A stretch of DNA of 64,000 bases, from positions 62,001-126,000 of the forward strand of contig JBFLXB010000001.1 in assembly GCA_040757335.1 (NCBI GenBank), read 5' to 3'. How positions within the stretch are numbered: position 1 is the stretch's first letter; each line of letters starts with the position of its first letter. The stretch comes from Nitrospirota bacterium (GTDB lineage: Bacteria; Nitrospirota; Nitrospiria; 2-01-FULL-66-17). Shown in pieces: positions 1 through 64,000 of this stretch. The position numbers were made by a program, and so were the translations under genes. The notes below the pieces were generated by a model. The model searched no databases and was not told the origin of the DNA. It saw only the letters and a program-made list of their open reading frames with translations.

Positions 1-182
1 CGGGGGCCAAGGGCGCGGTGGTCGCGTTTGAAACCACGGATTTGGATGCGGCGGTGAGACGACTCAAGGAACAATCGGTGCCCGTTGTCGTCGAGACGTT
101 TTCCACGCCGGTCTGCCGAATGGTTGTTATCGAAGATCCGGACGAGAACCACGTCACGATCCATCAGCGGCACCAAGGCTAA
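1..182 (+). CDS. VOC/glyoxalase-family protein, C-terminal fragment
   Basis: The open frame enters from the left edge and stops at TAA 180-182, so only about 59 C-terminal residues are visible. The end reads like a vicinal-oxygen-chelate fold: a strand with VVAFETTDLDAAVRRL, then an IEDPDENHVTIHQ ending. The conserved DP(D)xN segment is typical of the last beta-alpha-beta-beta-beta unit of glyoxalase/bleomycin-resistance proteins. Substrate and metal use cannot be judged from a fragment. The stop codon overlaps the AAGGAG ribosome binding site of the next gene, so the two are probably co-transcribed. Confidence 0.6.
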   Translation, partial: GAKGAVVAFETTDLDAAVRRLKEQSVPVVVETFSTPVCRMVVIEDPDENHVTIHQRHQG

Positions 183-190
183 GGAGCGCC

Positions 191-568
191 GTGGTCAAAA
201 AGATCGGCTACGGCGTCATTCTGTGGGCCATTCCCTACGTGACCGCGATCCCGCTGCTCCCGTTGATGCGCAGCGACCAACCGTTCTTCAAGACCATCAT
301 GATCGTCGAAGGTTCGATTGTGGGCGCGGTGCTCGCGGTGATGTACTTCAAGTCGGTGGAGCGGGAGTTCCTGCGAGAAGGCATGACCTTGGCGGCGGTC
401 TGGATCGGGGTGAACTGGTTCCTGGACTTCGTGGGATTGCTTCCGTTCTCCGATCTCTCGCCGACGCGGTATTTCATCGAGATCGGTCTGCGCTACCTCG
501 CGATCGCCGCGCTGGTCGTGGCGATCGGGTACGTGCTCGACAAGAAGCTCGCCGAAGGGAGGCGCTGA
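191..568 (+). CDS. Small four-helix integral membrane protein, unknown function
   Basis: This encodes a 125-residue protein from a GTG start, preceded at 181-186 by AAGGAG with a 4-base spacer. It is mostly hydrophobic, with about four predicted membrane segments (roughly residues 5-25, 37-53, 65-85 and 98-116), separated by short charged loops. The C-terminus is charged (DKKLAEGRR) and probably cytoplasmic. No catalytic motif or named family was recognised. The next gene starts two bases after its stop, which suggests an envelope-related operon with the downstream polymer-forming membrane protein. Confidence 0.6.
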   Translation: MVKKIGYGVILWAIPYVTAIPLLPLMRSDQPFFKTIMIVEGSIVGAVLAVMYFKSVEREFLREGMTLAAVWIGVNWFLDFVGLLPFSDLSPTRYFIEIGLRYLAIAALVVAIGYVLDKKLAEGRR

Positions 569-569
569 G

Positions 570-1733
570 ATGAACCCAATCGTCGTGGGCCTTGTCATGC
601 TGGCAGTGCTGCTCGCGCGCCCGGCTTGGGCGCAAGATGAGCACTCCGATGCCGCGGAACGGGAAGTAATGATCCTCCCGGCCGGTGTGGTGATCAACCA
701 GGACTATTTTGCGTACGGCGAGCGGGTTGAAATCTCCGGGACGGTCAATGGCGACGTGTATGCGGCCGGGGGTCAGATTCTGGTGGACGGCACAATCAAC
801 GGGGATCTGCTGGCGGCCGGCGGGGCCATCACGATCTCAGGAACCGTGTCGCAGGACGCCCGGATCGCGGGCGGGCAGATCGCGATCAACGGGCCCATCG
901 GCCGGAGCCTGACCGTGGCCGGCGGCAACGTGGAGGTGAACGATTCGGCCGCGGTCGGGCGCAGCGTGGTCGCGGCCGGAGGGCGCGTTCGCGTGGCGGC
1001 TCCGGTGCAGGCGGACGCGAAGATCGCGGGCGGGAGCGTGACGGTTTCCAACGCGGTCAAGGGCAACCTGCACGTCGCCACCGGGGATCTGCGGCTCACG
1101 TCAAAGGCCGCGATCGCCGGGGACCTCACGTATTGGAGTCAGACCGATGCGTCGATCGATCCCGGAGCCAATGTGGCCGGGGTCGTGACCCGGAAGGCCC
1201 TGCCGGAGCACTTTGGGCCGAGACCGGGCGCGTTTCTCGCGGCGCTGGCCGGGTTGTTCCTCCTCGCGAAATTGGTGAGTTTTGTGTCGACCCTGGTACT
1301 CGGGCTGCTGTTTCTGTATCTTCTGCCGCGGTACACCGGGTCCACGGTTTCAACGTTGAGAACGCGCCCGTGGGCCTCGCTGGGCATCGGCTTCATTGCG
1401 TTTGTGGTGACCCCGGTGGCGGCCGTGATTCTCCTGATCACCGTGCTGGCCGCCCCACTCGGCTTGATGGCGGCGGCGCTGTTTGTGCTGGCGATTTATG
1501 TGGCGCGCGTATTCGTCATGATCTGGGCCGGCGCCGCACTCTTTGCGTGGATGGGGAAGCCGGTTCGCGAGGTCTGGGCGTTGGTGATCGGGCTGGTGGT
1601 CTATACCATCGTGACCGCGATTCCGTTTCTGGGCTGGATCGTCGCTTGGGGGGTGACGCTCTTCGGCCTGGGCGCCGCTTTATTGGCCGATCGGATGTTG
1701 TATCTCACGGCGAAGGAGCGGGCGGCGGTGTGA
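570..1733 (+). CDS. Exported polymer-forming (bactofilin-like) repeat protein with C-terminal membrane domain
   Basis: This encodes 387 residues. An N-terminal signal peptide ends near ARPAWAQ (about residue 22). Residues about 45-205 are a regular array of short repeats such as ISGTVNGDVYAAGG and VDGTINGDLLAAGG. These resemble the right-handed beta-helix of bactofilin/polymer-forming proteins. From about residue 220 to 375 there are five or six hydrophobic segments. Families with this architecture are usually annotated as polymer-forming cytoskeletal or DUF-type membrane proteins, and their role is not established. The ATG at 570 has GGGAGG upstream and follows the previous gene almost without a gap. 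Confidence 0.65.
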   Translation: MNPIVVGLVMLAVLLARPAWAQDEHSDAAEREVMILPAGVVINQDYFAYGERVEISGTVNGDVYAAGGQILVDGTINGDLLAAGGAITISGTVSQDARIAGGQIAINGPIGRSLTVAGGNVEVNDSAAVGRSVVAAGGRVRVAAPVQADAKIAGGSVTVSNAVKGNLHVATGDLRLTSKAAIAGDLTYWSQTDASIDPGANVAGVVTRKALPEHFGPRPGAFLAALAGLFLLAKLVSFVSTLVLGLLFLYLLPRYTGSTVSTLRTRPWASLGIGFIAFVVTPVAAVILLITVLAAPLGLMAAALFVLAIYVARVFVMIWAGAALFAWMGKPVREVWALVIGLVVYTIVTAIPFLGWIVAWGVTLFGLGAALLADRMLYLTAKERAAV

Positions 1734-1885
1734 CCAGCGCCGGTCAGTCCGAGCACCCGACCACCGTGAAAATCAGATTCGTCGATGTCCCTGCCAACGC
1801 CGGGTCGCGCTCGCCCCACGTGGTGGTCGTGACACGGCCGAAAGGCGGCTCGAAGGCTTTGCCAAGCGCGGTCGTATCAACTGGC

Positions 1886-3364
1886 GTGACGCGACGAAGC
1901 TCGGGCTGCTTGCCCCACCTCGGGTGGTTGCCGTTGCCGATGGTCGTTCTGCTCGCCGGTTGCGTCACAGTGGGGCCCGATTACGTCGCGCCGGACCCCG
2001 CAGCGCCGACAACGTGGCAGGCCGAGCCCGCTCCCGGAATCTCGGAGACGGCCGGGGAACCCGATGATCTCGCGCGCTGGTGGGCGACGCTCGACGATCC
2101 GGTGCTGACGAGACTCATCGAGCAGGCCGTGGCCGGTAATCTCGATCTGAAGCAGGCGCAGGCGCGGTTGCGCGAAGCGCGGGCCCGCCGTAAGCAGACC
2201 GGAGCCGACCGGTTTCCGAGTCTCGACGCCAATGCCTTGGTCAACCGGGTGCAGAGCAGCGAAGAGACCGGTCCCGGTTCTACGACCACCCTGTACGCCG
2301 CCGGGTTCGACGCGAGTTGGGAGCTGGACGTGTTCGGCGGCACTCGTCGCGCGATGGAGGCCGCCACGGCCAGCGAGCAGGCCAGCGAGGAAGACTTGCG
2401 CGACGTGCTGGTCAGCCTGCTCTCGGAGGTCGCGCTCAACTACGTCGAGTTGCGAACGGGCCAGACCGGGCTGGCCATCGCCGAGCAGAACCGCGACGCG
2501 CAGCAGGAGACCTACGACATTGCGCGCTGGCGCTTCGAAGCCGGACTCGTCACGGAGCTCGACGTCGAGCAGGCCCGATACAACCTCGAGCAAACCAAGG
2601 CCCAGATCCCCAGGTTGCAGGCCGCGATCAGCGAGGCGCAGAACCGGCTCGCGGTGTTGTTGGGCCGTATGCCGGGAGCATTGAACAGTGAACTGGCTCC
2701 CCCGTTGCCGATCCCGGTCGCGCCCGCGAGCGTGGCGGTCGGGGTTCCCGCCGACGCGCTGCGCCGTCGTCCCGACGTGCGGCGGGCGGAGCGTCGCTTG
2801 GCGGCTCAGACCGCGCAGGTCGGGGTGGCGACCGCTGCGCGGTACCCCAGTTTCTCCCTCGTCGGGACGATCGGTTTGGAGTCCCTCTCGTCGTCCAATC
2901 TTTTCACCGCCGGCGCCCGCACGTCGTCGCTGGGCGGCAGCGCGCTGTGGACGGTGTTCGACTTCGGTCGCTTGCGCGAGAACGTCAACATTCAGTCGGC
3001 GCTGCAGGAACAGGCGTTGCTTGCCTACGAGTCGGCGGTGCGTACGGCGGTCGAGGACACGGAGAACGCCCTGGTGGCCTTTGCCAAGGAACAGAACAGA
3101 CGTTCCCACCTGCAGGCGGCGACGGAGGCGGCGCAGCGTGCGGTCGCGCTGGCGCGCGGGCGGTACGAATCGGGCCTCCTGGATTTTCAGACCGTACTGG
3201 AGGCGCAGCGCTCCCTGTTGGTGCTGCAGGATCAGTTGGCACTGAGCGACGGCGCCGTCGTTTCCAACCTGATCCAGCTCTACAAGGCCCTGGGCGGCGG
3301 TTGGACGTCGTTCGGGGCGGCTGCGGGTAAACCGATCGGGGACTCGACGGGTGCGGCTCAATGA
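1886..3364 (+). CDS. Outer-membrane efflux lipoprotein, NodT/OprM family
   Basis: This is the TolC-like outer-membrane channel of a tripartite efflux pump, about 492 residues. A lipobox LAGC places the lipidated cysteine at codon 1961-1963. A GTG at 1886 gives a short Arg-rich n-region and a hydrophobic core before it. The frame is open further upstream to 1133, but that part overlaps the previous gene and is not credible. The family motif GPDYVAPDPAAPTTW follows the cysteine. Two repeated coiled-coil/beta halves are visible, around ADRFPSLDANALVNR and AARYPSFSLVGTIGLE. Its TGA overlaps the ATG of the adaptor gene, so it is the first gene of the efflux operon. The exact start is uncertain. 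Confidence 0.85.
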   Translation: MTRRSSGCLPHLGWLPLPMVVLLAGCVTVGPDYVAPDPAAPTTWQAEPAPGISETAGEPDDLARWWATLDDPVLTRLIEQAVAGNLDLKQAQARLREARARRKQTGADRFPSLDANALVNRVQSSEETGPGSTTTLYAAGFDASWELDVFGGTRRAMEAATASEQASEEDLRDVLVSLLSEVALNYVELRTGQTGLAIAEQNRDAQQETYDIARWRFEAGLVTELDVEQARYNLEQTKAQIPRLQAAISEAQNRLAVLLGRMPGALNSELAPPLPIPVAPASVAVGVPADALRRRPDVRRAERRLAAQTAQVGVATAARYPSFSLVGTIGLESLSSSNLFTAGARTSSLGGSALWTVFDFGRLRENVNIQSALQEQALLAYESAVRTAVEDTENALVAFAKEQNRRSHLQAATEAAQRAVALARGRYESGLLDFQTVLEAQRSLLVLQDQLALSDGAVVSNLIQLYKALGGGWTSFGAAAGKPIGDSTGAAQ

Positions 3365-4653
3365 GCAAGCCCACCACCGAGTATGCAAACGATGTCGCCA
3401 AGGCCTTGGGCATCGGGACCACCTCACGTTGGACGCGGCTGAAGCGTTGGGCGGCGTGGGGAGTGGTGGCGATCGCCGCCGCCGCTGTGGGCGTCCTCTG
3501 GCTGGCGCGCAGCGGGACCGAGACCGTTCGATACAAAACAGAGCCGGTCACGCGCGGTGACCTTGTTGTCACTGTCAGCGCCACCGGGACTCTCGAACCG
3601 ACCAACCAGGTCGATGTGGGGATCGAGGTCTCCGGGACCATCAAGACGGTCGATGTGGACTACAACGACCGGGTCAAAGTCGGCCAGATCCTGGCGCGGC
3701 TCGATACCACAAAGCTCGAGGCGCAGGCGTTGCAGACAGAGGCGGCGTTGGGATCGGCAAGAGCCAAGGTGCTTCAGGCGCAAGCCAACGTCCGCGAAGC
3801 CGAGGCGCAACTCGCGCGATTGGTCCGCGTCCGAGAGTTGAGTCGGGGTAAGGTGCCGTCGCAACAGGAACTCGACGCAGCACAGGCCGCGCTCGATCGG
3901 TCGCGAGCCGACGAGGCTGCCGCCAGCGCGGTGGTCTCCCAAAACCAAGCCACGCTGGATGCCAACCGCACGGATCTCTCCAAAGCGGTCATTCGCTCGC
4001 CCATCAACGGCGTGGTCTTGAAGCGTTCAGTGGAGCCGGGCCAAACCGTGGCAGCGAGCTTCCAGGCGCCCGTGTTGTTCACCATCGCCGAGGACCTGAC
4101 GAACATGGAGCTTCAGGTGGACGTGGACGAGGCCGATGTCGGACAGGTGAATGCCGGGCAAGACGCGACGTTCACGGTTGACGCGTATCCGGACCGGACG
4201 TTTCCCGCCCGGATCACGAAGGTTCGTTACGGTTCACAGACCGTCGCGGGCGTGGTGACGTACAAGGCGGTGTTGACCGTGGACAACTCGAGCCTGTCCC
4301 TGCGCCCGGGGATGACGGCCACCGCGGCCATTACGGTCGAGCGCGTGACGGACGCGATCCTGGTCCCCAATGCGTCGCTGCGGTTCACGCCGCCGACGCC
4401 GGAGCCGCGCGAGTCGACCGGCGGAGGCCTCTTGAGCAGGATCCTCCCAAGACCTCTCAGACCGGCGCCCAGCTCTCGCGATGAGATGAGGCCCGGCACT
4501 CGGGACCAGCGCGTCTGGATCGTCAGCAACGGGGAGTTGGAGGCCGTTCCCGTAACCACCGGGGCGACTGACGGCGTGATGACTGAAGTGACGGAGGGCC
4601 GGGTCGAGCCGGGGATGGCCGTGGTGGTCGATCGGGTCACGGCGAAGCCGTGA
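3361..4653 (+). CDS. macA: Periplasmic adaptor (membrane fusion protein), MacA/HlyD family
   Basis: This encodes 430 residues. There is a cytoplasmic N-terminus and one membrane anchor at about residues 29-48. Next comes a biotinyl-lipoyl-like half (VSGTIKTVDVDYNDRVKVGQ), a long Ala/Glu/Gln-rich alpha-hairpin, and the second half (VIRSPINGVVLKRSVEPGQ). A beta-barrel domain and a C-terminal membrane-proximal domain follow. This order is standard for MacA-type adaptors, which join an ABC exporter to an outer-membrane channel. The ATG overlaps the upstream stop, and the next gene starts at a GTG inside this stop region. A Pro/Arg-rich insert (about residues 343-380) interrupts the C-terminal part. 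Confidence 0.85.
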   Translation: MSKPTTEYANDVAKALGIGTTSRWTRLKRWAAWGVVAIAAAAVGVLWLARSGTETVRYKTEPVTRGDLVVTVSATGTLEPTNQVDVGIEVSGTIKTVDVDYNDRVKVGQILARLDTTKLEAQALQTEAALGSARAKVLQAQANVREAEAQLARLVRVRELSRGKVPSQQELDAAQAALDRSRADEAAASAVVSQNQATLDANRTDLSKAVIRSPINGVVLKRSVEPGQTVAASFQAPVLFTIAEDLTNMELQVDVDEADVGQVNAGQDATFTVDAYPDRTFPARITKVRYGSQTVAGVVTYKAVLTVDNSSLSLRPGMTATAAITVERVTDAILVPNASLRFTPPTPEPRESTGGGLLSRILPRPLRPAPSSRDEMRPGTRDQRVWIVSNGELEAVPVTTGATDGVMTEVTEGRVEPGMAVVVDRVTAKP

Positions 4654-5375
4654 GTTCGAGTGACCCTCCCCCCGACACGCCGCCGCTGATCCAACTGCGG
4701 GGCGTGACCAAGGTATACGGCGCGGGTGACGCCGCCATGCACGCGTTACGCGGGATCGATCTGCGGATCGAGAAGGGTGAGTTTGTCGCGGTGATGGGGC
4801 CGAGCGGATCAGGGAAGAGCACCTGCATGAATATTCTGGGTTGCCTCGATACACCGACGGCGGGAACCTATCACTTCAAAGGCGTCGAGGTCGGCGCGCT
4901 CACCCGTAACCAGCGCGCCCTGTTGCGCCGTCAATACCTGGGATTTGTATTTCAGGGGTATAACCTCCTCAACCGGACGTCGGCATTGGAAAACGTGGAA
5001 CTCCCCCTGATCTACCGCGGAGTCCCGGTCGGTCGGCGGCATGAACAAGCTCGGGAGGCGTTGCACGTCGTGGGGCTGAAAGGATGGGAACACCACACGC
5101 AGGGCGAGTTGTCCGGCGGCCAGCAGCAGCGCGTCGCCATTGCCCGGGCCATTGTCACCCAGCCCGCCGTGCTGCTCGCCGATGAGCCGACCGGCAATCT
5201 GGACACGGCGCGCGGCCGCGAAATCATGGACTTGCTCACGACGTTGAACCGTGGCCACGAGATCACGGTGGTCATGGTGACCCACGAACCCGACATGGCC
5301 GCCTACGCGAGGCGCACCGTGAAGTTCCTGGATGGCGTGGTGGCGAGCGACGCGTCGCAGCAAGAGGTGGCCTGA
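4650..5375 (+). CDS. ABC transporter ATP-binding protein, MacB/LolD type
   Basis: This encodes 241 residues from a GTG start overlapping the adaptor stop. Walker A (GPSGSGKST) is near residue 50, the Q-loop (FVFQGYNLL) near 95, the signature ([14 protein letters not shown]) near 154, and Walker B (LLADEPTGNLD) near 174. The FQGYNLL and DEPTGNLD wording is characteristic of the MacB/LolD/FtsE group, whose ATPases drive mechanotransmission rather than transmembrane import. It pairs with the separate FtsX-type permease that starts two bases downstream. In classical MacB the ATPase and permease are one polypeptide; here they are split. Confidence 0.88.
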   Translation: MSSSDPPPDTPPLIQLRGVTKVYGAGDAAMHALRGIDLRIEKGEFVAVMGPSGSGKSTCMNILGCLDTPTAGTYHFKGVEVGALTRNQRALLRRQYLGFVFQGYNLLNRTSALENVELPLIYRGVPVGRRHEQAREALHVVGLKGWEHHTQGELSGGQQQRVAIARAIVTQPAVLLADEPTGNLDTARGREIMDLLTTLNRGHEITVVMVTHEPDMAAYARRTVKFLDGVVASDASQQEVA

Positions 5376-5377
5376 GG

Positions 5378-6586
5378 ATGGTGTGGAACGCGTTGCATCT
5401 GGCGCTCCGGGAGGTCCGCCGCAACGTGCTGCGTTCCCTTTTAACCATGCTCGGCATCGTCATCGGAGTGGCCGCCGTCATTGTCATGGTGACCATCGGT
5501 GGCGGGGCGACGGTTCAGGTCACGGAGCAGATCGCGAGTCTCGGCACCAACCTCTTGATCGTCACCCCGGGCATGCGGGTCATGGGTCCCGGTGGAACCT
5601 CGGGCGCCGCGCCATTCCGGGTGGCCGATGCCGAGGCGATCGGCCGGGATGTCCCGTCCATTGCGGCCGTTGCCCCTGTCTCCACGCGGTCCATGACCGC
5701 GATTTTCGGCAACCAGAACTGGTCCACCCGGGTGAGCGGGACGACCAACGAATATCTCAAGGCGGGGAACTGGGCGATCGAGGCCGGACGTGAGTTCAGT
5801 GCCAGCGAACTCCGCGCCGGCACGGCGGTCTGCATTGTGGGAGCGACCGTGCGCACCCGGCTCTTCGGCGCACAGGACCCCATGGGCAGCACGATACGCC
5901 TCGAAAAGCTTGCGTGTCAGGTGATCGGTCTCTTGGGGACCAAAGGCCAAACCGCGTTCGGGATGGATCAGGACGACGTGGTGCTCATCCCGTTACGGAC
6001 CTTCCAGCGGCGCATTACCGGTAACGAGGACGTCGCGATGCTACAAGTCTCGTTTCAACAAGGCGTATCGGCGGAGAAGGTTGAACGGGACATCGGGCGA
6101 CTGATGCGCGAGCGGCGCCATCTTTCCGCGACACAGGAGGATGACTTCAGCGTGAGGGACTTGAGCGAGATCACCAAGATGTTGACCGGGACCACGCGGA
6201 TGCTGACGGCTCTCCTCAGCGCCGTTGCCGCCGTCAGCTTACTGGTCGGCGGCATCGGCATCATGAACATCATGTTGGTCTCGGTCACCGAACGGACGCG
6301 GGAGATCGGTATCCGTCTGGCCATCGGCGCCCTGGAGCGCGAGGTGCTCCTGCAATTCCTGGTCGAGGCCATGGTGTTGTCTTCGTTGGGAGGACTCATC
6401 GGCGTCATCGTGGCTCTCGTGGCGTCGATGCAGCTGAGCAAGGTGCTCATGGTGCCGTTCGTCTTCACCCCAGGGATCATCATCCTCGCCTGCGTATTTT
6501 CCGCTGCGGTTGGCATGGTCTTCGGGTACTTTCCGGCGCAACGGGCCGCGCGCCTGAACCCCATCGACGCGCTGCGCCACGAATGA
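5378..6586 (+). CDS. ABC transporter permease, MacB type (FtsX/MacB-PCD)
   Basis: This encodes 402 residues. The first membrane helix follows an amphipathic start ([18 protein letters not shown]). A large periplasmic MacB-PCD-like domain occupies about residues 45-280. Three C-terminal helices are typical of FtsX-fold permeases, with [19 protein letters not shown] and the cytoplasmic [10 protein letters not shown] motif. Both motifs are diagnostic for MacB permeases. The protein should work with the upstream ATPase and MacA-like adaptor. Export substrates of this class include antibiotics, peptides and lipoprotein-like molecules; nothing in the sequence identifies this one. The gene overlaps the following ATPase gene by 4 bases. 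Confidence 0.87.
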
Positions 6587-7299
6587 ACGCGGCGCCAACG
6601 GTCGTCTTTGCCGCGCGGGCGCTCACCAAAGTGTATCGCATGGGTGAGGTCGAAGTGCACGCGCTGCGCGGGGTGGATCTCGACATCTACCAGGGCGAGT
6701 TCGTCGTGCTGTTGGGGCCTTCCGGCAGCGGCAAATCCACCCTGCTCAATATCCTCGGCGGCCTGGATACCCCCACCAGCGGGGAGGTGCGGTGGCGCGA
6801 CCACGACCTGACCAGGGCGGACGAGCGCGCGATGACGACCTATCGCCGGCAGCACGTGGGGTTCGTGTTCCAGTTTTACAACCTGATTTCGAGCCTGACG
6901 GTCCGCGAAAACGTCGCCTTGGTCACGGATATCGCGGATCGTCCCATGAAACCGGACGAGGCGTTGCAATGGGTCGGGCTGGAGGAACGGCTCAACCATT
7001 TCCCCTCCCAGCTCTCGGGAGGCGAGCAGCAACGCGTGGCCATAGCCAGGGCCATTGCCAAAGGCCCGGAGGTGCTGCTCTGTGACGAGCCCACCGGCGC
7101 CTTGGACTACCAGACCGGGAAGGTGGTGTTGGAAGCCATCGCGCGCATCAACCGCGAGTTGGGAACCACCGCGGTGGTGATCACGCACAATGTGGCAATC
7201 GCCGGCATGGCGGACCGGGTGATGCATCTGGCCGACGGCCGCATCTCGGCCACGGAGAAAAATCCCCGCAAGCTCACGCCGTCGGAGTTGAGCTGGTGA
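6583..7299 (+). CDS. ABC transporter ATP-binding protein, second pump (LolD/DevA type)
   Basis: This encodes 238 residues. Walker A is GPSGSGKST (about residue 45), followed by a Q-loop FVFQFYNLI, the signature [14 protein letters not shown] (about residue 146) and Walker [13 protein letters not shown]. It belongs to the same family as the ATPase at 4650 but is clearly a different paralogue. It precedes an 8-helix-type permease and a second adaptor, an order (ATPase, permease, adaptor) like DevBCA-type exporters. The start overlaps the upstream permease stop, and the stop overlaps the downstream GTG. It is therefore translationally coupled in the same operon. Confidence 0.87.
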
Positions 7300-9656
7300 A
7301 GGCCCTCAACAGGAAACTCCTGCGCGATTTATGGCACACCAGGAGCCAGGTGCTCACGATCGCGTTCGTGGTGGCCGGCGGGATGGGTGCGTTCATCGCC
7401 TCCTTCAGCACGTATGATTCGCTGCAGTGGTCCCGCCATATCTATTACGAGGCCTCGCGGTTCGGCGAGGTGTTCGCGGGGCTCAAGCGGGCGCCCGCGC
7501 CGGTTGAGGCCAGGATCGGCGAACTGCCCGGCGTGGCCGAGATGGAAACCACCGTGGTCTTCGACGTCACGCTGGATCTTCCCGGCGTGGACGAGCCGGT
7601 CATCGGGCGGATGATCGGCCTGGCGGACGGCGGGCAGCCTCGCATGAACCGGCTGGCGCTTCGACACGGTCGCTTCATCGAGCCGGGTCAGCACCGCGAG
7701 GTGCTGGTATCCGAGGGATTCGCCGCGGCCCGCAACCTCGGCCCGGGTGATCGCCTGGCGGCGATCCTCAACGGCAGCCGCGAAGAGCTGCAGATCGTCG
7801 GCGTGGTGCTGTCACCCGAATACGTGTTCGCGACCCGCGGCAGCTCGCTGCCCGACGACCGCTCGTTCGGGGTGTTGTGGATCGATCGCGAGCGGCTGGC
7901 CTCGGCGTTCGACATGGAGGGTGCGTTCAACTACGCGGTGGCGCGCTTGGCGCCGGGTGCCAGCGAGCCCGCGGTCATCGCCGGCCTCGATCGGGTGCTC
8001 GAACCCTACGGCGCGTTCGGCGCCTACGGCCGCGACGAGCAGCTCTCCAACCGCATCCTGAGCCAGGAGATCAGTCAGCAGCAGGTGTGGGGCACGTTTC
8101 TCCCGGCGATCTTCATGGCCGTGGCCGCGTTCCTGGTCAACGTGGTGCTGAGCCGCCACGTGGCCACCCAGCGCGAGTCGATCGCCGCGTTGAAGGCGCT
8201 GGGGTACTCCGACGTCAGGATCGGCGTCCACTACCTCGCGTTCGTCTCGGTGATCGTGCTGATCGGCGTGGCGCTCGGGATCGGGGTCGGCTGGTGGCTG
8301 GGCCGCGGGATGACCGGGCTGTACACCGACTTCTTCCATTTCCCGCGGCTAATTTTTCGCGTTCAACCGTGGGTCCCGCTGCTCGGCGCGGCCATCAGCT
8401 TTGTCGCCGCGGTGGGGGGCGCGCTCAACGCGGTCCGGCTGGTGGCTGCGCTGGCCCCGGCCGAAGCCATGCGGCCGCCGTCTCCCGCGCAATACCGCCG
8501 GATGTTGCTTGAACGGATCGGGATGGAGCGCTGGCTCTCTCCGGCGGCGCGGATGGTGATCCGCACGCTGGAGCGCCGGCCGTTTCGCGCCGCGTTCACC
8601 TCGTTCGGCATCGCCTGTTCCGTGGCGATCATCGTCTCCGGGACGTTCTGGCGGGACGTGGTCGAGTATATGATCGACGTCCAGTTCAACGCCGTGGAGC
8701 GCGAGGACGCGAGCGTAGTGCTGACCGATCCCCGGGAGGCGCGGGTTCGCCACGAGGTCGAGCGGCTCCCCGGGGTCTCCCAGGTGGAGGCCGTGCGGGA
8801 AGTGCCGGTGCGGCTGCGCGCCGGCCACCGGACGTATCGTACCGGGATCATCGGGCTCTCTGACGGCGCGCGGTTGCGGCGCTTGCTCGACGACAACCTG
8901 GCCGAGGTGCCGCTGCCGAGCGAAGGGCTGTTGCTCACGGATCGTCTGGCGGAGCGTCTGGGCCTCGAATCGGGCGACGTCGTGTCGGTCGAATCATTGG
9001 AAGGCGCCAGACTCAAGAGCGAGGTGGTCGTGGCCGACGTCGTGGCCGATGTGTTCGGCATGTTGGGGTACATGGAGATCAACGCGTTGAATCGCCTGAT
9101 GGGCGAGGGGCCGTCGGTGACGTCGATCGCCGTGGCGGTGGACCGGGAGTCGGCGAACGAGCTCTACGGACGGCTCAAGGAGCGACCGCGGGTCGCCACC
9201 GTGAGCGTGAAGGCGTCCGCGCTCCAGACCTTCGAGGAGACCTCGGCGCGCAACATCATCTTCTTCACGGGCGTGATCACGATTTTTGCGGCGGCAATCG
9301 CGATCGGAGTGGTGTATAACAGCGCACGGATCGCGCTCGCCGAGCGCGCGTGGGAGTTGGCGAGCCTGCGCGTCCTGGGATTCACGCGGCGCGAAGTGTC
9401 GCTGTTCCTCCTCGGGGAACTGGCGATCGAACTGATCGTGGCGGTTCCGTTGGGCTTGGCGCTCGGCTACGTATTGGCCGCGACGTTGATCGAACTGATG
9501 CACGACGAGACGTTTGCCATGCCGCTGATCATCACGCCGCGGACCTACGCGTTCGCGGCGCTCGCGATTCTGATCGCCGGGATCGCGAGCGCGTTGGTCG
9601 TGCGGATGCGGGTGGACCGGCTCGACCTGGTGGCGGTGCTGAAAACGAGGGAGTGA
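7296..9656 (+). CDS. ABC transporter permease with duplicated FtsX domains
   Basis: This encodes 786 residues from GTG 7296. There is an N-terminal helix (about residues 17-37), a periplasmic domain, and three helices around 260-375 containing [13 protein letters not shown] second helix follows near 430, then another periplasmic domain, and a final three-helix FtsX domain with [15 protein letters not shown]. The two [14 protein letters not shown] motifs show an internal duplication, as in large LolC/E-like or YbbP-like permeases. It should form the second exporter with the ATPase immediately upstream and the adaptor immediately downstream. The substrate is unknown. Confidence 0.85.
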
Positions 9657-10867
9657 TGGCGAAACCCGTGGCGCGCATCGTGGGTGGCGTCGGTCTGCTG
9701 GCGATTCTGGTGCTGCTGGCGGTCAGTTTTCTGCCGCAGCCGGTCCCGGTCGACGTGGCGCCGGTGACGCAAGGACGGTTCGAGCAGACCGTGGACGAAG
9801 ACGGCAAGACCCGGGTGCGCGAGCGCTACGTGGTCTCCGCGCCCTTGGCGGGCCGGGTGCTGCGCATCCAGCTCAAAGAAGGGGACGCGATCGCCCGCGG
9901 CGGGCTGTTGGCCGTGATGCTGCCTGCGGCTCCCGCGTTGCTGGACGTGCGCACCGAACAGGAGCTGAAAGAACGGCTGGCCGCGGCCGAAGACGAGTCG
10001 CGGAGGACCAAGGCCGTGGTCGAGCGCGCCTCCGCGGCCCTGAAGCAGGCTAGGATCGATTTCAATCGGAGCCGGGAACTCGCCAGGGAACGCTTGGTTC
10101 CTCCGGCTCAGCTCGAGCGGGACGAGCTCAACGTCACGCTGCGGAGAAAGGACCTCGAAGCCGCGGAGTTCGAGGACCGCGTGGCCGGGCACCAAGTAGA
10201 GGTGGCGCGCGCGGCGCTGCTTCAAGTCCGCAAGGGCATCGACCCCGGAGCCGCGCCGGATCGGCTGGAGATTCGTTCGCCGGTGGCCGGACGCGTCCTG
10301 CGCGTGCTGCAGGAAAGCGAGTCCGTGGTGGCGCTGGGCACGCCGCTGCTGGAGATCGCGGACCCGTCCGACCTGGAAGTCGTGGTCGACGTGCTCACCA
10401 CCGACGCGGTGCAGATCACGCCCGGCATACCGGTTCGCATCGAACGCTACGGCGGCGGCCAGCCGCTCGACGGCCGCGTGCGGTTGATCGAGCCCTCCGC
10501 GTTCACCAAAATTTCGGCGTTGGGCGTGGAGGAACAGCGCGTGAACGTGGTGATCGATCTGGCTTCCGCATCCGAGCAATGGAGGACGCTTGGGGATGGA
10601 TACCGCGTCGAGGCGCGGATCATCGTCCACGAAGAGCAGGACGCGGTGAAGGTTCCTGCGGGCGCGTTGTTTCGCGAGGGCGAGCGCTGGACCGTGTTCG
10701 TGCTCGACGGCGGCAAAGCCAAGAAACGCGTGGTGGAGGTGGGGCGCCGCAACGGGGTGGAAGCGACCGTGGCAAAGGGGCTGGAAGTGGCGGAGCTGGT
10801 GGTTGTGTACCCCAGCGACGCGGTCAAGGACGGGGTGAAGGTCCGGCGACGATCAGGAGAAGGTTGA
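9656..10867 (+). CDS. Periplasmic adaptor (HlyD family) of second exporter
   Basis: This encodes 403 residues. The ATG at 9656 overlaps the permease TGA, and the frame upstream of it is a shadow of that gene. One N-terminal anchor (about residues 8-25) is followed by VVSAPLAGRVLRIQLKEGD, a coiled-coil hairpin (about residues 95-190), and the second lipoyl half LEIRSPVAGRVLRVLQESE. A beta-barrel domain and a C-terminal domain follow. It probably links the second ABC pump to an outer-membrane channel, possibly the same NodT-like protein encoded at the operon start, because no second channel gene is present. Confidence 0.83.
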   Translation: MAKPVARIVGGVGLLAILVLLAVSFLPQPVPVDVAPVTQGRFEQTVDEDGKTRVRERYVVSAPLAGRVLRIQLKEGDAIARGGLLAVMLPAAPALLDVRTEQELKERLAAAEDESRRTKAVVERASAALKQARIDFNRSRELARERLVPPAQLERDELNVTLRRKDLEAAEFEDRVAGHQVEVARAALLQVRKGIDPGAAPDRLEIRSPVAGRVLRVLQESESVVALGTPLLEIADPSDLEVVVDVLTTDAVQITPGIPVRIERYGGGQPLDGRVRLIEPSAFTKISALGVEEQRVNVVIDLASASEQWRTLGDGYRVEARIIVHEEQDAVKVPAGALFREGERWTVFVLDGGKAKKRVVEVGRRNGVEATVAKGLEVAELVVVYPSDAVKDGVKVRRRSGEG

Positions 10868-11838
10868 TGGGTCCGGGCCACGGCCACACGCACGGCGCCG
10901 CGGACTCCGCGCTGCTGACATCTCGACGCGGCATCTGGGCCGTCAAGTGGTCGATCGCCGGATTGGGCGCGACCGCGCTGGTTCAGGCCGTGGTGGTGGC
11001 GCTCACGGGAAGCGCGGCGCTGCTCGCGGATACGATCCACAACATCGGGGACGCGGCCACTGCGCTGCCCTTATGGGCCGCGTTCCGCCTGGGGACGCGG
11101 CCGCCCACCAAACGGTTCACGTACGGCTACGGACGCTTCGAGGATCTGGCCGGCGTCGCCGTCGTGGTCGTGATTCTCGCCAGCGCCGTGACCGCGGGCT
11201 ACACCTCGTTCCAACGTCTGGTGCGTCCCGAACCCGTCGCGTATCTCTGGGCCGTGGCCGCGGCCGCGATCATCGGCTTTGTGGGCAACGAGGCGGTGGC
11301 CCTGTTCCGGATCAGGATCGGCAAGGAGATCGGCAGCGCCGCGCTGGTCGCGGACGGGTACCACGCCCGCATCGACGGATTGACCAGCCTGGCGGTGCTC
11401 GTGGGCGCGGTCGGGGTGTGGCTGGGTTATCCCTGGGCCGACCCGGTGATCGGCTTGCTGATCACGGCGGCAATCCTGAAAATCGTGTGGGACTCGGGCA
11501 AGTCCGTGGTGGTTCGTCTACTCGACGGCGTGGATTCCGACGTCATGGATGAGATTCGACACACCGTCGGCCACATCGAAGGAGTCCATGACGTCACGGA
11601 AGTTCGCGTGCGCTGGTTGGGCCATCGCATGCATGCCGAGGTGAACGTCGCGGTGGACCCGGATCTTTCAGTCACCAAGGGCCACGACATCGCGGTCCAC
11701 GTCCAACACGATCTGCTGCACGATCTACGCTACCTGGCCAGCGCCACCATCCACATCGACCCTTGGGATACCTCAGGCGAGCACCATCATCGCGCCGCGA
11801 ACCACGCGCACGACGACCTGCCTACGCATTCGCACTGA
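10867..11838 (+). CDS. Cation diffusion facilitator (CDF) metal exporter
   Basis: This encodes 323 residues starting at an ATG that overlaps the upstream stop. His-rich ends (GHGHTHG at the N-terminus, EHHHRAANHAHDDLPTHSH at the C-terminus) are typical metal-buffering tails. Six hydrophobic segments follow, with CDF metal-site residues visible as HNIGD in the second helix and HARID in the fifth. A cytoplasmic C-terminal domain contains HVHDVTEVRVRWLGH-like residues. The family exports Zn, Co, Fe, Mn or Cd in exchange for protons. The HxxxD/HxxxD pattern fits Zn/Co-type members, but specificity is not provable. It is the last gene of the efflux operon. Confidence 0.87.
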   Translation: MGPGHGHTHGAADSALLTSRRGIWAVKWSIAGLGATALVQAVVVALTGSAALLADTIHNIGDAATALPLWAAFRLGTRPPTKRFTYGYGRFEDLAGVAVVVVILASAVTAGYTSFQRLVRPEPVAYLWAVAAAAIIGFVGNEAVALFRIRIGKEIGSAALVADGYHARIDGLTSLAVLVGAVGVWLGYPWADPVIGLLITAAILKIVWDSGKSVVVRLLDGVDSDVMDEIRHTVGHIEGVHDVTEVRVRWLGHRMHAEVNVAVDPDLSVTKGHDIAVHVQHDLLHDLRYLASATIHIDPWDTSGEHHHRAANHAHDDLPTHSH

Positions 11839-13721
11839 ACCGCCGTCTGACGAGCGTACGTTACTGGAACCGTCGCAGCCGTGAAGTCGTCCACCTGCCA
11901 CTCGACGTGCTGAAGGTTTGATCCAGCGACATCATGAGGTTTTCCGACCGCATCGATGCTGCGAACGCGGAAGTGATACGTGGTCGTCGGCGTGAGGCCG
12001 TTCAACGACTGGCGATGGCGTTGGACCAGCGTGGCGTCCATCGCGGACGATGAGCCGTAGGCCGTGGTCGTCCCGTACTCAACGACCGACGTGGCCGCTT
12101 CGTTGGTCCGCCAACCGATCTGAGCGCTGGTTGTGGTTGCGCGGACGTTGATCCTGGAGATGATCGGGGCCGTCGTGTCGGAGGAGGATGAGTCCGTCGC
12201 GGGCTCCGCAGCGAGCGTGGTGAGCGTGATATCTCCGGAGATGGCCTGGTTTCCAGCGGCGTCGCGGCTGACCACGCGGAAGTGATAGACGGTCGCGGCC
12301 GCGAGTCCGGAGAGGTTCTGGCTGTGCGCGGTGACCAGTGTGCTGTTTAGCGGAGTGGAAGAACCATACGTCGTGGTCGTCCCGTACGTTACTTGCGTAG
12401 TCGCGGCCTCATTGGTGGCCCAGGTGATGGTGGCGCTTGAGCTGGTCACGTTGGTGGCCGCGACCGCGGAGATCGTGGGGGGGGTGGTGTCGGGTGCGGG
12501 CAGCGTGGTGACCGTGAAATCCGCGGAGGTGGCGAGGTTGTCAGCGGCGTCGCGACTGAGTACGCGATAGTGGTAGAGGGTGGCCGCGGTTAAGCCGGTC
12601 AGGCTCTGGCTGTGGGCGGTAAGCAGCGTGCTATTCAGACTCGTGGTCGAGCCGTACGCGGTGGTGGTGCCGTACTGGACCTGGGTGGTGGCGGCCTCGT
12701 TGGTGGTCCACGTTACCGTGGCCCCGGTGCTCGTCACATTGGTGGCGGCGACCGAGGAGATCGTGGGCCGCGTGGTATCGGCCGCCGCAAGGGTTCGGAA
12801 CGTGAAGTTGCCGGAGGTCGCGAGATTGCCGGCCGCGTCGCGGCTCAGGACGCGGAAGTTGTACGTGGTGGAAGCCGCGAGGCCGGAGAGGGCCTGGCTG
12901 TGCGTGGTCAGCAACGTGCTGTTGAGGCTCGTGGTGGAGCCGTACGCCGTGGTGGTGCCGTATTGGACCTGGGTGGTGGCGGCCTCGTTGGTGGTCCATG
13001 CAATGGTCGCGCTGCCGCTGGTCACGGTCACGGCCGCCACCGCGGAGATCGTCGGCGGAGTAGTGTCGGCCGGCGCCGGCGCGCTGGTGGTCAACGTGCG
13101 GTCGGCCGACACGGAAACATTCCCGGCCGCGTCGCGGCTCAACACCCGGTAGTGATAGAGGGTCGAGGCTTGCAGTCCGGTCAAGAGGTGCTGGTGGCTG
13201 CCGGCTAACACCGAGTTTTCTGTCGTCTGCAGACCGTAGGCCGTACTGGTGCCGTACTCGACCAGCGAGGTCGCAGGTTCGCTGGTCGTCCAGGTGATGG
13301 TGGCCGAGCTGCTGGTGATGCTTCCGGCCGCCACCGAAGAGATCACGGGCGAAACCGTGTCCGCGATGACTTTGCTGACCTCGCTGGAGAACCCGCTTTC
13401 AGCGCCGGTCCGATTGTAGGCGGTGAGCGCGAAGTAGTACGTGCCGGGACCGAGCCCGGTGACGGTATACGTGGTCGCCAACCCGACGTCGATCACAGTC
13501 GTGTACGACCTTGATGCCGTGCCGTAGTGCACGCGGTAGCCCGCAAGGTCGCTCTCCAAATTCGGAGACCATGACAAGATCGCGTCCGCGGCCCAGGCCG
13601 CGCCGCCGCAGAACAACGTGAGGATCATCGCGGTCGCGAGCATCCATGCTGCATGCCGACCAGCGCCAATGCCGGAGGTTGGTTGAGTCACATCGTGTCG
13701 CAAGATCACACTCGCCCCCAT
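11787..13721 (-). CDS. Exported protein with six fibronectin type III domains; probable frameshift near the 3' end
   Basis: This encodes 644 residues as read. A hydrophobic export signal ends at GGAAWAA (about residue 45). One divergent FN3 domain is followed by five near-identical domains of about 93 residues with TITWTTNEAATTQVQYGTT and LYHYRVLSRDAAGN motifs. The reading frame runs 52 bases into the convergent CDF gene and ends in a Cys/Trp-rich tail unlike the rest. Removing one base of the T-run at 11940-11943 (an A-run on the coding strand) restores DAVGNLMMSLDQTFST. That matches DAAGNLATSADFTVTT of the other domains, and the protein would stop at 11861 without overlap. This points to a frameshift or sequencing error. 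FN3 arrays of this kind are usually surface or secreted. Confidence 0.7.
   Translation of the reverse strand: MGASVILRHDVTQPTSGIGAGRHAAWMLATAMILTLFCGGAAWAADAILSWSPNLESDLAGYRVHYGTASRSYTTVIDVGLATTYTVTGLGPGTYYFALTAYNRTGAESGFSSEVSKVIADTVSPVISSVAAGSITSSSATITWTTSEPATSLVEYGTSTAYGLQTTENSVLAGSHQHLLTGLQASTLYHYRVLSRDAAGNVSVSADRTLTTSAPAPADTTPPTISAVAAVTVTSGSATIAWTTNEAATTQVQYGTTTAYGSTTSLNSTLLTTHSQALSGLAASTTYNFRVLSRDAAGNLATSGNFTFRTLAAADTTRPTISSVAATNVTSTGATVTWTTNEAATTQVQYGTTTAYGSTTSLNSTLLTAHSQSLTGLTAATLYHYRVLSRDAADNLATSADFTVTTLPAPDTTPPTISAVAATNVTSSSATITWATNEAATTQVTYGTTTTYGSSTPLNSTLVTAHSQNLSGLAAATVYHFRVVSRDAAGNQAISGDITLTTLAAEPATDSSSSDTTAPIISRINVRATTTSAQIGWRTNEAATSVVEYGTTTAYGSSSAMDATLVQRHRQSLNGLTPTTTYHFRVRSIDAVGKPHDVAGSNLQHVEWQVDDFTAATVPVTYARQTAVQCECVGRSSCAWFAAR
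12200..13350. repeat. Tandem DNA repeats encoding FN3 domains
   Basis: The FN3 gene contains four strongly similar consecutive units with a period of about 285 bp. They are recognisable by recurring stretches such as the one encoding NEAATTQVQYGTTTAYGS. The similarity at DNA level suggests recent internal duplication, and copy number could vary between strains. Confidence 0.6.
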
Positions 13722-14073
13722 TTCCTCGTGACGACATACCTGGCAGTCCTGTCTTCATCGCGTTCGACGGTTCTGCCTCTAAAAGAGTTGGTCGTTGGTG
13801 TATCGCAAGTTCGGGGCCAGCGGCACAGAGCGTCTGTATTGGTCGCAAGACGCCGAAGGGACTGGATTCCGGTGACCTACGGTTCAGCTCCTGCCAAGAG
13901 TTGGGCACATTGCGGTCGATTCAGGAATACGCTGACGTAATCTCAATCTCAGTGCCGCAACCTGAATTGACACGCAGCCGTGATCCGCGATAGAACTCCG
14001 CATTCGCGTCGGGATGCCAAGAAACGGATCGATCGACTGCGCGGGGCGGGAATGCACTAGGGAGGACGCGACC
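13722..14073. other. Intergenic region, no gene seen
   Basis: This is about 350 bases between the divergent FN3 gene and the SRPBCC gene. Short open frames exist, but none has a ribosome binding site or recognisable protein character. The stretch is less GC-rich than its neighbours and should contain the promoters of both genes. No promoter could be assigned with confidence. Confidence 0.5.
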
Positions 14074-14493
14074 ATGGCCGCCAACGTTTCAATCACGATC
14101 AAAGCTCCCGTCACAACGGTCTGGGAGCACCTGACTCGACCCGAACTGATCAAGAAGTACTTCTTCGGCACCCAGGTTGAGACCGATTGGAAACCGGGGA
14201 GTCCGATCTATTGGCGGGGAACGTGGGAAGGAAAGACTTACGAGGACAAAGGGAAGGTCCTTGAGTTCCAGCCGCATCAGCGCCTCTCGTACCTCTACTG
14301 GAACAGCTTCTCCAGCCAACCTGATCTCCCCGAGAACTACCAGACCATCACCTGCGATCTTCGCTCCGAAAAAGGAAACACGGTCCTGACTGTCAGGCAG
14401 GATTGCGAGGATTCAAAGAAGGAGCACTGCGAGAAGAATTGGAGGATGGTGCTGGATGGTTTGAAAAAGCAGGTTGACTCGGGGCGGACCTAG
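14074..14493 (+). CDS. SRPBCC/AHSA1-family protein
   Basis: This encodes 139 residues. ATG 14074 is preceded by GGGAGGA. The sequence VSITIKAPVTTVWEHLTRPELIKKYFFG and later WEGKTYEDKGKVLEFQPHQRLSYLYW is the standard start of an AHSA1 (activator of Hsp90 ATPase homologue)/START-like fold. The C-terminus holds the long helix (NWRMVLDGLKKQVDS). These small helix-grip proteins bind hydrophobic ligands or act as co-regulators, and no specific role can be assigned. The stop codon TAG lies in the left end of the MITE-like element, so the natural C-terminus may have been trimmed or extended by that insertion. Confidence 0.75.
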   Translation: MAANVSITIKAPVTTVWEHLTRPELIKKYFFGTQVETDWKPGSPIYWRGTWEGKTYEDKGKVLEFQPHQRLSYLYWNSFSSQPDLPENYQTITCDLRSEKGNTVLTVRQDCEDSKKEHCEKNWRMVLDGLKKQVDSGRT

Positions 14494-14635
14494 CAGGCTG
14501 CTGAAAAAGCCTGCGTGGGGGTTGCTCGAAGGGGGTGGGCCCCCTTCGAGGGGTCACAGGCCCCGCTTTTCGGGGCCGTCCTAGGGCGCGAGCCCCTGGG
14601 AAAGCAGGGTGCAGAGTTTTTCAGCACCCTGCTAG
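14490..14635. mobile_element. MITE-like element with 19-bp imperfect terminal inverted repeats
   Basis: The left end CTAGCAGGCTGCTGAAAAA and the right end TTTTTCAGCACCCTGCTAG are inverted repeats with one mismatch. The interior contains further short palindromes (CCCCGCTTTTCGGGG, and GAAGGGGG...CCCCCTTC). CTAG at both ends may be a target-site duplication or part of the repeat. There is no coding capacity. The element supplies TAG stop codons to both convergent flanking genes. Its size and structure fit a non-autonomous MITE or a bidirectional terminator. Confidence 0.75.
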
Positions 14636-15090
14636 GCCGCCCGTTCCCTGTCCTCGTTCCCGCCGTCCGCCAACCGCGGCGCGCACCTTCGCACCCACGT
14701 CGCAATGACCCAGGAACTGGCGGCCACGATGCTGATCACGAACATCCAGTTATAGGTCGACTTCGCGCCCTTGCCGAGAACCGGACCGAGCAACAACAGC
14801 CCGACGTTGTAGGCCAGGGCCAGGACCACGACCGTGGCGGACGGGAAGACCATCTCGCGGAACGGGCCGAGCCATTTCGAGCCATTGGATCGATCCGTTG
14901 CGATGTGACGGGCCCCGATCAAGATCGTGACCAGGGCGGCCCCATATCCCAGAAACTGCACAAGATTTGAAGCCCGAAACTTTCCGACCATGGTTTCCCG
15001 AAAGAGCGGGACGTGACCGAGAATCGCTGCGAATAAGGCCGCCAATGCGACGGCCACTCCGTATTGCATCACCCACTTTTTCGTAAGCAT
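14632..15090 (-). CDS. Four-helix membrane protein, unknown function
   Basis: This encodes 152 residues. The start at 15090 has GGAGG six bases upstream on the minus strand. Four hydrophobic segments are visible (about residues 8-25, 43-60, 83-104 and 116-135), joined by short charged loops. The C-terminus is Arg-rich and charged (WVRRCAPRLADGGNEDRERAA). No family motif was recognised. The stop codon lies inside the right terminal repeat of the MITE-like element, so the last few residues may be recent. The gene follows the GGDEF-EAL gene in the same direction with a gap of about 35 bases and may be co-transcribed with it. Confidence 0.6.
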   Translation of the reverse strand: MLTKKWVMQYGVAVALAALFAAILGHVPLFRETMVGKFRASNLVQFLGYGAALVTILIGARHIATDRSNGSKWLGPFREMVFPSATVVVLALAYNVGLLLLGPVLGKGAKSTYNWMFVISIVAASSWVIATWVRRCAPRLADGGNEDRERAA

Positions 15091-15125
15091 TCCGTTCCTC
15101 CGTTGCCTCGTTCCGTCTCTCAGCG

Positions 15126-17537
15126 TCAGGGTTTGGCTTGCACGTCGCTCGTCGACGGGCCCACGGGCCACGCTGATTCGGCCAGCCAGGTCGTGAGCGC
15201 GTCGGCGGCCAGGGGGCGGCTCACGTAGTAGCCTTGGGCCTCGTTGCAGCCCAGTTGCGCGAGGTGGTCCCACGTCTCGCGCGTTTCCACGCCTTCGGCG
15301 ATGACCTTGAATCCCAGCGTGTGAGCCAGCTCGATGATGGAGCGCACGATGACGGCGTCGCCGGCGTTCGTCACCATGGGCCCGACGAACGAGCGGTCGA
15401 TCTTGATCGACTGAACCGGCAGCCTCTTCAGATACGTCAACGACGAGTGGCCGGTGCCGAAGTCGTCCACCGACATGCGGACGCCCATCGTGTGCAGGCG
15501 CGTGAGAATTTCCAGGGCTCGTTGCGGGTCCGCCATGACCACGCTTTCGGTGATTTCCAACTCCAGGGCCTGGGGGGCGACGTCCGCGTGGTGGATGATG
15601 GCCGCCACCTGGTCCACCAGGCCGGGATCCTGCAGGCTTCGCGCGGACAGGTTCACGGCGACCGGGATGGATAGCCCCGCGTCGTGCCACGTCCGGCACT
15701 GACGGAGCGCCGTGGTCAACACCCACAACGTGAGGGGCTTGATCAGTCCCGCATGTTCCGCGAGCTGGATGAAGGTGTCCGGCGGAACGAGCCCGCGGTC
15801 GGGGTGTTGCCACCGTAACAACGCTTCCACCCCGACCGTGCGACCCGCGTGGATGTCGATCTTGGGCTGATACTGGAGGAACAACTGGTTGTTGTCGATC
15901 GCACGGCGAAGGTCGCTGATGAGGGTGAGGCGGTCCGGGTCGTAGTGGTCTCGTGCGGCGGTATAGACGAAGTATTCGTTCCCGGCTTCCTTGGCCACGT
16001 ACATGGCTACGTCCGCCCGCTGCATGATCTGGTCCGCGCTGTCCCCGTGGACCGGATAGACCGCGATTCCGATACCGGCGCCCACGGCGACGGTCGCGTC
16101 CCCGAGTTCGAAGGGCTCTTGAAACACGTCGAGAACTTTCTGGGCCACCACCGCGGCTTGCTCGGCGTCCGTGCCCGGGAGGAGGACCGCGAACTCGTCT
16201 CCGCCCAGACGGGCGATCAGGTCCGACTCCCGCAGCGCGCGGCGCAGGCGCGGGCCGACTTGTTGCAGCAACAGGTCGCCGTTCCGGTGGCTCAGCGTGT
16301 CGTTGATCTCCTTGAACAGGTTGATGTCCAGCATCAGCAATGCGACCGTGGTCTGCTCGCGTTGCGCCAGTTTAACGGCCTGCTCCAGATGATCGTGCAA
16401 CAGCGCGCGATTCGGCAGTTGGGTGAGCAGATCGTGGGTGGCCTGGTGCGCCACGGCGGCGGTCTGCCGCTGCAAGGACGTCGCCATCTCGTCGAAGGCC
16501 TTGGCAAGCTGCCCCAATTCGCTGTCGTCGGACGGCAACCCGGTGCGGGCGGTGAGGTCGCCGGCGCTCAACCGGCGCGTGGCCGCGACAATGGCGTTGA
16601 CGCGGCGCAACAGAAACACGTCGCATCCCGCCCAGGCCGCGGCCAGTGCCAGAACCCACACCAGACCCAGCCCGGCCAGATTACGGCTCAGCGTCTTGTC
16701 GGCGTGGGCGAACGCGGTCTCTCTGGGAATGCCGATGCTGACGTAGGCGTATCCGGCTTGCGGCACCTGGGACAGCGGCGTAAAGGCCACGAGGTGTTCG
16801 ACGCCGTCGGGCTGACGGGCCGTGGTCACACCTTCGCCCTGCGCCAGCACGGTTCGCAGGAATCCTTCATCGGCCACCCGTCGGCCCACCCAGCCCTCTG
16901 ATTCGGGATACCGGACCAAGACCGCGCCCTGGCGGTCGATCACGGTGAGAGAGGAGCCGGTCGGCATGTTGGCCTCGGCCGCCAGGTGGTTCAGCCACTC
17001 CAAGTCCATGGCCGCGAAGACGACCGCGTGGGCCGCACCGTCGGCATCGAGCACGGGTTGACCGAAGTTGATCGTGGCTTTCCTCGTGATGTTGCCGATT
17101 TGGTAATCACCCACCGCGAATTCGCGCGTGGCCAGCGCGCGTTGAAAATAGGTTCGGTGGGCCGCGCTCAAGGGACGATTGAACGGGAGCGCGCTGCAAA
17201 AGATCATCCCCTTCGCGTCGATCACGCCCAAGTTGGCGTAAAAGGGGTAGGCGCCCAGCAGATCCGCGAACGCCGACGTACATTCTTCGCCGTGAGCGAG
17301 GCGGACCTCGGGGAGCTTTGCCAGGGCGACGAGGAGTTGGCGCGCTCCCTCGATGAAGCGCTGCTGCTGGGCGGAGGCGATCCGGGCGAACCGCAGCGCC
17401 TCGGCCTGCACGTGATCTTCCGCGGCCCCGCGCTGTTCCGACGCGGTGTAGAGAATCAGGATCAGCGCGGGTGTCACCGCGGCCAACACGAGCAGCACCA
17501 CCAACGTGCGAAGACTGTTCAAGGCCCGTCGGATCAT
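15126..17537 (-). CDS. Membrane cyclic-di-GMP protein: Cache-HAMP-GGDEF-EAL
   Basis: This encodes about 803 residues from ATG 17537; a TTG six codons earlier is possible. Domains in order are TM1 (about 10-28), a periplasmic Cache-type sensor (about 35-275), TM2 (about 285-305), HAMP (about 305-355), GGDEF (about 370-530) and EAL (about 540-785). The GGDEF motif is intact (RLGGDEFAVL, about residue 442). An RESD sequence sits at the inhibitory-site position upstream. The EAL signature is intact (VGVEALLRW, about residue 569), with later DDFGTGHSSL and KIDRSFV motifs. Both synthase and phosphodiesterase activities are therefore possible, controlled by an extracytoplasmic ligand. Confidence 0.9.
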   Translation of the reverse strand: MIRRALNSLRTLVVLLVLAAVTPALILILYTASEQRGAAEDHVQAEALRFARIASAQQQRFIEGARQLLVALAKLPEVRLAHGEECTSAFADLLGAYPFYANLGVIDAKGMIFCSALPFNRPLSAAHRTYFQRALATREFAVGDYQIGNITRKATINFGQPVLDADGAAHAVVFAAMDLEWLNHLAAEANMPTGSSLTVIDRQGAVLVRYPESEGWVGRRVADEGFLRTVLAQGEGVTTARQPDGVEHLVAFTPLSQVPQAGYAYVSIGIPRETAFAHADKTLSRNLAGLGLVWVLALAAAWAGCDVFLLRRVNAIVAATRRLSAGDLTARTGLPSDDSELGQLAKAFDEMATSLQRQTAAVAHQATHDLLTQLPNRALLHDHLEQAVKLAQREQTTVALLMLDINLFKEINDTLSHRNGDLLLQQVGPRLRRALRESDLIARLGGDEFAVLLPGTDAEQAAVVAQKVLDVFQEPFELGDATVAVGAGIGIAVYPVHGDSADQIMQRADVAMYVAKEAGNEYFVYTAARDHYDPDRLTLISDLRRAIDNNQLFLQYQPKIDIHAGRTVGVEALLRWQHPDRGLVPPDTFIQLAEHAGLIKPLTLWVLTTALRQCRTWHDAGLSIPVAVNLSARSLQDPGLVDQVAAIIHHADVAPQALELEITESVVMADPQRALEILTRLHTMGVRMSVDDFGTGHSSLTYLKRLPVQSIKIDRSFVGPMVTNAGDAVIVRSIIELAHTLGFKVIAEGVETRETWDHLAQLGCNEAQGYYVSRPLAADALTTWLAESAWPVGPSTSDVQAKP

Positions 17538-17674
17538 CGACTCAACTCGCCCCAACCGGTTCGTTGGACGTGTTCAACTCACTGCGGCGAGTCAAGTCTA
17601 TCGGTGGAGGTGACGCTGTCAATCACCGCGTGACTTGGAACGCGACTGAACCGATTGATGTTCCAGGGAAGGAA

Positions 17675-18544
17675 TTACTTGGTCAGCAGCTTTCGGATTT
17701 TTCGGAGCTCCTCGCGGCGCTGGATCCCAAGCTCGGGATAGCTCATTTTGAGCCCCTGGAGCGTCTCCAAGATGATGTGGGAGATGATCAGCCGCGCGTT
17801 CTTCTTGTCATCCGCGGGCACCACGTACCACGGCGCGGTCTTGGTGCTGGTGGCGCTCACGCAGGCCGAATACGCCTCCATGTAGCGGTCCCAGTACTTG
17901 CGCTCCTCGATGTCGCCCAGGCTGAATTTCCAGTGCTTCTCCGGCTCTTCGATGCGTTCGAGGAAGCGCTTTTGCTGTTCGTCCTTCGACAGGTGGAGAA
18001 AGAACTTGATGACTCGGGTGCCGTTATAGTGGAGATGGCTCTCCAGATCGACGATGGAGCGATACCGTTGCGGCCAGATCTTGGCTCCGTCATGTCCGTC
18101 ATCAGGAATCCGCTGGCTCCGGAGGATCTCAGGGTGGACACGGACGATCAGCACGTCCTCGTAATAGGACCGGTTGAAGATGCCGATCCGGCCGCGCTCG
18201 GGCAGGCACCGGGTGGTGCGCCAGAGAAAATCGTGGTCCAGCTCTTCGGCGCTCGGATGTTTGAAACTGAACACCTGGCAGCCTTGGGGGTTGACGCCGG
18301 ACATGACGTGTTTGATGGCGCTGTCTTTCCCCGCGGCATCCATGCCCTGAAAGATCACGAGCAGGGCGTAGTTGTCCGAGGCGTAGAGCAGGGTCTGCAA
18401 CGCGCTGAGCTTCTCGACGTGGCCGGCGAGCAGTTCTCGGTAGTGTCCTTTAGAAGCGTAAACCGGCTTGACTCTGGTCGGCCACGCTTTGACGTCGACC
18501 GGTTCCCCGGGCCGCACACGGAAATTGTCGGAACGGATGGTCAT
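17675..18544 (-). CDS. ppk2: Polyphosphate kinase 2 family protein
   Basis: This encodes 289 residues. A P-loop [18 protein letters not shown] lies near residue 64. The PPK2 lid and second motif [17 protein letters not shown] follow, with the conserved [20 protein letters not shown] region. PPK2 enzymes transfer phosphate between polyphosphate and nucleotides, mostly NDP or NMP phosphorylation at the expense of polyP. This length and the single PPK2 domain fit class I or III enzymes, and the preferred substrate cannot be told. It is located in the cytoplasm. The gene stands alone; the sequence in front of it is a G/C-tract hairpin repeat. Confidence 0.88.
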
Positions 18545-18562
18545 GGTAGTTTACCCCGAAGG

Positions 18563-18645
18563 CAAATCCCCCCTTTCCCCCCTTTTTCAAAGGGGGGGGA
18601 TTTATCCACGGCGGATCGCTACCCCCCCCTTTGGAGAGGGGGGGA
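18563..18645. repeat. C/G-tract hairpin repeat (copy 1)
   Basis: Long C-runs and G-runs alternate: CCCCCCTTT, CCCCCCTTTTTCAAAGGGGGGGG, then CCCCCCCCTTTGGAGAGGGGGGG. Two CTTT(N)AAAG-type hairpins are formed. Similar tracts occur in and around hypF, hypC and hypD in this window. This one lies between the ppk2 start and the thermonuclease stop. Confidence 0.7.
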
Positions 18646-18705
18646 CGTACGAACATTGCGAGGATTATGTCGAAGTGGAGTGGGAAATGCCAGTCAAGCG
18701 ATGCC

Positions 18706-19221
18706 TTATCGCTTCGCGCTCTTGGCTTTCCGATATTCCCACGGCGGGGTCGGATCGTCGTCGGCCCAGAGACCGCGTTTGGTGCGACGGGCGTTCTGCT
18801 CCAGTTGCGCGAGTTGTTTGTTCTTGGACGTTTTCCACGCGAGGCCGGCTGCGACCAATTCGCGGTTCAATGAGCGGCCGTCCGGGAGCAGGACCACGCC
18901 CAGCCGGCGGCCGTGGTCGTCCGAGCCTTGGACCCTGACCGTGACCATCTGCCCGGATGCGAGGCGCGAGGTGAAGTTTTTGGCGCGGTGGCCGAACGAT
19001 TGCCGCAGCTCGGGGCAATCGATCCCGGCGAGCCGCACCTTTTCCGCATGGCCGCGCCGGACCACTGAAATGGTGTCGCCGTCGTGTATCTTGACCACGA
19101 CCCCGGCAAAGGTGAATGACTTGGCAAAGCCCGGAGCAGGGAGCAGGACTGCCAAGGTCACGGCGAAGACGGAAACCCAGACTGAACGGTAAAGCGAGGT
19201 GAGGCGGCGCATTCGGGGCAT
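18706..19221 (-). CDS. Exported thermonuclease-family (SNase) protein
   Basis: This encodes 171 residues. An N-terminal signal sequence (RSVWVSVFAVTLAVLLPAPGFAKS) ends near residue 34. The staphylococcal-nuclease fold follows, with VVKIHDGDTISVV, VRLAGIDCPE and a DDHGRRLGVV segment, plus LNRELVAAGLAW. The catalytic Asp/Arg/Glu/Arg framework of SNase is therefore largely present. The family cleaves DNA and RNA in a Ca-dependent way; some homologues are structural. It is predicted to be periplasmic or secreted. The tail DDDPTPPWEYRKAKSAKR is the usual WADDxPxPPWEWR-type ending. Confidence 0.82.
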   Translation of the reverse strand: MPRMRRLTSLYRSVWVSVFAVTLAVLLPAPGFAKSFTFAGVVVKIHDGDTISVVRRGHAEKVRLAGIDCPELRQSFGHRAKNFTSRLASGQMVTVRVQGSDDHGRRLGVVLLPDGRSLNRELVAAGLAWKTSKNKQLAQLEQNARRTKRGLWADDDPTPPWEYRKAKSAKR

Positions 19222-19388
19222 GGGGTTACCCTCCTCCCGACTGGTGTGGCAGGGGAGAGTATAGCGCCTCCTGATTTACTGGAAACTGGCTCCGGCATTG
19301 GTTTCCAAACGATACTTGACGCCCTGTGATTCCGCGTCGTAGGGTACTCGCACGTTCGTACTCTGCTGCGGTCAGGGAGTCTTTCCGT

Positions 19389-20837
19389 ATGTCGGCGCCG
19401 CTCCGAGATGCCCTGGAACGGGAGATCAAGCTCCGGGTGCAACCGGAGTTCGCGCTGCCGAACTTTCCGGGTCGGCGGCTCCCCCCGCGCGTGTTCACCT
19501 CGACCTACTACGACACCACGGCGTATCGGCTGGCGCAGAGCGGGATCACGCTGCGTTATCGACGGGAGGGACGGACGGGTGCGTGGCAAATCAAACTGCC
19601 CGTAAACGGCGCGCGACGTGAACTGGAATTCCCGGGCGGCCGCAGCGCGCCGCCCGAGTCGCTGACCGCCCTGTTGGTCGCGTACCTTCGCGGGCAGCCG
19701 TTGAAGCCCATTGCCAAGCTGAAAACCCGCCGTGTCGGTCTCCAGGTTATCGGCAGCGAGGGGCCGCTGGCCGAGGCAGCGGTTGACTCGGTCTCGGTGC
19801 TGAATGGACGAAGCACGCTGCGGCGGTTCACCGAAGTGGAGGTCGAGCAGGTCGGAGGGGACGATCAGGACCTCCGGCGAATCGAGAAGACCCTGCGCAA
19901 AGCAGGCGCGGAAAAAGGTGATCAGCGCCCCAAGGTGTTTCAGGTGCTCAACCTGGCGTGGCCAAGTGCTGGTAAACCGGTCCCGGCGCACGCTCCCTCG
20001 GTCGCTCATCTCAAGGCGCTGCTGCAGGACCAGGTCGCCCAGCTCTTGCGACACGACCCGGGAACGCGACTCGGGACGGACCAAGAAGACGTGCATCAGA
20101 TGCGGGTGGCGGCGCGCCGGCTCCGTGCCGTTCTGCGCGCGGCGCGGCCCATGCTGGCTGCGGACTGGGCCGAAACTCTCCGAAGCGAACTGGCTTGGCT
20201 GGGCAACGCCTTGGGGCCGGTCCGGGACCTCGACGTGTTTTTGGGCCACCTCCGCCAGGAATGCGCGAATCTCCCCGCGGCCGAACGTCGGACCTGCTCG
20301 CGATGGCTCGACGCGTTCGCCCAGGAGCGAACCGAGCGGCACCGGGCGCTGCTGGAGGCGCTGAAGAGCGAGCGGTATCTGGCGCTCGTGGCGCAAATCG
20401 AACTGACCGCGGCCTCTCCGGTCGTGACCGACGCCGCGGTCCGACTCTCCGACATTGCCCGCGCGGGATTCGCGCAGTTGTGCCGAGCGATGCGCAGGGG
20501 GAGCCGGCCCCTGAGCGACGACCGGCTCCACCGAATTCGGATCATCGGCAAACGAGCCCGTTACGCCGCGGAACTCGCCGAGGCCACGATCGGGAAATCA
20601 ACGACGCGATATATCCGGCGGCTGCGGCGGCTCCAGGATCTACTGGGCGAGCATCACGACGCGCTCGTGGCGGAACAACGCCTGCGCCAACTGCTCGCGC
20701 ACACGTCGAGACCGCGGGCCGCGTTTGCGCTGGGTCGGTTGATCGAGCGACAGAGCGAGCGGCGACGCGCGATCCGAGTGAAACTCCCGAAGCGTTGGGC
20801 GAAGGTTGAACAGGCCGGTCGCGTGGTCTGGTCATGA
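19389..20837 (+). CDS. CYTH-CHAD domain protein
   Basis: This encodes about 482 residues from ATG 19389, with AGGGAG upstream; a GTG at 19326 is in frame. The N-terminal CYTH domain has the EREIKLRV (ExExK) signature and FTSTYYDTTAYRLAQSG. The C-terminal CHAD domain (about residues 215-470) contains VHQMRVAARRLRAVLRA, LGPVRDLDVFL and LHRIRIIGKRARYAAEL. CYTH domains bind or hydrolyse triphosphates, including inorganic triphosphate. CHAD domains bind polyphosphate through conserved His and basic residues. Together with the nearby ppk2 gene this suggests a local polyphosphate theme, though the genes are not in one operon. Confidence 0.88.
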   Translation: MSAPLRDALEREIKLRVQPEFALPNFPGRRLPPRVFTSTYYDTTAYRLAQSGITLRYRREGRTGAWQIKLPVNGARRELEFPGGRSAPPESLTALLVAYLRGQPLKPIAKLKTRRVGLQVIGSEGPLAEAAVDSVSVLNGRSTLRRFTEVEVEQVGGDDQDLRRIEKTLRKAGAEKGDQRPKVFQVLNLAWPSAGKPVPAHAPSVAHLKALLQDQVAQLLRHDPGTRLGTDQEDVHQMRVAARRLRAVLRAARPMLAADWAETLRSELAWLGNALGPVRDLDVFLGHLRQECANLPAAERRTCSRWLDAFAQERTERHRALLEALKSERYLALVAQIELTAASPVVTDAAVRLSDIARAGFAQLCRAMRRGSRPLSDDRLHRIRIIGKRARYAAELAEATIGKSTTRYIRRLRRLQDLLGEHHDALVAEQRLRQLLAHTSRPRAAFALGRLIERQSERRRAIRVKLPKRWAKVEQAGRVVWS

Positions 20838-20859
20838 TTTCGCGACCGTGAAAACGCGG

Positions 20860-21117
20860 CTAAGCGGCCTTCGGGGTTCTGGACCGCGACCGTCCATTGG
20901 TCGCGCTTTTTGGCCGTGTGGTGGTCCGCTTGCGTCCCCACGCGGCCCGGATTTCGCGCTCGGCTCTGAGCCAGTCGTCCACGTCGCATCCGTGCGAGTG
21001 GCCGCGCATCTCGAACAGTTGGTAGGCGCGCTCGGCGATTTGACGCTGCAGCGTGGGGTCGTTGGAGTGGTGGCGGGTGGCGGCAATGCTGGTCAAGCCT
21101 TTGGTCTCACGCTTCAT
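20860..21117 (-). CDS. DUF2934 small protein
   Basis: This encodes 85 residues. The start at 21117 has GGAGG about 8 bases upstream. The motif RQIAERAYQLFEMRGHSHGCDVDDWLRAEREI is the DUF2934 signature, a short helical domain found in many Proteobacteria and Nitrospirota. The basic tail (RKRTTTRPKSATNGRSRSR, then TPKAA) suggests nucleic-acid contact, but function is unknown. It is convergent with the CYTH-CHAD gene. Confidence 0.75.
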   Translation of the reverse strand: MKRETKGLTSIAATRHHSNDPTLQRQIAERAYQLFEMRGHSHGCDVDDWLRAEREIRAAWGRKRTTTRPKSATNGRSRSRTPKAA

Positions 21118-21413
21118 GAATCGGTCCTCCGTTCCACGGATTGACGATGATCAGCGCTCCGTTTGCCGGCGCCGCGTTGGGAGTAAATGTAGCACGCTTC
21201 GCGCGGATCGCCATCCGGAACGGACCAACCGGGGATGATCTGGGATGGCTTCGTGATCAGACCGAGCGGGCACTGCCTCGAAAGAGGTAAGATGCATCGC
21301 TCCTTTGTCGATCGAAACTGGGACGGGTGCGGGATGGCTCGACGCAGTGAGGTTGCGCCATACTGGCGCCCACAGGAATGACGCCGGGTTGGATTTACGC
21401 AGGAGGACGTGCC

Positions 21414-21578
21414 ATGCCCCTGTACGAGTACGAGTGCCAGGACTGCAAGAAGATCTTCACGGTTGCCCTGAGTCTTCGCGAACACGACCAGGGCAAGCCG
21501 GCCTGCCCCGGCTGCGGATCCAAGAACGTCGGTCAGCTCATCAGCCCGTTTATCGCCAAGACGGCCAGTAAGACGTAG
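21414..21578 (+). CDS. FmdB-family zinc-ribbon protein
   Basis: This encodes 54 residues. ATG 21414 is preceded by AGGAGG at the right distance. MPLYEYECQDCKKIFTVALS followed by CPGCGSKNV gives two CxxC knuckles of a single zinc ribbon, the typical FmdB/regulatory zinc-finger family layout. These small cytoplasmic proteins are common and of unclear function. The stop lies nine bases before the -35 box of the hydrogenase promoter. Confidence 0.8.
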   Translation: MPLYEYECQDCKKIFTVALSLREHDQGKPACPGCGSKNVGQLISPFIAKTASKT

Positions 21579-21587
21579 CAGACGGGC

Positions 21588-21617
21588 TTGACAGCGGGCC
21601 GTGTCGGCGCCTATAAG
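21588..21617 (+). promoter_or_regulatory. Sigma70-like promoter of the hydrogenase operon
   Basis: A perfect TTGACA (21588-21593) and TATAAG (21612-21617) are separated by 18 bases. The transcription start would lie near 21624, giving a leader of about 110 bases to the ATG of hydB. It is the best promoter match seen in the window. Confidence 0.65.
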
Positions 21618-21734
21618 GCGTGGTCCCGTCGGGACGACCTGAGCGCGATCGGCATGGAGGCCAGTGATTCACCCGCGCATCCGGACCGCGATGCCCCGCA
21701 CCGCCCGGCCCCTGCGACCGGATCCAGGAGAGCG

Positions 21735-22844
21735 ATGAGCTGGGTGATCGACCGATCTGGCGTTGACGCGTTGTGCCGGGTGCTGACCGCACGCGGCTAC
21801 GCCCTGGTGGGGCCCACGGTCCGAGACGGCGCCATCGTATATGACCGCATCACCTCCTCGGCCGACCTGCCGGTTGGTTGGACCGACGAGCAAGCCGGCG
21901 GCGCGTACCGCCTCAAACCCCGCAACGACCGCGCGTTGTTCGGGTACGCGGTCGGCCCCCATTCCTGGAAAAAGTACCTGTTGCCCCCTCGCCTGACCTT
22001 GTGGCGCGCCGAACGCGAAGCGGACGGGTTCGTGGTCCTGGAGGAATCGCATGATCCGCCTCGGCTCGCGTTGATCGGCGCGCGATCGTGCGAGCTGCGC
22101 GCCCTCGCCATCCAGGACCGCGTGTTGTTGGAGGACGCGTGTGTCGATCCCTACTATCGGACGCAGCGCGATCGGCTGTTCGTGCTCGCGGTCAACTGCG
22201 GTCAGGCCGGGGGTACGTGTTTTTGCGCGTCGATGGACGCGGGTCCGCGCGCGTCCTCCGGGTACGATCTCGCCTTGACCGAGGTCGTTGCAGGCGAACG
22301 CCACTATTTCGTCGCCGACGCGGGCACCCCCGCGGGCCATGAGGTTCTCAACGCCGTGCCGCATGCCACTGCGACGCCGGACGAGATTGGGATGGCGGAC
22401 GCGGTCATCGCCCGAACCGCGGAGTCCATGGGGCGCAGCCTGGACACCACGGACATCAAACGACTCCTGTACGACAACCTGGATCACCCCCGCTGGGACC
22501 AGGTGGCCCAGCGATGCCTGGCCTGCGGCAACTGCACCATGGTGTGCCCCACTTGTTTTTGCACCACGGTGGAGCAGGTGACGAAGCTCGCGGGCGCGAA
22601 GGCCGAGCAGGTGCGGACGTGGGACTCCTGTTTTACTCTCGACTTCTCGTACGTCCACGGCCCCGGGAGCCTGCGCTCGACGCACAAATCGCGCTACCGG
22701 CAATGGATGACGCACAAGCTCGCGACGTGGATCGACCAGTTCGGCACCTCCGGGTGCGTGGGGTGCGGCCGCTGCATCACGTGGTGCCCGGTCGGGATCG
22801 ACATCACGGAGGAGACGGCCGCGATTCGGGGGGGCACTCGTTGA
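21735..22844 (+). CDS. hydB: [NiFe] hydrogenase group 3b, beta (iron-sulfur) subunit
   Basis: This encodes 369 residues from ATG 21735, with AGGAG just upstream; longer in-frame extensions would overlap the promoter. An N-terminal domain is followed by two [4Fe-4S] motifs. One is CLACGNCTMVCPTCFC (about residue 262), the other CVGCGRCITWCPVGID (about 342). This matches the 4Fe-4S subunit of sulfhydrogenase/NADP-reducing hydrogenases (HydB/HyhB), which wires electrons between the flavin subunit and the hydrogenase core. It is cytosolic. It is the first gene of hydBGDA and its TGA overlaps the TTG start of hydG. Confidence 0.88.
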   Translation: MSWVIDRSGVDALCRVLTARGYALVGPTVRDGAIVYDRITSSADLPVGWTDEQAGGAYRLKPRNDRALFGYAVGPHSWKKYLLPPRLTLWRAEREADGFVVLEESHDPPRLALIGARSCELRALAIQDRVLLEDACVDPYYRTQRDRLFVLAVNCGQAGGTCFCASMDAGPRASSGYDLALTEVVAGERHYFVADAGTPAGHEVLNAVPHATATPDEIGMADAVIARTAESMGRSLDTTDIKRLLYDNLDHPRWDQVAQRCLACGNCTMVCPTCFCTTVEQVTKLAGAKAEQVRTWDSCFTLDFSYVHGPGSLRSTHKSRYRQWMTHKLATWIDQFGTSGCVGCGRCITWCPVGIDITEETAAIRGGTR

Positions 22845-23662
22845 TTCCCTGTCCCGCCGAGATCGTGGAGAAGCGCTCCGAGACCAGGGGGATCTACACG
22901 TTCCGCCTCCGCGTGAAAGACGAAGGCAAACGGGCCGCGTTCCGCTTTCGTCCGGGCCAGTTCAACATGGTGTACGCGTTCGGAGTTGGCGAGGTGCCGA
23001 TCTCGATCGCGTCGGACCCGGACGACCTGGACGGACTCGATCACACCGTTCGCATCGTGGGCAACGTGACCGGTGTGCTCGAGCGGCTGAAGGTGGGGAA
23101 CGTCGTGGGGCTGAGAGGGCCCTATGGGAGCTGGTGGCCGCTCGAAGAGTCACGGGGTCGCGACGTGATCGTGATCACGGGCGGCCTCGGCTGCGCGCCG
23201 GTGGTCTCGGTGATCAGCTACGTGGTCAGACGCCGCGGATCGTTCGGCGCACTCAAGATCCTGCACGGGATCAAGGCGCCGACGGATTTGGTCTACCGCC
23301 GGCAGTTCCAGGCGTGGGCCAAGCACCCCAACACCGAGGTGCACCTGACCACGGATCAGCCCGACCGGAGGTGGCGCCACCACACCGGCGTGGTCACCAC
23401 GCTGCTGGGCCGGGTGACCCTCGACCCCGCCAACAGCGTGGCGATGATGTGCGGGCCCGAGGGGATGATGCGGGCCGCGGCCCGAGAGCTCCTTGAACGG
23501 GGCGTCCCGACGGAGAGCCTCTACGTCTCGATCGAGCGCAACATGAAATGCGCGGTGGGGTTGTGCGGCCACTGCCAGCTTGGCTCCGAGTACGTGTGTA
23601 AGACCGGGCCGGTTTTCCGATTCGATCGTATCCGCCATTGGTTCGAGCACCCGGGAGTATAG
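22841..23662 (+). CDS. hydG: [NiFe] hydrogenase group 3b, gamma (FAD/NAD(P)-binding) subunit
   Basis: This encodes 273 residues. The only sensible start is TTG 22841, overlapping the hydB stop. A ferredoxin-NADP reductase-like fold is visible: FAD segment FRPGQFNMVYAFGVGEVPIS, nucleotide segment VIVITGGLGCAPVVSVISY, then MMCGPEGMM. A C-terminal [2Fe-2S] motif of dihydroorotate-dehydrogenase-K type follows (CAVGLCGHCQLGSEYVC). It transfers electrons to or from NAD(P). The stop TAG directly precedes a palindromic repeat. Confidence 0.88.
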   Translation: MIPCPAEIVEKRSETRGIYTFRLRVKDEGKRAAFRFRPGQFNMVYAFGVGEVPISIASDPDDLDGLDHTVRIVGNVTGVLERLKVGNVVGLRGPYGSWWPLEESRGRDVIVITGGLGCAPVVSVISYVVRRRGSFGALKILHGIKAPTDLVYRRQFQAWAKHPNTEVHLTTDQPDRRWRHHTGVVTTLLGRVTLDPANSVAMMCGPEGMMRAAARELLERGVPTESLYVSIERNMKCAVGLCGHCQLGSEYVCKTGPVFRFDRIRHWFEHPGV

Positions 23663-23788
23663 AAGCCTGTCCATGACGGGTCATCTGCGTCGTTGTCGCT
23701 GCGCTTCCGGTCCTCACGTACGACTCCAGTACGCTGCGGTCCGGTTCTCGCTCCGCCTTGCATCTGACGCCGTCCTGAACAAGGCTCC
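23663..23788. repeat. Palindromic dispersed element, copy A
   Basis: Starts AAGCCTGTCC immediately after the TAG of hydG and ends AACAAGGCTCC. The ends are imperfect inverted repeats (GAGCCTGTCC and GACAGGCTC-like), and the core has CACGTACGACTCCAGTACG. It is closely related to copies at 24675, 48111 and 56564. It separates hydG from hydD. Confidence 0.8.
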
Positions 23789-23805
23789 GATTCCGTAGGA
23801 ATCGG
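23787..23805. terminator. Perfect hairpin following repeat copy A
   Basis: CCGATTCC-GTA-GGAATCGG forms an 8-bp perfect stem with a 3-base loop. It starts in the last bases of the repeat. There is no T-run behind it, so it may be a processing or attenuation structure rather than a classical terminator. Confidence 0.4.
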
Positions 23806-23846
23806 GTCGTCGGACTCAATGAACGATGTCGCGTTCTGGAGATCGG

Positions 23847-24674
23847 ATGGGGATGCAGGGGCGTGTCACGGTGAAGCGACTCAATGGCGCTGCGGCAGGG
23901 CGGGCACGGCGTCGGCCCAAGCTGGCGGTGTGGAAGTTCGCGTCGTGCGACGGGTGCCAGTTGACGTTGCTCAACTGCGAAGACGATCTGCTGGCCATTG
24001 CCGATGCCATCCGGATCGCGGATTTTCGTGAGGCCTCGCGAGCAGTGCTGAAAGGACCTTACGACCTGTCGCTGGTGGAGGGTTCGATCACGACTCCGGC
24101 CGACGCCGACCGTATTCAACGGATCAGGGCCGCGTCGAAGACCCTGGTGACCATCGGCGCGTGCGCGACCGCCGGGGGAATCCAGGCGCTGCGCAACGCG
24201 AAGGACGTCAAGGAGTTCGTCTCGCTCGTCTACGCCGCGCCCGAATACATCGAGACGCTGGCGCTCTCGACCGCGATCGGCGATCACGTGCGCGTCGACT
24301 TCGAGCTGCGCGGTTGTCCGATCGACGGCGCGCAGCTCCGCGAGGTGATCCGCGCCTTCCTGCAGGGACGGCGGCCGCAGACACCCGCGTCGAGTGTGTG
24401 TCTGGAATGTAAACGCGCGGGAACCGTGTGCGTGATGGTCGCACACGGGGCGCCCTGCCTGGGCCCGGTCACGCACGCCGGCTGCGGCGCGCTCTGCCCC
24501 AAGTACGCGCGCGGCTGTTACGCCTGCTTCGGTCCCATGGAAACCCCGAACACCGCGTCGCTCACCGCGTGGCTCGCCGCGACCGGAGTTCCGGATCAGG
24601 ACCTCGGGCGGTTGTTCGCCACCTTCAACGCCGATGCGCCGGCGTTTCGAAGGGAGGCCGCGCGGCATGGCTAG
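23847..24674 (+). CDS. hydD: [NiFe] hydrogenase group 3b, delta (small) subunit
   Basis: This encodes about 275 residues. ATG 23847 has GGAG five bases upstream; ATG 23826 is also in frame. The proximal-cluster motif [17 protein letters not shown] begins near residue 31. Later cysteines follow in [43 protein letters not shown] and CYACFGPME. These give the three [4Fe-4S] clusters of a group 3b small subunit. There is no twin-arginine signal, so the enzyme is cytoplasmic. A second palindromic repeat begins directly after its TAG. Confidence 0.88.
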
Positions 24675-24800
24675 GAGCCTGTCCACGAAAGGCCATCTGC
24701 GGCGTTGTCGGTCGGCCTTGCGTGCTCACGTACAACCCAGTACGCTCCGCGCGCAAGGTCCTCCCTCCGCCTTGCATCTGGCCTTCCCTGAACAGGCTCC
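24675..24800. repeat. Palindromic dispersed element, copy B
   Basis: GAGCCTGTCC starts right after the hydD TAG (24672-24674), and AACAGGCTCC ends two bases before the ATG of the large-subunit gene. The same core (CACGTACAACCCAGTACGC) and inverted ends occur as in the other three copies. It therefore fills the whole hydD-hydA spacer. Confidence 0.8.
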
Positions 24801-24802
24801 CG

Positions 24803-26110
24803 ATGGGGTCACTCGGACAAGTGGCTAGGCGGACGATCAAGGTGGACGCGCTCGCGCGCGTGGAGGGAGAGGGCGGCCTCGAGGTGACGGTCAAGGACGG
24901 CGCCGTCACCGACGTCAAGCTCGACATCTTCGAGCCGCCGCGGTTCTTCGAAGCGTTGCTGCGCGGGCGCCGGTTCGACGAAGCGGCGGACATCACCTCG
25001 CGCATCTGCGGGATTTGCCCGATCGCGTATCAGATGAGCGCGATCCATGCGATGGAGGACGCGTGCGGGGTTCGGGTGGACGGGCAACTCCGCGCGCTGC
25101 GGCGCCTGATCTACTGCGGGGAGTGGATCGAGAGCCACGCCCTGCACGTATTCATGCTCCACGCGCCGGACTTCCTCGGCTACGCGAGCGGGATCGAGAT
25201 GGCCAAGGACCATCCCGCCCTCGTCGAGCGCGGTCTGAAGCTCAAAAAGGTCGGAAACGAGGTGATCGCGTTGTTGGGCGGGCGTTCCGTGCACCCGATC
25301 AACGCCAAGTTGGGCGGGTTCTACCGGCTGCCCACCCGGGCGGAGCTGTCCGCGTTGGCGGAGCCGCTGCAATGGGCGCGCGACGCCGCGTTGGAGACCG
25401 TGCACTGGACCGCGACATTACCCATCCCGGACTTCGAGCAGGACTACGAGTTCGTGGCGTTGCGCCACGAGGATGAGTACCCGTTCAACGAAGGGCGGCT
25501 CGTCTCCAACCACGGCCTCGATATTGCAGTTCGCGACTACGACCACCACTTCGAAGAAACGCAGGTCGCCCACTCCAACGCGCTGCATTCGGCGATCCGG
25601 GGGCGAGGCGCCTACCTGGTGGGGCCGCTGGCGCGCTACGGCCTGAACTTCGACAAGCTCTCGCCCATTGCGCAGGACGCGGCGCGACGCGCGGGCCTGG
25701 GATTGGTGTGTCGCAATCCGTTCCAGAGCATTGTCGTGCGCAGCGTGGAAATCCTCTACGCGTGCGACGAAGCGCTGCGGATCATCGAGCAGTATCAGGC
25801 GCCCGAGCGGGCGGCGGTGGAGGTGCGTCCGGCCGCCGGCGTGGGCTACGGTTGCACCGAAGCTCCGCGCGGGATGCTCTACCATCGGTACCGCATCGAC
25901 GACCAGGGGGTAATCCTCGACGCGAAGATCGTGCCGCCCACGTCGCAGAATCAGCGGATGATCGAGCAGGACCTTCGCGACCTGGTGCCGCGGCATCTGG
26001 ATTTGCCCAAGGACCAGTTGACGTGGCGTTGCGAACAAGCGGTCCGCAACTACGACCCGTGCATCTCGTGCGCCACGCATTTCTTGACGGTGAAAATAGG
26101 TCAAGCCTGA
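24803..26110 (+). CDS. hydA: [NiFe] hydrogenase group 3b, alpha (large, catalytic) subunit
   Basis: This encodes about 435 residues from ATG 24803; GTG 24821 is an alternative that would begin at [18 protein letters not shown]. The N-terminal nickel motif is [10 protein letters not shown] (about residue 71). The C-terminal motif is DPCISCATH, followed by the nine-residue tail FLTVKIGQA, which the maturation protease should remove after His. The four Ni-binding cysteines are present. The enzyme would reversibly couple H2 to NAD(P)H, and P. furiosus-type homologues also reduce sulfur. The start codon abuts repeat copy B and lacks a good ribosome binding site. Confidence 0.9.
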
Positions 26111-26249
26111 GACTCGGGCCCAAAGTCGTACGGCAATTTCGCCCCTTTTGGGGGAGTGACAGAAGGGGGCCTGCTCTGCGAGAGTGCCAGGGTCCCCAAT
26201 CACCCGGGGAGACGAAGTCCGTCGGTTCGGCCACACAAAGGAGGTCGAT

Positions 26250-26846
26250 ATGAGAAGGCAATTCGTCCAATCAACATATTGGAGCTTGGCTGTGGCGTTT
26301 GTGCTGAGCGTTGGTGGGTCCGGCGCAGCGTGGGCCGCTGACCAGGATCAAACGCGTGACCAGGATCGTGACCTCTTGCAGTTGCGGGATCAAATCCACA
26401 AGGACACGAACCTGTCCCAGCAAGAGTTGGACGCGCTGGACCCCGAACTGAAGCAGTACCTCCAGCAGAAGGGCGGAGGGGAGCAGGTGCGCGCCACGAT
26501 TCGCACGGCCCTGCAGAACAACTGCAAAGCGGAGTGCCTCAGGGAGACGGTCCGGAGCATGAACCGGGCGATGAGCCAGGGCGTGACTGACAAGGAAGCC
26601 CGCAACATGGTCGAGAGCGCAGTGCGCGAGCAAGCCCGCGAACGCGATCAAAAGCGCCTGGCTGTGAGCGATCAGGAGCTGGGGAATCAGGTACGTACCC
26701 GCGTGGAGAACCAGTTGACGGCGATGGAGCAGCAGAAGACCCGGGAACGCGAGCAAGCTGAGAAACGGGAGATGGAGCGAGGTCTGGGATCGCCTGCGCC
26801 CGGTGGTGGGCCTGGACCCGGCGGGAGTGGGAAGGGTGGAAACTAA
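26250..26846 (+). CDS. Exported Gln/Glu/Arg-rich helical protein
   Basis: This encodes 198 residues. ATG 26250 has AAGGAGG upstream. A signal peptide ends near AAWAAD (about residue 31). The mature part is charged and helical, with heptad-like Gln/Arg/Glu stretches (DQDQTRDQDRDLLQLRDQI, VREQARERDQKRLAVSDQEL). Two cysteines occur close together (NNCKAECLRETV), and the tail is Gly/Pro-rich (SPAPGGGPGPGGSGKGGN). The family was not recognised. It is probably periplasmic and may form a coiled coil. A second smaller protein of the same style follows, which suggests a shared function. Confidence 0.65.
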   Translation: MRRQFVQSTYWSLAVAFVLSVGGSGAAWAADQDQTRDQDRDLLQLRDQIHKDTNLSQQELDALDPELKQYLQQKGGGEQVRATIRTALQNNCKAECLRETVRSMNRAMSQGVTDKEARNMVESAVREQARERDQKRLAVSDQELGNQVRTRVENQLTAMEQQKTREREQAEKREMERGLGSPAPGGGPGPGGSGKGGN

Positions 26847-26931
26847 CGGCGATCATGGCGCTGCTGAAGGTGGCGGGCCATCAGTCGGCCTCTCCGTGCA
26901 ACGCACACTCTACTAAAAAGGAGGCAAAAAG

Positions 26932-27291
26932 ATGAAACGAAGATTCTGGGGCGCGGCCGCAGCCGCAAGCGTGCTTCTCTTATCGGTCGGCTTCGTTGCG
27001 GCCGCTGATCAGGAGAAAAGCCAACAACAGATTGCGACGGAAACGCAAGGACAGGAGCAGATCTACGGCAGCCAATTGATGACGGAGCAGGAGCGCGCTG
27101 AATATCAGGCGAAGATGCGCGCCGCGAAGACTGCCGAGGAGAGAGAACAGATCCGAAAACAACACCACGAGCAGATGGAGGTACGCGCCAAGGAACGCGG
27201 AGTGACACTCCCTGACGAACCGCCGATGACGGGGGGCGGAATGGGGATGGGGCCCGGAATGGGGATGGGGCCTGGCGGCGGGAAGCCATAA
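26932..27291 (+). CDS. Small exported Gln/Glu-rich protein with Gly-Met tail
   Basis: This encodes 119 residues. A strong AAAGGAGG lies upstream of ATG 26932. A signal peptide ends near VAAADQ (about residue 25). The mature part is helical and acidic or basic (EQERAEYQAKMRAAKTAEER, then EQIRKQHHEQMEV), and the tail repeats GMGMGPGM. Met- and His-containing flexible tails can bind copper or silver, but this is inference. Similar small proteins are often annotated only as hypothetical. The beta-barrel gene follows after nine bases and is probably in the same transcript. Confidence 0.62.
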   Translation: MKRRFWGAAAAASVLLLSVGFVAAADQEKSQQQIATETQGQEQIYGSQLMTEQERAEYQAKMRAAKTAEEREQIRKQHHEQMEVRAKERGVTLPDEPPMTGGGMGMGPGMGMGPGGGKP

Positions 27292-27300
27292 CGCTCTTAC

Positions 27301-28131
27301 ATGAGACGTCTCGTCCCCGCGCTCTGGGTGCTCGCGGCGTCAACTCCGGTTTGGGCGGCGTCGCCGGCGTTGCTGGTCGATCTGGGCGCGGGGGGAGGGT
27401 ACGACGACAACCTGAATAACGCGACCTCGGCGGAACAGCGAGAAGGCTCGATGTTCGGCACGTCGTGGTTGACCGCCGGCGTGTTGAACCGGGTGGCTGA
27501 GAGGCTGAGAGTCACGTTGAACGGCGCCTACAGCGGTACGTATTATGCCGAGTTCGACGACCTGACGGTCAATGCTCTGTCCGTCAGGTCGTCGGGCCGC
27601 TTCTCTCGGGGCACGGCGACGTCGTTCACCGTTGGTGCTGGCGCGGGCCGACGCTGGTACGGAGACGACGAGCGCAACGCCACGGTGTACGAGTTTTCGC
27701 TCGGGCTTCGAGAGCGGTTCGCGCCGCGGTTCTCGTTGAGAGCTGGGTACCGCTATGCGAGCCGCGCGGCCGAGGTGTCGACGTACAGCTCGCGCGGCAA
27801 CCGGTTCACAGTGGATGGGGAGTTTCAACCGGATGACAGCACGTGGATCGGATTGGGCTACGGCGTTGCGGTGGGCCAGAGCGTCTTTTACGAATCCGCG
27901 GCCACCCCAACGCCCTCAAACGGGCGGGGGCGCCGGCCGTCATCGACCTTTGGGGCCAATCAGGTCGCCTTCAAGGACGACACCACAACCCACACGCTGT
28001 CGGCGAGTTGGGAACAGGGGGTGGCCGAATCACTCTTCGCCCGCGTCGAGTACGCGTATTCATTGGTGACGGCCGACGCGGGAGACGCGCAAGACAACCT
28101 GGTGTGGGGGAGTGTCGGGTACCGGTACTGA
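27301..28131 (+). CDS. Outer-membrane beta-barrel protein
   Basis: This encodes 276 residues. A signal peptide ends at VWAAS (about residue 20). The mature part alternates polar and hydrophobic residues in strands (LRVTLNGAYSGTYYAEF, FSLRAGYRYASRAAEV, WIGLGYGVAVGQSVFYE) and ends in the aromatic YRY typical of BAM-inserted barrels. There is one insert, PTPSNGRGRRPSSTFGANQ. About 12-14 strands fit the length. The function is unknown; it may be a porin-like or structural barrel. It lies directly upstream of the SQR-like gene. Confidence 0.68.
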   Translation: MRRLVPALWVLAASTPVWAASPALLVDLGAGGGYDDNLNNATSAEQREGSMFGTSWLTAGVLNRVAERLRVTLNGAYSGTYYAEFDDLTVNALSVRSSGRFSRGTATSFTVGAGAGRRWYGDDERNATVYEFSLGLRERFAPRFSLRAGYRYASRAAEVSTYSSRGNRFTVDGEFQPDDSTWIGLGYGVAVGQSVFYESAATPTPSNGRGRRPSSTFGANQVAFKDDTTTHTLSASWEQGVAESLFARVEYAYSLVTADAGDAQDNLVWGSVGYRY

Positions 28132-28146
28132 CTGGGAGGATGCGAC

Positions 28147-29394
28147 ATGGCGCGGGTGGTGATCATCGGGGCTTCGATCGGCGGACTACCGGCCGCGTAC
28201 GAGTGCCGTAAGGCGCTCGGCAAGGCGCATCAAGTCACCGTGGTGTCCAACGTCGATTACTTCCATTTCGTGCCTTCCAACCCTTGGGTCGCGGTCGGAT
28301 GGCGGACGCGCAAGGACATCAGCTTTCCCCTGGCGCCGGTCTTGAGGAAAAAAGGAATCGAGTTCCTCCACGCCGCGGCCGACCGAATCGACCCGGCTCG
28401 GAGCGTGGTGGTCACGGCGCGGGGCGAGGTGCCGTACGACTACCTCATCGTCGCCACCGGCCCCAAGTTGAACTTCGGCGCCGTGCCGGGGCTGGGGCCG
28501 AGCGCGTACACCCAATCGATCTGCACGGTTGATCACGCCGAACAGGCGTGGGGCACCTATCAAGCCTTCCTCAAGGATCCGGGCCCGATCGTGGTAGGAG
28601 CGGCGCAAGGTGCGTCGTGTTTCGGCCCCGCGTACGAAATGGCCTTCATCCTGGATACGGATCTCAGAAAAAAACGGATTCGGCGCAAGGTGCCGATCAC
28701 GTTCGTGACGCCCGAACCGTACGCCGGCCACATGGGGCTCGCGGGGGTCGGGAAATCCAGGCGCCTGATGGAGGACGAGTTCGCCGATCACTCGATCACC
28801 CCGGTGACCGGCGTCGCGATGCGCGAAGTACAACCGGGTCGGGTGATTCTGGAAACAGGGCAAGAGATTCCGTTCCGGTACGCGATGTTCATCCCGCCGT
28901 TCGCCGGCGTCGACGCGGTCGCGGCCACGCCCGGGTTGTGCAACCCCAAAGGCTTCGTCACGGTCGATGCCTACCAGGCCAACCCCACGCACAAGAATAT
29001 CTACGCGGTGGGCGTCTGCGTCGCGATCCCGCCGGTTGAGCAGACGCCGATCCCCACCGGTGCGCCCAAGACCGGCTATATGATCGAATCCATGGTTGCC
29101 GCGGCCGTCCACAACATCAAGGCCGACATCGAGAACGATCCCAAACGCGAGACCGCGACGTGGAACGCGATCTGCCTCGCGGATATGGGCGATACCGGGG
29201 TGGCGTTCGTCGCCCTGCCAGAGATACCGCCTCGGGACGTGACGTGGGCCAAAAAGGGCAAGTGGGTCCATCTCGCCAAGGCGGGGCTGGAAAAGTACTT
29301 TTTGTACAAGATGAAGCGCGGGGTGAGCGAGCCGTTCTACGAGCGGGCGATCCTTCGCTCGCTGGGGATCACCAAGCTCACGCGGCCAGCGTAA
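28147..29394 (+). CDS. Sulfide:quinone oxidoreductase-like flavoprotein
   Basis: This encodes 415 residues. The N-terminal FAD motif is VVIIGASIGGLPAAYE. The second nucleotide region is PYDYLIVATGPKLNFG, then the SQR-type NIYAVGVCVAIPP segment with PTGAPKTGYMIESM. Cysteines at about 158 and 343 match the positions of the two redox cysteines (160 and 356) of characterised SQRs. A C-terminal amphipathic region (LEKYFLYKMKRG) suits membrane attachment. The reaction would be sulfide oxidation with quinone reduction. Flavocytochrome c or a type II NADH dehydrogenase is less likely given the cysteines. ATG 28147 has GGGAGG upstream. Confidence 0.75.
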   Translation: MARVVIIGASIGGLPAAYECRKALGKAHQVTVVSNVDYFHFVPSNPWVAVGWRTRKDISFPLAPVLRKKGIEFLHAAADRIDPARSVVVTARGEVPYDYLIVATGPKLNFGAVPGLGPSAYTQSICTVDHAEQAWGTYQAFLKDPGPIVVGAAQGASCFGPAYEMAFILDTDLRKKRIRRKVPITFVTPEPYAGHMGLAGVGKSRRLMEDEFADHSITPVTGVAMREVQPGRVILETGQEIPFRYAMFIPPFAGVDAVAATPGLCNPKGFVTVDAYQANPTHKNIYAVGVCVAIPPVEQTPIPTGAPKTGYMIESMVAAAVHNIKADIENDPKRETATWNAICLADMGDTGVAFVALPEIPPRDVTWAKKGKWVHLAKAGLEKYFLYKMKRGVSEPFYERAILRSLGITKLTRPA

Positions 29395-29422
29395 AGGACG
29401 GTCACCAGGAGGTATCGAGGAT

Positions 29423-30118
29423 ATGCTGACGTCGGTCGGTCGTGTGGGGTTGTGCGTGGGAACATTGGTGCTCGTGGTGTGCGGGTGGGGAGTGGTCCCG
29501 AAGGAGGCGGGGGCGAGAAAAGCTGAACCCAGCCGTAGTACCCAGTCTCAGGTGGTGGCGTTGTTCGACGCGGCGTGGAGCGGCCAGACCGACACGGTCA
29601 AGACGCTGCTGGCTGCGGGAGTCAACGTCAATGCGAGGGACCCCGCGTCCAAGACCGCGCTGATGGCCGCATCCGTCAACGGCTACGCCGAGACGGTTAA
29701 GGTGCTGCTGGCCGCGGGCGCCGACGTCAACGCGCAGGACGAGTATGGGGAAACCGCACTGATGAACGCCGCGTTCAACGGGTACGTGGACATCCTGGAC
29801 CTATTGGTCACTGCGGGCGCGGACGTGAACGCGGCGCGTGAAAGCGGCGATACCGCGCTGATGGATGCGGCCTGGAACGGGGACCTCCGCATCGTCAACG
29901 CCTTGCTCGCGGCGGGCGCCGAGGTCAATGCCCGCACAATCGACGGCGACACCGCGCTGATGTTGGCGTCGTCGAAAGGGCACGTCGACGTTGTTCGATC
30001 CCTGCTTGCGATGGGGGCGGACGTCAACGCGGAGAACCGGTACGGAGACTCCGCAATCGATCTGGCGGTCGAGGAAGGATATCTGAGCGTGGTGCGGCTG
30101 TTGCTCAAGGCTCGGTGA
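29423..30118 (+). CDS. Exported ankyrin-repeat protein
   Basis: This encodes 231 residues. AGGAGG precedes ATG 29423. An N-terminal signal or anchor (VGLCVGTLVLVVCGWGVV) is followed by about six ankyrin repeats. They carry consensus TALMxAAxNGYxxxVxxLLxAGADVNA units from residue 45 to the end. Periplasmic ankyrin proteins of this kind often accompany catalase or redox enzymes and act as protein-binding modules. No partner is proven here, though SQR lies just upstream and the hydrogenase protease just downstream. Confidence 0.82.
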   Translation: MLTSVGRVGLCVGTLVLVVCGWGVVPKEAGARKAEPSRSTQSQVVALFDAAWSGQTDTVKTLLAAGVNVNARDPASKTALMAASVNGYAETVKVLLAAGADVNAQDEYGETALMNAAFNGYVDILDLLVTAGADVNAARESGDTALMDAAWNGDLRIVNALLAAGAEVNARTIDGDTALMLASSKGHVDVVRSLLAMGADVNAENRYGDSAIDLAVEEGYLSVVRLLLKAR

Positions 30119-30128
30119 GAGGCCGTAC

Positions 30129-30608
30129 GTGCATCTGGAGCCGCGACCTCGGCTGCTGCGGAGGGTGGTGATCGGGGTGGGCAACCCATGGCGGGGAGAC
30201 GACGCCCTCGGGCTGGAGGTTGCGGAGCGTGTGAAGCTGCGGGCGCCTGACATCGAGGTCAAGGCGTACCGCGGTGACGTCCTGGATGTGTGTGCGGTCT
30301 GGAACCACGCCGAGCTGGCGGTGGTGGTCGACGCGATGGCCTCTAAAGAAATGCCGGGTACGATCCGGCGATACGATGTTTGCGGCGCCACCCTTCCCTA
30401 CGCGGCGTTTCGCGGGTCGACCCATGCCTTTGGTTTGGGCGACGCCGTGGCGTTGGCTTGCGCGATCGGTGCACTCCCGCCTCGCTTGGTGGTGTACGGT
30501 GTGGTGGGAGCGCGTTTCGATCTCGGACAGGTGATGAGCCCGGCGGTGGCTCGGGTGCTGGACGACCTGGTCGAGCAGATCCTTGTCGAGTGCGCCGCCC
30601 ATGCATGA
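30129..30608 (+). CDS. Hydrogenase maturation endopeptidase
   Basis: This encodes 159 residues from GTG 30129. VVIGVGNPWRGDDALGLEVAE is the HyaD/HycI/HoxW N-terminal motif with the Ni-sensing acidic residue. VVVDAMASKEMPGT gives the second Asp, and a later THAFGLGDAVALA carries the conserved His. The enzyme removes the C-terminal tail of the large subunit after Ni insertion. Here the target would be FLTVKIGQA of hydA. The stop overlaps the next gene start by 8 bases. Confidence 0.85.
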   Translation: MHLEPRPRLLRRVVIGVGNPWRGDDALGLEVAERVKLRAPDIEVKAYRGDVLDVCAVWNHAELAVVVDAMASKEMPGTIRRYDVCGATLPYAAFRGSTHAFGLGDAVALACAIGALPPRLVVYGVVGARFDLGQVMSPAVARVLDDLVEQILVECAAHA

Positions 30609-30864
30609 AACCGCGTGGCTCACTGCCCTCGTTCGGACCGTGGCGTCCGTGGCGCGCCGTGACGGCGCCAAACGCGTGGTCGGCGTGACCGTGCGCCTGG
30701 GTCCCGCATCGGCGCTCTCCATCGAGCACATTCGTGAAGGGTTTGCCGATGCGGCGCGCGGCACGATCGCCGAGGGCGCACGACTGGTCATCACCCAGGT
30801 CGGGGTGGAAGCGGGGCCCATCGACCGCAACGAAGGGTTGGACAGCATCGAGATCGAGACATGA
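30601..30864 (+). CDS. hypA: HypA-like nickel chaperone lacking the zinc domain
   Basis: This encodes 87 residues. ATG 30601 gives the invariant MHE nickel-binding N-terminus. The body (LVRTVASVARRDGAKRVVGV, then SALSIEHIREGF) follows HypA in the alpha/beta nickel domain. The usual C-terminal half with two CxxC motifs is absent and no cysteine is present at all; HypA proteins normally have about 113 residues. It overlaps the protease and hypF genes. It is either a minimal functional chaperone or a degenerate one. The identification rests on MHE, length of the first domain, and position. Confidence 0.7.
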   Translation: MHETAWLTALVRTVASVARRDGAKRVVGVTVRLGPASALSIEHIREGFADAARGTIAEGARLVITQVGVEAGPIDRNEGLDSIEIET

Positions 30865-33341
30865 TCCGGACTTCAGCGGACGTGGTCCCACCGCGCGCGC
30901 CGGCGTCGGCCCAGGCATTGCTGGAACGGCGCTGTCTGGTGGTCAGCGGTCTGGTGCAGGGCGTGGGGTTTCGTCCGTTCGTGTATCGGCTCGCCACGGA
31001 GTTGGGGCTTTCCGGTTGGGTCAAGAACACGCCGGTTGGGGTCTGCGTCGAGGTCGAGGGTGAGGCAGGCGCCATCGACGAGCTGGCGCGACGCCTCCGG
31101 TCGGAGCCTCCGCCGAACGCGGTGATCCGGCGCGTGGAGATGACGGCCGGGGCCGCGGTGGGCGTCTCGGGATTTTCGATCGAGCCGTCCGACGCGGCGG
31201 GAGCGGCGGAGAGCCAGGTGCCGCAGGATCTAGCCCCGTGCCGGGACTGCACGGCCGAGGTGTTCGATCCCGGAGACCGGCTCTACCGCTATCCATTCGC
31301 CACCTGCACGCAATGCGGCCCGCGGTTCACGATCATCCAATCGATGCCGTACGACCGGGCGCATACCACTATGGCGTCCTTCGCGTTGTGTGCCGAGTGC
31401 CGCCGCGACTACGAAGATCCCATGACCCGGCGATTTCACGCCCAGGCCGTGGCCTGCGCCGCGTGCGGCCCGCAGCTCGCGTTGTGGGACACGAACGGGC
31501 GGACCCTGTCATCGGACGACGACGCGTTGCGCGAGGCGGCCGACGCGATCCGGCGAGGGCTGATCGTGGCGGTCAAGGGCGTGGGCGGCTTCCATTTGAT
31601 GGCAGACGCCTCGAATGACGCCGCGGTGCGCGAACTCCGCCGCCGCAAGCAGCGGCCGGACAAGCCTTTCGCCGTTCTGTGCGGCTCACTCGACGTTGTT
31701 CGGTCGATCTGCCGCGTGGGTGACGTCGAGGCCTCGCTGCTGCGTTCGGCCCAGGCCCCAATCGTGATCCTGCCCGCGCGACGGTCGGACGTGGCTCCGT
31801 CGGTCGCGCCCGGTAACCCACATCTCGGGGTCATGTTGCCCCCGTCGCTGCTCCATCTCCTGTTGATGCACGACCTGCGAACCCCCGTGGTCGCCACCAG
31901 CGGGAATCGGTCCGATGAGCCGATCTGCACGCGCGAGCACGAGGCGGTCGCGCGGTTCCGCGACATCGCGGACCTCTTGTTGGTGCACGACCGCCCGATC
32001 GCACGGCACGCGGATGATTCCGTGGTACGGGTGATCGCGGGAGAGGGCGTGGTGCTTCGACTGGGTCGGGGCTACGCGCCGCTTGCGGTCCCCGGGACGC
32101 CAAGCCGACCGATGATGCTGGCCGTGGGCGGTGGGCACAAGAACGCCGTGGCAGTGGTCACAAGCAACGGGACCGTGCTGAGCCAGCACGTCGGGAGCTT
32201 GGCCAACCCGGACAGCCGGGTGGTGTTTCACCGCACCGCGGCGGACCTGGCTTGGCTGCACGGGGTGTCGCCCGACGCGCTGGTCTGTGACCTTCATCCG
32301 GATGATCCCGCGGCCCCCGAAGCGCGAGCACCGGGGCGCGCCATGATCCCGATCCAGCATCACCACGCCCACATCGTGTCCTGTATGGCGGAACACGAGC
32401 TGGACGGCCCGGTGCTGGGTGTGGCCTGGGACGGGACCGGGTACGGAACCGACGGCACGATCTGGGGCGGCGAGTTTCTGGTGGCGGATCGAGCGTCCTG
32501 GCGCCGCATCGGCCACCTCCGGCGGTTTCGGTTGCCTGGTGCGGATCACGCGGTGCGGGAGCCGCGGCGCTCGGCGCTCGGCGTGTTGTTCGAGCTGTTC
32601 GGCACGCGCGCCATTGAACGGACCGATCTGGCGCCGGTTGCGTCGTTCTCCGAGTCGGACCGGGCGATTATGGGCCGGATGCTCGGCCGAGGGATCAACT
32701 CGCCCGTGACATCGAGCGCCGGCCGGCTCTTTGATGCGGTTTCAGCATTGATCGGGATTCGGCAGATTACGACGTTCGAAGGCCAGGCCGCGATGGAACT
32801 GGAGTTCGCCGCGGAAGAAATCCCCCCTCACCTTCCTTTGAGAAAAATCCCCCCATCCCCCCTTTGGCAAAGGGGGGTAAGGGGGGATTTGCCGGCAGGG
32901 GATCGGGGGGAATCGCAGTCTACCGGTGAGCCATATCCAATTGAGGTCATGGAGCGGGGTGGAGTTCTCGTGGTTGATTGGGGCCCGACGATCCTCGCGA
33001 TAGTCGACGACCTCGAACGCGGCGTCCCCGCGTCATGGATGGCGCGGGCGTTTCATGACGCGCTCGTCGACGCGATCGTGGCCGTGGCACAACGCGCCGG
33101 GCAGGAGCGGGTGGTATTGACCGGCGGGTGCTTTCAGAATCGATACCTGACCGAACGCGCGCTGGACAGGCTCGTCGCGTCAGGGTTCCGGGTTTACCGG
33201 CACCGGTCTGTTCCGCCCAACGATGGCGGCCTCGCGCTCGGACAAGGTGTGGCGGCGTCCAGGCAATTGCACCCCCCACCCTCCCCTCCCCCTCAACGGG
33301 GGAGGGCAAGGGAGGGGGTGGCACTTTCCAGGCCTTCATAA
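30861..33341 (+). CDS. hypF: Carbamoyltransferase HypF with repeat-derived insert
   Basis: This encodes 826 residues, longer than the usual 750 or so. An acylphosphatase domain (VSGLVQGVGFRPFVYRLA) is followed by zinc fingers (CRDCTAEVFD, CTQCGPRFT, CAECRRDYEDP, CAACGPQLALW). A YrdC-like domain (about residues 200-390) and a Kae1-like domain with HHHAHIVSCMAEHEL (about 500) and GGCFQNRYLTERAL (about 755) complete it. The enzyme makes the cyano ligand precursor from carbamoyl phosphate for HypE. Residues about 652-695 (IPPSPLWQRGVRGDLPAGD) come from a C/G-tract repeat, and the tail PPPSPPPQRGRAREG is also repeat-derived. Confidence 0.9.
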   Translation: MIRTSADVVPPRAPASAQALLERRCLVVSGLVQGVGFRPFVYRLATELGLSGWVKNTPVGVCVEVEGEAGAIDELARRLRSEPPPNAVIRRVEMTAGAAVGVSGFSIEPSDAAGAAESQVPQDLAPCRDCTAEVFDPGDRLYRYPFATCTQCGPRFTIIQSMPYDRAHTTMASFALCAECRRDYEDPMTRRFHAQAVACAACGPQLALWDTNGRTLSSDDDALREAADAIRRGLIVAVKGVGGFHLMADASNDAAVRELRRRKQRPDKPFAVLCGSLDVVRSICRVGDVEASLLRSAQAPIVILPARRSDVAPSVAPGNPHLGVMLPPSLLHLLLMHDLRTPVVATSGNRSDEPICTREHEAVARFRDIADLLLVHDRPIARHADDSVVRVIAGEGVVLRLGRGYAPLAVPGTPSRPMMLAVGGGHKNAVAVVTSNGTVLSQHVGSLANPDSRVVFHRTAADLAWLHGVSPDALVCDLHPDDPAAPEARAPGRAMIPIQHHHAHIVSCMAEHELDGPVLGVAWDGTGYGTDGTIWGGEFLVADRASWRRIGHLRRFRLPGADHAVREPRRSALGVLFELFGTRAIERTDLAPVASFSESDRAIMGRMLGRGINSPVTSSAGRLFDAVSALIGIRQITTFEGQAAMELEFAAEEIPPHLPLRKIPPSPLWQRGVRGDLPAGDRGESQSTGEPYPIEVMERGGVLVVDWGPTILAIVDDLERGVPASWMARAFHDALVDAIVAVAQRAGQERVVLTGGCFQNRYLTERALDRLVASGFRVYRHRSVPPNDGGLALGQGVAASRQLHPPPSPPPQRGRAREGVALSRPS
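32818..32893. repeat. C/G-tract hairpin repeat inside hypF (copy 2)
   Basis: CCCCCCTCACC, then AAAAATCCCCCCATCCCCCC TTTGGCAAAGGGGGG and a trailing GGGGGGATTTG: the same AAATCCCCCC/GGGGGGATTT palindrome as at 18563. It keeps the hypF frame open and codes for about 25 residues absent from normal HypF. Confidence 0.75.
33268..33322. repeat. C/G-tract hairpin repeat at hypF end (copy 3)
   Basis: CACCCCCCACCCTCCCCTCC is followed after CCCTCAACGGGGG by AGGGCAAGGGAGGGGGTGGC, an imperfect hairpin. It encodes the C-terminal tail of HypF and ends about 30 bases before the hypC start. Confidence 0.7.
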
Positions 33342-33351
33342 CCGGATCGAT

Positions 33352-33603
33352 ATGTGCCTTGGTATTCCGGGCCGGATTCTTGAGATCGGCGGCGAAGGCG
33401 TCACCCGGTCGGGTCGCGTGGACTTCAGCGGTATCGTCAAAGACGTGTCTCTCGCGTTCGTGCCGGAAGCGGGGCTCGGCGACTACGTGATCGTGCACGT
33501 CGGGTTTGCGATCGCGCGGGTGGACGAAGCCGAGGCTTCCCGGGTGTTCCGGTACATCGACGAGATGGGAGAGCTGAAGGAACTGGAAGACGGGGGCCGA
33601 TGA
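33352..33603 (+). CDS. hypC: Hydrogenase maturation chaperone HypC
   Basis: This encodes 83 residues. ATG 33352 gives [12 protein letters not shown], with the essential N-terminal cysteine of the HypC/HybG family. [22 protein letters not shown] is the conserved OB-fold end. The protein carries the Fe(CN)2CO moiety with HypD and delivers it to the large-subunit precursor. The gene follows hypF after a repeat and overlaps hypD by 4 bases. Confidence 0.92.
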
Positions 33604-34742
33604 GATTCGTCGACGAGTACCGCGATTCCGACGCGGCCGCCGAGGTCGCGACCGCGATCGGGCGCATCACCACCAAGCCGTGGACCATCATGGAGGTGTG
33701 CGGCGGCCAGACCCACGCGATCGTGCGATTCGGCATCGACCAACTGCTCCCGAAGGGCCTCACCCTGGTCCACGGGCCGGGGTGCCCGGTGTGCGTGACG
33801 CCGATCGAGTTGATCGACGCCGCCATCGAGATCGCTTCGCGGGACGACGTCATCTTCTGTTCGTTCGGCGACATGTTGCGCGTCCCGGGTTCGTCGCGGG
33901 ATCTGTTGGCCGTGAAGGCGAGCGGGGGCGACGTGCGGATCGTGTATTCGCCGCTGGATGCGCTGGCGCTCGCCAAGCGGCAGCCTGCGAAACAGGTGGT
34001 GTTCTTCGCGGTGGGGTTCGAGACCACGGCGCCGGCCAATGCCATGGCGGTCTATCGCGCGCGCCACGAAGGTGTCGACAACTTCTCGGTCCTGGTCGCC
34101 CACGTCTTGGTGCCGCCCGCGATGTCCTCGATCCTGGCCTCACCTAACAACCGCGTCCAAGGGTTTTTGGCCGCGGGCCACGTGTGCGCGGTGATGGGCT
34201 ACACCGAGTACGAGCCGTTGGCGCAATGCTTCCGAGTGCCGATCGTGGTCACGGGCTTTGAGCCGCTCGACATCCTCCAGGGCGTGTACCTGTGCGTCAA
34301 ACAATTGGAGAACGGGCGGGCCGAGGTCGAGAACCAATACGCCCGCACCGTGCGGCGGGAGGGAAATGCCCAGGCCCAGGCCATGGTACTGGAAGTCTTC
34401 GAAGTGGCGGGGCGGACGTGGCGCGGCATCGGAGACATCCCTGGCAGCGGCCTGGCGCTGCGCCCGCGTTACGCGAGCCACGACGCGCTGCAACGGTTTC
34501 CGTTGCAGCAGCTGGCGCAGAGCCGGGACACCGAGTGCATCGCGGGTGAGATCCTGCTGGGGGGGAAAAACCCGACCGACTGTCCCGCGTTCGGGGCGCG
34601 ATGCACCCCGGAACATCCGTTGGGCGCGCCCATGGTCTCGTCCGAAGGCGCGTGCGCCGCCTACTATCGGTATCGGCGATCACCCCCCACCCATTACCTC
34701 CCCCGCAAGGGGGGAGGGGAGACCAATGGAGCGCCGCGATGA
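33600..34742 (+). CDS. hypD: Hydrogenase maturation protein HypD
   Basis: This encodes 380 residues. MRFVDEYRD is the usual start. [17 protein letters not shown] and [12 protein letters not shown] contain the catalytic cysteines. [13 protein letters not shown] follows, and the C-terminal [4Fe-4S] ligands lie in [36 protein letters not shown]. The protein assembles the Fe(CN)2CO unit with HypC. The last residues (about 360-380, [16 protein letters not shown]) are encoded by a C/G-tract repeat and are probably not original. The stop overlaps the hypE ATG. Confidence 0.92.
34680..34727. repeat. C/G-tract hairpin repeat at hypD end (copy 4)
   Basis: CACCCCCCACCCATTACCTC followed by CCCCGCAAGGGGGGAGGGGA forms an imperfect hairpin. 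It encodes the tail of HypD just before the hypD-hypE overlap. Confidence 0.7.
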
Positions 34743-35794
34743 GTCCACCCAAACAATCCATTTCGTTGTCATGCCCCGTCCCGATCACCCATTCCCACGT
34801 CCTGCTCGCGCACGGCGGCGGCGGGCGCTTGATGCACCGGCTGATCGAGGACGTGTTCCTCTCGGCGTTCAGGAATCCGTTGATCGAAACCCGTCACGAC
34901 GCGGCGGTGGCCGTGCTCAGCGGCGCGCGGCTCGCGTTCACGACCGACTCCTACGTGGTGAATCCCCTGTTTTTCCCGGGAGGCGACATCGGTGTGCTCG
35001 CGGTCAACGGCACGGTGAACGACCTTGCAATGGCCGGCGCTCGTCCGATCTACCTTAGCGCGAGCTTCATCATTGAAGAGGGATTGCCGGTGGAAACCCT
35101 CACCCGCGTGGTACGTTCGATGCGAACCGCGTCGGATGAAGCCGGCGTCCAGATCGTGACCGGTGACACCAAGGTGGTGGACCGGGGCAAGGGGGACGGC
35201 CTGTTCATCAACACCTCCGGCGTGGGGCTCGTCGAAGCCCGTCATCCGATCGCTCCCACCCGGGTGCGACCGGGTGACGCGATTCTGGTGAGCGGGGACC
35301 TGGGCCGGCACGGGATCGCGGTGATGTCCGCCCGCGAGGGACTGGAGTTCGAGACCACGCTGGAGAGCGACACCGCGCCCCTGGCCTCGCTCGTGCTCGC
35401 GATGATCGACTCCGGCGTGGAGATCCACTGCCTGCGCGACCTCACGCGCGGCGGGTTGGCGAGCGCGCTCAATGAGATCGCCGAGGCCGCCGGGGTATCG
35501 ATCGAGATCGACGAGCGATGCGTGCCGATTCGGGACCAGGTTCGAGGCGCGTGCGAGTTGCTCGGGTTCGACCCGCTGTACGTGGCCAACGAAGGCCGAT
35601 TCGCCGCGTTCGTCCCCGAGGCGGATTTCGAACGCGCGAGGGACGTGATGAAGGCCCACCCGCTGGGCGCGGGCGCCGCCCTGATCGGCCGAGTGAGTCA
35701 CACTGGCGATCCGACGGTCGTGGTCAGCAGCCCGATCGGAACCCGCCGAATCCTCGATATGCTGAGCGGCGAGCAGTTGCCCCGGATCTGTTGA
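34739..35794 (+). CDS. hypE: Hydrogenase maturation protein HypE
   Basis: This encodes 351 residues from ATG 34739, overlapping the hypD stop. [19 protein letters not shown] and [19 protein letters not shown] are the PurM-like ATP-binding motifs. [18 protein letters not shown] follows, and the protein ends in Arg-Ile-Cys. The C-terminal cysteine is the site that receives the carbamoyl group from HypF and is dehydrated to thiocyanate. All hallmarks are intact. hypB is not found in this window. Confidence 0.93.
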
Positions 35795-35823
35795 GGGAAT
35801 GGCATCCGACGACAGGAGGTGAG

Positions 35824-36666
35824 ATGAAAATCATCGTGGCGGTCGATGGCTCCAAATTTTCGCGCTGGGCCACGGACCTGCTGGTGGGTCTTCCGTTGGC
35901 CGAAGAACCCGAGATCGAGATCATGCACGTGGTGGACGTCCCGACCGTGACGGAGGCGTTGATCGCCCCGTCGATGGTGGAGAAGTATCGGAAGGGGAGC
36001 GCGGCGATGGCCGAAAAGAAATTCGAGCTGGCGCAGCGGCTGACCGCGCAGGTCCTCGAGCGGGTGCGGAAGCGGTGGAGCCGGGTCGGAGCGATCATCA
36101 CGCGTGGGCCCGTCGCCGACACGATCGTGGCCCGCGCCCGGAAGGAGAAAGCGGATCTCATCATCGTGGGCGCTCGCGGCCTGAGCAATATCCAACGCTT
36201 CCTGTTGGGGAGCGTGTCGCAGAAGATCGTGACGTACGCCCCCTGCGCGGTCCTGGTCGTCAAGCAGAAAATCCGCGCGCTCAAGCGGGTGCTGGTGGCG
36301 GTGGACGGTTCCAAGGCTTCGGACAAAGCCGTGCGATTTCTGCGAACCCGGTTCGTTCCCAAGAAACTCCAGGGAACGGTCATGTACGTGTGGGAATATC
36401 CGATTCATCCTCATCCGTCCAGCGCGCTGATGCAAGTCATCGCCAAGAAGTACTCCGAGCCGTTGGCTCGATCCGGACTCCGAACGAACGCCATGTGGGT
36501 GATGGGGCACTCGGCCCAGAAGATCGTGAACGTTGCCTCGCAGAAACGGCCGCATCTGATCGTCGTCGGATCCAGGGGCCTCACCGGCCTCAACCGCTTC
36601 CTGTTGGGAGGCGTCTCGCATCAAGTCGTCAAACACAGCCGTGAAGCCGTCTTGGTGGTGCGGTGA
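35824..36666 (+). CDS. Tandem universal stress protein (UspA x2)
   Basis: This encodes 280 residues. AGGAGGTGAG precedes ATG 35824. There are two Usp domains. The first starts MKIIVAVDGSKFSRWATDL and ends VGARGLSNIQRFLLGSVSQK. The second starts VLVAVDGSKASDKAV and ends VGSRGLTGLNRFLLGGVSHQ. The G-x2-G-x9-GS ATP-binding motif appears in both copies. These proteins respond to starvation and envelope stress. The gene lies between the hyp genes and an ion-transport pair with Kef antiporter and P-type ATPase. Confidence 0.88.
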   Translation: MKIIVAVDGSKFSRWATDLLVGLPLAEEPEIEIMHVVDVPTVTEALIAPSMVEKYRKGSAAMAEKKFELAQRLTAQVLERVRKRWSRVGAIITRGPVADTIVARARKEKADLIIVGARGLSNIQRFLLGSVSQKIVTYAPCAVLVVKQKIRALKRVLVAVDGSKASDKAVRFLRTRFVPKKLQGTVMYVWEYPIHPHPSSALMQVIAKKYSEPLARSGLRTNAMWVMGHSAQKIVNVASQKRPHLIVVGSRGLTGLNRFLLGGVSHQVVKHSREAVLVVR

Positions 36667-36720
36667 GCCGAACGGTTCGCGTCCTCGGCCCGGTCCCTGA
36701 TCCCGCCGCCGACGGGAAGG

Positions 36721-38427
36721 GTGAGCGCGCCCGTCTTCGATAACGTCTTTGCCGAGGTCGCCGCCCTGCTGATGGTCGCGGCGGTCTGCGGATACGTCGC
36801 CCGGTGGTTGCGGCAACCGTTGGTGGTGGCGTTCGTCGCGGTCGGCATCCTGGTCGGTCCCGCGGGCTTGCACTGGGTGCAGTCGGCCGACCAGGTCGAT
36901 CTGCTCGCGAAGATCGGGATCACGCTGCTGTTGTTCGTGGTCGGGCTCAGGCTCGACCTGCACGTGATCCGCAGCCTGGGCCGGGTGGCCTTGGCGGTGG
37001 GGTCGGGACAGGTGGTGTTCACCGCGCTCGCCGGTTACCCGATCGCGCTCGCGCTGGGGCTGGCGCCGATTCCGGCCTTGTATGTGTCGGTCGCCCTCAC
37101 GTTCTCCAGCACGGTGATTATCGTCAAGCTGTTGTCCGACAAGCGCGAGATCGATGCGCTGCACGGGCGCATCGCGCTGGGCATCCTCATCGTCCAAGAC
37201 CTGGTGGTGGTTCTGGCGATGATTGTGCTGGCTGCCTTCGGAGCGGCCGGCCGGGACGACGTTTTCGGTTACGGCATGTTGGGAGTCGTTTCCGGGGGTG
37301 TCGCCTTCCTGGGGGGTGTCGCGCTGATGATGCGATACGTCCTTCCGCGGCTGCTCGACCGACTGGCCGCGTCAACCGAACTCCTGATTCTCTTTGCGGT
37401 CGCGTGGGGCGTGTCGCTGGCCGCGCTCGCCGAAACCCTGGGATTCGGCGAGGAGGTCGGCGCCTTCGTGGCGGGTGTTTCCCTGGCCTCGACCCAGTAC
37501 CGCGAGGCGATCGGGTCTCGTCTCGTCGGGTTACGGGATTTCTTGTTGCTCTTCTTCTTCGTGAGTCTCGGCGCCCAGCAGGACATCGGGCTGCTCGATA
37601 CGCAGATCGGTCCCGCGCTCGTCCTGTCGCTATTCGTGCTGATCGGCAATCCGCTCATCGTGATGATCATCATGGGGGCGATGGGATATCGCAAGCGCAC
37701 CGGCTTGTTGACGGGCCTGACGGTCGCTCAGATCAGCGAGTTCTCGTTCATCCTGGGCTCGTTGGGAAGAGACCTGGGCCACATCGATTCGGGGGCGCTC
37801 GGGTTGATCACGCTGGTGGGATTGGTGACGATCGCGTTGTCGACATACATGATCCTCTATTCCCACGTGTTGTACGAGCGATTCGCCCCGTGGCTCGGCG
37901 CGTTCGAGCGCCGGACGGCCCATCGCGAGGAAGCCCTTGACTCGCCCGACGCCGCTCCGCAGGCCGACGTGATCGTGTTCGGCCTGGGGCGGTACGGCAG
38001 CCGGATCGTGGCGGGGCTTCGCCGGCGCGGTGCCGCGGTGCTGGGCGTGGACTTCGACCCCGAAGCCGTGGCGCGCTGCCGGAGCCTGGGCGTCCCCACG
38101 CACTACGGCGATGCCGAGGACCCGGAATTTCCCGCGAACCTCCCGCTCGGCCGTACGCGATGGGTGGTCAGCACCACGCCGGTCCGCGAGGTCAACATGG
38201 CACTGCTCCACGCGCTTCGCCACCATCGGTATTCCGGCAAGGTGGCGCTGACCGCGCACTCGGTCGCGGATCGGGACGTCCTGGCACAGAGCGGCGCGGA
38301 TCTGGTGTTGTTGCCGTACGCGGATGCGGCGGATCAGGCCGTGGACCTACTGACCGAGCCCGGGGCCAGGCCGGCGCGTCCGTCGGCTGCTGAGCCTGAC
38401 ACGGACATCGGCGCCAGTCGGGCGTGA
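36721..38427 (+). CDS. Kef-type monovalent cation/proton antiporter with RCK N domain
   Basis: This encodes 568 residues from GTG 36721. About 12-13 membrane helices span residues 10-385, with QPLVVAFVAVGILVGPAGLH, TLLLFVVGLRLDL and FGEEVGAFVAGVSLAS (CPA2 hallmarks). A TrkA-N/RCK Rossmann domain follows from about residue 416 (DVIVFGLGRYGSRIVAGL). The RCK domain binds nucleotide and gates transport. K+/H+ or Na+/H+ exchange is expected; the ion cannot be decided. The gene overlaps the P-type ATPase gene by 4 bases. Confidence 0.88.
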   Translation: MSAPVFDNVFAEVAALLMVAAVCGYVARWLRQPLVVAFVAVGILVGPAGLHWVQSADQVDLLAKIGITLLLFVVGLRLDLHVIRSLGRVALAVGSGQVVFTALAGYPIALALGLAPIPALYVSVALTFSSTVIIVKLLSDKREIDALHGRIALGILIVQDLVVVLAMIVLAAFGAAGRDDVFGYGMLGVVSGGVAFLGGVALMMRYVLPRLLDRLAASTELLILFAVAWGVSLAALAETLGFGEEVGAFVAGVSLASTQYREAIGSRLVGLRDFLLLFFFVSLGAQQDIGLLDTQIGPALVLSLFVLIGNPLIVMIIMGAMGYRKRTGLLTGLTVAQISEFSFILGSLGRDLGHIDSGALGLITLVGLVTIALSTYMILYSHVLYERFAPWLGAFERRTAHREEALDSPDAAPQADVIVFGLGRYGSRIVAGLRRRGAAVLGVDFDPEAVARCRSLGVPTHYGDAEDPEFPANLPLGRTRWVVSTTPVREVNMALLHALRHHRYSGKVALTAHSVADRDVLAQSGADLVLLPYADAADQAVDLLTEPGARPARPSAAEPDTDIGASRA

Positions 38428-41123
38428 AAATTCACCACCTCACGGCCCCCGAGGCGCTCGCCAGCCTCCACAGCGCGGCCGACGGCCTGACCGAGGATCA
38501 GGCGGCTCGGCGGCTCAAGGAGTTCGGCCCCAACCGGGTCGAGCAACTCGCCAGGCGTCCCCTGGCGATCCGGTTCGCCAAGGGGCTCACCCATTTCTTC
38601 GCGCTTATCCTCTGGGTGGCCGCAGGCCTGGCGCTGATCGCGGAGTGGCGCCAGCCGGGGCAAGGCATGGCCGCCTTGGGCGCGGCCATCGTGGGCGTGA
38701 TCCTGATCAACGGCCTCTTTTCCTTCTGGCAGGAGTATCGCGCCGAACGCGCGATACTGGCGCTGCAGCGTCTGCTCCCTCATCGGGTCCGCGCTCTTCG
38801 CGACCGGGTCGTGACCGAGATACCGTCCGAAGACCTGGTTCCCGGCGACGTGATCCTGTTGCAGGAGGGCGACGACGTGCCCGCCGACTGCCGCGTGATC
38901 GACGCGTTGGGCGTGCGGGTCAACAACGCCACAGTGACCGGCGAATCACTGCCCAAGGCCCGGGACGCCCGCCCCAGTTCCGAGGAAGATCCGCTCCGCG
39001 CGAAAAACGTCCTGCTCGCGGGTACGTCCGTGGTCTCGGGTGGAGCGCGCGCGGTGGTGTTCGCCACCGGGATGCGCACCGCGTTCGGGACCATCGCGCA
39101 CCTCACCCAAACCGCGGGAGAAGCGCTCTCACCCCTTCAGCGCGAGATCGTACGCCTGAGCCGCGTCGTCGCGATCCTCGCGGTGGCGCTGGGAGTCGTC
39201 TTCTTCGTGATCGGCCGCGCGATCGGGTTGCCGTTCTGGGCCAACTTCATCTTCGCGATCGGGATCATCGTGGCGAACGTGCCGGAGGGATTACTGCCCA
39301 CGGTCACGCTGTCGCTGGCCATGGCCTCGCAGCGCATGGCGCGGCGCCACGCGTTGGTGCGCCGGCTCGCGTCGGTCGAAGCCTTGGGGTGCGCCACCGT
39401 GATCTGCACGGACAAGACCGGCACGCTGACGCAGAACCGCATGGCGCTCAAGCAGGCGTTCGTGTCCGGCGAGGTCCTGGATGCGGACGGTCTGGTCGCG
39501 CGCGCGGGAGCGTCGCTCGCGGCACGGAAGGTCCTCGAGGTCGCACGCTTGTGCCACGACCTCAAAACCGTTGATCGCAACGGCCGGCCGGAGGTGGTCG
39601 GAGACCCCATGGAGATCGCGTTGGCCGACGCGGCGCGGCGGGCGGGATTGGACGCGGACCGGGCGCAGCGGATGGACGAGGTGCCGTTCGACGCGGATCG
39701 GAAGCGCCTGTCCGTGTTGTGCCGAACGCCTGAAGGGCCGACGCTCTACACCAAGGGCGCGATGGAGACCGTGCTTCCGCTGTGCGATCGCATTCGGGAC
39801 GGCGAGGCGGTGCTGGCGCTGACCGAGGAGCGGCGGGCGGCGGTGGCGCGCGCCTTGGAGGCGATGGCCGACCGCGGGTTGCGCGTGCTCGCGTGCGCGG
39901 ATCGTCCGGCGGCGGACGGCGAGGACCGGACCGGGCTCGAGCGCGGTCTGATTCTCTCGGGTCTGGTGGGGTTGGAGGACCCGCCGCGGCCTGAGGTGCC
40001 CGGCGCGATCCGGACGTGCCGCGACGCCGGCATCAGGGTGGTCATGGTGACCGGGGATCACCCGCACACCGCGCTCGCGATCGCGCGCGAAATCGAGTTG
40101 GTCCGATCGCCTTCGCCGGTGGTGATCACCGGAGACGAGATCCGGAGGCTGTCGGACACGCAGCTTCAACTCGCCGTGGCCGCGCCCGAGATCGTCTTCG
40201 CGCGGGTCACCGCGGACCAGAAACTGCGCATCGTGGCCGCGTTACAGGCGCGCAAGGAGATCGTGGCGGTCACCGGCGACGGGGTCAACGACGCGCCCGC
40301 GCTCAAGAAAGCAGACATCGGGATCGCGATGGGCCTTGCCGGGACCGACGTGGCGCGCGAGGCTGCGGACATGGTGCTGGTGGACGACAATTTCGCGAGC
40401 ATCGTGGCCGCGGTGGAGGAAGGCCGCGCCGTGTTCGACAACATCCGCAAGTTCCTCACCTACATCCTCACCTCGAACATCCCGGAAATCGTGCCCTACC
40501 TCGCGTTCGTGGTGTTCAAGATTCCATTACCCCTCACCATCATCCAGATTCTTGCTGTCGACTTGGGCACCGACATGCTGCCCGCGCTCGCGCTGGGCGC
40601 CGAGCCGCCGAATCACCAAGTCATGCAACGCCCGCCGCGGCCGCGCACCGCTCGATTGCTCGACCGGCCCTTGTTGCTTCGGGCCTACCTGTTCCTCGGG
40701 GGGCTGGAAGCGGTCGCGGCCATGAGCGCGTTCTTCTGGGTGCTCGAGGGCGGAGCGTGGGCTTACGGGGACCGGCTTTCCGGGAGCGATCCCTTGTATC
40801 TGCACGCCACCACGGCCTGCCTGTCCGCGATCATCGTGATGCAGGTCGTCAACGTGTTCGCCTGTCGCGACCACCGCGCGTCCGCCTTCTCGTTCGGCCT
40901 GTTCAGCAACCCGCTGATCCTTGCCGGCATCGCCGCGGAGGTCGCATTGATCCTGCTCATCGACTACACGCCGTGGGGCAATCTGTTCTTCGGCACCGCG
41001 CCCATCGCGCTCGGCGCGTGGCTCTTCGTGATCCCATTTGCCGTTGGCATGCTGGTGCTGGAAGAGGCCCGCAAGTGGATCGTGCGCAAACGAAATGCGA
41101 CGTCGTGGCTTAGCGGTCGATGA
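38424..41123 (+). CDS. P-type cation-transporting ATPase (P2 type)
   Basis: This encodes 899 residues from GTG 38424. There is a cation ATPase N-terminal domain, then the TGES motif (NNATVTGESLPKARD). The phosphorylation motif CTDKTGTLTQNRM has Asp about 330. Helix M4 carries NVPEGLLPTVTLSLAMASQR, and the hinge motif is TGDGVNDAPALKKADIGIAM. Six C-terminal helices complete the pump. The PEGLLPTVT wording of M4 and a long C-terminal membrane part fit the Ca/Na-K-like P2 subfamilies (P2A/P2C) rather than heavy-metal P1B pumps, and no CPC motif is present. It is co-transcribed with the antiporter. Confidence 0.9.
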   Translation: MKIHHLTAPEALASLHSAADGLTEDQAARRLKEFGPNRVEQLARRPLAIRFAKGLTHFFALILWVAAGLALIAEWRQPGQGMAALGAAIVGVILINGLFSFWQEYRAERAILALQRLLPHRVRALRDRVVTEIPSEDLVPGDVILLQEGDDVPADCRVIDALGVRVNNATVTGESLPKARDARPSSEEDPLRAKNVLLAGTSVVSGGARAVVFATGMRTAFGTIAHLTQTAGEALSPLQREIVRLSRVVAILAVALGVVFFVIGRAIGLPFWANFIFAIGIIVANVPEGLLPTVTLSLAMASQRMARRHALVRRLASVEALGCATVICTDKTGTLTQNRMALKQAFVSGEVLDADGLVARAGASLAARKVLEVARLCHDLKTVDRNGRPEVVGDPMEIALADAARRAGLDADRAQRMDEVPFDADRKRLSVLCRTPEGPTLYTKGAMETVLPLCDRIRDGEAVLALTEERRAAVARALEAMADRGLRVLACADRPAADGEDRTGLERGLILSGLVGLEDPPRPEVPGAIRTCRDAGIRVVMVTGDHPHTALAIAREIELVRSPSPVVITGDEIRRLSDTQLQLAVAAPEIVFARVTADQKLRIVAALQARKEIVAVTGDGVNDAPALKKADIGIAMGLAGTDVAREAADMVLVDDNFASIVAAVEEGRAVFDNIRKFLTYILTSNIPEIVPYLAFVVFKIPLPLTIIQILAVDLGTDMLPALALGAEPPNHQVMQRPPRPRTARLLDRPLLLRAYLFLGGLEAVAAMSAFFWVLEGGAWAYGDRLSGSDPLYLHATTACLSAIIVMQVVNVFACRDHRASAFSFGLFSNPLILAGIAAEVALILLIDYTPWGNLFFGTAPIALGAWLFVIPFAVGMLVLEEARKWIVRKRNATSWLSGR

Positions 41124-41351
41124 AAGAAGTCCACATCATTCCACTGGCCGAACGGAAACTGGCGCGTCGGGGCATACCGCGGGAGTGGGTGGTGGAGACG
41201 ATCCGTACGCCGGACCAAGTGGTGGAGGGTTACGGGGGCCGCGTGGTCGCTCAGCGGCGGTATCGGGTGCGCGCCGAAGACATGCTGTTACGTGGTCACT
41301 GGGTACCTGACGGCTGCAGTCACGCGGTACTGGAAGGGGAGCGGGCGATGA
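41120..41351 (+). pseudogene. DUF4258 protein, frameshifted
   Basis: The start overlaps the P-type ATPase stop. VHIIPLAERKLARRGIPREW and VVAQRRYRVRAED follow the DUF4258 family (small proteins often paired with a DUF2283 protein). After codon LLR (about 41290) the frame changes. In the shifted frame the sequence continues VVTGYLTAAVTRYWKGSGR, the expected family ending, and stops at 41349-41351, overlapping the ATG of the DUF2283 gene. In the unshifted frame the ORF runs on into DUF2283, creating an artificial 167-residue fusion. I read this as an indel in the original two-gene pair. Confidence 0.6.
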
Positions 41352-41623
41352 GAATTGAATACGATTCGGTTCACGACCTGCTAAACATCGAATTCTTGAA
41401 GGACGCGGAGATCGTCGATTCGCTGGAGCTCGACGGGATCGTCGTCGACTACGCGAAAGACAAGCGGATCGTGGCGATCAAGGTGTTGGATGCCAGCAAA
41501 CGTACCACCCGTGATCCGCTCGATCTGATCGATCTCGCCATCATTCGCGCAACGCCCTCCCGGCCGGACGTGGTGCGGGAAACGCAACCCAAATATCGGA
41601 AAAAGAAGAAGCGAGCCCCGTAG
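41348..41623 (+). CDS. DUF2283 small protein
   Basis: This encodes 91 residues from ATG 41348. MRIEYDSVHDLLNIEFLKDA and SLELDGIVVDYAKDKRIVAIKVLDASKR are the DUF2283 signature. The tail is basic (YRKKKKRAP). Members pair with DUF4258 or similar genes and look like antitoxin-type or regulatory partners, but the function is unproven. It was probably coupled to the upstream gene by ATGA. Because of the frameshift it may now be made as a fusion with that product. Confidence 0.65.
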   Translation: MRIEYDSVHDLLNIEFLKDAEIVDSLELDGIVVDYAKDKRIVAIKVLDASKRTTRDPLDLIDLAIIRATPSRPDVVRETQPKYRKKKKRAP

Positions 41624-42196
41624 ACGGGTACCGGGACCTCCGGTGCTCGATGCCAGTGCCTCCAATTTGATGTCACAAATTGTGACCTCAAACGCGGGAA
41701 GCGCGCCGCGTCTCGGAATCAACGTACAGAGAAAGGATTCGAAGAACCGAGCCGAGGCACGGCGACTTGCTCTACAGCCGCGAAGGGACCTACTTCGGTC
41801 TCGCGGCAGAAATTCCGCCGAATACCAGACATCGCCAGCCAGGACCTGAAGACGGGGCAGACGATCCAACAACTCATGACGCTTTGTGATGAGATCCGGA
41901 GAACCCACGCTGACTTCAAGAAAACCATCGCAGCACACGTCCGAGGGACACCAGTTAATCACGAGCTGAGCGCCGTCATCTTCTCGGATTCACTGGTTAA
42001 TGCAGCAGCTGGCCCCACAAATCAGAGCCTTATGGCCGCTGCGACGTCGAGACCATAAGGAGTGTGGGCGTGCTCGCGGACCGCGCCACAGCCAGAACCG
42101 GGGTGCTGTACGGTCAGACGGGTGGGACACGTAGGACGTGTTGGACAGGGCAGGAGTCGGCCTGGTAAGAGGTCCGACACAGACCGGGAGGGAACC
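41624..42196. other. Region of decayed coding sequence
   Basis: No intact gene is seen in this stretch of about 570 bases. Two protein-like segments lie in different frames: PRHGDLLYSREGTYFGLAAE (around 41755-41820) and SQDLKTGQTIQQLMTLCDEI (around 41837-41900). The first recalls the GDLLxxREGTxxG motif of type I restriction specificity subunits (HsdS), so this may be an hsdS remnant. The last part, 42100-42180, has degenerate GGACACGTAGGACGTG-type repeats leading to the four-helix-bundle gene. Confidence 0.35.
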
Positions 42197-42766
42197 ATGT
42201 CGGGTGCTCAGCGTTTGATCCCGCCGCATGGCGGCTACCGCAAGTTGCGAAGTTTTCAGTCCGCGCAATTGGTGTATGACGCCACCGTGATCTTCTGCGG
42301 CCGGTTCATCGATAAGCGCTCCCGCACATACGACCAAATGATTCAAGCCGCGCGCAGCGGGGTGCAGAATATCGCTGAGGGCAGTATGGCCTCCGCCACC
42401 TCGAAGAAGACCGAACTCAAGCTCACCGGCGTGGCCCGGGCCAGCCTGGAGGAACTGCTTCTGGACTACCAGGACTTTTTGCGCCAGCGCGGGCTGCGGA
42501 TCTGGAGCAAGGATTCACGAGAAGCTTTGGAAGTGAGAAAGAAGTACCAGTCTGACAAGTCGGACCAGTCGGACGGGTCTGACCCGTACTGCATGGCAAC
42601 GGCTTCGCCCGAGGTGGCGGCGAACACGCTCATTTGTCTGATTAACCAAGCCAGCTTTTTGCTCGGGCGGCAGTTGCAAACGCTGGAGCAGACCTTTCTC
42701 AAAGAGGGCGGGTTTACGGAGCGGTTGTACCGTGAGCGGCAGGCGAGGAGACGCGCGGAGCCGTGA
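42197..42766 (+). CDS. Four-helix-bundle protein (23S rRNA IVP/Avd-like)
   Basis: This encodes 189 residues. GGGAGG precedes ATG 42197. LRSFQSAQLVYDATVIFCGR, then SRTYDQMIQAARSGVQNIAEG and RASLEELLLDYQDFLRQRG, are classic for the four-helix-bundle family first found in 23S rRNA intervening sequences. A hydrophilic insert (KYQSDKSDQSDGSDPYC, about residues 118-134) is coded by direct GTCGGAC-type repeats. Relatives act in rRNA insertions or as accessory proteins of diversity-generating retroelements. No reverse transcriptase is visible here. The biological role is open. Confidence 0.75.
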   Translation: MSGAQRLIPPHGGYRKLRSFQSAQLVYDATVIFCGRFIDKRSRTYDQMIQAARSGVQNIAEGSMASATSKKTELKLTGVARASLEELLLDYQDFLRQRGLRIWSKDSREALEVRKKYQSDKSDQSDGSDPYCMATASPEVAANTLICLINQASFLLGRQLQTLEQTFLKEGGFTERLYRERQARRRAEP

Positions 42767-42788
42767 GCCGGTTTTCGGAATCTGTGGT

Positions 42789-43005
42789 CTAGCCGGCGAC
42801 CGCCAGCCGCCGAGACCGAGCCTCAAACGGCTGTCCTGCCTTGAGCATCGCGTAGATCGTCTTCAACACCGCCCGGGCGACGGCCACCCGCGCGGTATTC
42901 GTCCCATGCTTACGCTGGATCCGCCAATAGAGACTCCGAAACTGCGGAGCGCCATTGATGGCATGGATCGAGGTCTCCACCAAGATCCACCGGAGCCCCC
43001 GGACT
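42789..43005 (-). pseudogene. IS110-family transposase remnant (C-terminal part)
   Basis: On the minus strand LRWILVETSIHAINGAPQFR and GTNTARVAVARAVLKTIYAM match the conserved C-terminal part of IS110/IS116/IS902 transposases. The stop is at 42789-42791. Only about 70 residues remain. No start, no DEDD-type N-terminal domain and no terminal repeats are seen, so it is an inactive fragment. Confidence 0.7.
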
Positions 43006-43055
43006 GGCTGGCAAGGGAATTTCTGTGATATTGTTTGCTTGTTTCGGAGAGACGT

Positions 43056-43256
43056 ATGAGCGAAGTTGAGCAGTTGGAAAGCCGGATTCAGAATCTCTCG
43101 CCGGAAGAGCTTGCCAAGTTCCGGGCGTGGTTCTTGGAGTTCGACGCGCGCGTTTGGGACAAACAGATCGAAGCCGACCTCAAGGCCGGGAAGCTCAGCG
43201 GCCTCATTGCCGAAGCCCTCGCCGACTACAAAGCCGGCAAAGCTCGCGAGCTTTGA
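43056..43256 (+). CDS. Probable antitoxin of a RelE/ParE-type module
   Basis: This encodes 66 residues from ATG 43056, with GGAGAG upstream. MSEVEQLESRIQNLSPEELA is followed by KFRAWFLEFDARVWDKQIEADLKAGKLSGLIAEALADYKAG. The end ALADYKAGKAREL is the usual disordered toxin-binding tail of these short antitoxins. The stop overlaps the toxin TTG start. The pair sits next to an IS remnant in an accessory island. Confidence 0.75.
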   Translation: MSEVEQLESRIQNLSPEELAKFRAWFLEFDARVWDKQIEADLKAGKLSGLIAEALADYKAGKAREL

Positions 43257-43516
43257 GGCATCTCGCCTCTCCTAAGTTCTGGGCTTCATATCGAGCGTTG
43301 CCGGATGACATTCGTCGTCTGGCCGACAAGAACTTTGCTCTCCTGAAAGCTGATCCTCGGCACCCGTCGCTGCACTTCAAACGCATTGGGGAGCTCCGGT
43401 CGGTGCGGGTCGGAGATCACTATCGGGCGCTTGGGCTCGATGTGGCTGAAGGGATTTACTGGATTTGGATCGGCACCCATGCTGACTACGACAAGATAAT
43501 CGGTCGATCTGTCTGA
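43253..43516 (+). CDS. RelE/ParE-type toxin
   Basis: This encodes 87 residues with TTG 43253 overlapping the antitoxin stop. SPKFWASYRALPDDIRRLAD and LKADPRHPSLHFKRIGELRS, then VRVGDHYRALGLDVAEGIYW and WIGTHADYDKII, follow the RelE/ParE fold order (two helices, then four strands). The family includes mRNA endonucleases and gyrase poisons, which cannot be told apart here. There is no sign of truncation. Confidence 0.75.
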   Translation: MRHLASPKFWASYRALPDDIRRLADKNFALLKADPRHPSLHFKRIGELRSVRVGDHYRALGLDVAEGIYWIWIGTHADYDKIIGRSV

Positions 43517-43562
43517 CGGGCCACGGGCGGCACCTAGTGGTTCACCCGCAATTCTCGCTGAT

Positions 43563-43580
43563 ATCACTCCTTCGAGTGAT
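43563..43580. terminator. Hairpin after toxin gene
   Basis: ATCACTC-CTTC-GAGTGAT forms a perfect 7-bp stem with a 4-base loop, 46 bases behind the toxin stop. The following sequence (CCCTGTCATCT) is only weakly T-rich. It is a possible terminator or an operator in front of the oxidoreductase genes. Confidence 0.4.
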
Positions 43581-43652
43581 CCCTGTCATCTGAGATTCGT
43601 GCTAGCGTCTGCCTTAGTAGAAGCTTGACGTCGAGCTCGAAGCGAGGGTGCG

Positions 43653-44264
43653 ATGTTCCAAGTCCGGATTCATGGCCGTGGCGGCCAGGGGGTGGTGACC
43701 GCGGCTGAATTGCTGTCGGTCGCGGCCTTCTACGGCGGCCAGCACGCTCAGGCGTTTCCGAGCTTCGGGTCCGAGCGCATGGGGGCGCCGGTGGTGGCGT
43801 TTTGCCGGATCGATGACCAGCCGATCCGTTCCCGCGAGCCCGTGACGCACCCGGACGCCGTGGTCGTGCAGGATCCCACGCTGCTCCACCACGTGGATCT
43901 GTTCGCGGGCCTCTCGCTTTCGGGTTACGTGATTCTGAACTCCAGCCGAAGTCCCGGTGAACTGGGCATCTCGGAACTCGCTGAGCGTCTTCCACCGGGG
44001 CGGTTGATCACGGTGCCGGCCACGGACCTTGCGCGAGCACACACGGGACGGCCGCTGCCGAACGCCGCGCTGCTCGGCGCGTTCGCGGCCGCGACGGGCG
44101 CGGTGAGCCTGGCGTCGGTCGTCCGGGCGATCCGCCAACGGTTTCCGGGGCGAGTCGGGGAAACCAACGCGGCCGCGGCCGACGCGGCGTTTGCCGCAGT
44201 CCACGAAAAGGGCGCTGTCTCGGTAGCGGACTCGGAGGAACGTTCTCGTGCTCAAGCAGATTGA
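43653..44264 (+). CDS. porG: 2-oxoacid:acceptor oxidoreductase, gamma subunit
   Basis: This encodes 203 residues. FQVRIHGRGGQGVVTAAELL is the gamma-domain signature, with AFPSFGSERMGAPVVAFCRI and NAALLGAFAAATGAVSL later. The subunit forms part of the dimer interface and CoA-side architecture of pyruvate or 2-oxoglutarate:ferredoxin oxidoreductases. The actual 2-oxoacid cannot be read from sequence. It overlaps the alpha gene by 17 bases and is the first gene of a four-gene operon. Confidence 0.87.
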   Translation: MFQVRIHGRGGQGVVTAAELLSVAAFYGGQHAQAFPSFGSERMGAPVVAFCRIDDQPIRSREPVTHPDAVVVQDPTLLHHVDLFAGLSLSGYVILNSSRSPGELGISELAERLPPGRLITVPATDLARAHTGRPLPNAALLGAFAAATGAVSLASVVRAIRQRFPGRVGETNAAAADAAFAAVHEKGAVSVADSEERSRAQAD

Positions 44265-45486
44265 AGGCTCGCAGGCCCTGGCTTGGGCGGTGGCGCGCTG
44301 CCGACCCGAAGTCATCTCCTGTTATCCCATCACGCCGCAGACCCACATCGTGGAAGCCTTGTCCGCGATGGTGCGACGCGGTGAGGTGGGCACGTGCCAA
44401 TTCCTGACCGTGGAGTCCGAGTTCGCGGCGCTCAGCGCGCTGATCGGTGCGTCCGCCACGGGCGCCAGGACGTACACGGCTACCGCCAGCCAAGGCCTCC
44501 TGTTCATGGCAGAGGCCGTGTACAACGCCTCGGGATTGGGACTACCGATCGTCATGACCATCGGCAACCGGGCGATCGGCGCGCCGATCAACATCTGGAA
44601 CGATCACTCGGACAGCATAGCGCTGCGGGATTCGGGGTGGATCCAACTGCATGCCGAATCTAATCAAGAAGCGGTGGACCTGCACGTCCAGGCCTTCCGT
44701 TTGGCTGAAGCGTTGAGCGTGCCGGTGATGGTCTGCGTGGACGGGTTTGTCCTCACCCACGCGTTCGAGGCGGTCGATCTGCCCGACCAAGCCGCGGTCG
44801 ACGCGTATCTGCCGCCGTTCGAGCCGGTCCAACTGCTCGATCCGAATGACCCTGTGACGATCGGCTCGATGGTTGGCCCCGAGGCCTTCATGGAGGTTCG
44901 GTACCTGGCGCATCGCGCGCAACTCCGGGCGCTCGGCGTGATTCCGGAACTGGCCGACGAGTTTGCGGACCGGTTCGGGCGGAGGTCTGGCGGGCTGGTG
45001 GCTTCGTATCGGACCGAAGACGCCGATACGATCGTGGTGGCGCTTGGTTCGGTAATCGGCACCATTAAAGACACGGTCGACGCACTTCGCGAAGCCGGCT
45101 CGGCCGTGGGGTGCGTGAAGCTCGTCTCCTACCGCCCGTTTCCGGCCGAGGCATTACGCAACGCAATCGGCCACGCGCGGCGAGTGGTCGTGGTCGAGAA
45201 GGACCTGGCGCTGGGCCTGGGGGGCATCGTGTCCGCCGACGTGAAACTGGCGATGAACGCCTCGGGCGTCGCGGTCTACACCGTGATCGCGGGGCTTGGC
45301 GGCAGGCCCATCACGAGCGCATCGCTGCGTGACGTGATCGAGCGGGCTCGCGACGACGCGCTCGATGAGCCGCACTTTCTGGATCTTCAAGAAGGGGTGG
45401 TGGATCGCGAGATCGCGCGGCAGCGCGAGCGCCGGCGGTCGGGCCCCGCGGCGCTGAACGTGCTGCGCGACGTGAGCGGCCGATGA
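44248..45486 (+). CDS. porA: 2-oxoacid:ferredoxin oxidoreductase, alpha subunit
   Basis: This encodes 412 residues from GTG 44248. EGSQALAWAVARCRPEVISC and YPITPQTHIVEALS are the alpha N-terminal motif, with TATASQGLLFMAEAVYNASG. The C-terminal swivel domain (EDADTIVVALGSVIGTIKDT, VKLVSYRPFPAEALRNAIG, VVVVEKDLALGLGG) is complete. The length fits four-subunit-type PorA/KorA. With beta it binds thiamine diphosphate and the substrate. It may serve pyruvate synthase in the reductive TCA cycle or pyruvate oxidation. Confidence 0.88.
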   Translation: MLKQIEGSQALAWAVARCRPEVISCYPITPQTHIVEALSAMVRRGEVGTCQFLTVESEFAALSALIGASATGARTYTATASQGLLFMAEAVYNASGLGLPIVMTIGNRAIGAPINIWNDHSDSIALRDSGWIQLHAESNQEAVDLHVQAFRLAEALSVPVMVCVDGFVLTHAFEAVDLPDQAAVDAYLPPFEPVQLLDPNDPVTIGSMVGPEAFMEVRYLAHRAQLRALGVIPELADEFADRFGRRSGGLVASYRTEDADTIVVALGSVIGTIKDTVDALREAGSAVGCVKLVSYRPFPAEALRNAIGHARRVVVVEKDLALGLGGIVSADVKLAMNASGVAVYTVIAGLGGRPITSASLRDVIERARDDALDEPHFLDLQEGVVDREIARQRERRRSGPAALNVLRDVSGR

Positions 45487-46493
45487 GCACCGAACGCATC
45501 AAGTTCTATCAGACCGGCACGTTCACCGTGGGAAATCGTCTCCTGTCCGAGGACGAACGCACGGTGCAGTCGAGCGTGGAACGGACCAACTCGCTCACCT
45601 CCGGCCACCGCGCCTGCCAAGGCTGCGGCGAAGCGTTGGGCGCACGGTACGCGGTGGACGCGGCCATGCGCGCGGCGAACAATCGGTTGATCGCGGTCAA
45701 CGCGACCGGGTGCCTCGAAGTGTTTTCGAGCCCCTATCCCGAAAGCTCGTGGCGCATCCCCTGGCTGCACTCGCTGTTCGGCAACGCGCCCGCGGTGGCT
45801 TCCGGCGTGGCCGCCGCGCTCAAAGCCAAGGGCCGATCCGACACGCTGGTCCTGGCCCAGGGCGGGGACGGTGGAACCGTGGACATTGGGTTCGGCTGTT
45901 TGTCCGGAATGTTCGAGCGCAACGACGACGTCTTGTACGTCTGTTACGACAACGAGGCCTACATGAACACGGGCGTGCAGCGCTCCGGCTCCACGCCGCC
46001 CGCCGCACGGACCATGACGACCCCGGTGGCGGCCGGTCATCCCGGCAATGCGTTCGCTACCGGCAAGAACCTCCCCAAGATCGCCATGGCGCATGGGATT
46101 CCCTATGTGGCGACTGCGTCGGTGGCGGATCTGCAGGACCTCGAAGCGAAGATGACCAAGGCGGCCGGCATGCGCGGCGCGCGGTACGTCCACATTTTCG
46201 TGCCGTGCCCGTTGGGGTGGGCCCACGACCCGGCGAAGACCATCACCGTGGCGCGGTTGGCGATGGAGTGCGGGCTGTTCCCCTTGTTCGAGGCGGAGTT
46301 CGGCCGGGTGACCGGCCGCACGCCCATTCGGCGGCGCGTCCCGGTCGAGCGCTATCTCGAGCTGCAGGGACGCTTCAAGCACCTGTTCGGCGACCCGCCG
46401 AACCGCGAGGCGATCGCAGGGATTCAGGCAATCGCCGATGGGAACATCGCGGAGTATGGACTGTGGGAAGAGGGGGCATCCGGTGGAGCGTAA
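45483..46493 (+). CDS. porB: 2-oxoacid:ferredoxin oxidoreductase, beta subunit
   Basis: This encodes 336 residues, overlapping porA by 4 bases. Cysteines in HRACQGCGEAL and NATGCLEVF, plus a later Cys in the C-terminal part, provide the proximal [4Fe-4S] cluster. The thiamine diphosphate/Mg motif is GGDGGTVDIGFGCLSGMFER, then YDNEAYMNTGVQRSG. These are hallmarks of PorB. The C-terminal extension (about residues 265-336) is longer than in the smallest homologues. It overlaps the next gene by 11 bases. Confidence 0.9.
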   Translation: MSTERIKFYQTGTFTVGNRLLSEDERTVQSSVERTNSLTSGHRACQGCGEALGARYAVDAAMRAANNRLIAVNATGCLEVFSSPYPESSWRIPWLHSLFGNAPAVASGVAAALKAKGRSDTLVLAQGGDGGTVDIGFGCLSGMFERNDDVLYVCYDNEAYMNTGVQRSGSTPPAARTMTTPVAAGHPGNAFATGKNLPKIAMAHGIPYVATASVADLQDLEAKMTKAAGMRGARYVHIFVPCPLGWAHDPAKTITVARLAMECGLFPLFEAEFGRVTGRTPIRRRVPVERYLELQGRFKHLFGDPPNREAIAGIQAIADGNIAEYGLWEEGASGGA

Positions 46494-48111
46494 GCCGTTC
46501 GCCATCACGCTGGATCCCAGCAGCAGCCTGGCCAATCAGACCGGCAACTGGCGGACCAAGCGTCCGGTGTACGTCTCTCGTCTGGCGCCGTGCAACCACG
46601 CCTGTCCCGCGGGCGAGGACATCCAGGGCTGGCTCTACCTCGCGGAGGAAGGCCGGTACGAGGAGGCGTGGCGCGCACTGGTGAAGGAAAACCCCATGCC
46701 CGCGATCCACGGCCGCGTCTGCTACCACCCTTGCGAGAGCGCGTGCAACCGCGCCCAGCTCGACGAAGCCGTGAGCATCCACTCGGTGGAGCGGTTCCTG
46801 GGTGACCTTGCCATCAAGAACGGCTGGCGCGAAAACGCAACGCCGGCCACCGGCCGCAGGGTACTGGTGGTGGGGGCCGGGCCGAGCGGGCTGTCCGCCG
46901 CCTATCACCTGGCACGGATGGGACATTCCGTGGAGGTGTTCGACGCGGGGCCCAAGCCGGGCGGCATGATGCGTTTCGGGATTCCCAAGTACCGATTGCC
47001 GCGCGAGGTCCTGGACGCGGAGATCGCCCGCATCGTGGACCTCGGCGTGCGGTTCGTCATCAACCGGCGCGTCGATGACCTTGCCGCCACGATGCGGCAC
47101 GGGTCTTTCGACGCCGTGTTCCTGGCGGTGGGCGCCCAGATCGGCCGCCGCGTGGACATCCCGTCCCGCGACGCGCGGCGTTTGGTGGACGCGGTCGGTC
47201 TGCTCCGCGCGGTCGAGTCGGGAGGCCCGATCCGGATCGGCCGCCGCGTGGCCGTGTACGGGGGCGGCAACACCGCGGTCGATGCGGCGCGAACCGCCAA
47301 GCGCCTCGGCGCGGAGGAGGCGGTCATCATCTACCGGCGGGACCGGCCGCACATGTCGGCTCGCGACTTCGAGGTGGCGGAAGCGCTCGAAGAAGGCGTG
47401 GTGATCCGCTGGCTGGAGTCGATCGCGGGATTCGAGGACGGCCGGTTGCGCGTCGAGGCCATGGAACTGGACAGCCAGGGCCGTCCGGTCCCCACGGGCC
47501 GGTTCGAGGAACTAACGGCCGACACCGTCGTCCTGGCCGTGGGCCAGCAAGTCGACCCGGGGTTTCTCCGCAACGTGGAAGGCGTCGTGGTTCGGCCCGA
47601 CGGCGTGATCGCGGTGGACGAGACCATGATGACCGGGCATCCGGGCGTCTTCGCGGGCGGGGACATGGTACCGTCGGAGCGCACCGTCACGGCCTCGACC
47701 GGCCACGGCAGGACGGCCGCGCGGAATATCGACGCGTGGCTCAAAGGGACGCGATACCTAGCGCCCGTGGCGCCCCCGCCGGCCACCTTCGAACGGCTCA
47801 ACCCCTGGTACTACACCGACGCCCCGCAAGCCAAGCAGCCGCTTCTGGCACTGGCTCGGCGGCGCTCGAGCTTCGACGAAGTAGTCGGGGGTCTGGACGA
47901 GAACACCGCCCTGTTGGAGGCGCGACGCTGCTTGTCGTGCGGGAACTGCTTTCGCTGCGACAACTGCTACGGCGTGTGTCCCGACAACGCGGTGATCAAG
48001 CTCGACCCTTCAGCGGGATACGCGATCAATTACGACTACTGCAAGGGCTGCGGGATGTGCGCAGAGGAGTGTCCGTGCGGCGCGATCGACATGATCGACG
48101 AAGTGGTGTAG
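46483..48111 (+). CDS. GltD-like NAD(P)H:FeS oxidoreductase fused to a PorD-type ferredoxin
   Basis: This encodes 542 residues from GTG 46483. The N-terminal FeS domain (CNHACPAGEDIQGWLYLAEE, VCYHPCESACNR) is as in glutamate synthase beta and NfnB. FAD and NAD(P) Rossmann domains follow (VLVVGAGPSGLSAAYHLARM; VAVYGGGNTAVDAARTAKRL). The C-terminus carries two [4Fe-4S] motifs of ferredoxin type (CLSCGNCFRCDNCYGVCP, about residue 485; CKGCGMCAEECPCGAIDM, about 520). The last part replaces the separate PorD subunit. I infer that it links the oxoacid oxidoreductase to NAD(P)H. The TAG stop touches repeat copy C. Confidence 0.85.
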   Translation: MERKPFAITLDPSSSLANQTGNWRTKRPVYVSRLAPCNHACPAGEDIQGWLYLAEEGRYEEAWRALVKENPMPAIHGRVCYHPCESACNRAQLDEAVSIHSVERFLGDLAIKNGWRENATPATGRRVLVVGAGPSGLSAAYHLARMGHSVEVFDAGPKPGGMMRFGIPKYRLPREVLDAEIARIVDLGVRFVINRRVDDLAATMRHGSFDAVFLAVGAQIGRRVDIPSRDARRLVDAVGLLRAVESGGPIRIGRRVAVYGGGNTAVDAARTAKRLGAEEAVIIYRRDRPHMSARDFEVAEALEEGVVIRWLESIAGFEDGRLRVEAMELDSQGRPVPTGRFEELTADTVVLAVGQQVDPGFLRNVEGVVVRPDGVIAVDETMMTGHPGVFAGGDMVPSERTVTASTGHGRTAARNIDAWLKGTRYLAPVAPPPATFERLNPWYYTDAPQAKQPLLALARRRSSFDEVVGGLDENTALLEARRCLSCGNCFRCDNCYGVCPDNAVIKLDPSAGYAINYDYCKGCGMCAEECPCGAIDMIDEVV

Positions 48112-48233
48112 AGCCTGTCCAGGAAGGTCATCTGCTGCGTTGTCGCTGCGCGTCCGCTCCTCACGTACGACCCAGTACGCTGCGGTGCGGGCGCTCGCTC
48201 CGCCTTGCATCTGACCCTTCCTGAACAGGCTCC
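48111..48233. repeat. Palindromic dispersed element, copy C
   Basis: GAGCCTGTCC overlaps the last base of the TAG stop at 48109-48111, and the element ends AACAGGCTCC. The core reads CACGTACGACCCAGTACGC. The ends and core are as in copies A, B and D. Confidence 0.8.
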
Positions 48234-48251
48234 GCGTCTCTTCAGACGCGG
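48232..48251. terminator. Perfect hairpin following repeat copy C
   Basis: CCGCGTCT-CTTC-AGACGCGG forms an 8-bp stem at the same position relative to the repeat as the hairpin behind copy A, but with a different stem sequence. There is no T-tract. It is likely the end of the oxidoreductase transcript or a stability element. Confidence 0.45.
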
Positions 48252-48388
48252 CTAAGAGTTCACCCCACTCTGGTCCTGAGTCTCACTCCTTTGGGTTAGG
48301 GCCTCACTCCACAAATTCTCTGCGCTAACTACCTCGGAGCATGGAACTGCCGACGCGTGCGCGGTACCGTGGGCAGCAGGAGGCCCAG

Positions 48389-49360
48389 ATGAAGCGAATC
48401 GGTGTCTTGACCAGCGGGGGTGATGCTCCGGGGATGAATGCGGCGATCCGAGCCGTTACGCGAACCGCGATCGCCGCGGGCTTCGAGGTGATCGGGATTC
48501 GCCGGGGATTCGCAGGACTCATCGAGGGGGAATTGGGCGCGCTGACGACCCGGTCGGTCAGCGGGATCATCGAGCGCGGGGGCACGATTCTAGGCACTGC
48601 CCGTTGCGAAGCGTTCACCACCGACGAAGGCCGCCGCAAAGCGCTGGCCACCATCCAGGCGTCGGCGCTGGATGCGCTGGTCGTTATCGGAGGCACCGGA
48701 TCGCAGGCAGGCGCGCACTGCCTCTCGACCCTCGGGGTTTGGGTGGTCGGCGTGGCGTCCACCATCGACAACGACTTGGAGGGGAGCGACATCACGATCG
48801 GCGTGGATACCGCGCTCAACGTCGCGCTCGAGGCGATCGATCGGATCAAGACCACTGCCGCGTCGCATCGGCGGGCGTTCCTGGTCGAAGTGATGGGCCG
48901 CGACTGCGGGTACCTCGCGCTCATGACCGGCATCGCTGGGGGCGCCGAAGTCGTGGTGATTCCGGAGGTGAGCTGCGATCCCGAGGCGATTGCCCACGAA
49001 TTCCGTGCGGCGTATGAGCGCGGGAAGGCCCATGCCATCGGCGTGATCGCCGAGGGCGCGAAGTTCCGGGCATCGGACATTGCCGAATACTTCCGCACGC
49101 ACCATGAACGGATCGGGTTCGATCTGCGAGTGACGTGTTTGGGCCACATTCAGCGGGGCGGCTCGCCGGGCGCGTTTGACCGGCTGTTGGCGACACGTCT
49201 CGGCGCAGGGGCGGTGGAGGCGTTGGTGCGGGGAGAACACGGCGTGCTGGTGGGGCTGATCCGTGGCCAGGTAACGACCACCCCGCTGGCCGAAGTGGTC
49301 AGCTCGTGCAAGCCGATCGACATGAGACTGTGGGAACTGGCGAAGGTGCTGGCGAGGTGA
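48389..49360 (+). CDS. pfkA: 6-phosphofructokinase (PfkA family) with Thr at position 103
   Basis: This encodes 323 residues. ATG 48389 is preceded by GCAGGAGGC. RIGVLTSGGDAPGMNAAIRA, STIDNDLEGSDITIGVDTA (Asp127 by E. coli numbering) and VEVMGRDCGYLALM are PfkA hallmarks. The nucleotide-site motif reads GGTGSQAGA, where E. coli PfkA has GGDGS. Thus Asp103 is Thr, while Gly104, the residue typical of ATP-dependent enzymes, is kept. Phosphoryl donor and regulation may differ from the standard enzyme. It acts in glycolysis, in a genome that also seems able to run 2-oxoacid synthase. Confidence 0.85.
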   Translation: MKRIGVLTSGGDAPGMNAAIRAVTRTAIAAGFEVIGIRRGFAGLIEGELGALTTRSVSGIIERGGTILGTARCEAFTTDEGRRKALATIQASALDALVVIGGTGSQAGAHCLSTLGVWVVGVASTIDNDLEGSDITIGVDTALNVALEAIDRIKTTAASHRRAFLVEVMGRDCGYLALMTGIAGGAEVVVIPEVSCDPEAIAHEFRAAYERGKAHAIGVIAEGAKFRASDIAEYFRTHHERIGFDLRVTCLGHIQRGGSPGAFDRLLATRLGAGAVEALVRGEHGVLVGLIRGQVTTTPLAEVVSSCKPIDMRLWELAKVLAR

Positions 49361-49418
49361 TCGCAAAGGCAGGACGAGCTGGCGAATGGGAGAAGGGGTG
49401 AAGGGGGGAGGAGTGACA

Positions 49419-49625
49419 ATGCGTGAGAACGTGGGGACGATCGATCGGGTGATACGGGCCGCGGTGGGGATCGCGTTGTTTCTGGCTGCGTTGGCCGTTG
49501 CCGCGCCGCTCGCGAGGACGATCCTCGGGCTCGGCGGCGTGATCATGCTCGGCACCGCGCTGGTGGGGTTCTGCCCGGTGTACCGTGTGCTGGGACTAAA
49601 CACGTGCGGACAGCGGCGGAAATGA
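49419..49625 (+). CDS. YgaP-like/DUF2892 membrane protein
   Basis: This encodes 68 residues. ATG 49419 has GGGGGGAGGAG upstream. MRENVGTIDRVIRAAVGIAL, two hydrophobic helices and GFCPVYRVLGLNTC are the DUF2892 signature of the YgaP transmembrane part, with its paired cysteines. It is often linked to rhodanese or sulfur-transfer genes; here the next gene is OsmC-like. The two overlap by ATGA. Confidence 0.85.
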   Translation: MRENVGTIDRVIRAAVGIALFLAALAVAAPLARTILGLGGVIMLGTALVGFCPVYRVLGLNTCGQRRK

Positions 49626-50077
49626 CAATGACCGACCAAGCGGTCGTGACGTGGCGCGGGGGCGTCCGGTTCGACGCGGAGGTGCGCGGGCACCGGATGA
49701 CTCTTGATCAGCCGAGGGACGAAGATGGAACCGACGAGGGGATGACGCCGATCGAGTGCCTGGCGGTCTCGTTGGGCGGGTGCGTGGCCTATTTCGCAGC
49801 CCGCTTTGCGCAACGGCACGCCTTGCCGATCAGCGACCTCCGGGTCACGACGGGTTGGGACTACGCGGAGCGGCCCCACCGCGTCGGGCGGTTCGACGTG
49901 CGGATCACCTATCGCGGGACGCTGGACGCGGCCATGGCTGAGCGTTTGCAGCGCGTGGTGGAGGGGTGCACCGTGCACCACACGCTCACGCATCCGCCGC
50001 AGATACGCGTTGCCCTGTCAGCGGACCAAGCCGGCGCGGTGACCCGCGGGTCCGGATCGCGTGGAGGCGGACCGTGA
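49622..50077 (+). CDS. OsmC/Ohr-family protein
   Basis: This encodes 151 residues from ATG 49622, which overlaps the previous stop; ATG 49628 is also possible. VTWRGGVRFDAEVRGHRMTL, MTPIECLAVSLGGCVAYFAA and VVEGCTVHHTLTHPPQI are typical of OsmC. Both peroxidatic-type cysteines (GGC and EGC) are present, so thiol-dependent peroxide reduction is plausible. The family also includes proteins of unknown role. It lies next to the copper-region operon but in front of a separate leader. Confidence 0.85.
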   Translation: MTMTDQAVVTWRGGVRFDAEVRGHRMTLDQPRDEDGTDEGMTPIECLAVSLGGCVAYFAARFAQRHALPISDLRVTTGWDYAERPHRVGRFDVRITYRGTLDAAMAERLQRVVEGCTVHHTLTHPPQIRVALSADQAGAVTRGSGSRGGGP

Positions 50078-50240
50078 TCCGGGCCAGCCGATCCCCGATA
50101 CTCCTTTCGGGTGAGGAGGCCTGCCGCGCCTCGGGACCGCGGGCCCCGTGACTACTCCCTGATCATCCTTAATGCCCAGCAATTTACTCCGTCGGGAGAA
50201 TCGACGGTGTTTGCACCATTCAGATAAAAAGGACGCGAAT
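50078..50240 (+). promoter_or_regulatory. Leader in front of the copper-oxidase operon, with a dyad
   Basis: This is a GC-rich untranslated stretch of about 160 bases. GAGGC-CTGCCGC-GCCTC can pair, and CCGTCG (50189-50194) with CGACGG (50202-50207) forms a perfect dyad with a 7-base gap, 33 bases before the ATG. The dyad may be an operator. No clear -35/-10 pair and no known riboswitch were recognised. Confidence 0.35.
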
Positions 50241-50645
50241 ATGCCCGAGAAGACCGTGGTAACCGAGAAGCGGAGGGTGTTGGTGGTGGGGAGCGCATCG
50301 TTGTTCGGGTGTGCGGTGGGTGGCTTGCTGGAAAGCAGGGGCGACGGGTTCGACGTGACATCGGTGAAGACGGTGGAGGCGGCGATCGAAACCGCGCCGA
50401 AGGTTCGGCCCGACGTGATCGTCTTCTGCCTGGACCGTGACGACGGGCGCAACGGCGACGCGCTGAATCGGTTACGGCTGATGGAATCCTTCCCCGCACG
50501 AATCATTCGATGCACCCTCGAAAGCAACCAACTGACAATCTACGACACGAAACGGATCACCGATGCCACGGCGGAGGACCTCCTTGCGGCGGTCACCCGC
50601 GGGAGCGACGAACCGGTCGACAACCGGAAGGGGGAGACACTATGA
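50241..50645 (+). CDS. Degenerate receiver-like protein coupled to the multicopper oxidase
   Basis: This encodes 134 residues from ATG 50241. RRVLVVGSASLFGCAVGGLL and RPDVIVFCLDRDDGRNGDAL follow the alternating beta-alpha order of response-regulator receivers. The acidic pair after the first strand is replaced by Gly-Ser, and no conserved lysine is evident, so phosphorylation as in CheY is doubtful. The C-terminus is charged (TRGSDEPVDNRKGETL) and there is no DNA-binding domain. The stop overlaps the ATG of the multicopper oxidase, so amounts of both proteins are linked. It is cytoplasmic, whereas the oxidase is exported. Confidence 0.6.
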   Translation: MPEKTVVTEKRRVLVVGSASLFGCAVGGLLESRGDGFDVTSVKTVEAAIETAPKVRPDVIVFCLDRDDGRNGDALNRLRLMESFPARIIRCTLESNQLTIYDTKRITDATAEDLLAAVTRGSDEPVDNRKGETL

Positions 50646-53600
50646 GTGCAAAGTGGTGGAAGGTGTTGGTGGGGCTCGCGGCGGGCGCCTGGTTATGGTC
50701 GGGCGGTCCGACCGCGGGATGGGCGGGTGAAGACCACGGATCGCATGGATCGGGAGGCGCCGAGATCGTGGTCGCGGACGCGCAGGAATTGCCCGCCTGG
50801 CAGCAGAAGTTCAAGGAACAGCTCGAACGCGAAGACGCGGCCGAGGGTCGGAACGGCACCCGCGACCAGTTGGAAGCGGCCATGAAGAAGCTCATGGCCG
50901 AAATCGCCAAGGGCACCGGCGACCACGCGTCCCACGTCTCGCAAGGCCCCTACAGCGATGCGGCTATGGCTCAGCAGATGGACAGGAGCTACTTTTTGGG
51001 TCCGGCCGCAGCAGGGGAGAGCGTAACGGCCGGAGGACGCTGCCCCAAGAACGTTCCGGTCAAGGAGTACGACGTTTCGGCGATCAACGTGGAGATCACG
51101 CTGAACCAGTGGCTGGATTACCACCCCGGGTACATGTACGTGTTGACCGAGAATGTCCCGAAGGTTCGGGCTGAAGAGAAAGCCAACGCGGAGGCCCGCA
51201 AGGCGGCGGGTTACAACCCGGGTGCCGTGAGCACCGGCCTCCAGACCGACATAATCCAGCCGATCGTGCTGCGGGGCAACCAAGGCGACTGCGTGGTGAT
51301 CACGCTGAAGAATGAACTCGATGGTGAAGACGTCGGACTCCATATTCACGGCTCCAGCATGATCATCAAGGCGACCGGGCTGGCGGCCACCGCCGCCAAC
51401 TCCGACGCCACGGTCCAGCCGGGAAAGAGTCAGACCTTCGAGTGGTATATCCGGCCTACCGAGCAGGAGGGCTCGCATATGCTCCACAGCCACGTCGGCC
51501 GGGAGCAGGCGAGCCTGGGGATGATCGGAGCGTTCATCGTCGAGCCCATGGGGTCACGCTATCTGGATCCGATCACGGGGAAAGAATCGAAGAGCGGCTG
51601 GCAGATGATGATCGAAGATCCCAATGCCCCCGATTTCCGGGAGTACGCGATCTTCTACCACGAAATCGGCGACGAATCCTTCCGCCCGCTGAACCGCCAG
51701 GGCGAAACGATTCCGCAGCGCGATCCGAACACCGACGCGTACCGGCCCTCGGCTCGCGCGCTCAACTATCGCAGCGAGCCGTTCGGCATCAATAACCTTG
51801 CGGTTCAGGAGAAGTATTTCCACTTCGAGGACGAGTCGATGTCGTACAGCTCCTACACCTTCGGCGATGTGCCGACGCCCATCCCGAGGGGATACCTGGG
51901 CGACCCGAACAAGTGGCGGCTGATCCATGGAGGCGGCGAGGTGTTCCACTCCCACCACCCTCACGGCGGGTCGATCCGCTGGCTGCGTCAGCCCAAGGCC
52001 GATGGGAAGGCGGACTTCCTGATGACGGCGGCTCAGAACGGCCCGGTGAAGTATCCGGAGGTCCGGACCACGTCCGACCGCGTCGATGTGGAAGTGATCG
52101 GTCCTTCGGAGGTGTTGGACCTTCAGACCGAGTGCGGGTGGGGTCTTTGCCAACAGGTGGCGGCGGACTATTTGTTCCACTGCCACGTCGCGCACCATTA
52201 CGTCGCGGGGATGTGGTCGTACGGGCGCGGCTACAACACGCTCCAGACCGGAAACTATCCATTCGGAAGCACCGACGTCATGCCGCCGCTGCAGGAACTG
52301 CCGGATCGCAAGGGGCGGATGAAGCCGGCGGTCACGTCGGATCAGTTGGTCGGCAAGACCATGGACTGGTACGACAAGAAATGGAACATCACCGCGAACA
52401 AGACCGACTTCTCCAAGCCCATTCCGGACGTGTCGATCAAGGACTGGGTCAAGATGTTGCTCCCGCCGGCTGGCCAGCCGGGCCACACCGCGGACGAGAA
52501 GGGCCAGATCGTCGCGTATGATGCGACGGTGTGGGACTGGACCTGGGACGGCAACCAAGCATTGGGGGAGGCTGAGGAAACCGGGAAGTTCGCCAGCCCC
52601 AAGTACAAGTCGCCCATGCCTGGGAAGCGGCCGCCGATTCTCTTCGACGCCAAGACAGGGAAACTTGCGTACCCGCACTTCAAGCCGCACTTCGGCAAAC
52701 GGGTGCCATTTGCCCGACACCACGGACCGGCTCCCTGGTTAGAGCCCGTCCACGTGGACAAAGCCACCGGATCGGTTGGGGACGAGCCGGGCGGTCTGGG
52801 CGTGGCCGGTGGAGAGACCAACCAGCCGGCTCGTCCGGGTGAACAAGGGAAATGGAGCCTGTGCCCGGAGAACGCGGGGCGAAAGCAGTACACGATCCAC
52901 TTCATCGAAACGCCGATCACCATGAACCAGGCCATCGGCAAACAGAAGGCGGTGGTGGATCAGCACGGGACGATTTATGTCCTGCACGAGGAGGAGAAGG
53001 CAGTTCGGGCCAACAGCGACCTCGCACGGCCGCTCGTCTATCGCGCCAACGTGTATGACTGCGTGGACGTGATCCTCAAGAGCGAGTGGGAGGACAACAA
53101 CACGACGAACTTCCAGATGTCGAAGATCAATATCCATCCCCACTTCATGCAATTCGACAACAACGCGAGCGACGGTGTGATCACGGGTTTTGCGTACGAG
53201 CAATCGGTGCGCCCCTTCACCCAGATGAAGAAGGCCGAGCACAAAGGGCTGCCGGTTCCGATGAACGCCGTCCTCGCGGAGAATGTGAAGGCGGGGGCCA
53301 CCAGCGTCAAAATCGAGATGCCGGAAGGGGCCACCAAGTTCCACGCCGGGACCGACATCATGATCGGGATGCACGAGGTGAAGACCTCTGAAGTCCGGTG
53401 GATCAAGGAGATCAAAGGCGACACGCTGGTCTTCGCCGAACCCTTGAAACATGCGCACAAGAAGGGGGAGGTTGCATCGGTCGAGTACGTCCGGTACCGG
53501 TACTGGGTGGATGCCGACTTGGGGACCGTGTTCTGGCACGACCACGCCCTCGGCGGAACCACCTGGCCGCACGGAGCCGTGGGGGGGCTCATCGTCGAGC

Positions 53601-55546
53601 CGGTGGGCGCCACGTATCATGACCCGAAGACCGGCAAAGAGATCCGGAGCGGTCCCATCGCCGATATTCATTCGACCGACCCGATCGGCTACGGCGTGAA
53701 CGGCAGTTTCCGGGAGATGGTGCAGTATCTGAACGACACGGTGCCGTATACCGCGCAGGTGGTGACCGCGGGCAATCCGCCGGGACAGACGATCCAGGCG
53801 GCCATCGACGCGGGTCAGGCATTGTTCTTCCAGATGCCGTATGACCTGGACCTGGTGTCGGTCCCCATGCTCAACGGCGGGACGCACACCACGGGCGGTG
53901 GGTTCTTCTTCAAGGCCGAGTCGATCGCGAAGCGGCTCAAGAACAACCCGGATGCGTCGAGGGTCTTTTCCACCAAGACGCACGGGATCGACCCGGGGAC
54001 GCCGCTGTTGCGGGCCTACCTGGGGGACACCGTGGTGTTTCGTCTGATGCACGTGATGATGAACGAGTCGCACACCTGGCATCTGGCGGGCCACGCATTC
54101 AGGACCGAGCGGTACGCCGAGAAGTCGGACTTCAAGAACGCGTGGCACGTCGGGATCGCGGAACGGTACGATCTGGTCACAAAGGCCGGGGGGCCGCAGC
54201 AGATGGCCGGCGACTACCTGCACTTCGACGGCCGTCCATCCCATCTGTCGGAAGGCAGTTGGGGCATCTTCCGCGTGCTCGACAAAGAAGTGCCGGATCT
54301 GAAGAAGCTGCCGGGGCGCGAGGAGATTCCGGCCTCCGCGAACTCGGTGTGCCCGTCGGATGCACCGGTCAAGACTTTCAACGTGATCGCGGCGGATCGG
54401 GCCTTGAAGTACAACACCAACGCGCCGGACGTGATCGAGGTGGATTTTGACCGCGTGTTGCAGGTCGCAAACCCGCAGGGCAAGATCTACATGCTCGAAG
54501 GGGAGAAAACGAAGGTGGCGGAGGGCGGTGCTCAGCCCATGCCGCTGACCCTGCACGTCAATGTAGGGGATTGCGTCAAGGTGAACCTGAAGAACGAGAT
54601 GAAGGCCAGCCGGGCGTCGTTCAGCGCCGACATGCTGGCATTCGATCCCAAGGAGTCCCAAGGCGTCAATGTGGGCAACAACCCCGGGGACCAGACCGTG
54701 GGCCCGGGCCAGAGCCGGACCTACACGTACTATGCGCCGCCGCAGTACGGGGAGACCGCTGCGCTGGTGTGGGACTGGGGGAACTTCATCAACAACGTCA
54801 GGGATGGGCTGTTCGGGGCCATCATCGTCGGGCCCAAGGGCTCCAAGTATCGGGATCCCAAGACCGGCGAGGACGTCTCGATGAAGAACGCCTGGCAGGT
54901 TGACGTGATCGTGGATCGGTCGATACCGGCGAATGCCAACCGGTCCGACTTCCGGGATGCCTCGCTCTTCTTCCAAGACGAGGACAACATCATCGGAACC
55001 GCGTTCATGCCGTACATTCAGCAGATCGCGGGACTGACCGGGGTGAACTACCGCGCCGAGCCCTGGACCTATCGGGAGGAGAACGGGTGCGAGCTGGGCA
55101 ACATGTTCACGCCGTGTGTGGCCGCGCAGTCCGATTTGGCCACGCCGACGATCATGGCGCACGCCGGCGACCCGGTTCGGATCCACGTGTTCGGCGCGTT
55201 CAACGAGCAGAACCAGGTGTTCAGTCTCGAAGGGCACGAGTGGCCCCTCAAGCCCAACATGGCAGGGGCCGACCTGATGAGTTCGAGCGAGTTCGGCTCG
55301 TCTCAAAATCTGGACGTGCTCCTGGTCGATGGGGCCGGCGGGCCGTTCCGCCTGCCGGGGGATTACTTGTGGCAAAATCATCGGATGCCCTATACCCAGG
55401 CCGGACAGTGGGGGTATCTGCGGGTACTGCCCGCAGGAGACCGGCGCGTGCTGCCGTTGAACAGCGGCGGACCCGGCGGTCGGACCGCGGAGCTGCCGCA
55501 GTCAGGTGATGCCGTGTCCGTCTCGCTGCTGGGGACGGGGAAGTAA
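50642..55546 (+). CDS. Giant exported multicopper oxidase with three cupredoxin-pair units
   Basis: This encodes 1,634 residues from ATG 50642, with AAGGGGGAG upstream and a signal peptide ending near PTAGWAGED (about 28). Unit 1 (about 190-540) has a complete ligand set: HIH (234/236), HSH (282/284), HSHHPH (436-441) and HCHVAHHYVAGM (513-524), the HCHxxxHxxxxM blue-copper motif. Unit 2 (about 800-1220) keeps HPH (832/834), HDH (966/968) and HTWHLAGH (1144-1151) but lacks the HCH cysteine. Unit 3 (about 1290-1630) has almost none, with WDW in place of an HxH. Each unit contains a DPKTGKE-like linker. Its size exceeds six-domain Mn or Fe oxidases. The substrate is unknown. Confidence 0.88.
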   Translation: MSAKWWKVLVGLAAGAWLWSGGPTAGWAGEDHGSHGSGGAEIVVADAQELPAWQQKFKEQLEREDAAEGRNGTRDQLEAAMKKLMAEIAKGTGDHASHVSQGPYSDAAMAQQMDRSYFLGPAAAGESVTAGGRCPKNVPVKEYDVSAINVEITLNQWLDYHPGYMYVLTENVPKVRAEEKANAEARKAAGYNPGAVSTGLQTDIIQPIVLRGNQGDCVVITLKNELDGEDVGLHIHGSSMIIKATGLAATAANSDATVQPGKSQTFEWYIRPTEQEGSHMLHSHVGREQASLGMIGAFIVEPMGSRYLDPITGKESKSGWQMMIEDPNAPDFREYAIFYHEIGDESFRPLNRQGETIPQRDPNTDAYRPSARALNYRSEPFGINNLAVQEKYFHFEDESMSYSSYTFGDVPTPIPRGYLGDPNKWRLIHGGGEVFHSHHPHGGSIRWLRQPKADGKADFLMTAAQNGPVKYPEVRTTSDRVDVEVIGPSEVLDLQTECGWGLCQQVAADYLFHCHVAHHYVAGMWSYGRGYNTLQTGNYPFGSTDVMPPLQELPDRKGRMKPAVTSDQLVGKTMDWYDKKWNITANKTDFSKPIPDVSIKDWVKMLLPPAGQPGHTADEKGQIVAYDATVWDWTWDGNQALGEAEETGKFASPKYKSPMPGKRPPILFDAKTGKLAYPHFKPHFGKRVPFARHHGPAPWLEPVHVDKATGSVGDEPGGLGVAGGETNQPARPGEQGKWSLCPENAGRKQYTIHFIETPITMNQAIGKQKAVVDQHGTIYVLHEEEKAVRANSDLARPLVYRANVYDCVDVILKSEWEDNNTTNFQMSKINIHPHFMQFDNNASDGVITGFAYEQSVRPFTQMKKAEHKGLPVPMNAVLAENVKAGATSVKIEMPEGATKFHAGTDIMIGMHEVKTSEVRWIKEIKGDTLVFAEPLKHAHKKGEVASVEYVRYRYWVDADLGTVFWHDHALGGTTWPHGAVGGLIVEPVGATYHDPKTGKEIRSGPIADIHSTDPIGYGVNGSFREMVQYLNDTVPYTAQVVTAGNPPGQTIQAAIDAGQALFFQMPYDLDLVSVPMLNGGTHTTGGGFFFKAESIAKRLKNNPDASRVFSTKTHGIDPGTPLLRAYLGDTVVFRLMHVMMNESHTWHLAGHAFRTERYAEKSDFKNAWHVGIAERYDLVTKAGGPQQMAGDYLHFDGRPSHLSEGSWGIFRVLDKEVPDLKKLPGREEIPASANSVCPSDAPVKTFNVIAADRALKYNTNAPDVIEVDFDRVLQVANPQGKIYMLEGEKTKVAEGGAQPMPLTLHVNVGDCVKVNLKNEMKASRASFSADMLAFDPKESQGVNVGNNPGDQTVGPGQSRTYTYYAPPQYGETAALVWDWGNFINNVRDGLFGAIIVGPKGSKYRDPKTGEDVSMKNAWQVDVIVDRSIPANANRSDFRDASLFFQDEDNIIGTAFMPYIQQIAGLTGVNYRAEPWTYREENGCELGNMFTPCVAAQSDLATPTIMAHAGDPVRIHVFGAFNEQNQVFSLEGHEWPLKPNMAGADLMSSSEFGSSQNLDVLLVDGAGGPFRLPGDYLWQNHRMPYTQAGQWGYLRVLPAGDRRVLPLNSGGPGGRTAELPQSGDAVSVSLLGTGK

Positions 55547-55566
55547 GAGGTCTCTGAGTTGAAGGA

Positions 55567-55607
55567 GGTCAAGGGGCGGGGGATTGCAGTTCTCCTGCCC
55601 CTTGACC
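55567..55607. terminator. Long-stem hairpin after the multicopper oxidase gene
   Basis: GGTCAAGGGGC (55567-55577) pairs perfectly with GCCCCTTGACC (55597-55607), giving an 11-bp stem. Further GGGGGA/TCTCCT pairing occurs inside the loop. Only ATTGTT follows, so it is a weak intrinsic terminator or a stability and attenuation element between the oxidase and the first cupredoxin gene. Confidence 0.6.
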
Positions 55608-55627
55608 ATTGTTCAGGAAGGAGAACG

Positions 55628-56563
55628 ATGTCTCGTCTTGTCGTGGCGGTCGCCGTCGGGATCGTTTTGGCGACGGGTGGACCGTCGCCGGTCTCCGCAG
55701 AATCGGTCTATGAAGAAATCGCCGTGAAGAACGGCGGAACCATCAGCGGGAAGATCACCCTGAAGGGGCCGGTCCCTGACCCGCGAGTGTTCCCGTTGGT
55801 GCTCTATCCCTTTGGGCCGTTCTGCAAGAAAATCTCGGACGGCAAAGGCCACATCCTGGTCGATGAGTTCATCGTGTCGCCGGACCGGGGGATGCAGGAC
55901 ACGATCGTGGCGGTGCAGCAGGTCAAGCGGGGAAAACCGTTTCCTCTGATCAAACAGGAACTGGAAGCGGTGGACTGCATGTTCCATCCCGCCGAGACCG
56001 CGGAGGACGAGCTGTTTGCGATCGATGCCCAGGGCAAGCTGCACCACGAACATCCCTTGGTCATGGTCCTGAGAAATCACCAACCGATCTGGGTGGTCAA
56101 CCGCGATCCGATCATTCACAACGGGCAAGTCTTCCAAAATGAGAAGGGCAACATCATTCTCAACTTTCCGCTCCCGATCGCCGAGGAGCCGCGCGGCGGC
56201 ATGCTCCACTTCGACGACGGGAAGCGCATTTCACAAATGATTTGCGGGATGCACGAATTCATGCAGGCGTGGGGGTTTGTGGTGGACAATCCCTACTACG
56301 CGAGAACCAAGAAAGACGGGAAGTTCGCGATCGACAATCTTCCACCCGGCACGTATCGTGTGGCGGCGTGGCATCCGCATCTCCCGATCGTCGAACAAGA
56401 CATCACGGTGCCGGCCAACGGCACGGCATCGTTCAACGTGGAATTCGACGGCGCGCAGGTCGTGCGTCCCGCGTACGAGAGCCAGGAACGATTCCGGATC
56501 GGACCCGAGGCGCTTCCTCATCAACATCTCGAAGAGTGTAGCCCGCCGTACTGCGAGGACTAG
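55628..56563 (+). CDS. Exported cupredoxin/carboxypeptidase-regulatory-like protein 1
   Basis: This encodes 311 residues. ATG 55628 has AAGGAGA upstream. A signal peptide ends near PVSAES (about 24). The cupredoxin-like part has His164 (PIIHNGQV) and Cys206-x2-His209-x2-Met212 (MICGMHEFMQAWG). This is the short amicyanin-type type 1 copper loop. It is followed by a carboxypeptidase-regulatory-like beta domain (KFAIDNLPPGTYRVAAWHPH). An insert with HHEHP near residue 140 and the His/Cys-rich tail PHQHLEECSPPYCED are special to this copy. It probably takes or gives electrons to the upstream oxidase. Repeat copy D follows its TAG. Confidence 0.78.
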   Translation: MSRLVVAVAVGIVLATGGPSPVSAESVYEEIAVKNGGTISGKITLKGPVPDPRVFPLVLYPFGPFCKKISDGKGHILVDEFIVSPDRGMQDTIVAVQQVKRGKPFPLIKQELEAVDCMFHPAETAEDELFAIDAQGKLHHEHPLVMVLRNHQPIWVVNRDPIIHNGQVFQNEKGNIILNFPLPIAEEPRGGMLHFDDGKRISQMICGMHEFMQAWGFVVDNPYYARTKKDGKFAIDNLPPGTYRVAAWHPHLPIVEQDITVPANGTASFNVEFDGAQVVRPAYESQERFRIGPEALPHQHLEECSPPYCED

Positions 56564-56688
56564 GAGCCTGTCCATGAGCGGCCATCTGCGGCGTTGTCAG
56601 TTGCCTTTGCGTGCTCACGTACGACCCAGTACGCTCCGCGCGCAAAGGCTTCTTCCGCCTTGCATCTGGCCACTCCTGAACAGGCTCC
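56564..56688. repeat. Palindromic dispersed element, copy D
   Basis: GAGCCTGTCC begins directly after TAG 56561-56563 of cupredoxin 1, and AACAGGCTCC ends 17 bases before the ATG of cupredoxin 2. Core CACGTACGACCCAGTACGC. It fills the spacer between the two paralogous genes. Confidence 0.8.
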
Positions 56689-56705
56689 GACATCGAAATA
56701 CTTGG

Positions 56706-57590
56706 ATGCCTTCACGGCGTATGCCTTCGCTGGGGCTTATCGCGTGGGTGATCGTTGCTGGAGTTTGTGGCGTTCTTTTCGGAGTGAGAGCCGTGGGTTG
56801 GGCGTATGAAGAGGTCACGGTGACCTCGGGGGGCACGTTGAGGGGGAAGGTTTCATTGGCCGGAGCGGTTCCGCCCAGCCGGATTTTCCACATGGTGTTC
56901 TCCCCGAATATCACATTCTGTACCAGGATTTCCGATGGCAAAGGCAACCGGTTGCTCAAGGAGTTCGTGGTCGCTCAAGACGGCGGATTCCAGAATGTGG
57001 TCGTGGCCGTGGTGGGGGTGGAAAAGGGCAAACGATTCGATTACACGCCGGAGATCAGCCTTGAAAACTGCCGTGTCGGCCCGTTCGTCACGCCCGTTCG
57101 CAACCACCACCCCGTTGTGATCGTGAACAAAGACCCGGTGGTACACGATGTCCAGGCCTATACGATCAAGGATCCGTATGCGTTTGGAATGTTCAATAAG
57201 CCCATGCTTCCGGAGAGTACGGCCTCAAAAAAGATCGTCTTCAGAAAGGACCACTATCTCTTCAAGACCCAGTGCGGGGTGCACGACTTCATGCAGTCGT
57301 GGGGCATGGCCGTGGGCAACCCCTATTTTGCGGTCACCGGCCCGGACGGCACGTTTACGATTTCGGATCTCCCGCCGGGAACCTATGATGTCGTGGCCTG
57401 GCATCCCCATATGCGGGTGAGAGCGAAACAGGTCACGGTTGCGGCCAACGGCGAAGCGGACCTGAGCTTTGAGTTCGACTCGTCCGAAGTGGACATTCCG
57501 TTGCACGATCTGCAGACCGGCTACCGCCTCCAACCCGCGCTGGATCTCATCCCGCTGGAGCCGCCTTCGGTCGAGCTCCAGGGACCCTAA
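56706..57590 (+). CDS. Exported cupredoxin/carboxypeptidase-regulatory-like protein 2
   Basis: This encodes 294 residues from ATG 56706; ATG 56721 is also possible. The signal sequence is SLGLIAWVIVAGVCGVLFGV, with a cleavage site near GWAYE. Ligands His147 (VVHDVQA) and Cys190-x2-His193-x2-Met196 (TQCGVHDFMQSWG) are present, followed by TFTISDLPPGTYDVVAWHPH. It is a paralogue of the proteins at 55628 and 58192. It lacks the His/Cys tail of copy 1 and has a Phe/Met-rich stretch (YAFGMFNKPMLPES) before the copper loop. Ribosome binding is unclear because repeat D lies just upstream. Confidence 0.76.
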   Translation: MPSRRMPSLGLIAWVIVAGVCGVLFGVRAVGWAYEEVTVTSGGTLRGKVSLAGAVPPSRIFHMVFSPNITFCTRISDGKGNRLLKEFVVAQDGGFQNVVVAVVGVEKGKRFDYTPEISLENCRVGPFVTPVRNHHPVVIVNKDPVVHDVQAYTIKDPYAFGMFNKPMLPESTASKKIVFRKDHYLFKTQCGVHDFMQSWGMAVGNPYFAVTGPDGTFTISDLPPGTYDVVAWHPHMRVRAKQVTVAANGEADLSFEFDSSEVDIPLHDLQTGYRLQPALDLIPLEPPSVELQGP

Positions 57591-57637
57591 AGCACCCATC
57601 GGGCGCTGTCGTCGGCGAATCGTGAACGGGTAGGGCA

Positions 57638-57667
57638 TTGACCAAGAGGCCGCGGGCTGGGTATTCT
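57638..57667 (+). promoter_or_regulatory. Possible sigma70 promoter of the MarR-cupredoxin 3 operon
   Basis: TTGACC (57638-57643) and TATTCT (57662-57667) are separated by 18 bases, about 45 bases before the MarR start. It fits the consensus moderately well. Confidence 0.5.
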
Positions 57668-57675
57668 ATGGGCGA

Positions 57676-57697
57676 GATATTTTGAACACCAAACATC
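57676..57697. promoter_or_regulatory. Candidate MarR operator
   Basis: GATATTTTG-AACAC-CAAACATC is an imperfect palindrome located between the proposed -10 box and the MarR start codon. That position and the AT-rich dyad suit autorepression by a MarR dimer. Confidence 0.4.
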
Positions 57698-57710
57698 GGC
57701 GCTTCTTCGG

Positions 57711-58187
57711 ATGATCGGCATGGCCCAGAAACGAGACATTGCCGACATCATGCAGTCCTTGCGGCGGATCTTTAAGGCGATCCAGCAGTACTCCGAAGAC
57801 GTGTTTAAGGAGTTCGGGGTGACCGGCCCGCAGCTCTGGGCCTTGCGGACGATCTACACGCAGGGCCCGCTCTCGATGGGCGAGTTGAGCCGGAGCATGT
57901 ACCTGCACATCAGTACGGCCTCGGGCGTCGTGGATCGGTTGGAGCGCAGGGGGTACGTGGAGCGCAACCGAGAGGACTCGGACCGGCGCGTGGTCAAGAT
58001 CAGCCTCACGTCCGCGGGGAAACGGCTGGTGCAACGGGGTCCGGAGGCGGCTCAAGGGAAGTTGCTGCATGGGCTTGAAAGTCTGTCGTCGGCTGAGGTC
58101 CGAGTCATCCGTTCATCGCTGGAACGCGTGGTTCGGTTGATGGAGATTCAGGATATGAGAGCAACCTTCTTTTTTAGCGAGGAGTAA
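57711..58187 (+). CDS. MarR-family transcriptional regulator
   Basis: This encodes 158 residues from ATG 57711; ATG 57720 is equally possible. A winged helix is clear: LWALRTIYTQGPLSMGELSR, then MYLHISTASGVVDRLERRGYVERNR and DSDRRVVKISLTSAGKRLV, the MarR wing with its DxRxxxxxLT motif. N- and C-terminal helices would form the dimer. It is four bases from the cupredoxin 3 gene and separated from it by GAGGAG, so they are one transcript. I infer that it controls part of the copper region. The inducer is unknown; no clear metal or thiol sensor pattern is seen. Confidence 0.88.
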   Translation: MIGMAQKRDIADIMQSLRRIFKAIQQYSEDVFKEFGVTGPQLWALRTIYTQGPLSMGELSRSMYLHISTASGVVDRLERRGYVERNREDSDRRVVKISLTSAGKRLVQRGPEAAQGKLLHGLESLSSAEVRVIRSSLERVVRLMEIQDMRATFFFSEE

Positions 58188-58191
58188 TGGC

Positions 58192-59028
58192 ATGACGAAC
58201 GGTGCGGTGAATCGTGCGGTTACGGTGACGGTGGGTGTCGCGCTACTGGCGACCCTCGGGTTCGGTGAGGCGCCACCGGCCCTTGCCTACGAGGAAGTCC
58301 AGGTTCAGAACGCGGGAACGTTGACGGGGAAGGCATGGTTGGACGGACCGATTCCTGAGCCGCGCGTTTTTCCGGTTGCGCTCTATCCCTTCGGGCCGTT
58401 CTGCAACAAGAATGAGCGCATTGCGGACGGCAAGGGAAACATCCTGGTCCAAGAGTTCGAAGTAGGCGCCGAGCATGGATTAAAGGACGTGGTGGTGGCG
58501 GTGCAGAGGGTGAAGCGAGGGAAGCCGTTCCCTCCCATCGTGGCTGAAATCGTGTCGCGAGATTGCGAGTTCATCCCGTTTGTGAGCGTCGTCCGGAACC
58601 ACGGACAGTTCAGGATGACGAACGAGGACCCCGTCATTCACAATGCGCAACTCTACCAAAGCGAGAAGGGGAATCTGCGGTTGACGGTGCCGAATCCGCC
58701 GAATTCGGCGGGGATGTTCCCCATCGAGTTCGAAAGGAAATACCGAATCTACCAAATGATCTGCGGAATGCACGAGTTCATGCAGACCTGGGGTTACGCG
58801 GTGGACAATCCGTACTATGCGCTCACGGACGAGAACGGCGCATTTACGATCGACGGCCTGCCTCCGGGCACCTACACCGTCACGGCGTGGCGGCCGCACT
58901 TTCCCCCAATGGAACGACGGGTGACCATCGCGTCCTCGGGGACGGAGCGCATCGAGTTTTCGTTCGATGCAGCGCTCGTGAAGCGACCCCTGTATGAAAC
59001 GCAGGAGCGCTTCCGGATTCAGCGTTGA
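58192..59028 (+). CDS. Exported cupredoxin/carboxypeptidase-regulatory-like protein 3
   Basis: This encodes 278 residues with GAGGAG upstream of ATG 58192. A signal peptide ends near PALAYE (about 32). His150 (VIHNAQL) and Cys191-x2-His194-x2-Met197 (MICGMHEFMQTWG) form the predicted blue-copper site. FTIDGLPPGTYTVTAWRPHF begins the second domain. FPVALYPFGPFCNKNERIAD is shared with copy 1, so copies 1 and 3 are the closest pair. It lacks the inserted HHEHP loop and the His/Cys tail. A MarR gene is directly upstream. Confidence 0.78.
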   Translation: MTNGAVNRAVTVTVGVALLATLGFGEAPPALAYEEVQVQNAGTLTGKAWLDGPIPEPRVFPVALYPFGPFCNKNERIADGKGNILVQEFEVGAEHGLKDVVVAVQRVKRGKPFPPIVAEIVSRDCEFIPFVSVVRNHGQFRMTNEDPVIHNAQLYQSEKGNLRLTVPNPPNSAGMFPIEFERKYRIYQMICGMHEFMQTWGYAVDNPYYALTDENGAFTIDGLPPGTYTVTAWRPHFPPMERRVTIASSGTERIEFSFDAALVKRPLYETQERFRIQR

Positions 59029-59078
59029 CGCTTGACCTGGGCTCGGCGGCGGGGAATCTGCTGCCCGACGGCGTCTGA

Positions 59079-60095
59079 TTACGAGCCGGGGAGCTTTTCC
59101 GCGTCCCTCATGAGTCCGGCGACGAGGGACGCCGCCTCGCGCTCGAGAACCGCTTCAGTCGCGGACGCGGTCCCAATGCCTTGGATCTGTTTGCGTAGAG
59201 CATCCAACCGGCGTTCATGCTCGGCCGCCCTGGCCTTTCCAAGCACTTCCGCGATCGCGTCTCGGAGGCCGGACTCGTTGTACAGTCTCGACTGAACACT
59301 CATCACTCTCGACGTTGCCGCGGTGATGCTCCCGTTCTTCCAATGACCGATGGCGCGATCCAGTTCGGTGCGGACCTGTTCCACCACTGAGATCCAGTCC
59401 CGATCCGTGGTTTCGGTGAGATCGGTTCCAGCCGGAGCCTTCGCTGTGAACCGGAGATCAACGACCTGTCTTCCCATGTCCAAGTCCATATCCACCGCTC
59501 CTCGATCCCGTTCCTCGGCGGTCAGTCGAGGATGCCAGGCTTCGAGTCGGTAATGGCCGGGCGGCACGTTCGGGATTTCGAACCGTCCGAGCTTGTCAGC
59601 CACGGCGAAATAGGGCGACGGGGCGACGATGATCAGTCCCCGCATGCTCTGGTGGGTGCGGCACCGGATGGGCACGGCCCCGGGGTTCTTCAGGGTCACC
59701 TCCTTGACCGTGCCGGGAAGATGCGCGCCGGTGTCAAAGCGATTTTCAGCGGCACGTGAGTGGATGTTGTGGATCTCGTCGTCATGATTCTCGAATCGAA
59801 TCGTCGCCCCTGCGGGAACGACGAGGAAATCCGGCTCGAACCGGAGCTTCTCCTGCCGAATCGTGTGTGGAGCGGACGAGGGGGCAAAGGAGAGGCCAGG
59901 CGGCGGCTGAAGGAACACCACGGCGCCGTCGGCCGGTTCCGAATTGAACAGGACGCGGCCGGTCACCCCATTGCCGGTCGTTCCACCGGCAGTGTGGGGG
60001 AAGAACGAGATGGACAACTGGAGGACCGCGAGACAGGCCGCAAGGTCGCGACACGGCTTCGCGACCTGCCACCGATCCGTTCCGGAATTCCTCAC
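59079..60095 (-). CDS. Exported cupredoxin/carboxypeptidase-regulatory-like protein 4 (divergent)
   Basis: This encodes 338 residues. GTG 60095 is the only start that leaves the signal sequence (LAACLAVLQLSISFFPHTAG) intact. There is an N-terminal copper domain: FENHDDEIHNIHS (His104, His109) and IRCRTHQSM (Cys145-x2-His148-x2-Met151). The second domain carries GRFEIPNVPPGHYRLEAWHP. The C-terminal 110 residues are a helical region (RTELDRAIGHWKNGSI and AEHERRLDALRKQIQGIG) absent from copies 1-3. No Shine-Dalgarno is present; a promoter ends seven bases upstream, so translation may be leaderless. It converges with copy 3. Confidence 0.75.
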   Translation of the reverse strand: MRNSGTDRWQVAKPCRDLAACLAVLQLSISFFPHTAGGTTGNGVTGRVLFNSEPADGAVVFLQPPPGLSFAPSSAPHTIRQEKLRFEPDFLVVPAGATIRFENHDDEIHNIHSRAAENRFDTGAHLPGTVKEVTLKNPGAVPIRCRTHQSMRGLIIVAPSPYFAVADKLGRFEIPNVPPGHYRLEAWHPRLTAEERDRGAVDMDLDMGRQVVDLRFTAKAPAGTDLTETTDRDWISVVEQVRTELDRAIGHWKNGSITAATSRVMSVQSRLYNESGLRDAIAEVLGKARAAEHERRLDALRKQIQGIGTASATEAVLEREAASLVAGLMRDAEKLPGS

Positions 60096-60101
60096 GCCGC
60101 G

Positions 60102-60131
60102 ATCATAACAAGACGCGCGCGAGAGCGACAA
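60102..60131 (-). promoter_or_regulatory. Promoter for leaderless cupredoxin 4 transcript
   Basis: On the minus strand TTGTCG (60131-60126) and TATGAT (60107-60102) lie 18 bases apart. Only six bases (CGCGGC) separate the -10 box from the GTG at 60095, so the transcript would begin at or next to the start codon. Confidence 0.6.
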
Positions 60132-60154
60132 GATGCTGGTTGTGTTTGAGACGG

Positions 60155-60176
60155 CGCGGATGATAACGTATCCGCG
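60155..60176. promoter_or_regulatory. Inverted repeat upstream of TPR gene
   Basis: CGCGGAT (60155-60161) and ATCCGCG (60170-60176) form a perfect 7-bp dyad with an 8-base gap, between the two divergent genes and 22 bases before the GTG of the TPR gene. It could be an operator or a leader hairpin. Confidence 0.35.
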
Positions 60177-60198
60177 TCTTGGGAAGGAGTGAACCCCC

Positions 60199-61206
60199 GT
60201 GTCGACCACGAATGTGTTGAGGGCATTGGTTGCGCTGACCATGGTGTTGTGTGTGTCGGGTGTGTCGGCCGGAGCGACGTCGGAGGAGGTGGCTCAGGCC
60301 TACTTCGACGAAGGAAAGGAACTCAACAAGCAACGACGTTTCGACGAGGCGTTGGCGAAATTCACCCTGGCTGTTCAGGCGAGCCCCGAAACCCACAGAT
60401 ATCATCAAGCGCTCTTCATGACGTACATGGCGTTGCGCCGCGGCCTGGCGGCAATCGACTTCTACAAGCAGATGGCTCGCGAGCACCCCGACAGCCCGAC
60501 CGTTCGCTACTGGCTGGGGCGGCTCTACCTGCAGAGCCAGGCGCTCGACGACGCGGTGCGCGAATTCCAAACCGCCGGCAGGCTGGCGCCCAACGATGAA
60601 CATGCCTGGATCTCCTTAGGGCACACCTACATTCGCCAGGGGAAAGACGCGGAAGCGATGGCTGCGTATCAACGAGCCAATAAGCTGTCGCCGAACATCG
60701 CCGTGGTTCACGCCGGCCTGGGGAAGCTGTATTTGAAGCGCGGCGACTACCCGAAGGCGCAGCGCGAGCTTGAGGAGGCGTTGCGGCTTGACGCGGCGCT
60801 CACCGAAGCGCGGTTCGATCTCAGCCTGATCTACGAGAAGCAGGGCGAGACCATCAAAGCGGTCAAAGAATGGCAGCGGATCCTCGAAGACGATCCCAAC
60901 GAGACCTCGGCTCGAGAGCGCCTGGCAAGGACATTTTTCGAAAAGCAACTCTATGAAGACGCCGTGCGGGAGTACTCCACGCTGTCGCAGGTCCGCCAAG
61001 CTTCCCCCGAGGTGTTCCTTGCGCTGGGCGAGGCCCAGGTCATGTTGGCCACCTCCCTCACCGACGCCGCGGAAAAGAGTCAACTGACGAATTTGGCGAT
61101 CGAGAATTTTCAACGAACACTGGAACTCGATCCCGGGAATGCGCAGGCCCGGAAATACCTCGATCTCTTGCGACCGACGGATGCGCCGGCCCAGGTCCCG
61201 CAATGA
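60199..61206 (+). CDS. Exported tetratricopeptide-repeat protein
   Basis: This encodes 335 residues from GTG 60199, with GGAAGGAG upstream. A signal peptide (LRALVALTMVLCVSGVSAGA) ends near residue 25. About seven TPR units follow, with the usual A-x3-Y/F-x8-A-x3-L/F pattern, for example AHISLGHTYIRQGKDAEAM-like and EARFDLSLIYEKQGETIKAV. TPR proteins assemble complexes. Placement beside the cupredoxin genes suggests a periplasmic scaffold for the copper system, which is inference. The stop overlaps the next ATG. Confidence 0.82.
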   Translation: MSTTNVLRALVALTMVLCVSGVSAGATSEEVAQAYFDEGKELNKQRRFDEALAKFTLAVQASPETHRYHQALFMTYMALRRGLAAIDFYKQMAREHPDSPTVRYWLGRLYLQSQALDDAVREFQTAGRLAPNDEHAWISLGHTYIRQGKDAEAMAAYQRANKLSPNIAVVHAGLGKLYLKRGDYPKAQRELEEALRLDAALTEARFDLSLIYEKQGETIKAVKEWQRILEDDPNETSARERLARTFFEKQLYEDAVREYSTLSQVRQASPEVFLALGEAQVMLATSLTDAAEKSQLTNLAIENFQRTLELDPGNAQARKYLDLLRPTDAPAQVPQ

Positions 61207-61787
61207 CGCGGTTTGGTCGCTATGCCGTTGGAACCGGACTCGGTGCGATCGTCCTGGCGGCCGTTGTGTCGCTGCTGTCCGCGAGCAGCCTGCGGGCCGA
61301 CGTGGTCTACGATTGTCAAGCCGAGGAGAATCGAGGCAAACCCACGACGATCGAGATTGTCCTTTCCCAGAAGTGGCGAGAACAGGCGGATGAGATCAAG
61401 CGCGCGTTGGTGTCGGACGCGGATAGTGTAAAGGTCCGGGTCAGGTTTTACCCCTTGATGGACCCGCCCCGCAATATCGGCATCGGGAAGTGCGTTCCCG
61501 CCGATGTGGCGCGCCGGGCGATCCAAGAGGCGATCAAGTACTCCGGAACCATCGACCAACTGATCCGCCAGGACATTCTTCCGCACCACTGGATCAAGAT
61601 CGGCTCCACTGATACGGCCGAGTTGGCCTGGATGCCGGTTCCGCCCGAGGATCTCAGCCGCCTGACCGCCCCGAATCTATCCACCGATCAATTTCAGGAG
61701 CTCTACCGAAGTCTTGCGGCACCGAAAGAGCGGCGATTGCCCTTTGGGATGGGCAGTCAGCCGATTCAACCATCGCCCGGGCCATGA
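61203..61787 (+). CDS. Exported protein of unknown function
   Basis: This encodes 194 residues overlapping the TPR gene by ATGA. A signal sequence (GTGLGAIVLAAVVSLLSASS) ends near LRAD. VVYDCQAEENRGKPTTIEIV begins the mature part, and a second cysteine is in IGIGKCVPADVARRAIQEAI, so one disulfide is possible. The tail is Pro-rich (MGSQPIQPSPGP). No family was recognised. It is probably periplasmic and coupled to the TPR protein. Confidence 0.65.
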   Translation: MTRFGRYAVGTGLGAIVLAAVVSLLSASSLRADVVYDCQAEENRGKPTTIEIVLSQKWREQADEIKRALVSDADSVKVRVRFYPLMDPPRNIGIGKCVPADVARRAIQEAIKYSGTIDQLIRQDILPHHWIKIGSTDTAELAWMPVPPEDLSRLTAPNLSTDQFQELYRSLAAPKERRLPFGMGSQPIQPSPGP

Positions 61788-61962
61788 TGCTGGTTCGGTT
61801 GGCTGGGGCTCTTTGACCGCGGCGGCGTACGCTCATCCATTTGGGTGAGACGCCCATCACCCATTTCCTCCGGGATGGCTACTCCCTCTTCGGCATGGTG
61901 TCGCGCCGAGGCCGACACGTAAACTTCGCGTAGAGGCGATAAGGCGAGGAAAGGAGGGAACC

Positions 61963-62790
61963 ATGCGAGCCGTGAAGGACATCATGACTACCAACTTGCA
62001 GTGGGTCGAACCAGGGACGTCGGTGCGCACGGCGGTCGCGGTGATGAGCCGACACCGCATCGGGAGCGTCTTGGTGGGGAATCGGGATGAGCCGCCGGCC
62101 ATTGTCACGGAAACCGACGTGGTCCGTCGCGTGCTGGCCGAGGACAAGAATCCCGCGTCCGTGGCCGTGGATGAGATCATGAGTTGCCCGCTGATCAGCG
62201 TAGACGAGAACCGGCCGATCGAGCAGGCCGGCGACTTGATGGCGGAACATGAGATCCGCCACGTGGCGGTTTCGTCAGGTGCGAGCGTGGTGGGGCTGCT
62301 CTCGGTCCGGGACCTCCTCCCGGTCGTGAACCTGCTGCCGATCGCGGTGGAGCGCATGATGACCAGGATGCCGGTGATCATTCCCGCCGAAGAGACGGCT
62401 CGCAACGCGGCGGCTCTCATGGCGCACGCGAAGGTCAGCGCGCTGCTGGTCGCGGGCCGGCGCCTGCAGCCCCGGGGGATCCATTTCCGCGGGTTCTCGC
62501 GCCAGGACGTTGCGGGGATCGTGACCGGAACGGACTTGGTGCGGGATGTGGTCGAGAAGGACCTGGACGCCTCGGTGACGCCGGTCTGCGGCGTCATGGG
62601 GAGTCCGTTGTTCACTCTGTCGGGTTCGGAAGACGTCATGACGGCGTTCGATGTCATGGCGCGGGGGAGCGTGCGACATCTGGCGGTCGCCGCGGGGGAA
62701 GAGATCACAGGACTGCTGTCGGTCGAAGACATCATCGAACCCGCCTGGCTCCACGTGGCTTCCGGCGCGCTTCGAAAGGCGCGAGCGTAG
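61963..62790 (+). CDS. Protein with four CBS domains (1)
   Basis: This encodes 275 residues. ATG 61963 is preceded by GGAGGG. Four CBS units are visible: VKDIMTTNLQWVEPGTSVRT, VDEIMSCPLISVDENRPIEQ, VERMMTRMPVIIPAEETARN and VCGVMGSPLFTLSGSEDVMT. Each is followed by an RHxAV/G-type strand and a TxTDxVR/SxxDLL motif. The third unit has an insert (RRLQPRGIHFRGFSRQDVAG). CBS pairs bind adenosine nucleotides and control partners. There is no attached catalytic domain. Confidence 0.88.
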   Translation: MRAVKDIMTTNLQWVEPGTSVRTAVAVMSRHRIGSVLVGNRDEPPAIVTETDVVRRVLAEDKNPASVAVDEIMSCPLISVDENRPIEQAGDLMAEHEIRHVAVSSGASVVGLLSVRDLLPVVNLLPIAVERMMTRMPVIIPAEETARNAAALMAHAKVSALLVAGRRLQPRGIHFRGFSRQDVAGIVTGTDLVRDVVEKDLDASVTPVCGVMGSPLFTLSGSEDVMTAFDVMARGSVRHLAVAAGEEITGLLSVEDIIEPAWLHVASGALRKARA

Positions 62791-62827
62791 CGTTGGAGGA
62801 GGTTCTCAGGGACTTGGGTACGCCGCG

Positions 62828-63652
62828 TTGACACGGCTGGCCGACATTGGTGCCTCGCAAGGGTCCGTGGTCTCCCGCCGGTCACAGGTCCGGCAGGCCG
62901 TCGATGTGATGGTCCAAGACGGCAACGGCGTCGTGGTGGCGGCCAACGACGACGGCACGCCCGCCGGAGTGTTGACTGAAACCGACATGGTGCGGCGGGT
63001 CATCGCTGGCGATCGGCATCCCTGGGTCACCCCGGTCGAGAGCGTGATGAGCGAACCCGTGGTCACGATTGACGACGGTTGCACGCTCGACGTGGCCGGT
63101 CGCCTGATGGCTGACCGGGGGATTCGACACCTCGGGATCACGCGCGAGGGGCGACTCGCCGGCTGGGTCACGGCCCGCAACCTGATCGCAGCGGCTCGTA
63201 TCCCGCCCACGCGCATCTGCGATGCCATGACCAAGTTGATCGCCACGATCCATTTGCAGGAAACAGTGCGCGAAGCCGCTGACCGGATGCTCGAGGCATC
63301 CATCGGGCTGTTGTTGGTGGGAGGACGGCGGACCCGACATCGCTCCGGTCAGTGGAGCGGGGCCGGTTATGACGACCTGGCCGGCATCGTGACCGAAGCG
63401 GACTTGGTCAACCGGGTGATGGCCGTGGATCGCTATCCCTACGTAACATCCGTGGGCGACGTCATGACGCCCAGGCCCGTGACCGTACGTCCCGACGACT
63501 CCTTGACGGTCGCGGCCGACCTCATCGTGAATCGAGGAATTCGCCACGTCCTGGTGGCGGACGGCGCCGACGTGGTCGGCGTGATCTCGATCCGCGACTT
63601 GCTTCCGGTCATGGCGGACCCCGGTGTGTCCGAGCGCGAACCGAACAGGTGA
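62828..63652 (+). CDS. Protein with CBS domains (2), paralogue of the preceding gene
   Basis: This encodes about 274 residues. TTG 62828 is the most upstream reasonable start; GTG 62867 is an alternative, and the frame further upstream overlaps the previous gene. CBS motifs are VESVMSEPVVTIDDGCTLDV, ICDAMTKLIATIHLQETVRE and VGDVMTPRPVTVRPDDSLTV, preceded by a degenerate first unit. The same insert position as in the upstream paralogue is occupied by RRTRHRSGQWSGAGYDDLAG. The two genes probably arose by duplication and may form a hetero-oligomer. Confidence 0.82.
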   Translation: MTRLADIGASQGSVVSRRSQVRQAVDVMVQDGNGVVVAANDDGTPAGVLTETDMVRRVIAGDRHPWVTPVESVMSEPVVTIDDGCTLDVAGRLMADRGIRHLGITREGRLAGWVTARNLIAAARIPPTRICDAMTKLIATIHLQETVREAADRMLEASIGLLLVGGRRTRHRSGQWSGAGYDDLAGIVTEADLVNRVMAVDRYPYVTSVGDVMTPRPVTVRPDDSLTVAADLIVNRGIRHVLVADGADVVGVISIRDLLPVMADPGVSEREPNR

Positions 63653-63704
63653 GGTCGATCGCCGAGCCGTTGCATCCCATCGGTGGATCTGGTAGAAGAT
63701 CGGC

Positions 63705-64000
63705 GTGGACGACGCTGACCGGTCTCTCGTCGAACGGGTGAAGACGGGCGACGTCGCGGCATTCGAGCGCCTCTTCTCACGCCACCACGAGCGGATTTAT
63801 CGCTTCGCGTCCCGCATGTGCCGCCACGCGCAGGACGCGGAGGACATCCTCCAGGACACGTTCCTTTCCGCGTTCCGCCACGCCAAGACCTTCCGCGGAA
63901 AGGCCCGCTTCACCACCTGGCTCTACACCATCGCGGCCAACGCCTGCCGCCGCACCCGGCGCGGCGCTCGACCCGCGATGGCGGTCAACGAAGGCGACGG
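63705..64000 (+). CDS. ECF-type RNA polymerase sigma factor, 5' part
   Basis: The gene starts at GTG 63705 and runs off the window, leaving 98 residues visible. LVERVKTGDVAAFERLFSRH and IYRFASRMCRHAQDAEDILQ, then DTFLSAFRHAKTFRGKARFT and TWLYTIAANACRR, are the sigma-70 region 2 of ECF factors. The region 2.3/2.4 aromatic residues are present. Region 4 and any anti-sigma gene lie outside the window. Confidence 0.88.
   Translation, partial: MDDADRSLVERVKTGDVAAFERLFSRHHERIYRFASRMCRHAQDAEDILQDTFLSAFRHAKTFRGKARFTTWLYTIAANACRRTRRGARPAMAVNEGD

Follow-up and report, generated by a model that had tools for sequence, protein, structure and literature searches.

Does the gene cluster at positions 50241-61787 of the window (the whole 64,000 nt of DNA analysed) represent a new periplasmic copper redox system, and if so, what might such a system do? 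The cluster consists of a receiver-like gene, a gene for a multicopper oxidase (MCO), four cupredoxin genes, a MarR gene, and genes for an exported TPR protein and another exported protein, all of which had been listed, and correctly placed, by the initial annotation:

50241-50645, + strand: degenerate receiver-like protein (134 aa; weak NarL/NarP receiver matches)
50642-55546, + strand: exported MnxG-like MCO (1,634 aa; PDB 9bxa MnxG, E 5e-100; Pfam Cu-oxidase_3 and Cu-oxidase_2)
51947-51964, + strand: MCO domain 2 motif HSHHPH (T1 His436; trinuclear His439, His441; invariant 50/50)
52178-52213, + strand: MCO domain 2 motif HCHVAHHYVAGM (T1 Cys514, His519, Met524; trinuclear His513, His515; invariant 50/50)
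53135-53143, + strand: MCO domain 3 motif HPH (trinuclear His832, His834; invariant 50/50; HIH here in MnxG)
53537-53545, + strand: MCO domain 3 motif HDH (trinuclear His966, His968; invariant 50/50; HDH here in MnxG)
55628-56563, + strand: cupA, exported amicyanin-loop cupredoxin with CarboxypepD_reg domain (CGMHEFM loop 56243-56263; His 56117)
56721-57590, + strand: cupB, exported amicyanin-loop cupredoxin of the same family as cupA (CGVHDFM loop 57273-57293)
57711-58187, + strand: MarR-family regulator (Pfam MarR, E 2e-17)
58192-59028, + strand: cupC, exported amicyanin-loop cupredoxin (CGMHEFM loop 58762-58782)
59079-60095 (open frame to 60242), - strand: cupD, divergent exported cupredoxin (CRTHQSM; Pfam Copper-bind 2.6e-5, Cupredoxin_1 1.9e-5; cupredoxin family profile E 7e-18)
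60199-61206, + strand: exported TPR protein (Pfam TPR)
61203-61787, + strand: exported 194-aa protein (homologues at 10 MCO loci)

The receiver-like ORF and the MCO gene share 4 bp (ATGA) at the start of the latter, and cupC begins 4 bp past the MarR stop. Whilst cupA, cupB and cupC lie on the same strand as MCO, cupD is on the opposite one, divergent from the TPR gene, and is therefore outside the transcript of the other cupredoxins. Its start is probably the GTG at 60095, which would give a protein of about 338 aa, not 387. Export was called by eye from signal-like N-termini. Pfam and NCBIfam searches returned no match for the 194-aa exported protein, and a promoter/terminator scan of the cluster yielded nothing above chance.

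The window derives from a 3.56 Mb genome (G000), 99 % complete, of an uncultured Nitrospirota lineage. Two further genomes belong to the same family: G001, which over the parts compared is identical to MAG RIFCSPHIGHO2_01_FULL_66_17, and G002, which is identical to MAG JACQCD (NC_groundwater_959); Ca. Manganitrophus is a relative, but from a different family. Genes for 2-oxoacid:ferredoxin oxidoreductase are present in the window too and would be consistent with the reverse TCA cycle that PMC9040806 reports in relatives of this lineage. Neither Fe/Mn SOD (PF02777) nor catalase (PF00199) was found in this genome, that of a presumed aerobe.

With regard to the oxidase, the one strong relative of solved structure is MnxG from the Mnx complex of Bacillus (PDB 9bxa). 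Sequence alignments to this structure reveal a shared multi-domain cupredoxin architecture and an MnxG-like domain order, with the trinuclear site between domains 2 and 3 (motifs HxxHxH and HCH, then HxH and HDH); the counterparts in MnxG, in the same layout, are HVFHYH, HCH, HIH and HDH. Allotting the ligands by standard MCO motif spacing gives a T1 site of His436, Cys514, His519 and Met524, and a trinuclear site of His439, 441, 513, 515, 832, 834, 966 and 968. All 12 are invariant in 50 of 50 full-length homologues, as befits a member of the MCOs, and the HIH of domain 1 is variable (kept in 40/50 and 38/50). Because the ligand motifs of domains 2 and 3 are invariant, the trinuclear site is expected at the interface of these domains, and since the full T1 and trinuclear set is retained, the enzyme should, as far as its sequence tells, reduce O2. 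An AlphaFold model of residues 125-1240 (pLDDT 52) is too poor for site geometry. The similarity to MnxG is, however, partial: MnxG has Ala opposite the T1 His519, if the alignment is right, and an insert of approximately 75 residues distinguishes the two in domain 3. The partners also differ, being cupredoxins here, with MnxE/F unrecognised among the neighbours using Pfam and NCBIfam, libraries that may have no models for them. A score of 92 bits against an equivalog cut-off of 3100 (NCBIfam NF041487) indicates that this is not an MnxG equivalog. Membership of the PcoA/CopA or CueO type is likewise not borne out, with 25 bits against a cut-off of 479 for the CopA/PcoA family (TIGR01480), and 1,634 aa against a three-domain size.

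All four cupredoxins possess a CxxHxxM loop and an upstream His. Across the family, 24 of 24 sequences retain all of the T1 ligands, namely the upstream His plus the Cys, His and Met from the loop, and the loop motif is present in 87 of 91 frames, the remainder being fragments. The AlphaFold model of cupA (pLDDT 86) matches amicyanin, purple cupredoxin and plastocyanin in fold searches, and this fold, combined with the His-Cys-His-Met ligand set, identifies a blue (type 1) cupredoxin. A second beta domain, which the initial annotation had described, proves to be a CarboxypepD_reg/fn3_3 domain. The same annotation spoke of four amicyanin-loop cupredoxins, which is accurate for the loop, carried by all four, but less so for cupD as a member of the set, given its divergent transcription and only distant relationship. 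Amicyanin shares its loop and fold with cupA, but the latter has an extra N-terminal beta region and a C-terminal CarboxypepD_reg domain, and identity is about 10 %. Thus cupA, at 311 aa and with these extra domains, is not an amicyanin in the sense of a single-domain partner of methylamine dehydrogenase, and no mau (methylamine dehydrogenase) genes were seen among the neighbours examined.

The pairing of oxidase and cupredoxins extends well beyond the window. Of 164 genomes sampled from the class (Nitrospiria), about 163 encode homologues of the MCO, whatever their NXR status; this count relies on the genome list being ordered by kinship. There are usually two copies. Outside the class, only weak matches turned up (E 6e-16 or worse), in 9 of the phylum's remaining genomes. 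Of the 48 MCO genes that are full-length and have enough downstream sequence, 41 are followed by CxxHxxM cupredoxins on the same strand within 5 kb, and 1 has such a gene upstream. An accident of one genome is ruled out by this count: the gene order recurs across the bacterial class far beyond chance, and the core unit is MCO plus cupredoxin. The initial annotation had stated that its idea of a system would fail if homologues of the oxidase were widespread without cupredoxins and the genes were not co-expressed; on the first count the idea survives, as the homologues are both widespread and so accompanied. The window's genome has three MCO loci and encodes 9 cupredoxins of the family; 7 of these are found at two of the loci, no more than 5 kb from an MCO (rough binomial 2e-12, inflated by tandem duplication). 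Amongst the 7 MCO genes without downstream cupredoxins, those at L009, L068 and L094 are the first of a tandem MCO pair, with an MCO and two cupredoxins following, whilst four loci have no cupredoxins at all (L065, in the window's own genome, L071, L074 and L095). In an MCO tree, the window's oxidase groups with those of Manganitrophus, apart from two sets of paralogues in family f2; the tested genomes of f2 and f3, presumably Nitrospira-like, mostly have NxrA-type genes. As a separate observation, the upstream tandem copies at L009:3147-8039 and L068:338-5269 (Ca. Manganitrophus GAC4 and its relative G183) are divergent (approximately 54 % identical, on a long branch), and G157 (L066, L067) has partial MCO matches of similar identity that lie downstream.

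The accessory genes do not share this constancy. The MarR, TPR and receiver genes, which had been counted as parts of the system, are lineage-specific extras, confined to near relatives or scattered loci, and the receiver and MarR were rejected as core parts for this reason. Receiver homologues are found upstream of MCO solely in near relatives (L004, L005, L008, L013, L022 and L030); by inspection the protein appears to be without an acidic pocket, so it is probably not phosphorylatable. Homologues of MarR are present at the same place in L018 (80 % identical) and near a cupredoxin in L108 (59 %), and the TPR protein, recurrent but not constant, is seen at 6 of the loci studied. Homologues of the 194-aa exported protein, present at 10 MCO loci, are often on the opposite strand, adjoining cupredoxins. 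Other neighbours recur as well: a cluster of regulators that includes sigma-54 activators at 21 loci, exported FGE-sulfatase proteins at 15 and a HEAT-repeat protein at 14. The FGE-sulfatase (formylglycine-generating-enzyme-like) proteins adjoin MCO-cupredoxin loci, including L076, L088, L089 and L064, and also a bd-like oxidase.

More can be learned from the places in which family members meet respiratory genes. In two f3 genomes, G253 and G321 (L102, L103), an MCO-cupredoxin pair leads directly into genes for NxrA, a response regulator and an NxrB-like iron-sulfur protein that share its strand. No such cluster exists around the window's MCO, as an NxrA-type gene was not found in its genome (best approximately 62 bits, against approximately 200 in nitrite-oxidiser genomes). 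The order in G253 and G321 agrees with the NXR cluster described in 2013 for Nitrospina gracilis and Ca. Nitrospira defluvii, where an MnxG-like MCO was noted as periplasmic and clustered with NXR, cupredoxin-like proteins and a bd-like oxidase (PMC3578206); that enzyme is placed in the present MCO family by inference from its description, not by alignment, and the MCO and cupredoxins are not treated there as one unit. Elsewhere in the window's genome, an orphan cupredoxin (CDQHNYM; contig C3, L105:7721-15363) is followed by genes for a pair of exported FGE-sulfatase-like proteins, a cytochrome bd-like oxidase and a cytochrome c protein, which together likely form a terminal-oxidase cluster. 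In three other genomes a cupredoxin precedes membrane ion-pump subunit genes (Proton_antipo_M and NADHdh, checked in one). Such orphan contexts point to electron transfer, and, together with the invariant T1 ligands and the family members in an NXR operon, they lend support to the extracytoplasmic electron-transfer role first suggested for this locus. The cupredoxins might instead load copper into the MCO during maturation, and the tight linkage of their genes to that of an enzyme with a predicted requirement for four coppers, immediately upstream, is what one would then anticipate. We nevertheless judge this very unlikely, as a full T1 ligand set and a strictly conserved amicyanin loop are typical of electron carriers, and as the family also appears beside NxrA, bd-like oxidase and ion-pump genes, in several cases away from any MCO.

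The best reading, whose observed parts are the gene linkage, ligand conservation, class-wide distribution and presence of an MCO-cupredoxin pair in an NXR gene cluster, is that of a class-conserved periplasmic O2-reducing MCO which forms a redox module with dedicated blue-copper carriers; we consider it about equally likely to be right or wrong. The electron exchange between cupredoxins and MCO, its direction and the primary donor are what we infer. The module would comprise an MnxG-like six-domain MCO that holds a single T1 copper and a single complete trinuclear site, with the genes for one to three dedicated carriers, each a cupredoxin with a CarboxypepD_reg domain, immediately downstream of its own. 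A periplasmic donor would reduce the cupredoxins one electron at a time, these would pass electrons to the T1 copper of the MCO, and the trinuclear site would convert O2 to water without proton pumping. In this way, the MCO might serve as a periplasmic electron outlet, or as a redox/oxygen guard, alongside the principal high-potential respiratory chain. NXR would feed that chain in nitrite oxidisers, and in Manganitrophus-like lineages, including that of the window, the donor would be a different one, perhaps Mn(II) or Fe(II). Several points run counter to this. A soluble, non-energy-conserving MCO beside NXR would be a waste of electrons if it were not restricted to certain conditions, an MCO and cupredoxin by an apparent RND pump (L115) suit metal handling, and the four MCO loci without cupredoxins do not follow the pattern.

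That apparent pump bears on a further possibility, namely metal or oxidative-stress defence, in which periplasmic Cu(I) would be oxidised to Cu(II), or superoxide-quenching Mn(III) made, with the cupredoxins buffering copper. At L115:2413-16001 (G112), a third MCO (52 % identical), a cupredoxin and a homologue of the 194-aa protein lie beside what appears by inspection to be an RND metal-efflux operon. A role in Mn(III)/ROS defence has been proposed for the Nitrospira/Nitrospina homologue (PMC3578206), and the window's genome, as noted, yielded neither SOD nor catalase. Several MCO-bearing genomes of the class have both, however, meaning that the MCO is no replacement for them, and because of these relatives the ROS idea fits the window's genome, but not the class as a whole. 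The low CopA/PcoA score is also unfavourable, as are the full T1 sites of the cupredoxins and their occurrence with respiratory genes, and we therefore regard a defensive role as doubtful.

The remaining alternative is a Mn(II) oxidase that acts outside the cytoplasm, with electrons travelling straight to O2 or, for lithotrophy, via cupredoxins to bd-like terminal oxidases. It was suggested by the nearest relative of solved structure, the Mn(II) oxidase MnxG, and by the MCO matches themselves: all 27 that are named come from Nitrospirota, several of them Manganitrophaceae, and the named relatives (73-87 % identical) include Ca. Manganitrophus GAC4, Manganitrophaceae and Troglogloeales. Specificity for Mn was first considered because of the named matches, and dropped once the MCO was found in nearly every genome of the class. 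In Ca. Manganitrophaceae genomes, close homologues (76-80 % identical) are followed by the same cupredoxins as in the window, and GAC4 has in addition its divergent tandem copy. "Two novel MCOs" were reported in this family in 2022 by Yu et al., who favour Cyc2/PCC_1 instead, and who state that Mn lithotrophy through an MCO would require a periplasmic electron carrier (PMC9040806). Their paper makes no mention of cupredoxins, and the window's genome is from a family other than theirs. In the window's genome, one of the cupredoxins precedes the bd-like oxidase cluster. Set against this, the same MCO is present throughout genomes with NxrA-type genes, and is thus not specific to Mn oxidisers, whilst a complete and invariant trinuclear site implies that the enzyme itself should pass the electrons on to O2. 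A Mn(II) oxidase is accordingly unlikely in our estimation, and lithotrophy through the MCO is made less likely by the fully kept O2 site and by the same unit recurring across genomes with NXR. That the MCO-cupredoxin unit is the missing periplasmic link of Mn lithotrophy, oxidising Mn(II)/Mn(III) and sending part of the electrons through cupredoxins to bd-like terminal oxidases, strikes us as decidedly improbable; if true, it would mean that a multicopper oxidase conserves energy.

As to novelty, the oxidase cannot be called new, having already been recorded as MnxG-like in Nitrospira/Nitrospina (PMC3578206) and noted in Manganitrophaceae (PMC9040806). Of the new system initially claimed, this part falls away, whilst the arrival of the oxidase as a unit with cupredoxins (41/48 genes) is new; the open-access papers searched contain no description of the pair as a class-wide unit. 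The new point is hence the conserved unit, not the oxidase itself. For the periplasmic electron carrier still sought in Nitrospiria, both in nitrite oxidisers and in Mn(II)-growing Manganitrophus, these cupredoxins offer a testable candidate. As dedicated, strictly conserved blue-copper genes accompany the MCO nearly class-wide, one can ask directly whether their products donate to or accept from it, a question that is addressable in cultivable organisms.

A final observation concerns the space between cupA and cupB, where a palindromic hairpin repeat of approximately 125 nt is found (56563-56688; MFE -74.6 kcal/mol, z -8.2). Further copies are present in the window at 24725 and 48160, and one adjoins the second MCO locus (C6:32967). 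The 20-nt core of the repeat occurs at 59 places in the window's genome, compared to 0 for the control, and the whole looks like a REP/MITE-type element.

Follow-up and report, generated by a model that had tools for sequence, protein, structure and literature searches.

An MnxG-like six-domain multicopper oxidase of a Nitrospirota bacterium with a predicted oxygen-reducing centre between domains 2 and 3

RESULTS

An oxidase gene followed by three predicted blue-copper proteins

In the window (the whole stretch of 64,000 nucleotides that was analysed), a gene for a large multicopper oxidase is followed on the same strand by three paralogous genes for predicted blue-copper proteins (Table 1). 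An alternative longer frame for the oxidase begins at 50510, and the ATG at 50642 comes after a GGGGGAGA stretch. Pfam returned both Cu-oxidase_3 and Cu-oxidase_2 matches, and the best solved relative was MnxG (9bxa), the Mn(II) oxidase of Bacillus sp. PL-12, with E = 4.8e-100 for the single sequence and E = 5.2e-198 for a profile of 24 relatives; the next PDB matches, to two-domain laccases and to coagulation factors V/VIII, were far weaker. Scores against the laccase and CopA models lay far under their cut-offs, and the NCBIfam MnxG equivalog (NF041487) gave 91.8 bits against a curated cut-off of 3100. Judged by these scores, the oxidase is assigned to the MnxG superfamily but not to the MnxG equivalogs.

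A small receiver-like protein of 134 aa (50241-50645, + strand), which had no Pfam hit, overlaps the oxidase start codon (ATGA), and in several of the closest relatives (L009, L035, L027, L010 and L013) a homologue of it immediately precedes the oxidase.

Table 1. Coordinates, in the window, of the oxidase gene, its domains and ligand motifs, and the downstream genes.
Feature	Position	Strand	Evidence or remark
Six-domain multicopper oxidase gene, 1634 aa, signal-like N-terminus	50642..55546	+	Pfam Cu-oxidase_3 and _2; PDB 9bxa
D1, odd-type cupredoxin domain, unit 1, residues ~130-335	51029..51646	+	His pairs H234/H236 and H282/H284, complete here
D2, even-type cupredoxin domain, unit 1, residues ~336-560	51647..52321	+	ligands invariant 118/118
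HxxHxH ligand motif of D2 (H436, H439, H441)	51947..51964	+	118-sequence alignment
HCHxxxHxxxxM motif of D2 (H513-M524)	52178..52213	+	118-sequence alignment
D3, odd-type cupredoxin domain, unit 2, residues ~735-1030	52844..53731	+	ligands invariant 118/118
First HxH of D3 (H832, H834)	53135..53143	+	118-sequence alignment
Second HxH of D3 (H966, H968)	53537..53545	+	118-sequence alignment
D4, even-type domain, unit 2, residues ~1031-1225	53732..54316	+	hhalign mapping
D5, odd-type domain, unit 3, residues ~1228-1420	54323..54901	+	hhalign mapping
D6, even-type domain, unit 3, residues ~1421-1610	54902..55471	+	hhalign mapping
H1580 of D6, which may bind metal at a second site that faces D1	55379..55381	+	aligns with H515; co-occurrence
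Downstream predicted blue-copper protein, cupredoxin (CxxHxxM loop) and CarboxypepD_reg	55628..56563	+	AF2, Foldseek, PF13620
Second paralogous cupredoxin-CarboxypepD_reg protein (CGVHDFM)	56721..57590	+	
Third paralogous cupredoxin-CarboxypepD_reg protein (CGMHEFM)	58192..59028	+	

The chain repeats a pair of cupredoxin domains three times

Aligned with hhalign, all three pairs of units in the oxidase matched with probability 100 (E from 1.8e-40 to 2.6e-52), which bears out the original prediction that the chain consists of three homologous units. At the level of domains, odd matched odd (D1/D3/D5, probability 99.6 to 100) and even matched even (D2/D4/D6, 99.0 to 99.8), and hhalign found nothing significant between odd and even domains of the oxidase. 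By homology, each unit is a predicted pair of one odd-type and one even-type cupredoxin domain, giving D1 to D6 in total. The recurring DPxTGKE-type segment that had also been noted occurs as DPxTGK/E once per unit (residues 309, 994 and 1405), with a partial copy, DAKTGK, in the linker at residue 669. Shuffle tests ruled out chance as the source of the motifs: eight HxH motifs were observed against 1.9 expected (P about 0.0008) and HCHx3Hx4M arose in 0 of 5000 shuffles.

The earlier inventory of ligands was mostly right. Unit 1 carries HIH, HSH, HSHHPH and HCHxxxHxxxxM, as described. Unit 2 does lack HCH, but among the three HxH motifs credited to it the HAH at residue 937 does not align as a cupredoxin motif and is absent from many orthologues. 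Unit 3 indeed has WDW where the second HxH would be, whereas the statement that it has no cysteine did not hold: C1237, C1311, C1483 and C1492 are present, none of them at a type 1 position. The view that there is only one type 1 copper, with ligand decay in the other units, agrees with both the alignment and the hhalign mapping.

The predicted type 1 copper ligands lie in D2 (H436, C514, H519 and M524), together with one half of the predicted trinuclear ligands (H439, H441, H513 and H515), and in the comparison of our profile with 9bxa this domain aligned with HVFHYH and HCHLYPAFGIGM of MnxG. The other predicted half is found in D3 (H832, H834, H966 and H968), where HIH and HDH of MnxG align. 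Mapping by hhalign showed that at the 4/5 interface one of the eight trinuclear positions is kept (H1147 of D4), together with two type 1-like histidines without a cysteine (H1144 and H1201, also of D4), and that D5 has no histidine ligands, S1328/D1330 and W1377/W1379 standing at the ligand positions. At the place of the type 1 cysteine, D4 and D6 have D or N, and C514 of D2 is invariant.

We also observed that D3 carries about 85 extra residues separating its two HxH motifs (residues ~860-945, window about 53219-53476); this insert is present in the class profile and appears as a gap in the MnxG alignment. Flanked by the two trinuclear half-site motifs, this insert might shape access to the site.

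Conservation places the predicted trinuclear centre at D2/D3

We read the ligand positions off successive alignments of 49, 89 and 118 sequences; the last spanned the class, other Nitrospirota classes, and homologues carried on plasmids in Streptomyces, Priestia and haloarchaea. The 12 ligands of D2 (HHHHCHHM) and D3 (HHHH), comprising ten histidines, one cysteine and one methionine, were identical in 118 of 118 sequences, and the histidine pairs of D1 were broken in 87 and complete in 31. Of the 56 histidines in the oxidase, 12 were invariant in 89 sequences, namely the ten D2/D3 ligands, H340 and H1532. MnxG itself had the D2 and D3 motifs and incomplete D1 pairs in the alignment with 9bxa. 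Because the histidines of D2 and D3 are invariant while the D1 pairs are so often broken, the centre appears to be common to units 1 and 2.

The original prediction had instead confined type 1, 2 and 3 copper to unit 1 (D1 and D2), and had cast units 2 and 3 as structural, substrate-binding or electron-relay units. Unit 1 of the present sequence does contain all the canonical motifs, and its D1 motif scores as Cu-oxidase_3; however, the D1 histidines are absent in most relatives that carry every D2 ligand, and the D3 histidines are absent in 0 of 118. Moreover, two-domain laccases and ceruloplasmin form their trinuclear site between neighbouring domain pairs and not within a pair. We consider a centre built from unit 1 alone to be very improbable; the misplacement arose because the units had not been resolved into domain pairs. 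Ligands of unit 2 in the same centre as those of unit 1 are what homology and conservation, rather than a structural model, point to.

Alignment, conservation and the published scheme thus all place the predicted trinuclear centre between units 1 and 2, with eight invariant histidines drawn from D2 and D3. For bacterial six-domain oxidases, a paper of 2013 had already located the trinuclear site at the 2/3 domain interface, and it also gives the domain scheme (PMC3600357). Since D3 would supply four of the trinuclear histidines, unit 2 is better read as half of the catalytic centre than as a structural leftover, a substrate-binding unit or a relay. An AF2 model of residues 125-1225, made from a 16-sequence alignment, had a mean pLDDT of 40.6 with D2 and D4 unfolded, and was not used for the placement.

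Four further plasmid homologues were read separately, outside the 118. Those of Nonomuraea and Hymenobacter agreed fully at D2 and D3, and in that of Rubrobacter, which is split over two annotated CDS, F replaces the axial Met. In the homologue on the Pseudonocardia plasmid pBCI2-1 (L118 2537-6307), the D2 HCH and a D3 histidine have been lost jointly, the outcome expected of residues that serve a single site; this six-domain homologue is apparently an inactive oxidase.

From established multicopper oxidase chemistry, we infer that substrate electrons would enter one at a time at the type 1 copper of D2 and pass via the HCH segment to the trinuclear cluster, formed at the D2/D3 interface by the four histidines of each domain named above, where O2 would be reduced to water. 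D4, D5 and D6 would be mainly structural and would complete the six-domain ring. Overall, the protein is very probably exported and belongs with the bacterial MnxG-like six-domain multicopper oxidases, with a single O2-reducing centre at D2/D3. Enzymes of this kind are already known, and the assignment to them is well supported.

A candidate second metal site between D6 and D1

The 6/1 interface keeps five trinuclear positions, H234, H236, H282 and H284 of D1 and H1580 of D6; the last is the equivalent of H515 and the only histidine at a trinuclear position of D6, which has E1530 at the place of H441. The present oxidase is among the 31 sequences in which all four D1 histidines are intact. Where the D6 position could be scored, H1580 was present in 30 of 30 sequences that have an intact D1 and in 0 of 86 in which D1 is broken. 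On a tree built without those columns, the joint losses of the D1 histidines and H1580 formed two independent events, both within the class: one in a large clade in which H284 is replaced by Y, F or W, the other in a clade that lacks H234 and H236 and retains H284. A third lineage, L144 (D1 RHQV), was unscorable, as its contig ends without letters at the D6 position. Two events fall short of proof, but the pattern suggests that the D1 histidines act jointly with H1580, in the simplest case as a metal site. D1330 of D5, a candidate for following the same pattern, was dropped since it is also D in broken-D1 sequences.

As a supplement to the D2/D3 centre, one might therefore imagine a second interdomain metal site at D6/D1, made up of H234, H236, H282, H284, H1580 and perhaps E1530, which could possibly bind a substrate metal or a structural metal. 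The strict co-occurrence, the two joint losses and the alignment of H1580 with a trinuclear ligand are consistent with such a site, but the losses amount to just two independent events in one class, E1530 departs from the pattern, and D6 has no type 1 cysteine, so that we regard it as a tentative and rather unlikely proposal. Put in terms of lineages, it is similarly speculative that the one around Ca. Manganitrophus keeps, at the place where ceruloplasmin has its trinuclear centre, a second metal site of about five histidines and a carboxylate, without type 1 copper. Such a site might hold Mn or another substrate metal, and other lineages of the class would have lost it on two or more occasions. 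Were the site real, a lost oxygen-reducing site would have been kept for metal binding, and it would be a testable feature that sets Manganitrophus-type enzymes apart from the rest. The D1/D6 histidines are the sole part of the present analysis for which our search of the open papers found no description.

Cupredoxin genes are linked to the oxidase

The three downstream paralogues are exported proteins in which an amicyanin-like CxxHxxM loop is followed by a CarboxypepD_reg domain. Their cupredoxin part was not clearly identified by Pfam or PDB sequence profiles but by fold comparison: an AF2 model of the first paralogue had a mean pLDDT of 86.7, and Foldseek matched it to amicyanin, pseudoazurin and Cupredoxin_1 with E around 1e-4 to 1e-3, probability 1.00 and TM-scores by target of up to 0.74. 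Its predicted type 1 ligand set (H137, C179, H182 and M185) was invariant in alignment A4. On the strength of the modelled fold, we predict the downstream proteins to be blue-copper proteins.

A cupredoxin-CarboxypepD_reg gene starts on the same strand within 1500 bp downstream, and nearly always within 250 bp, in 37 of the 42 distinct oxidase genes that had at least 500 bp of downstream sequence; the remaining five copies, including the L036 paralogue of the source genome, have no cupredoxin neighbour within 1500 bp. These conserved neighbours are plausible redox partners of the oxidase.

Within the cupredoxin cluster, a MarR-family gene (57711-58187, + strand) is a possible local regulator. 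On the opposite strand, at 59079-60242, is one more cupredoxin, which belongs to the Cupredoxin_1 / plastocyanin family and also has a CarboxypepD_reg-like domain.

A core gene of the class

The oxidase had a match in 244 of 247 genomes of the same class, most of them with at least two (the scoring took in two candidates per genome), and the source genome has three copies; the oxidase is a core gene of its class. Named relatives are Nitrospirota MAGs, including Ca. Manganitrophus (L011 and L014) and Ca. Troglogloeales. The "two novel MCOs" of each Manganitrophaceae genome (PMC9040806) and the MnxG-like multicopper protein of Nitrospina and Ca. N. defluvii (PMC3578206) probably belong to the same family, to judge by their descriptions. 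A gene this close to universal, in a class that holds both nitrifiers and Ca. Manganitrophus, probably serves a common need of the class. The nitrite oxidoreductase marker PF14711 (NarH C-terminal) gave 0 matches in the source genome, and also 0 in six comparison relatives, so that the marker does not discriminate here.

DISCUSSION

The arrangement that we describe is that of the bacterial six-domain multicopper blue proteins, which, in the accessible part of PMC3600357, have a trinuclear site at 2/3, a mononuclear site in domain 2 only and residual ligands at 1/6: the alignment of our oxidase likewise shows three cupredoxin pairs, type 1 ligands in domain 2 only, and trinuclear ligands from domains 2 and 3. 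Unlike those proteins, it has a complete D1 histidine set and a matching D6 histidine, of which that part of the paper makes no mention. MnxG shares with it the six domains in three pairs, the type 1 copper of D2, and the histidine ligands in D2 and D3, but is distant in sequence; compared with MnxG, the oxidase has the D3 insert, a long D2-D3 linker, an N-terminal extension and complete D1 histidines.

Ceruloplasmin and hephaestin also have six cupredoxin domains in three pairs, with their trinuclear centre at 1/6 and type 1 copper in domains 2, 4 and 6. The oxidase, by contrast, has a single predicted type 1 site and its predicted cluster at 2/3, and its D6 shows neither HCH nor HxxHxH. The original prediction was correct that the location differs from that in ceruloplasmin-like enzymes, although the reason it gave was wrong and the point had already been published. 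Each unit resembles one subunit of the two-domain (small) laccases, as the PDB matches indicate, so that by analogy the oxidase would be a pseudo-trimer of such subunits, differing in that its units form one chain and that only one of the three centres is intact. Three-domain laccases, with about 500 aa and ligands in the first and third domains, are a different case from a protein of six domains and 1634 aa.

What the enzyme oxidises can be approached from its relatives and its neighbours. Mn(II) is a possible electron donor, a candidate by relationship to MnxG only. Oxidation of Mn(II), feeding lithotrophy or making superoxide-scavenging Mn(III), would fit with a Mn oxidase as the closest solved relative, with the occurrence of relatives in Ca. 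Manganitrophus, and with the nitrifier protein of Nitrospina and Ca. Nitrospira defluvii (PMC3578206), a periplasmic MnxG-similar oxidase that is clustered with copper- or haem-based carriers and proposed to make Mn(III) as a defence against reactive oxygen. Yet the equivalog score is far too low, the family is near-universal in a class mostly without known Mn oxidation, and in PMC9040806 the preferred candidates for Mn(II) oxidation by Manganitrophaceae are Cyc2 and PCC_1; we regard this role as doubtful. Its spread across the class speaks for a broader role, such as the oxidation of the neighbouring cupredoxins or of periplasmic metal ions. Such an enzyme could be a soluble periplasmic O2-reducing branch fed by cupredoxins, or could oxidise Cu(I)/Fe(II), acting as an electron sink or metal detoxifier. 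The operon-like linkage to cupredoxin genes and a distribution independent of Mn metabolism make this a tenable, though far from assured, reading, against which stand the five copies that lack a cupredoxin neighbour.

Of the two other copies in the source genome, one (L036 8216-13036, on G000:C1, about 284 kb), about 72% identical to the present oxidase, sits between ilvD-like and ABC transporter genes. The third paralogue has upstream of it, on its own strand (L037 13340-15286, - strand), another CarboxypepD_reg protein and a sulfatase-modifying-factor-like (FGE-sulfatase) protein.
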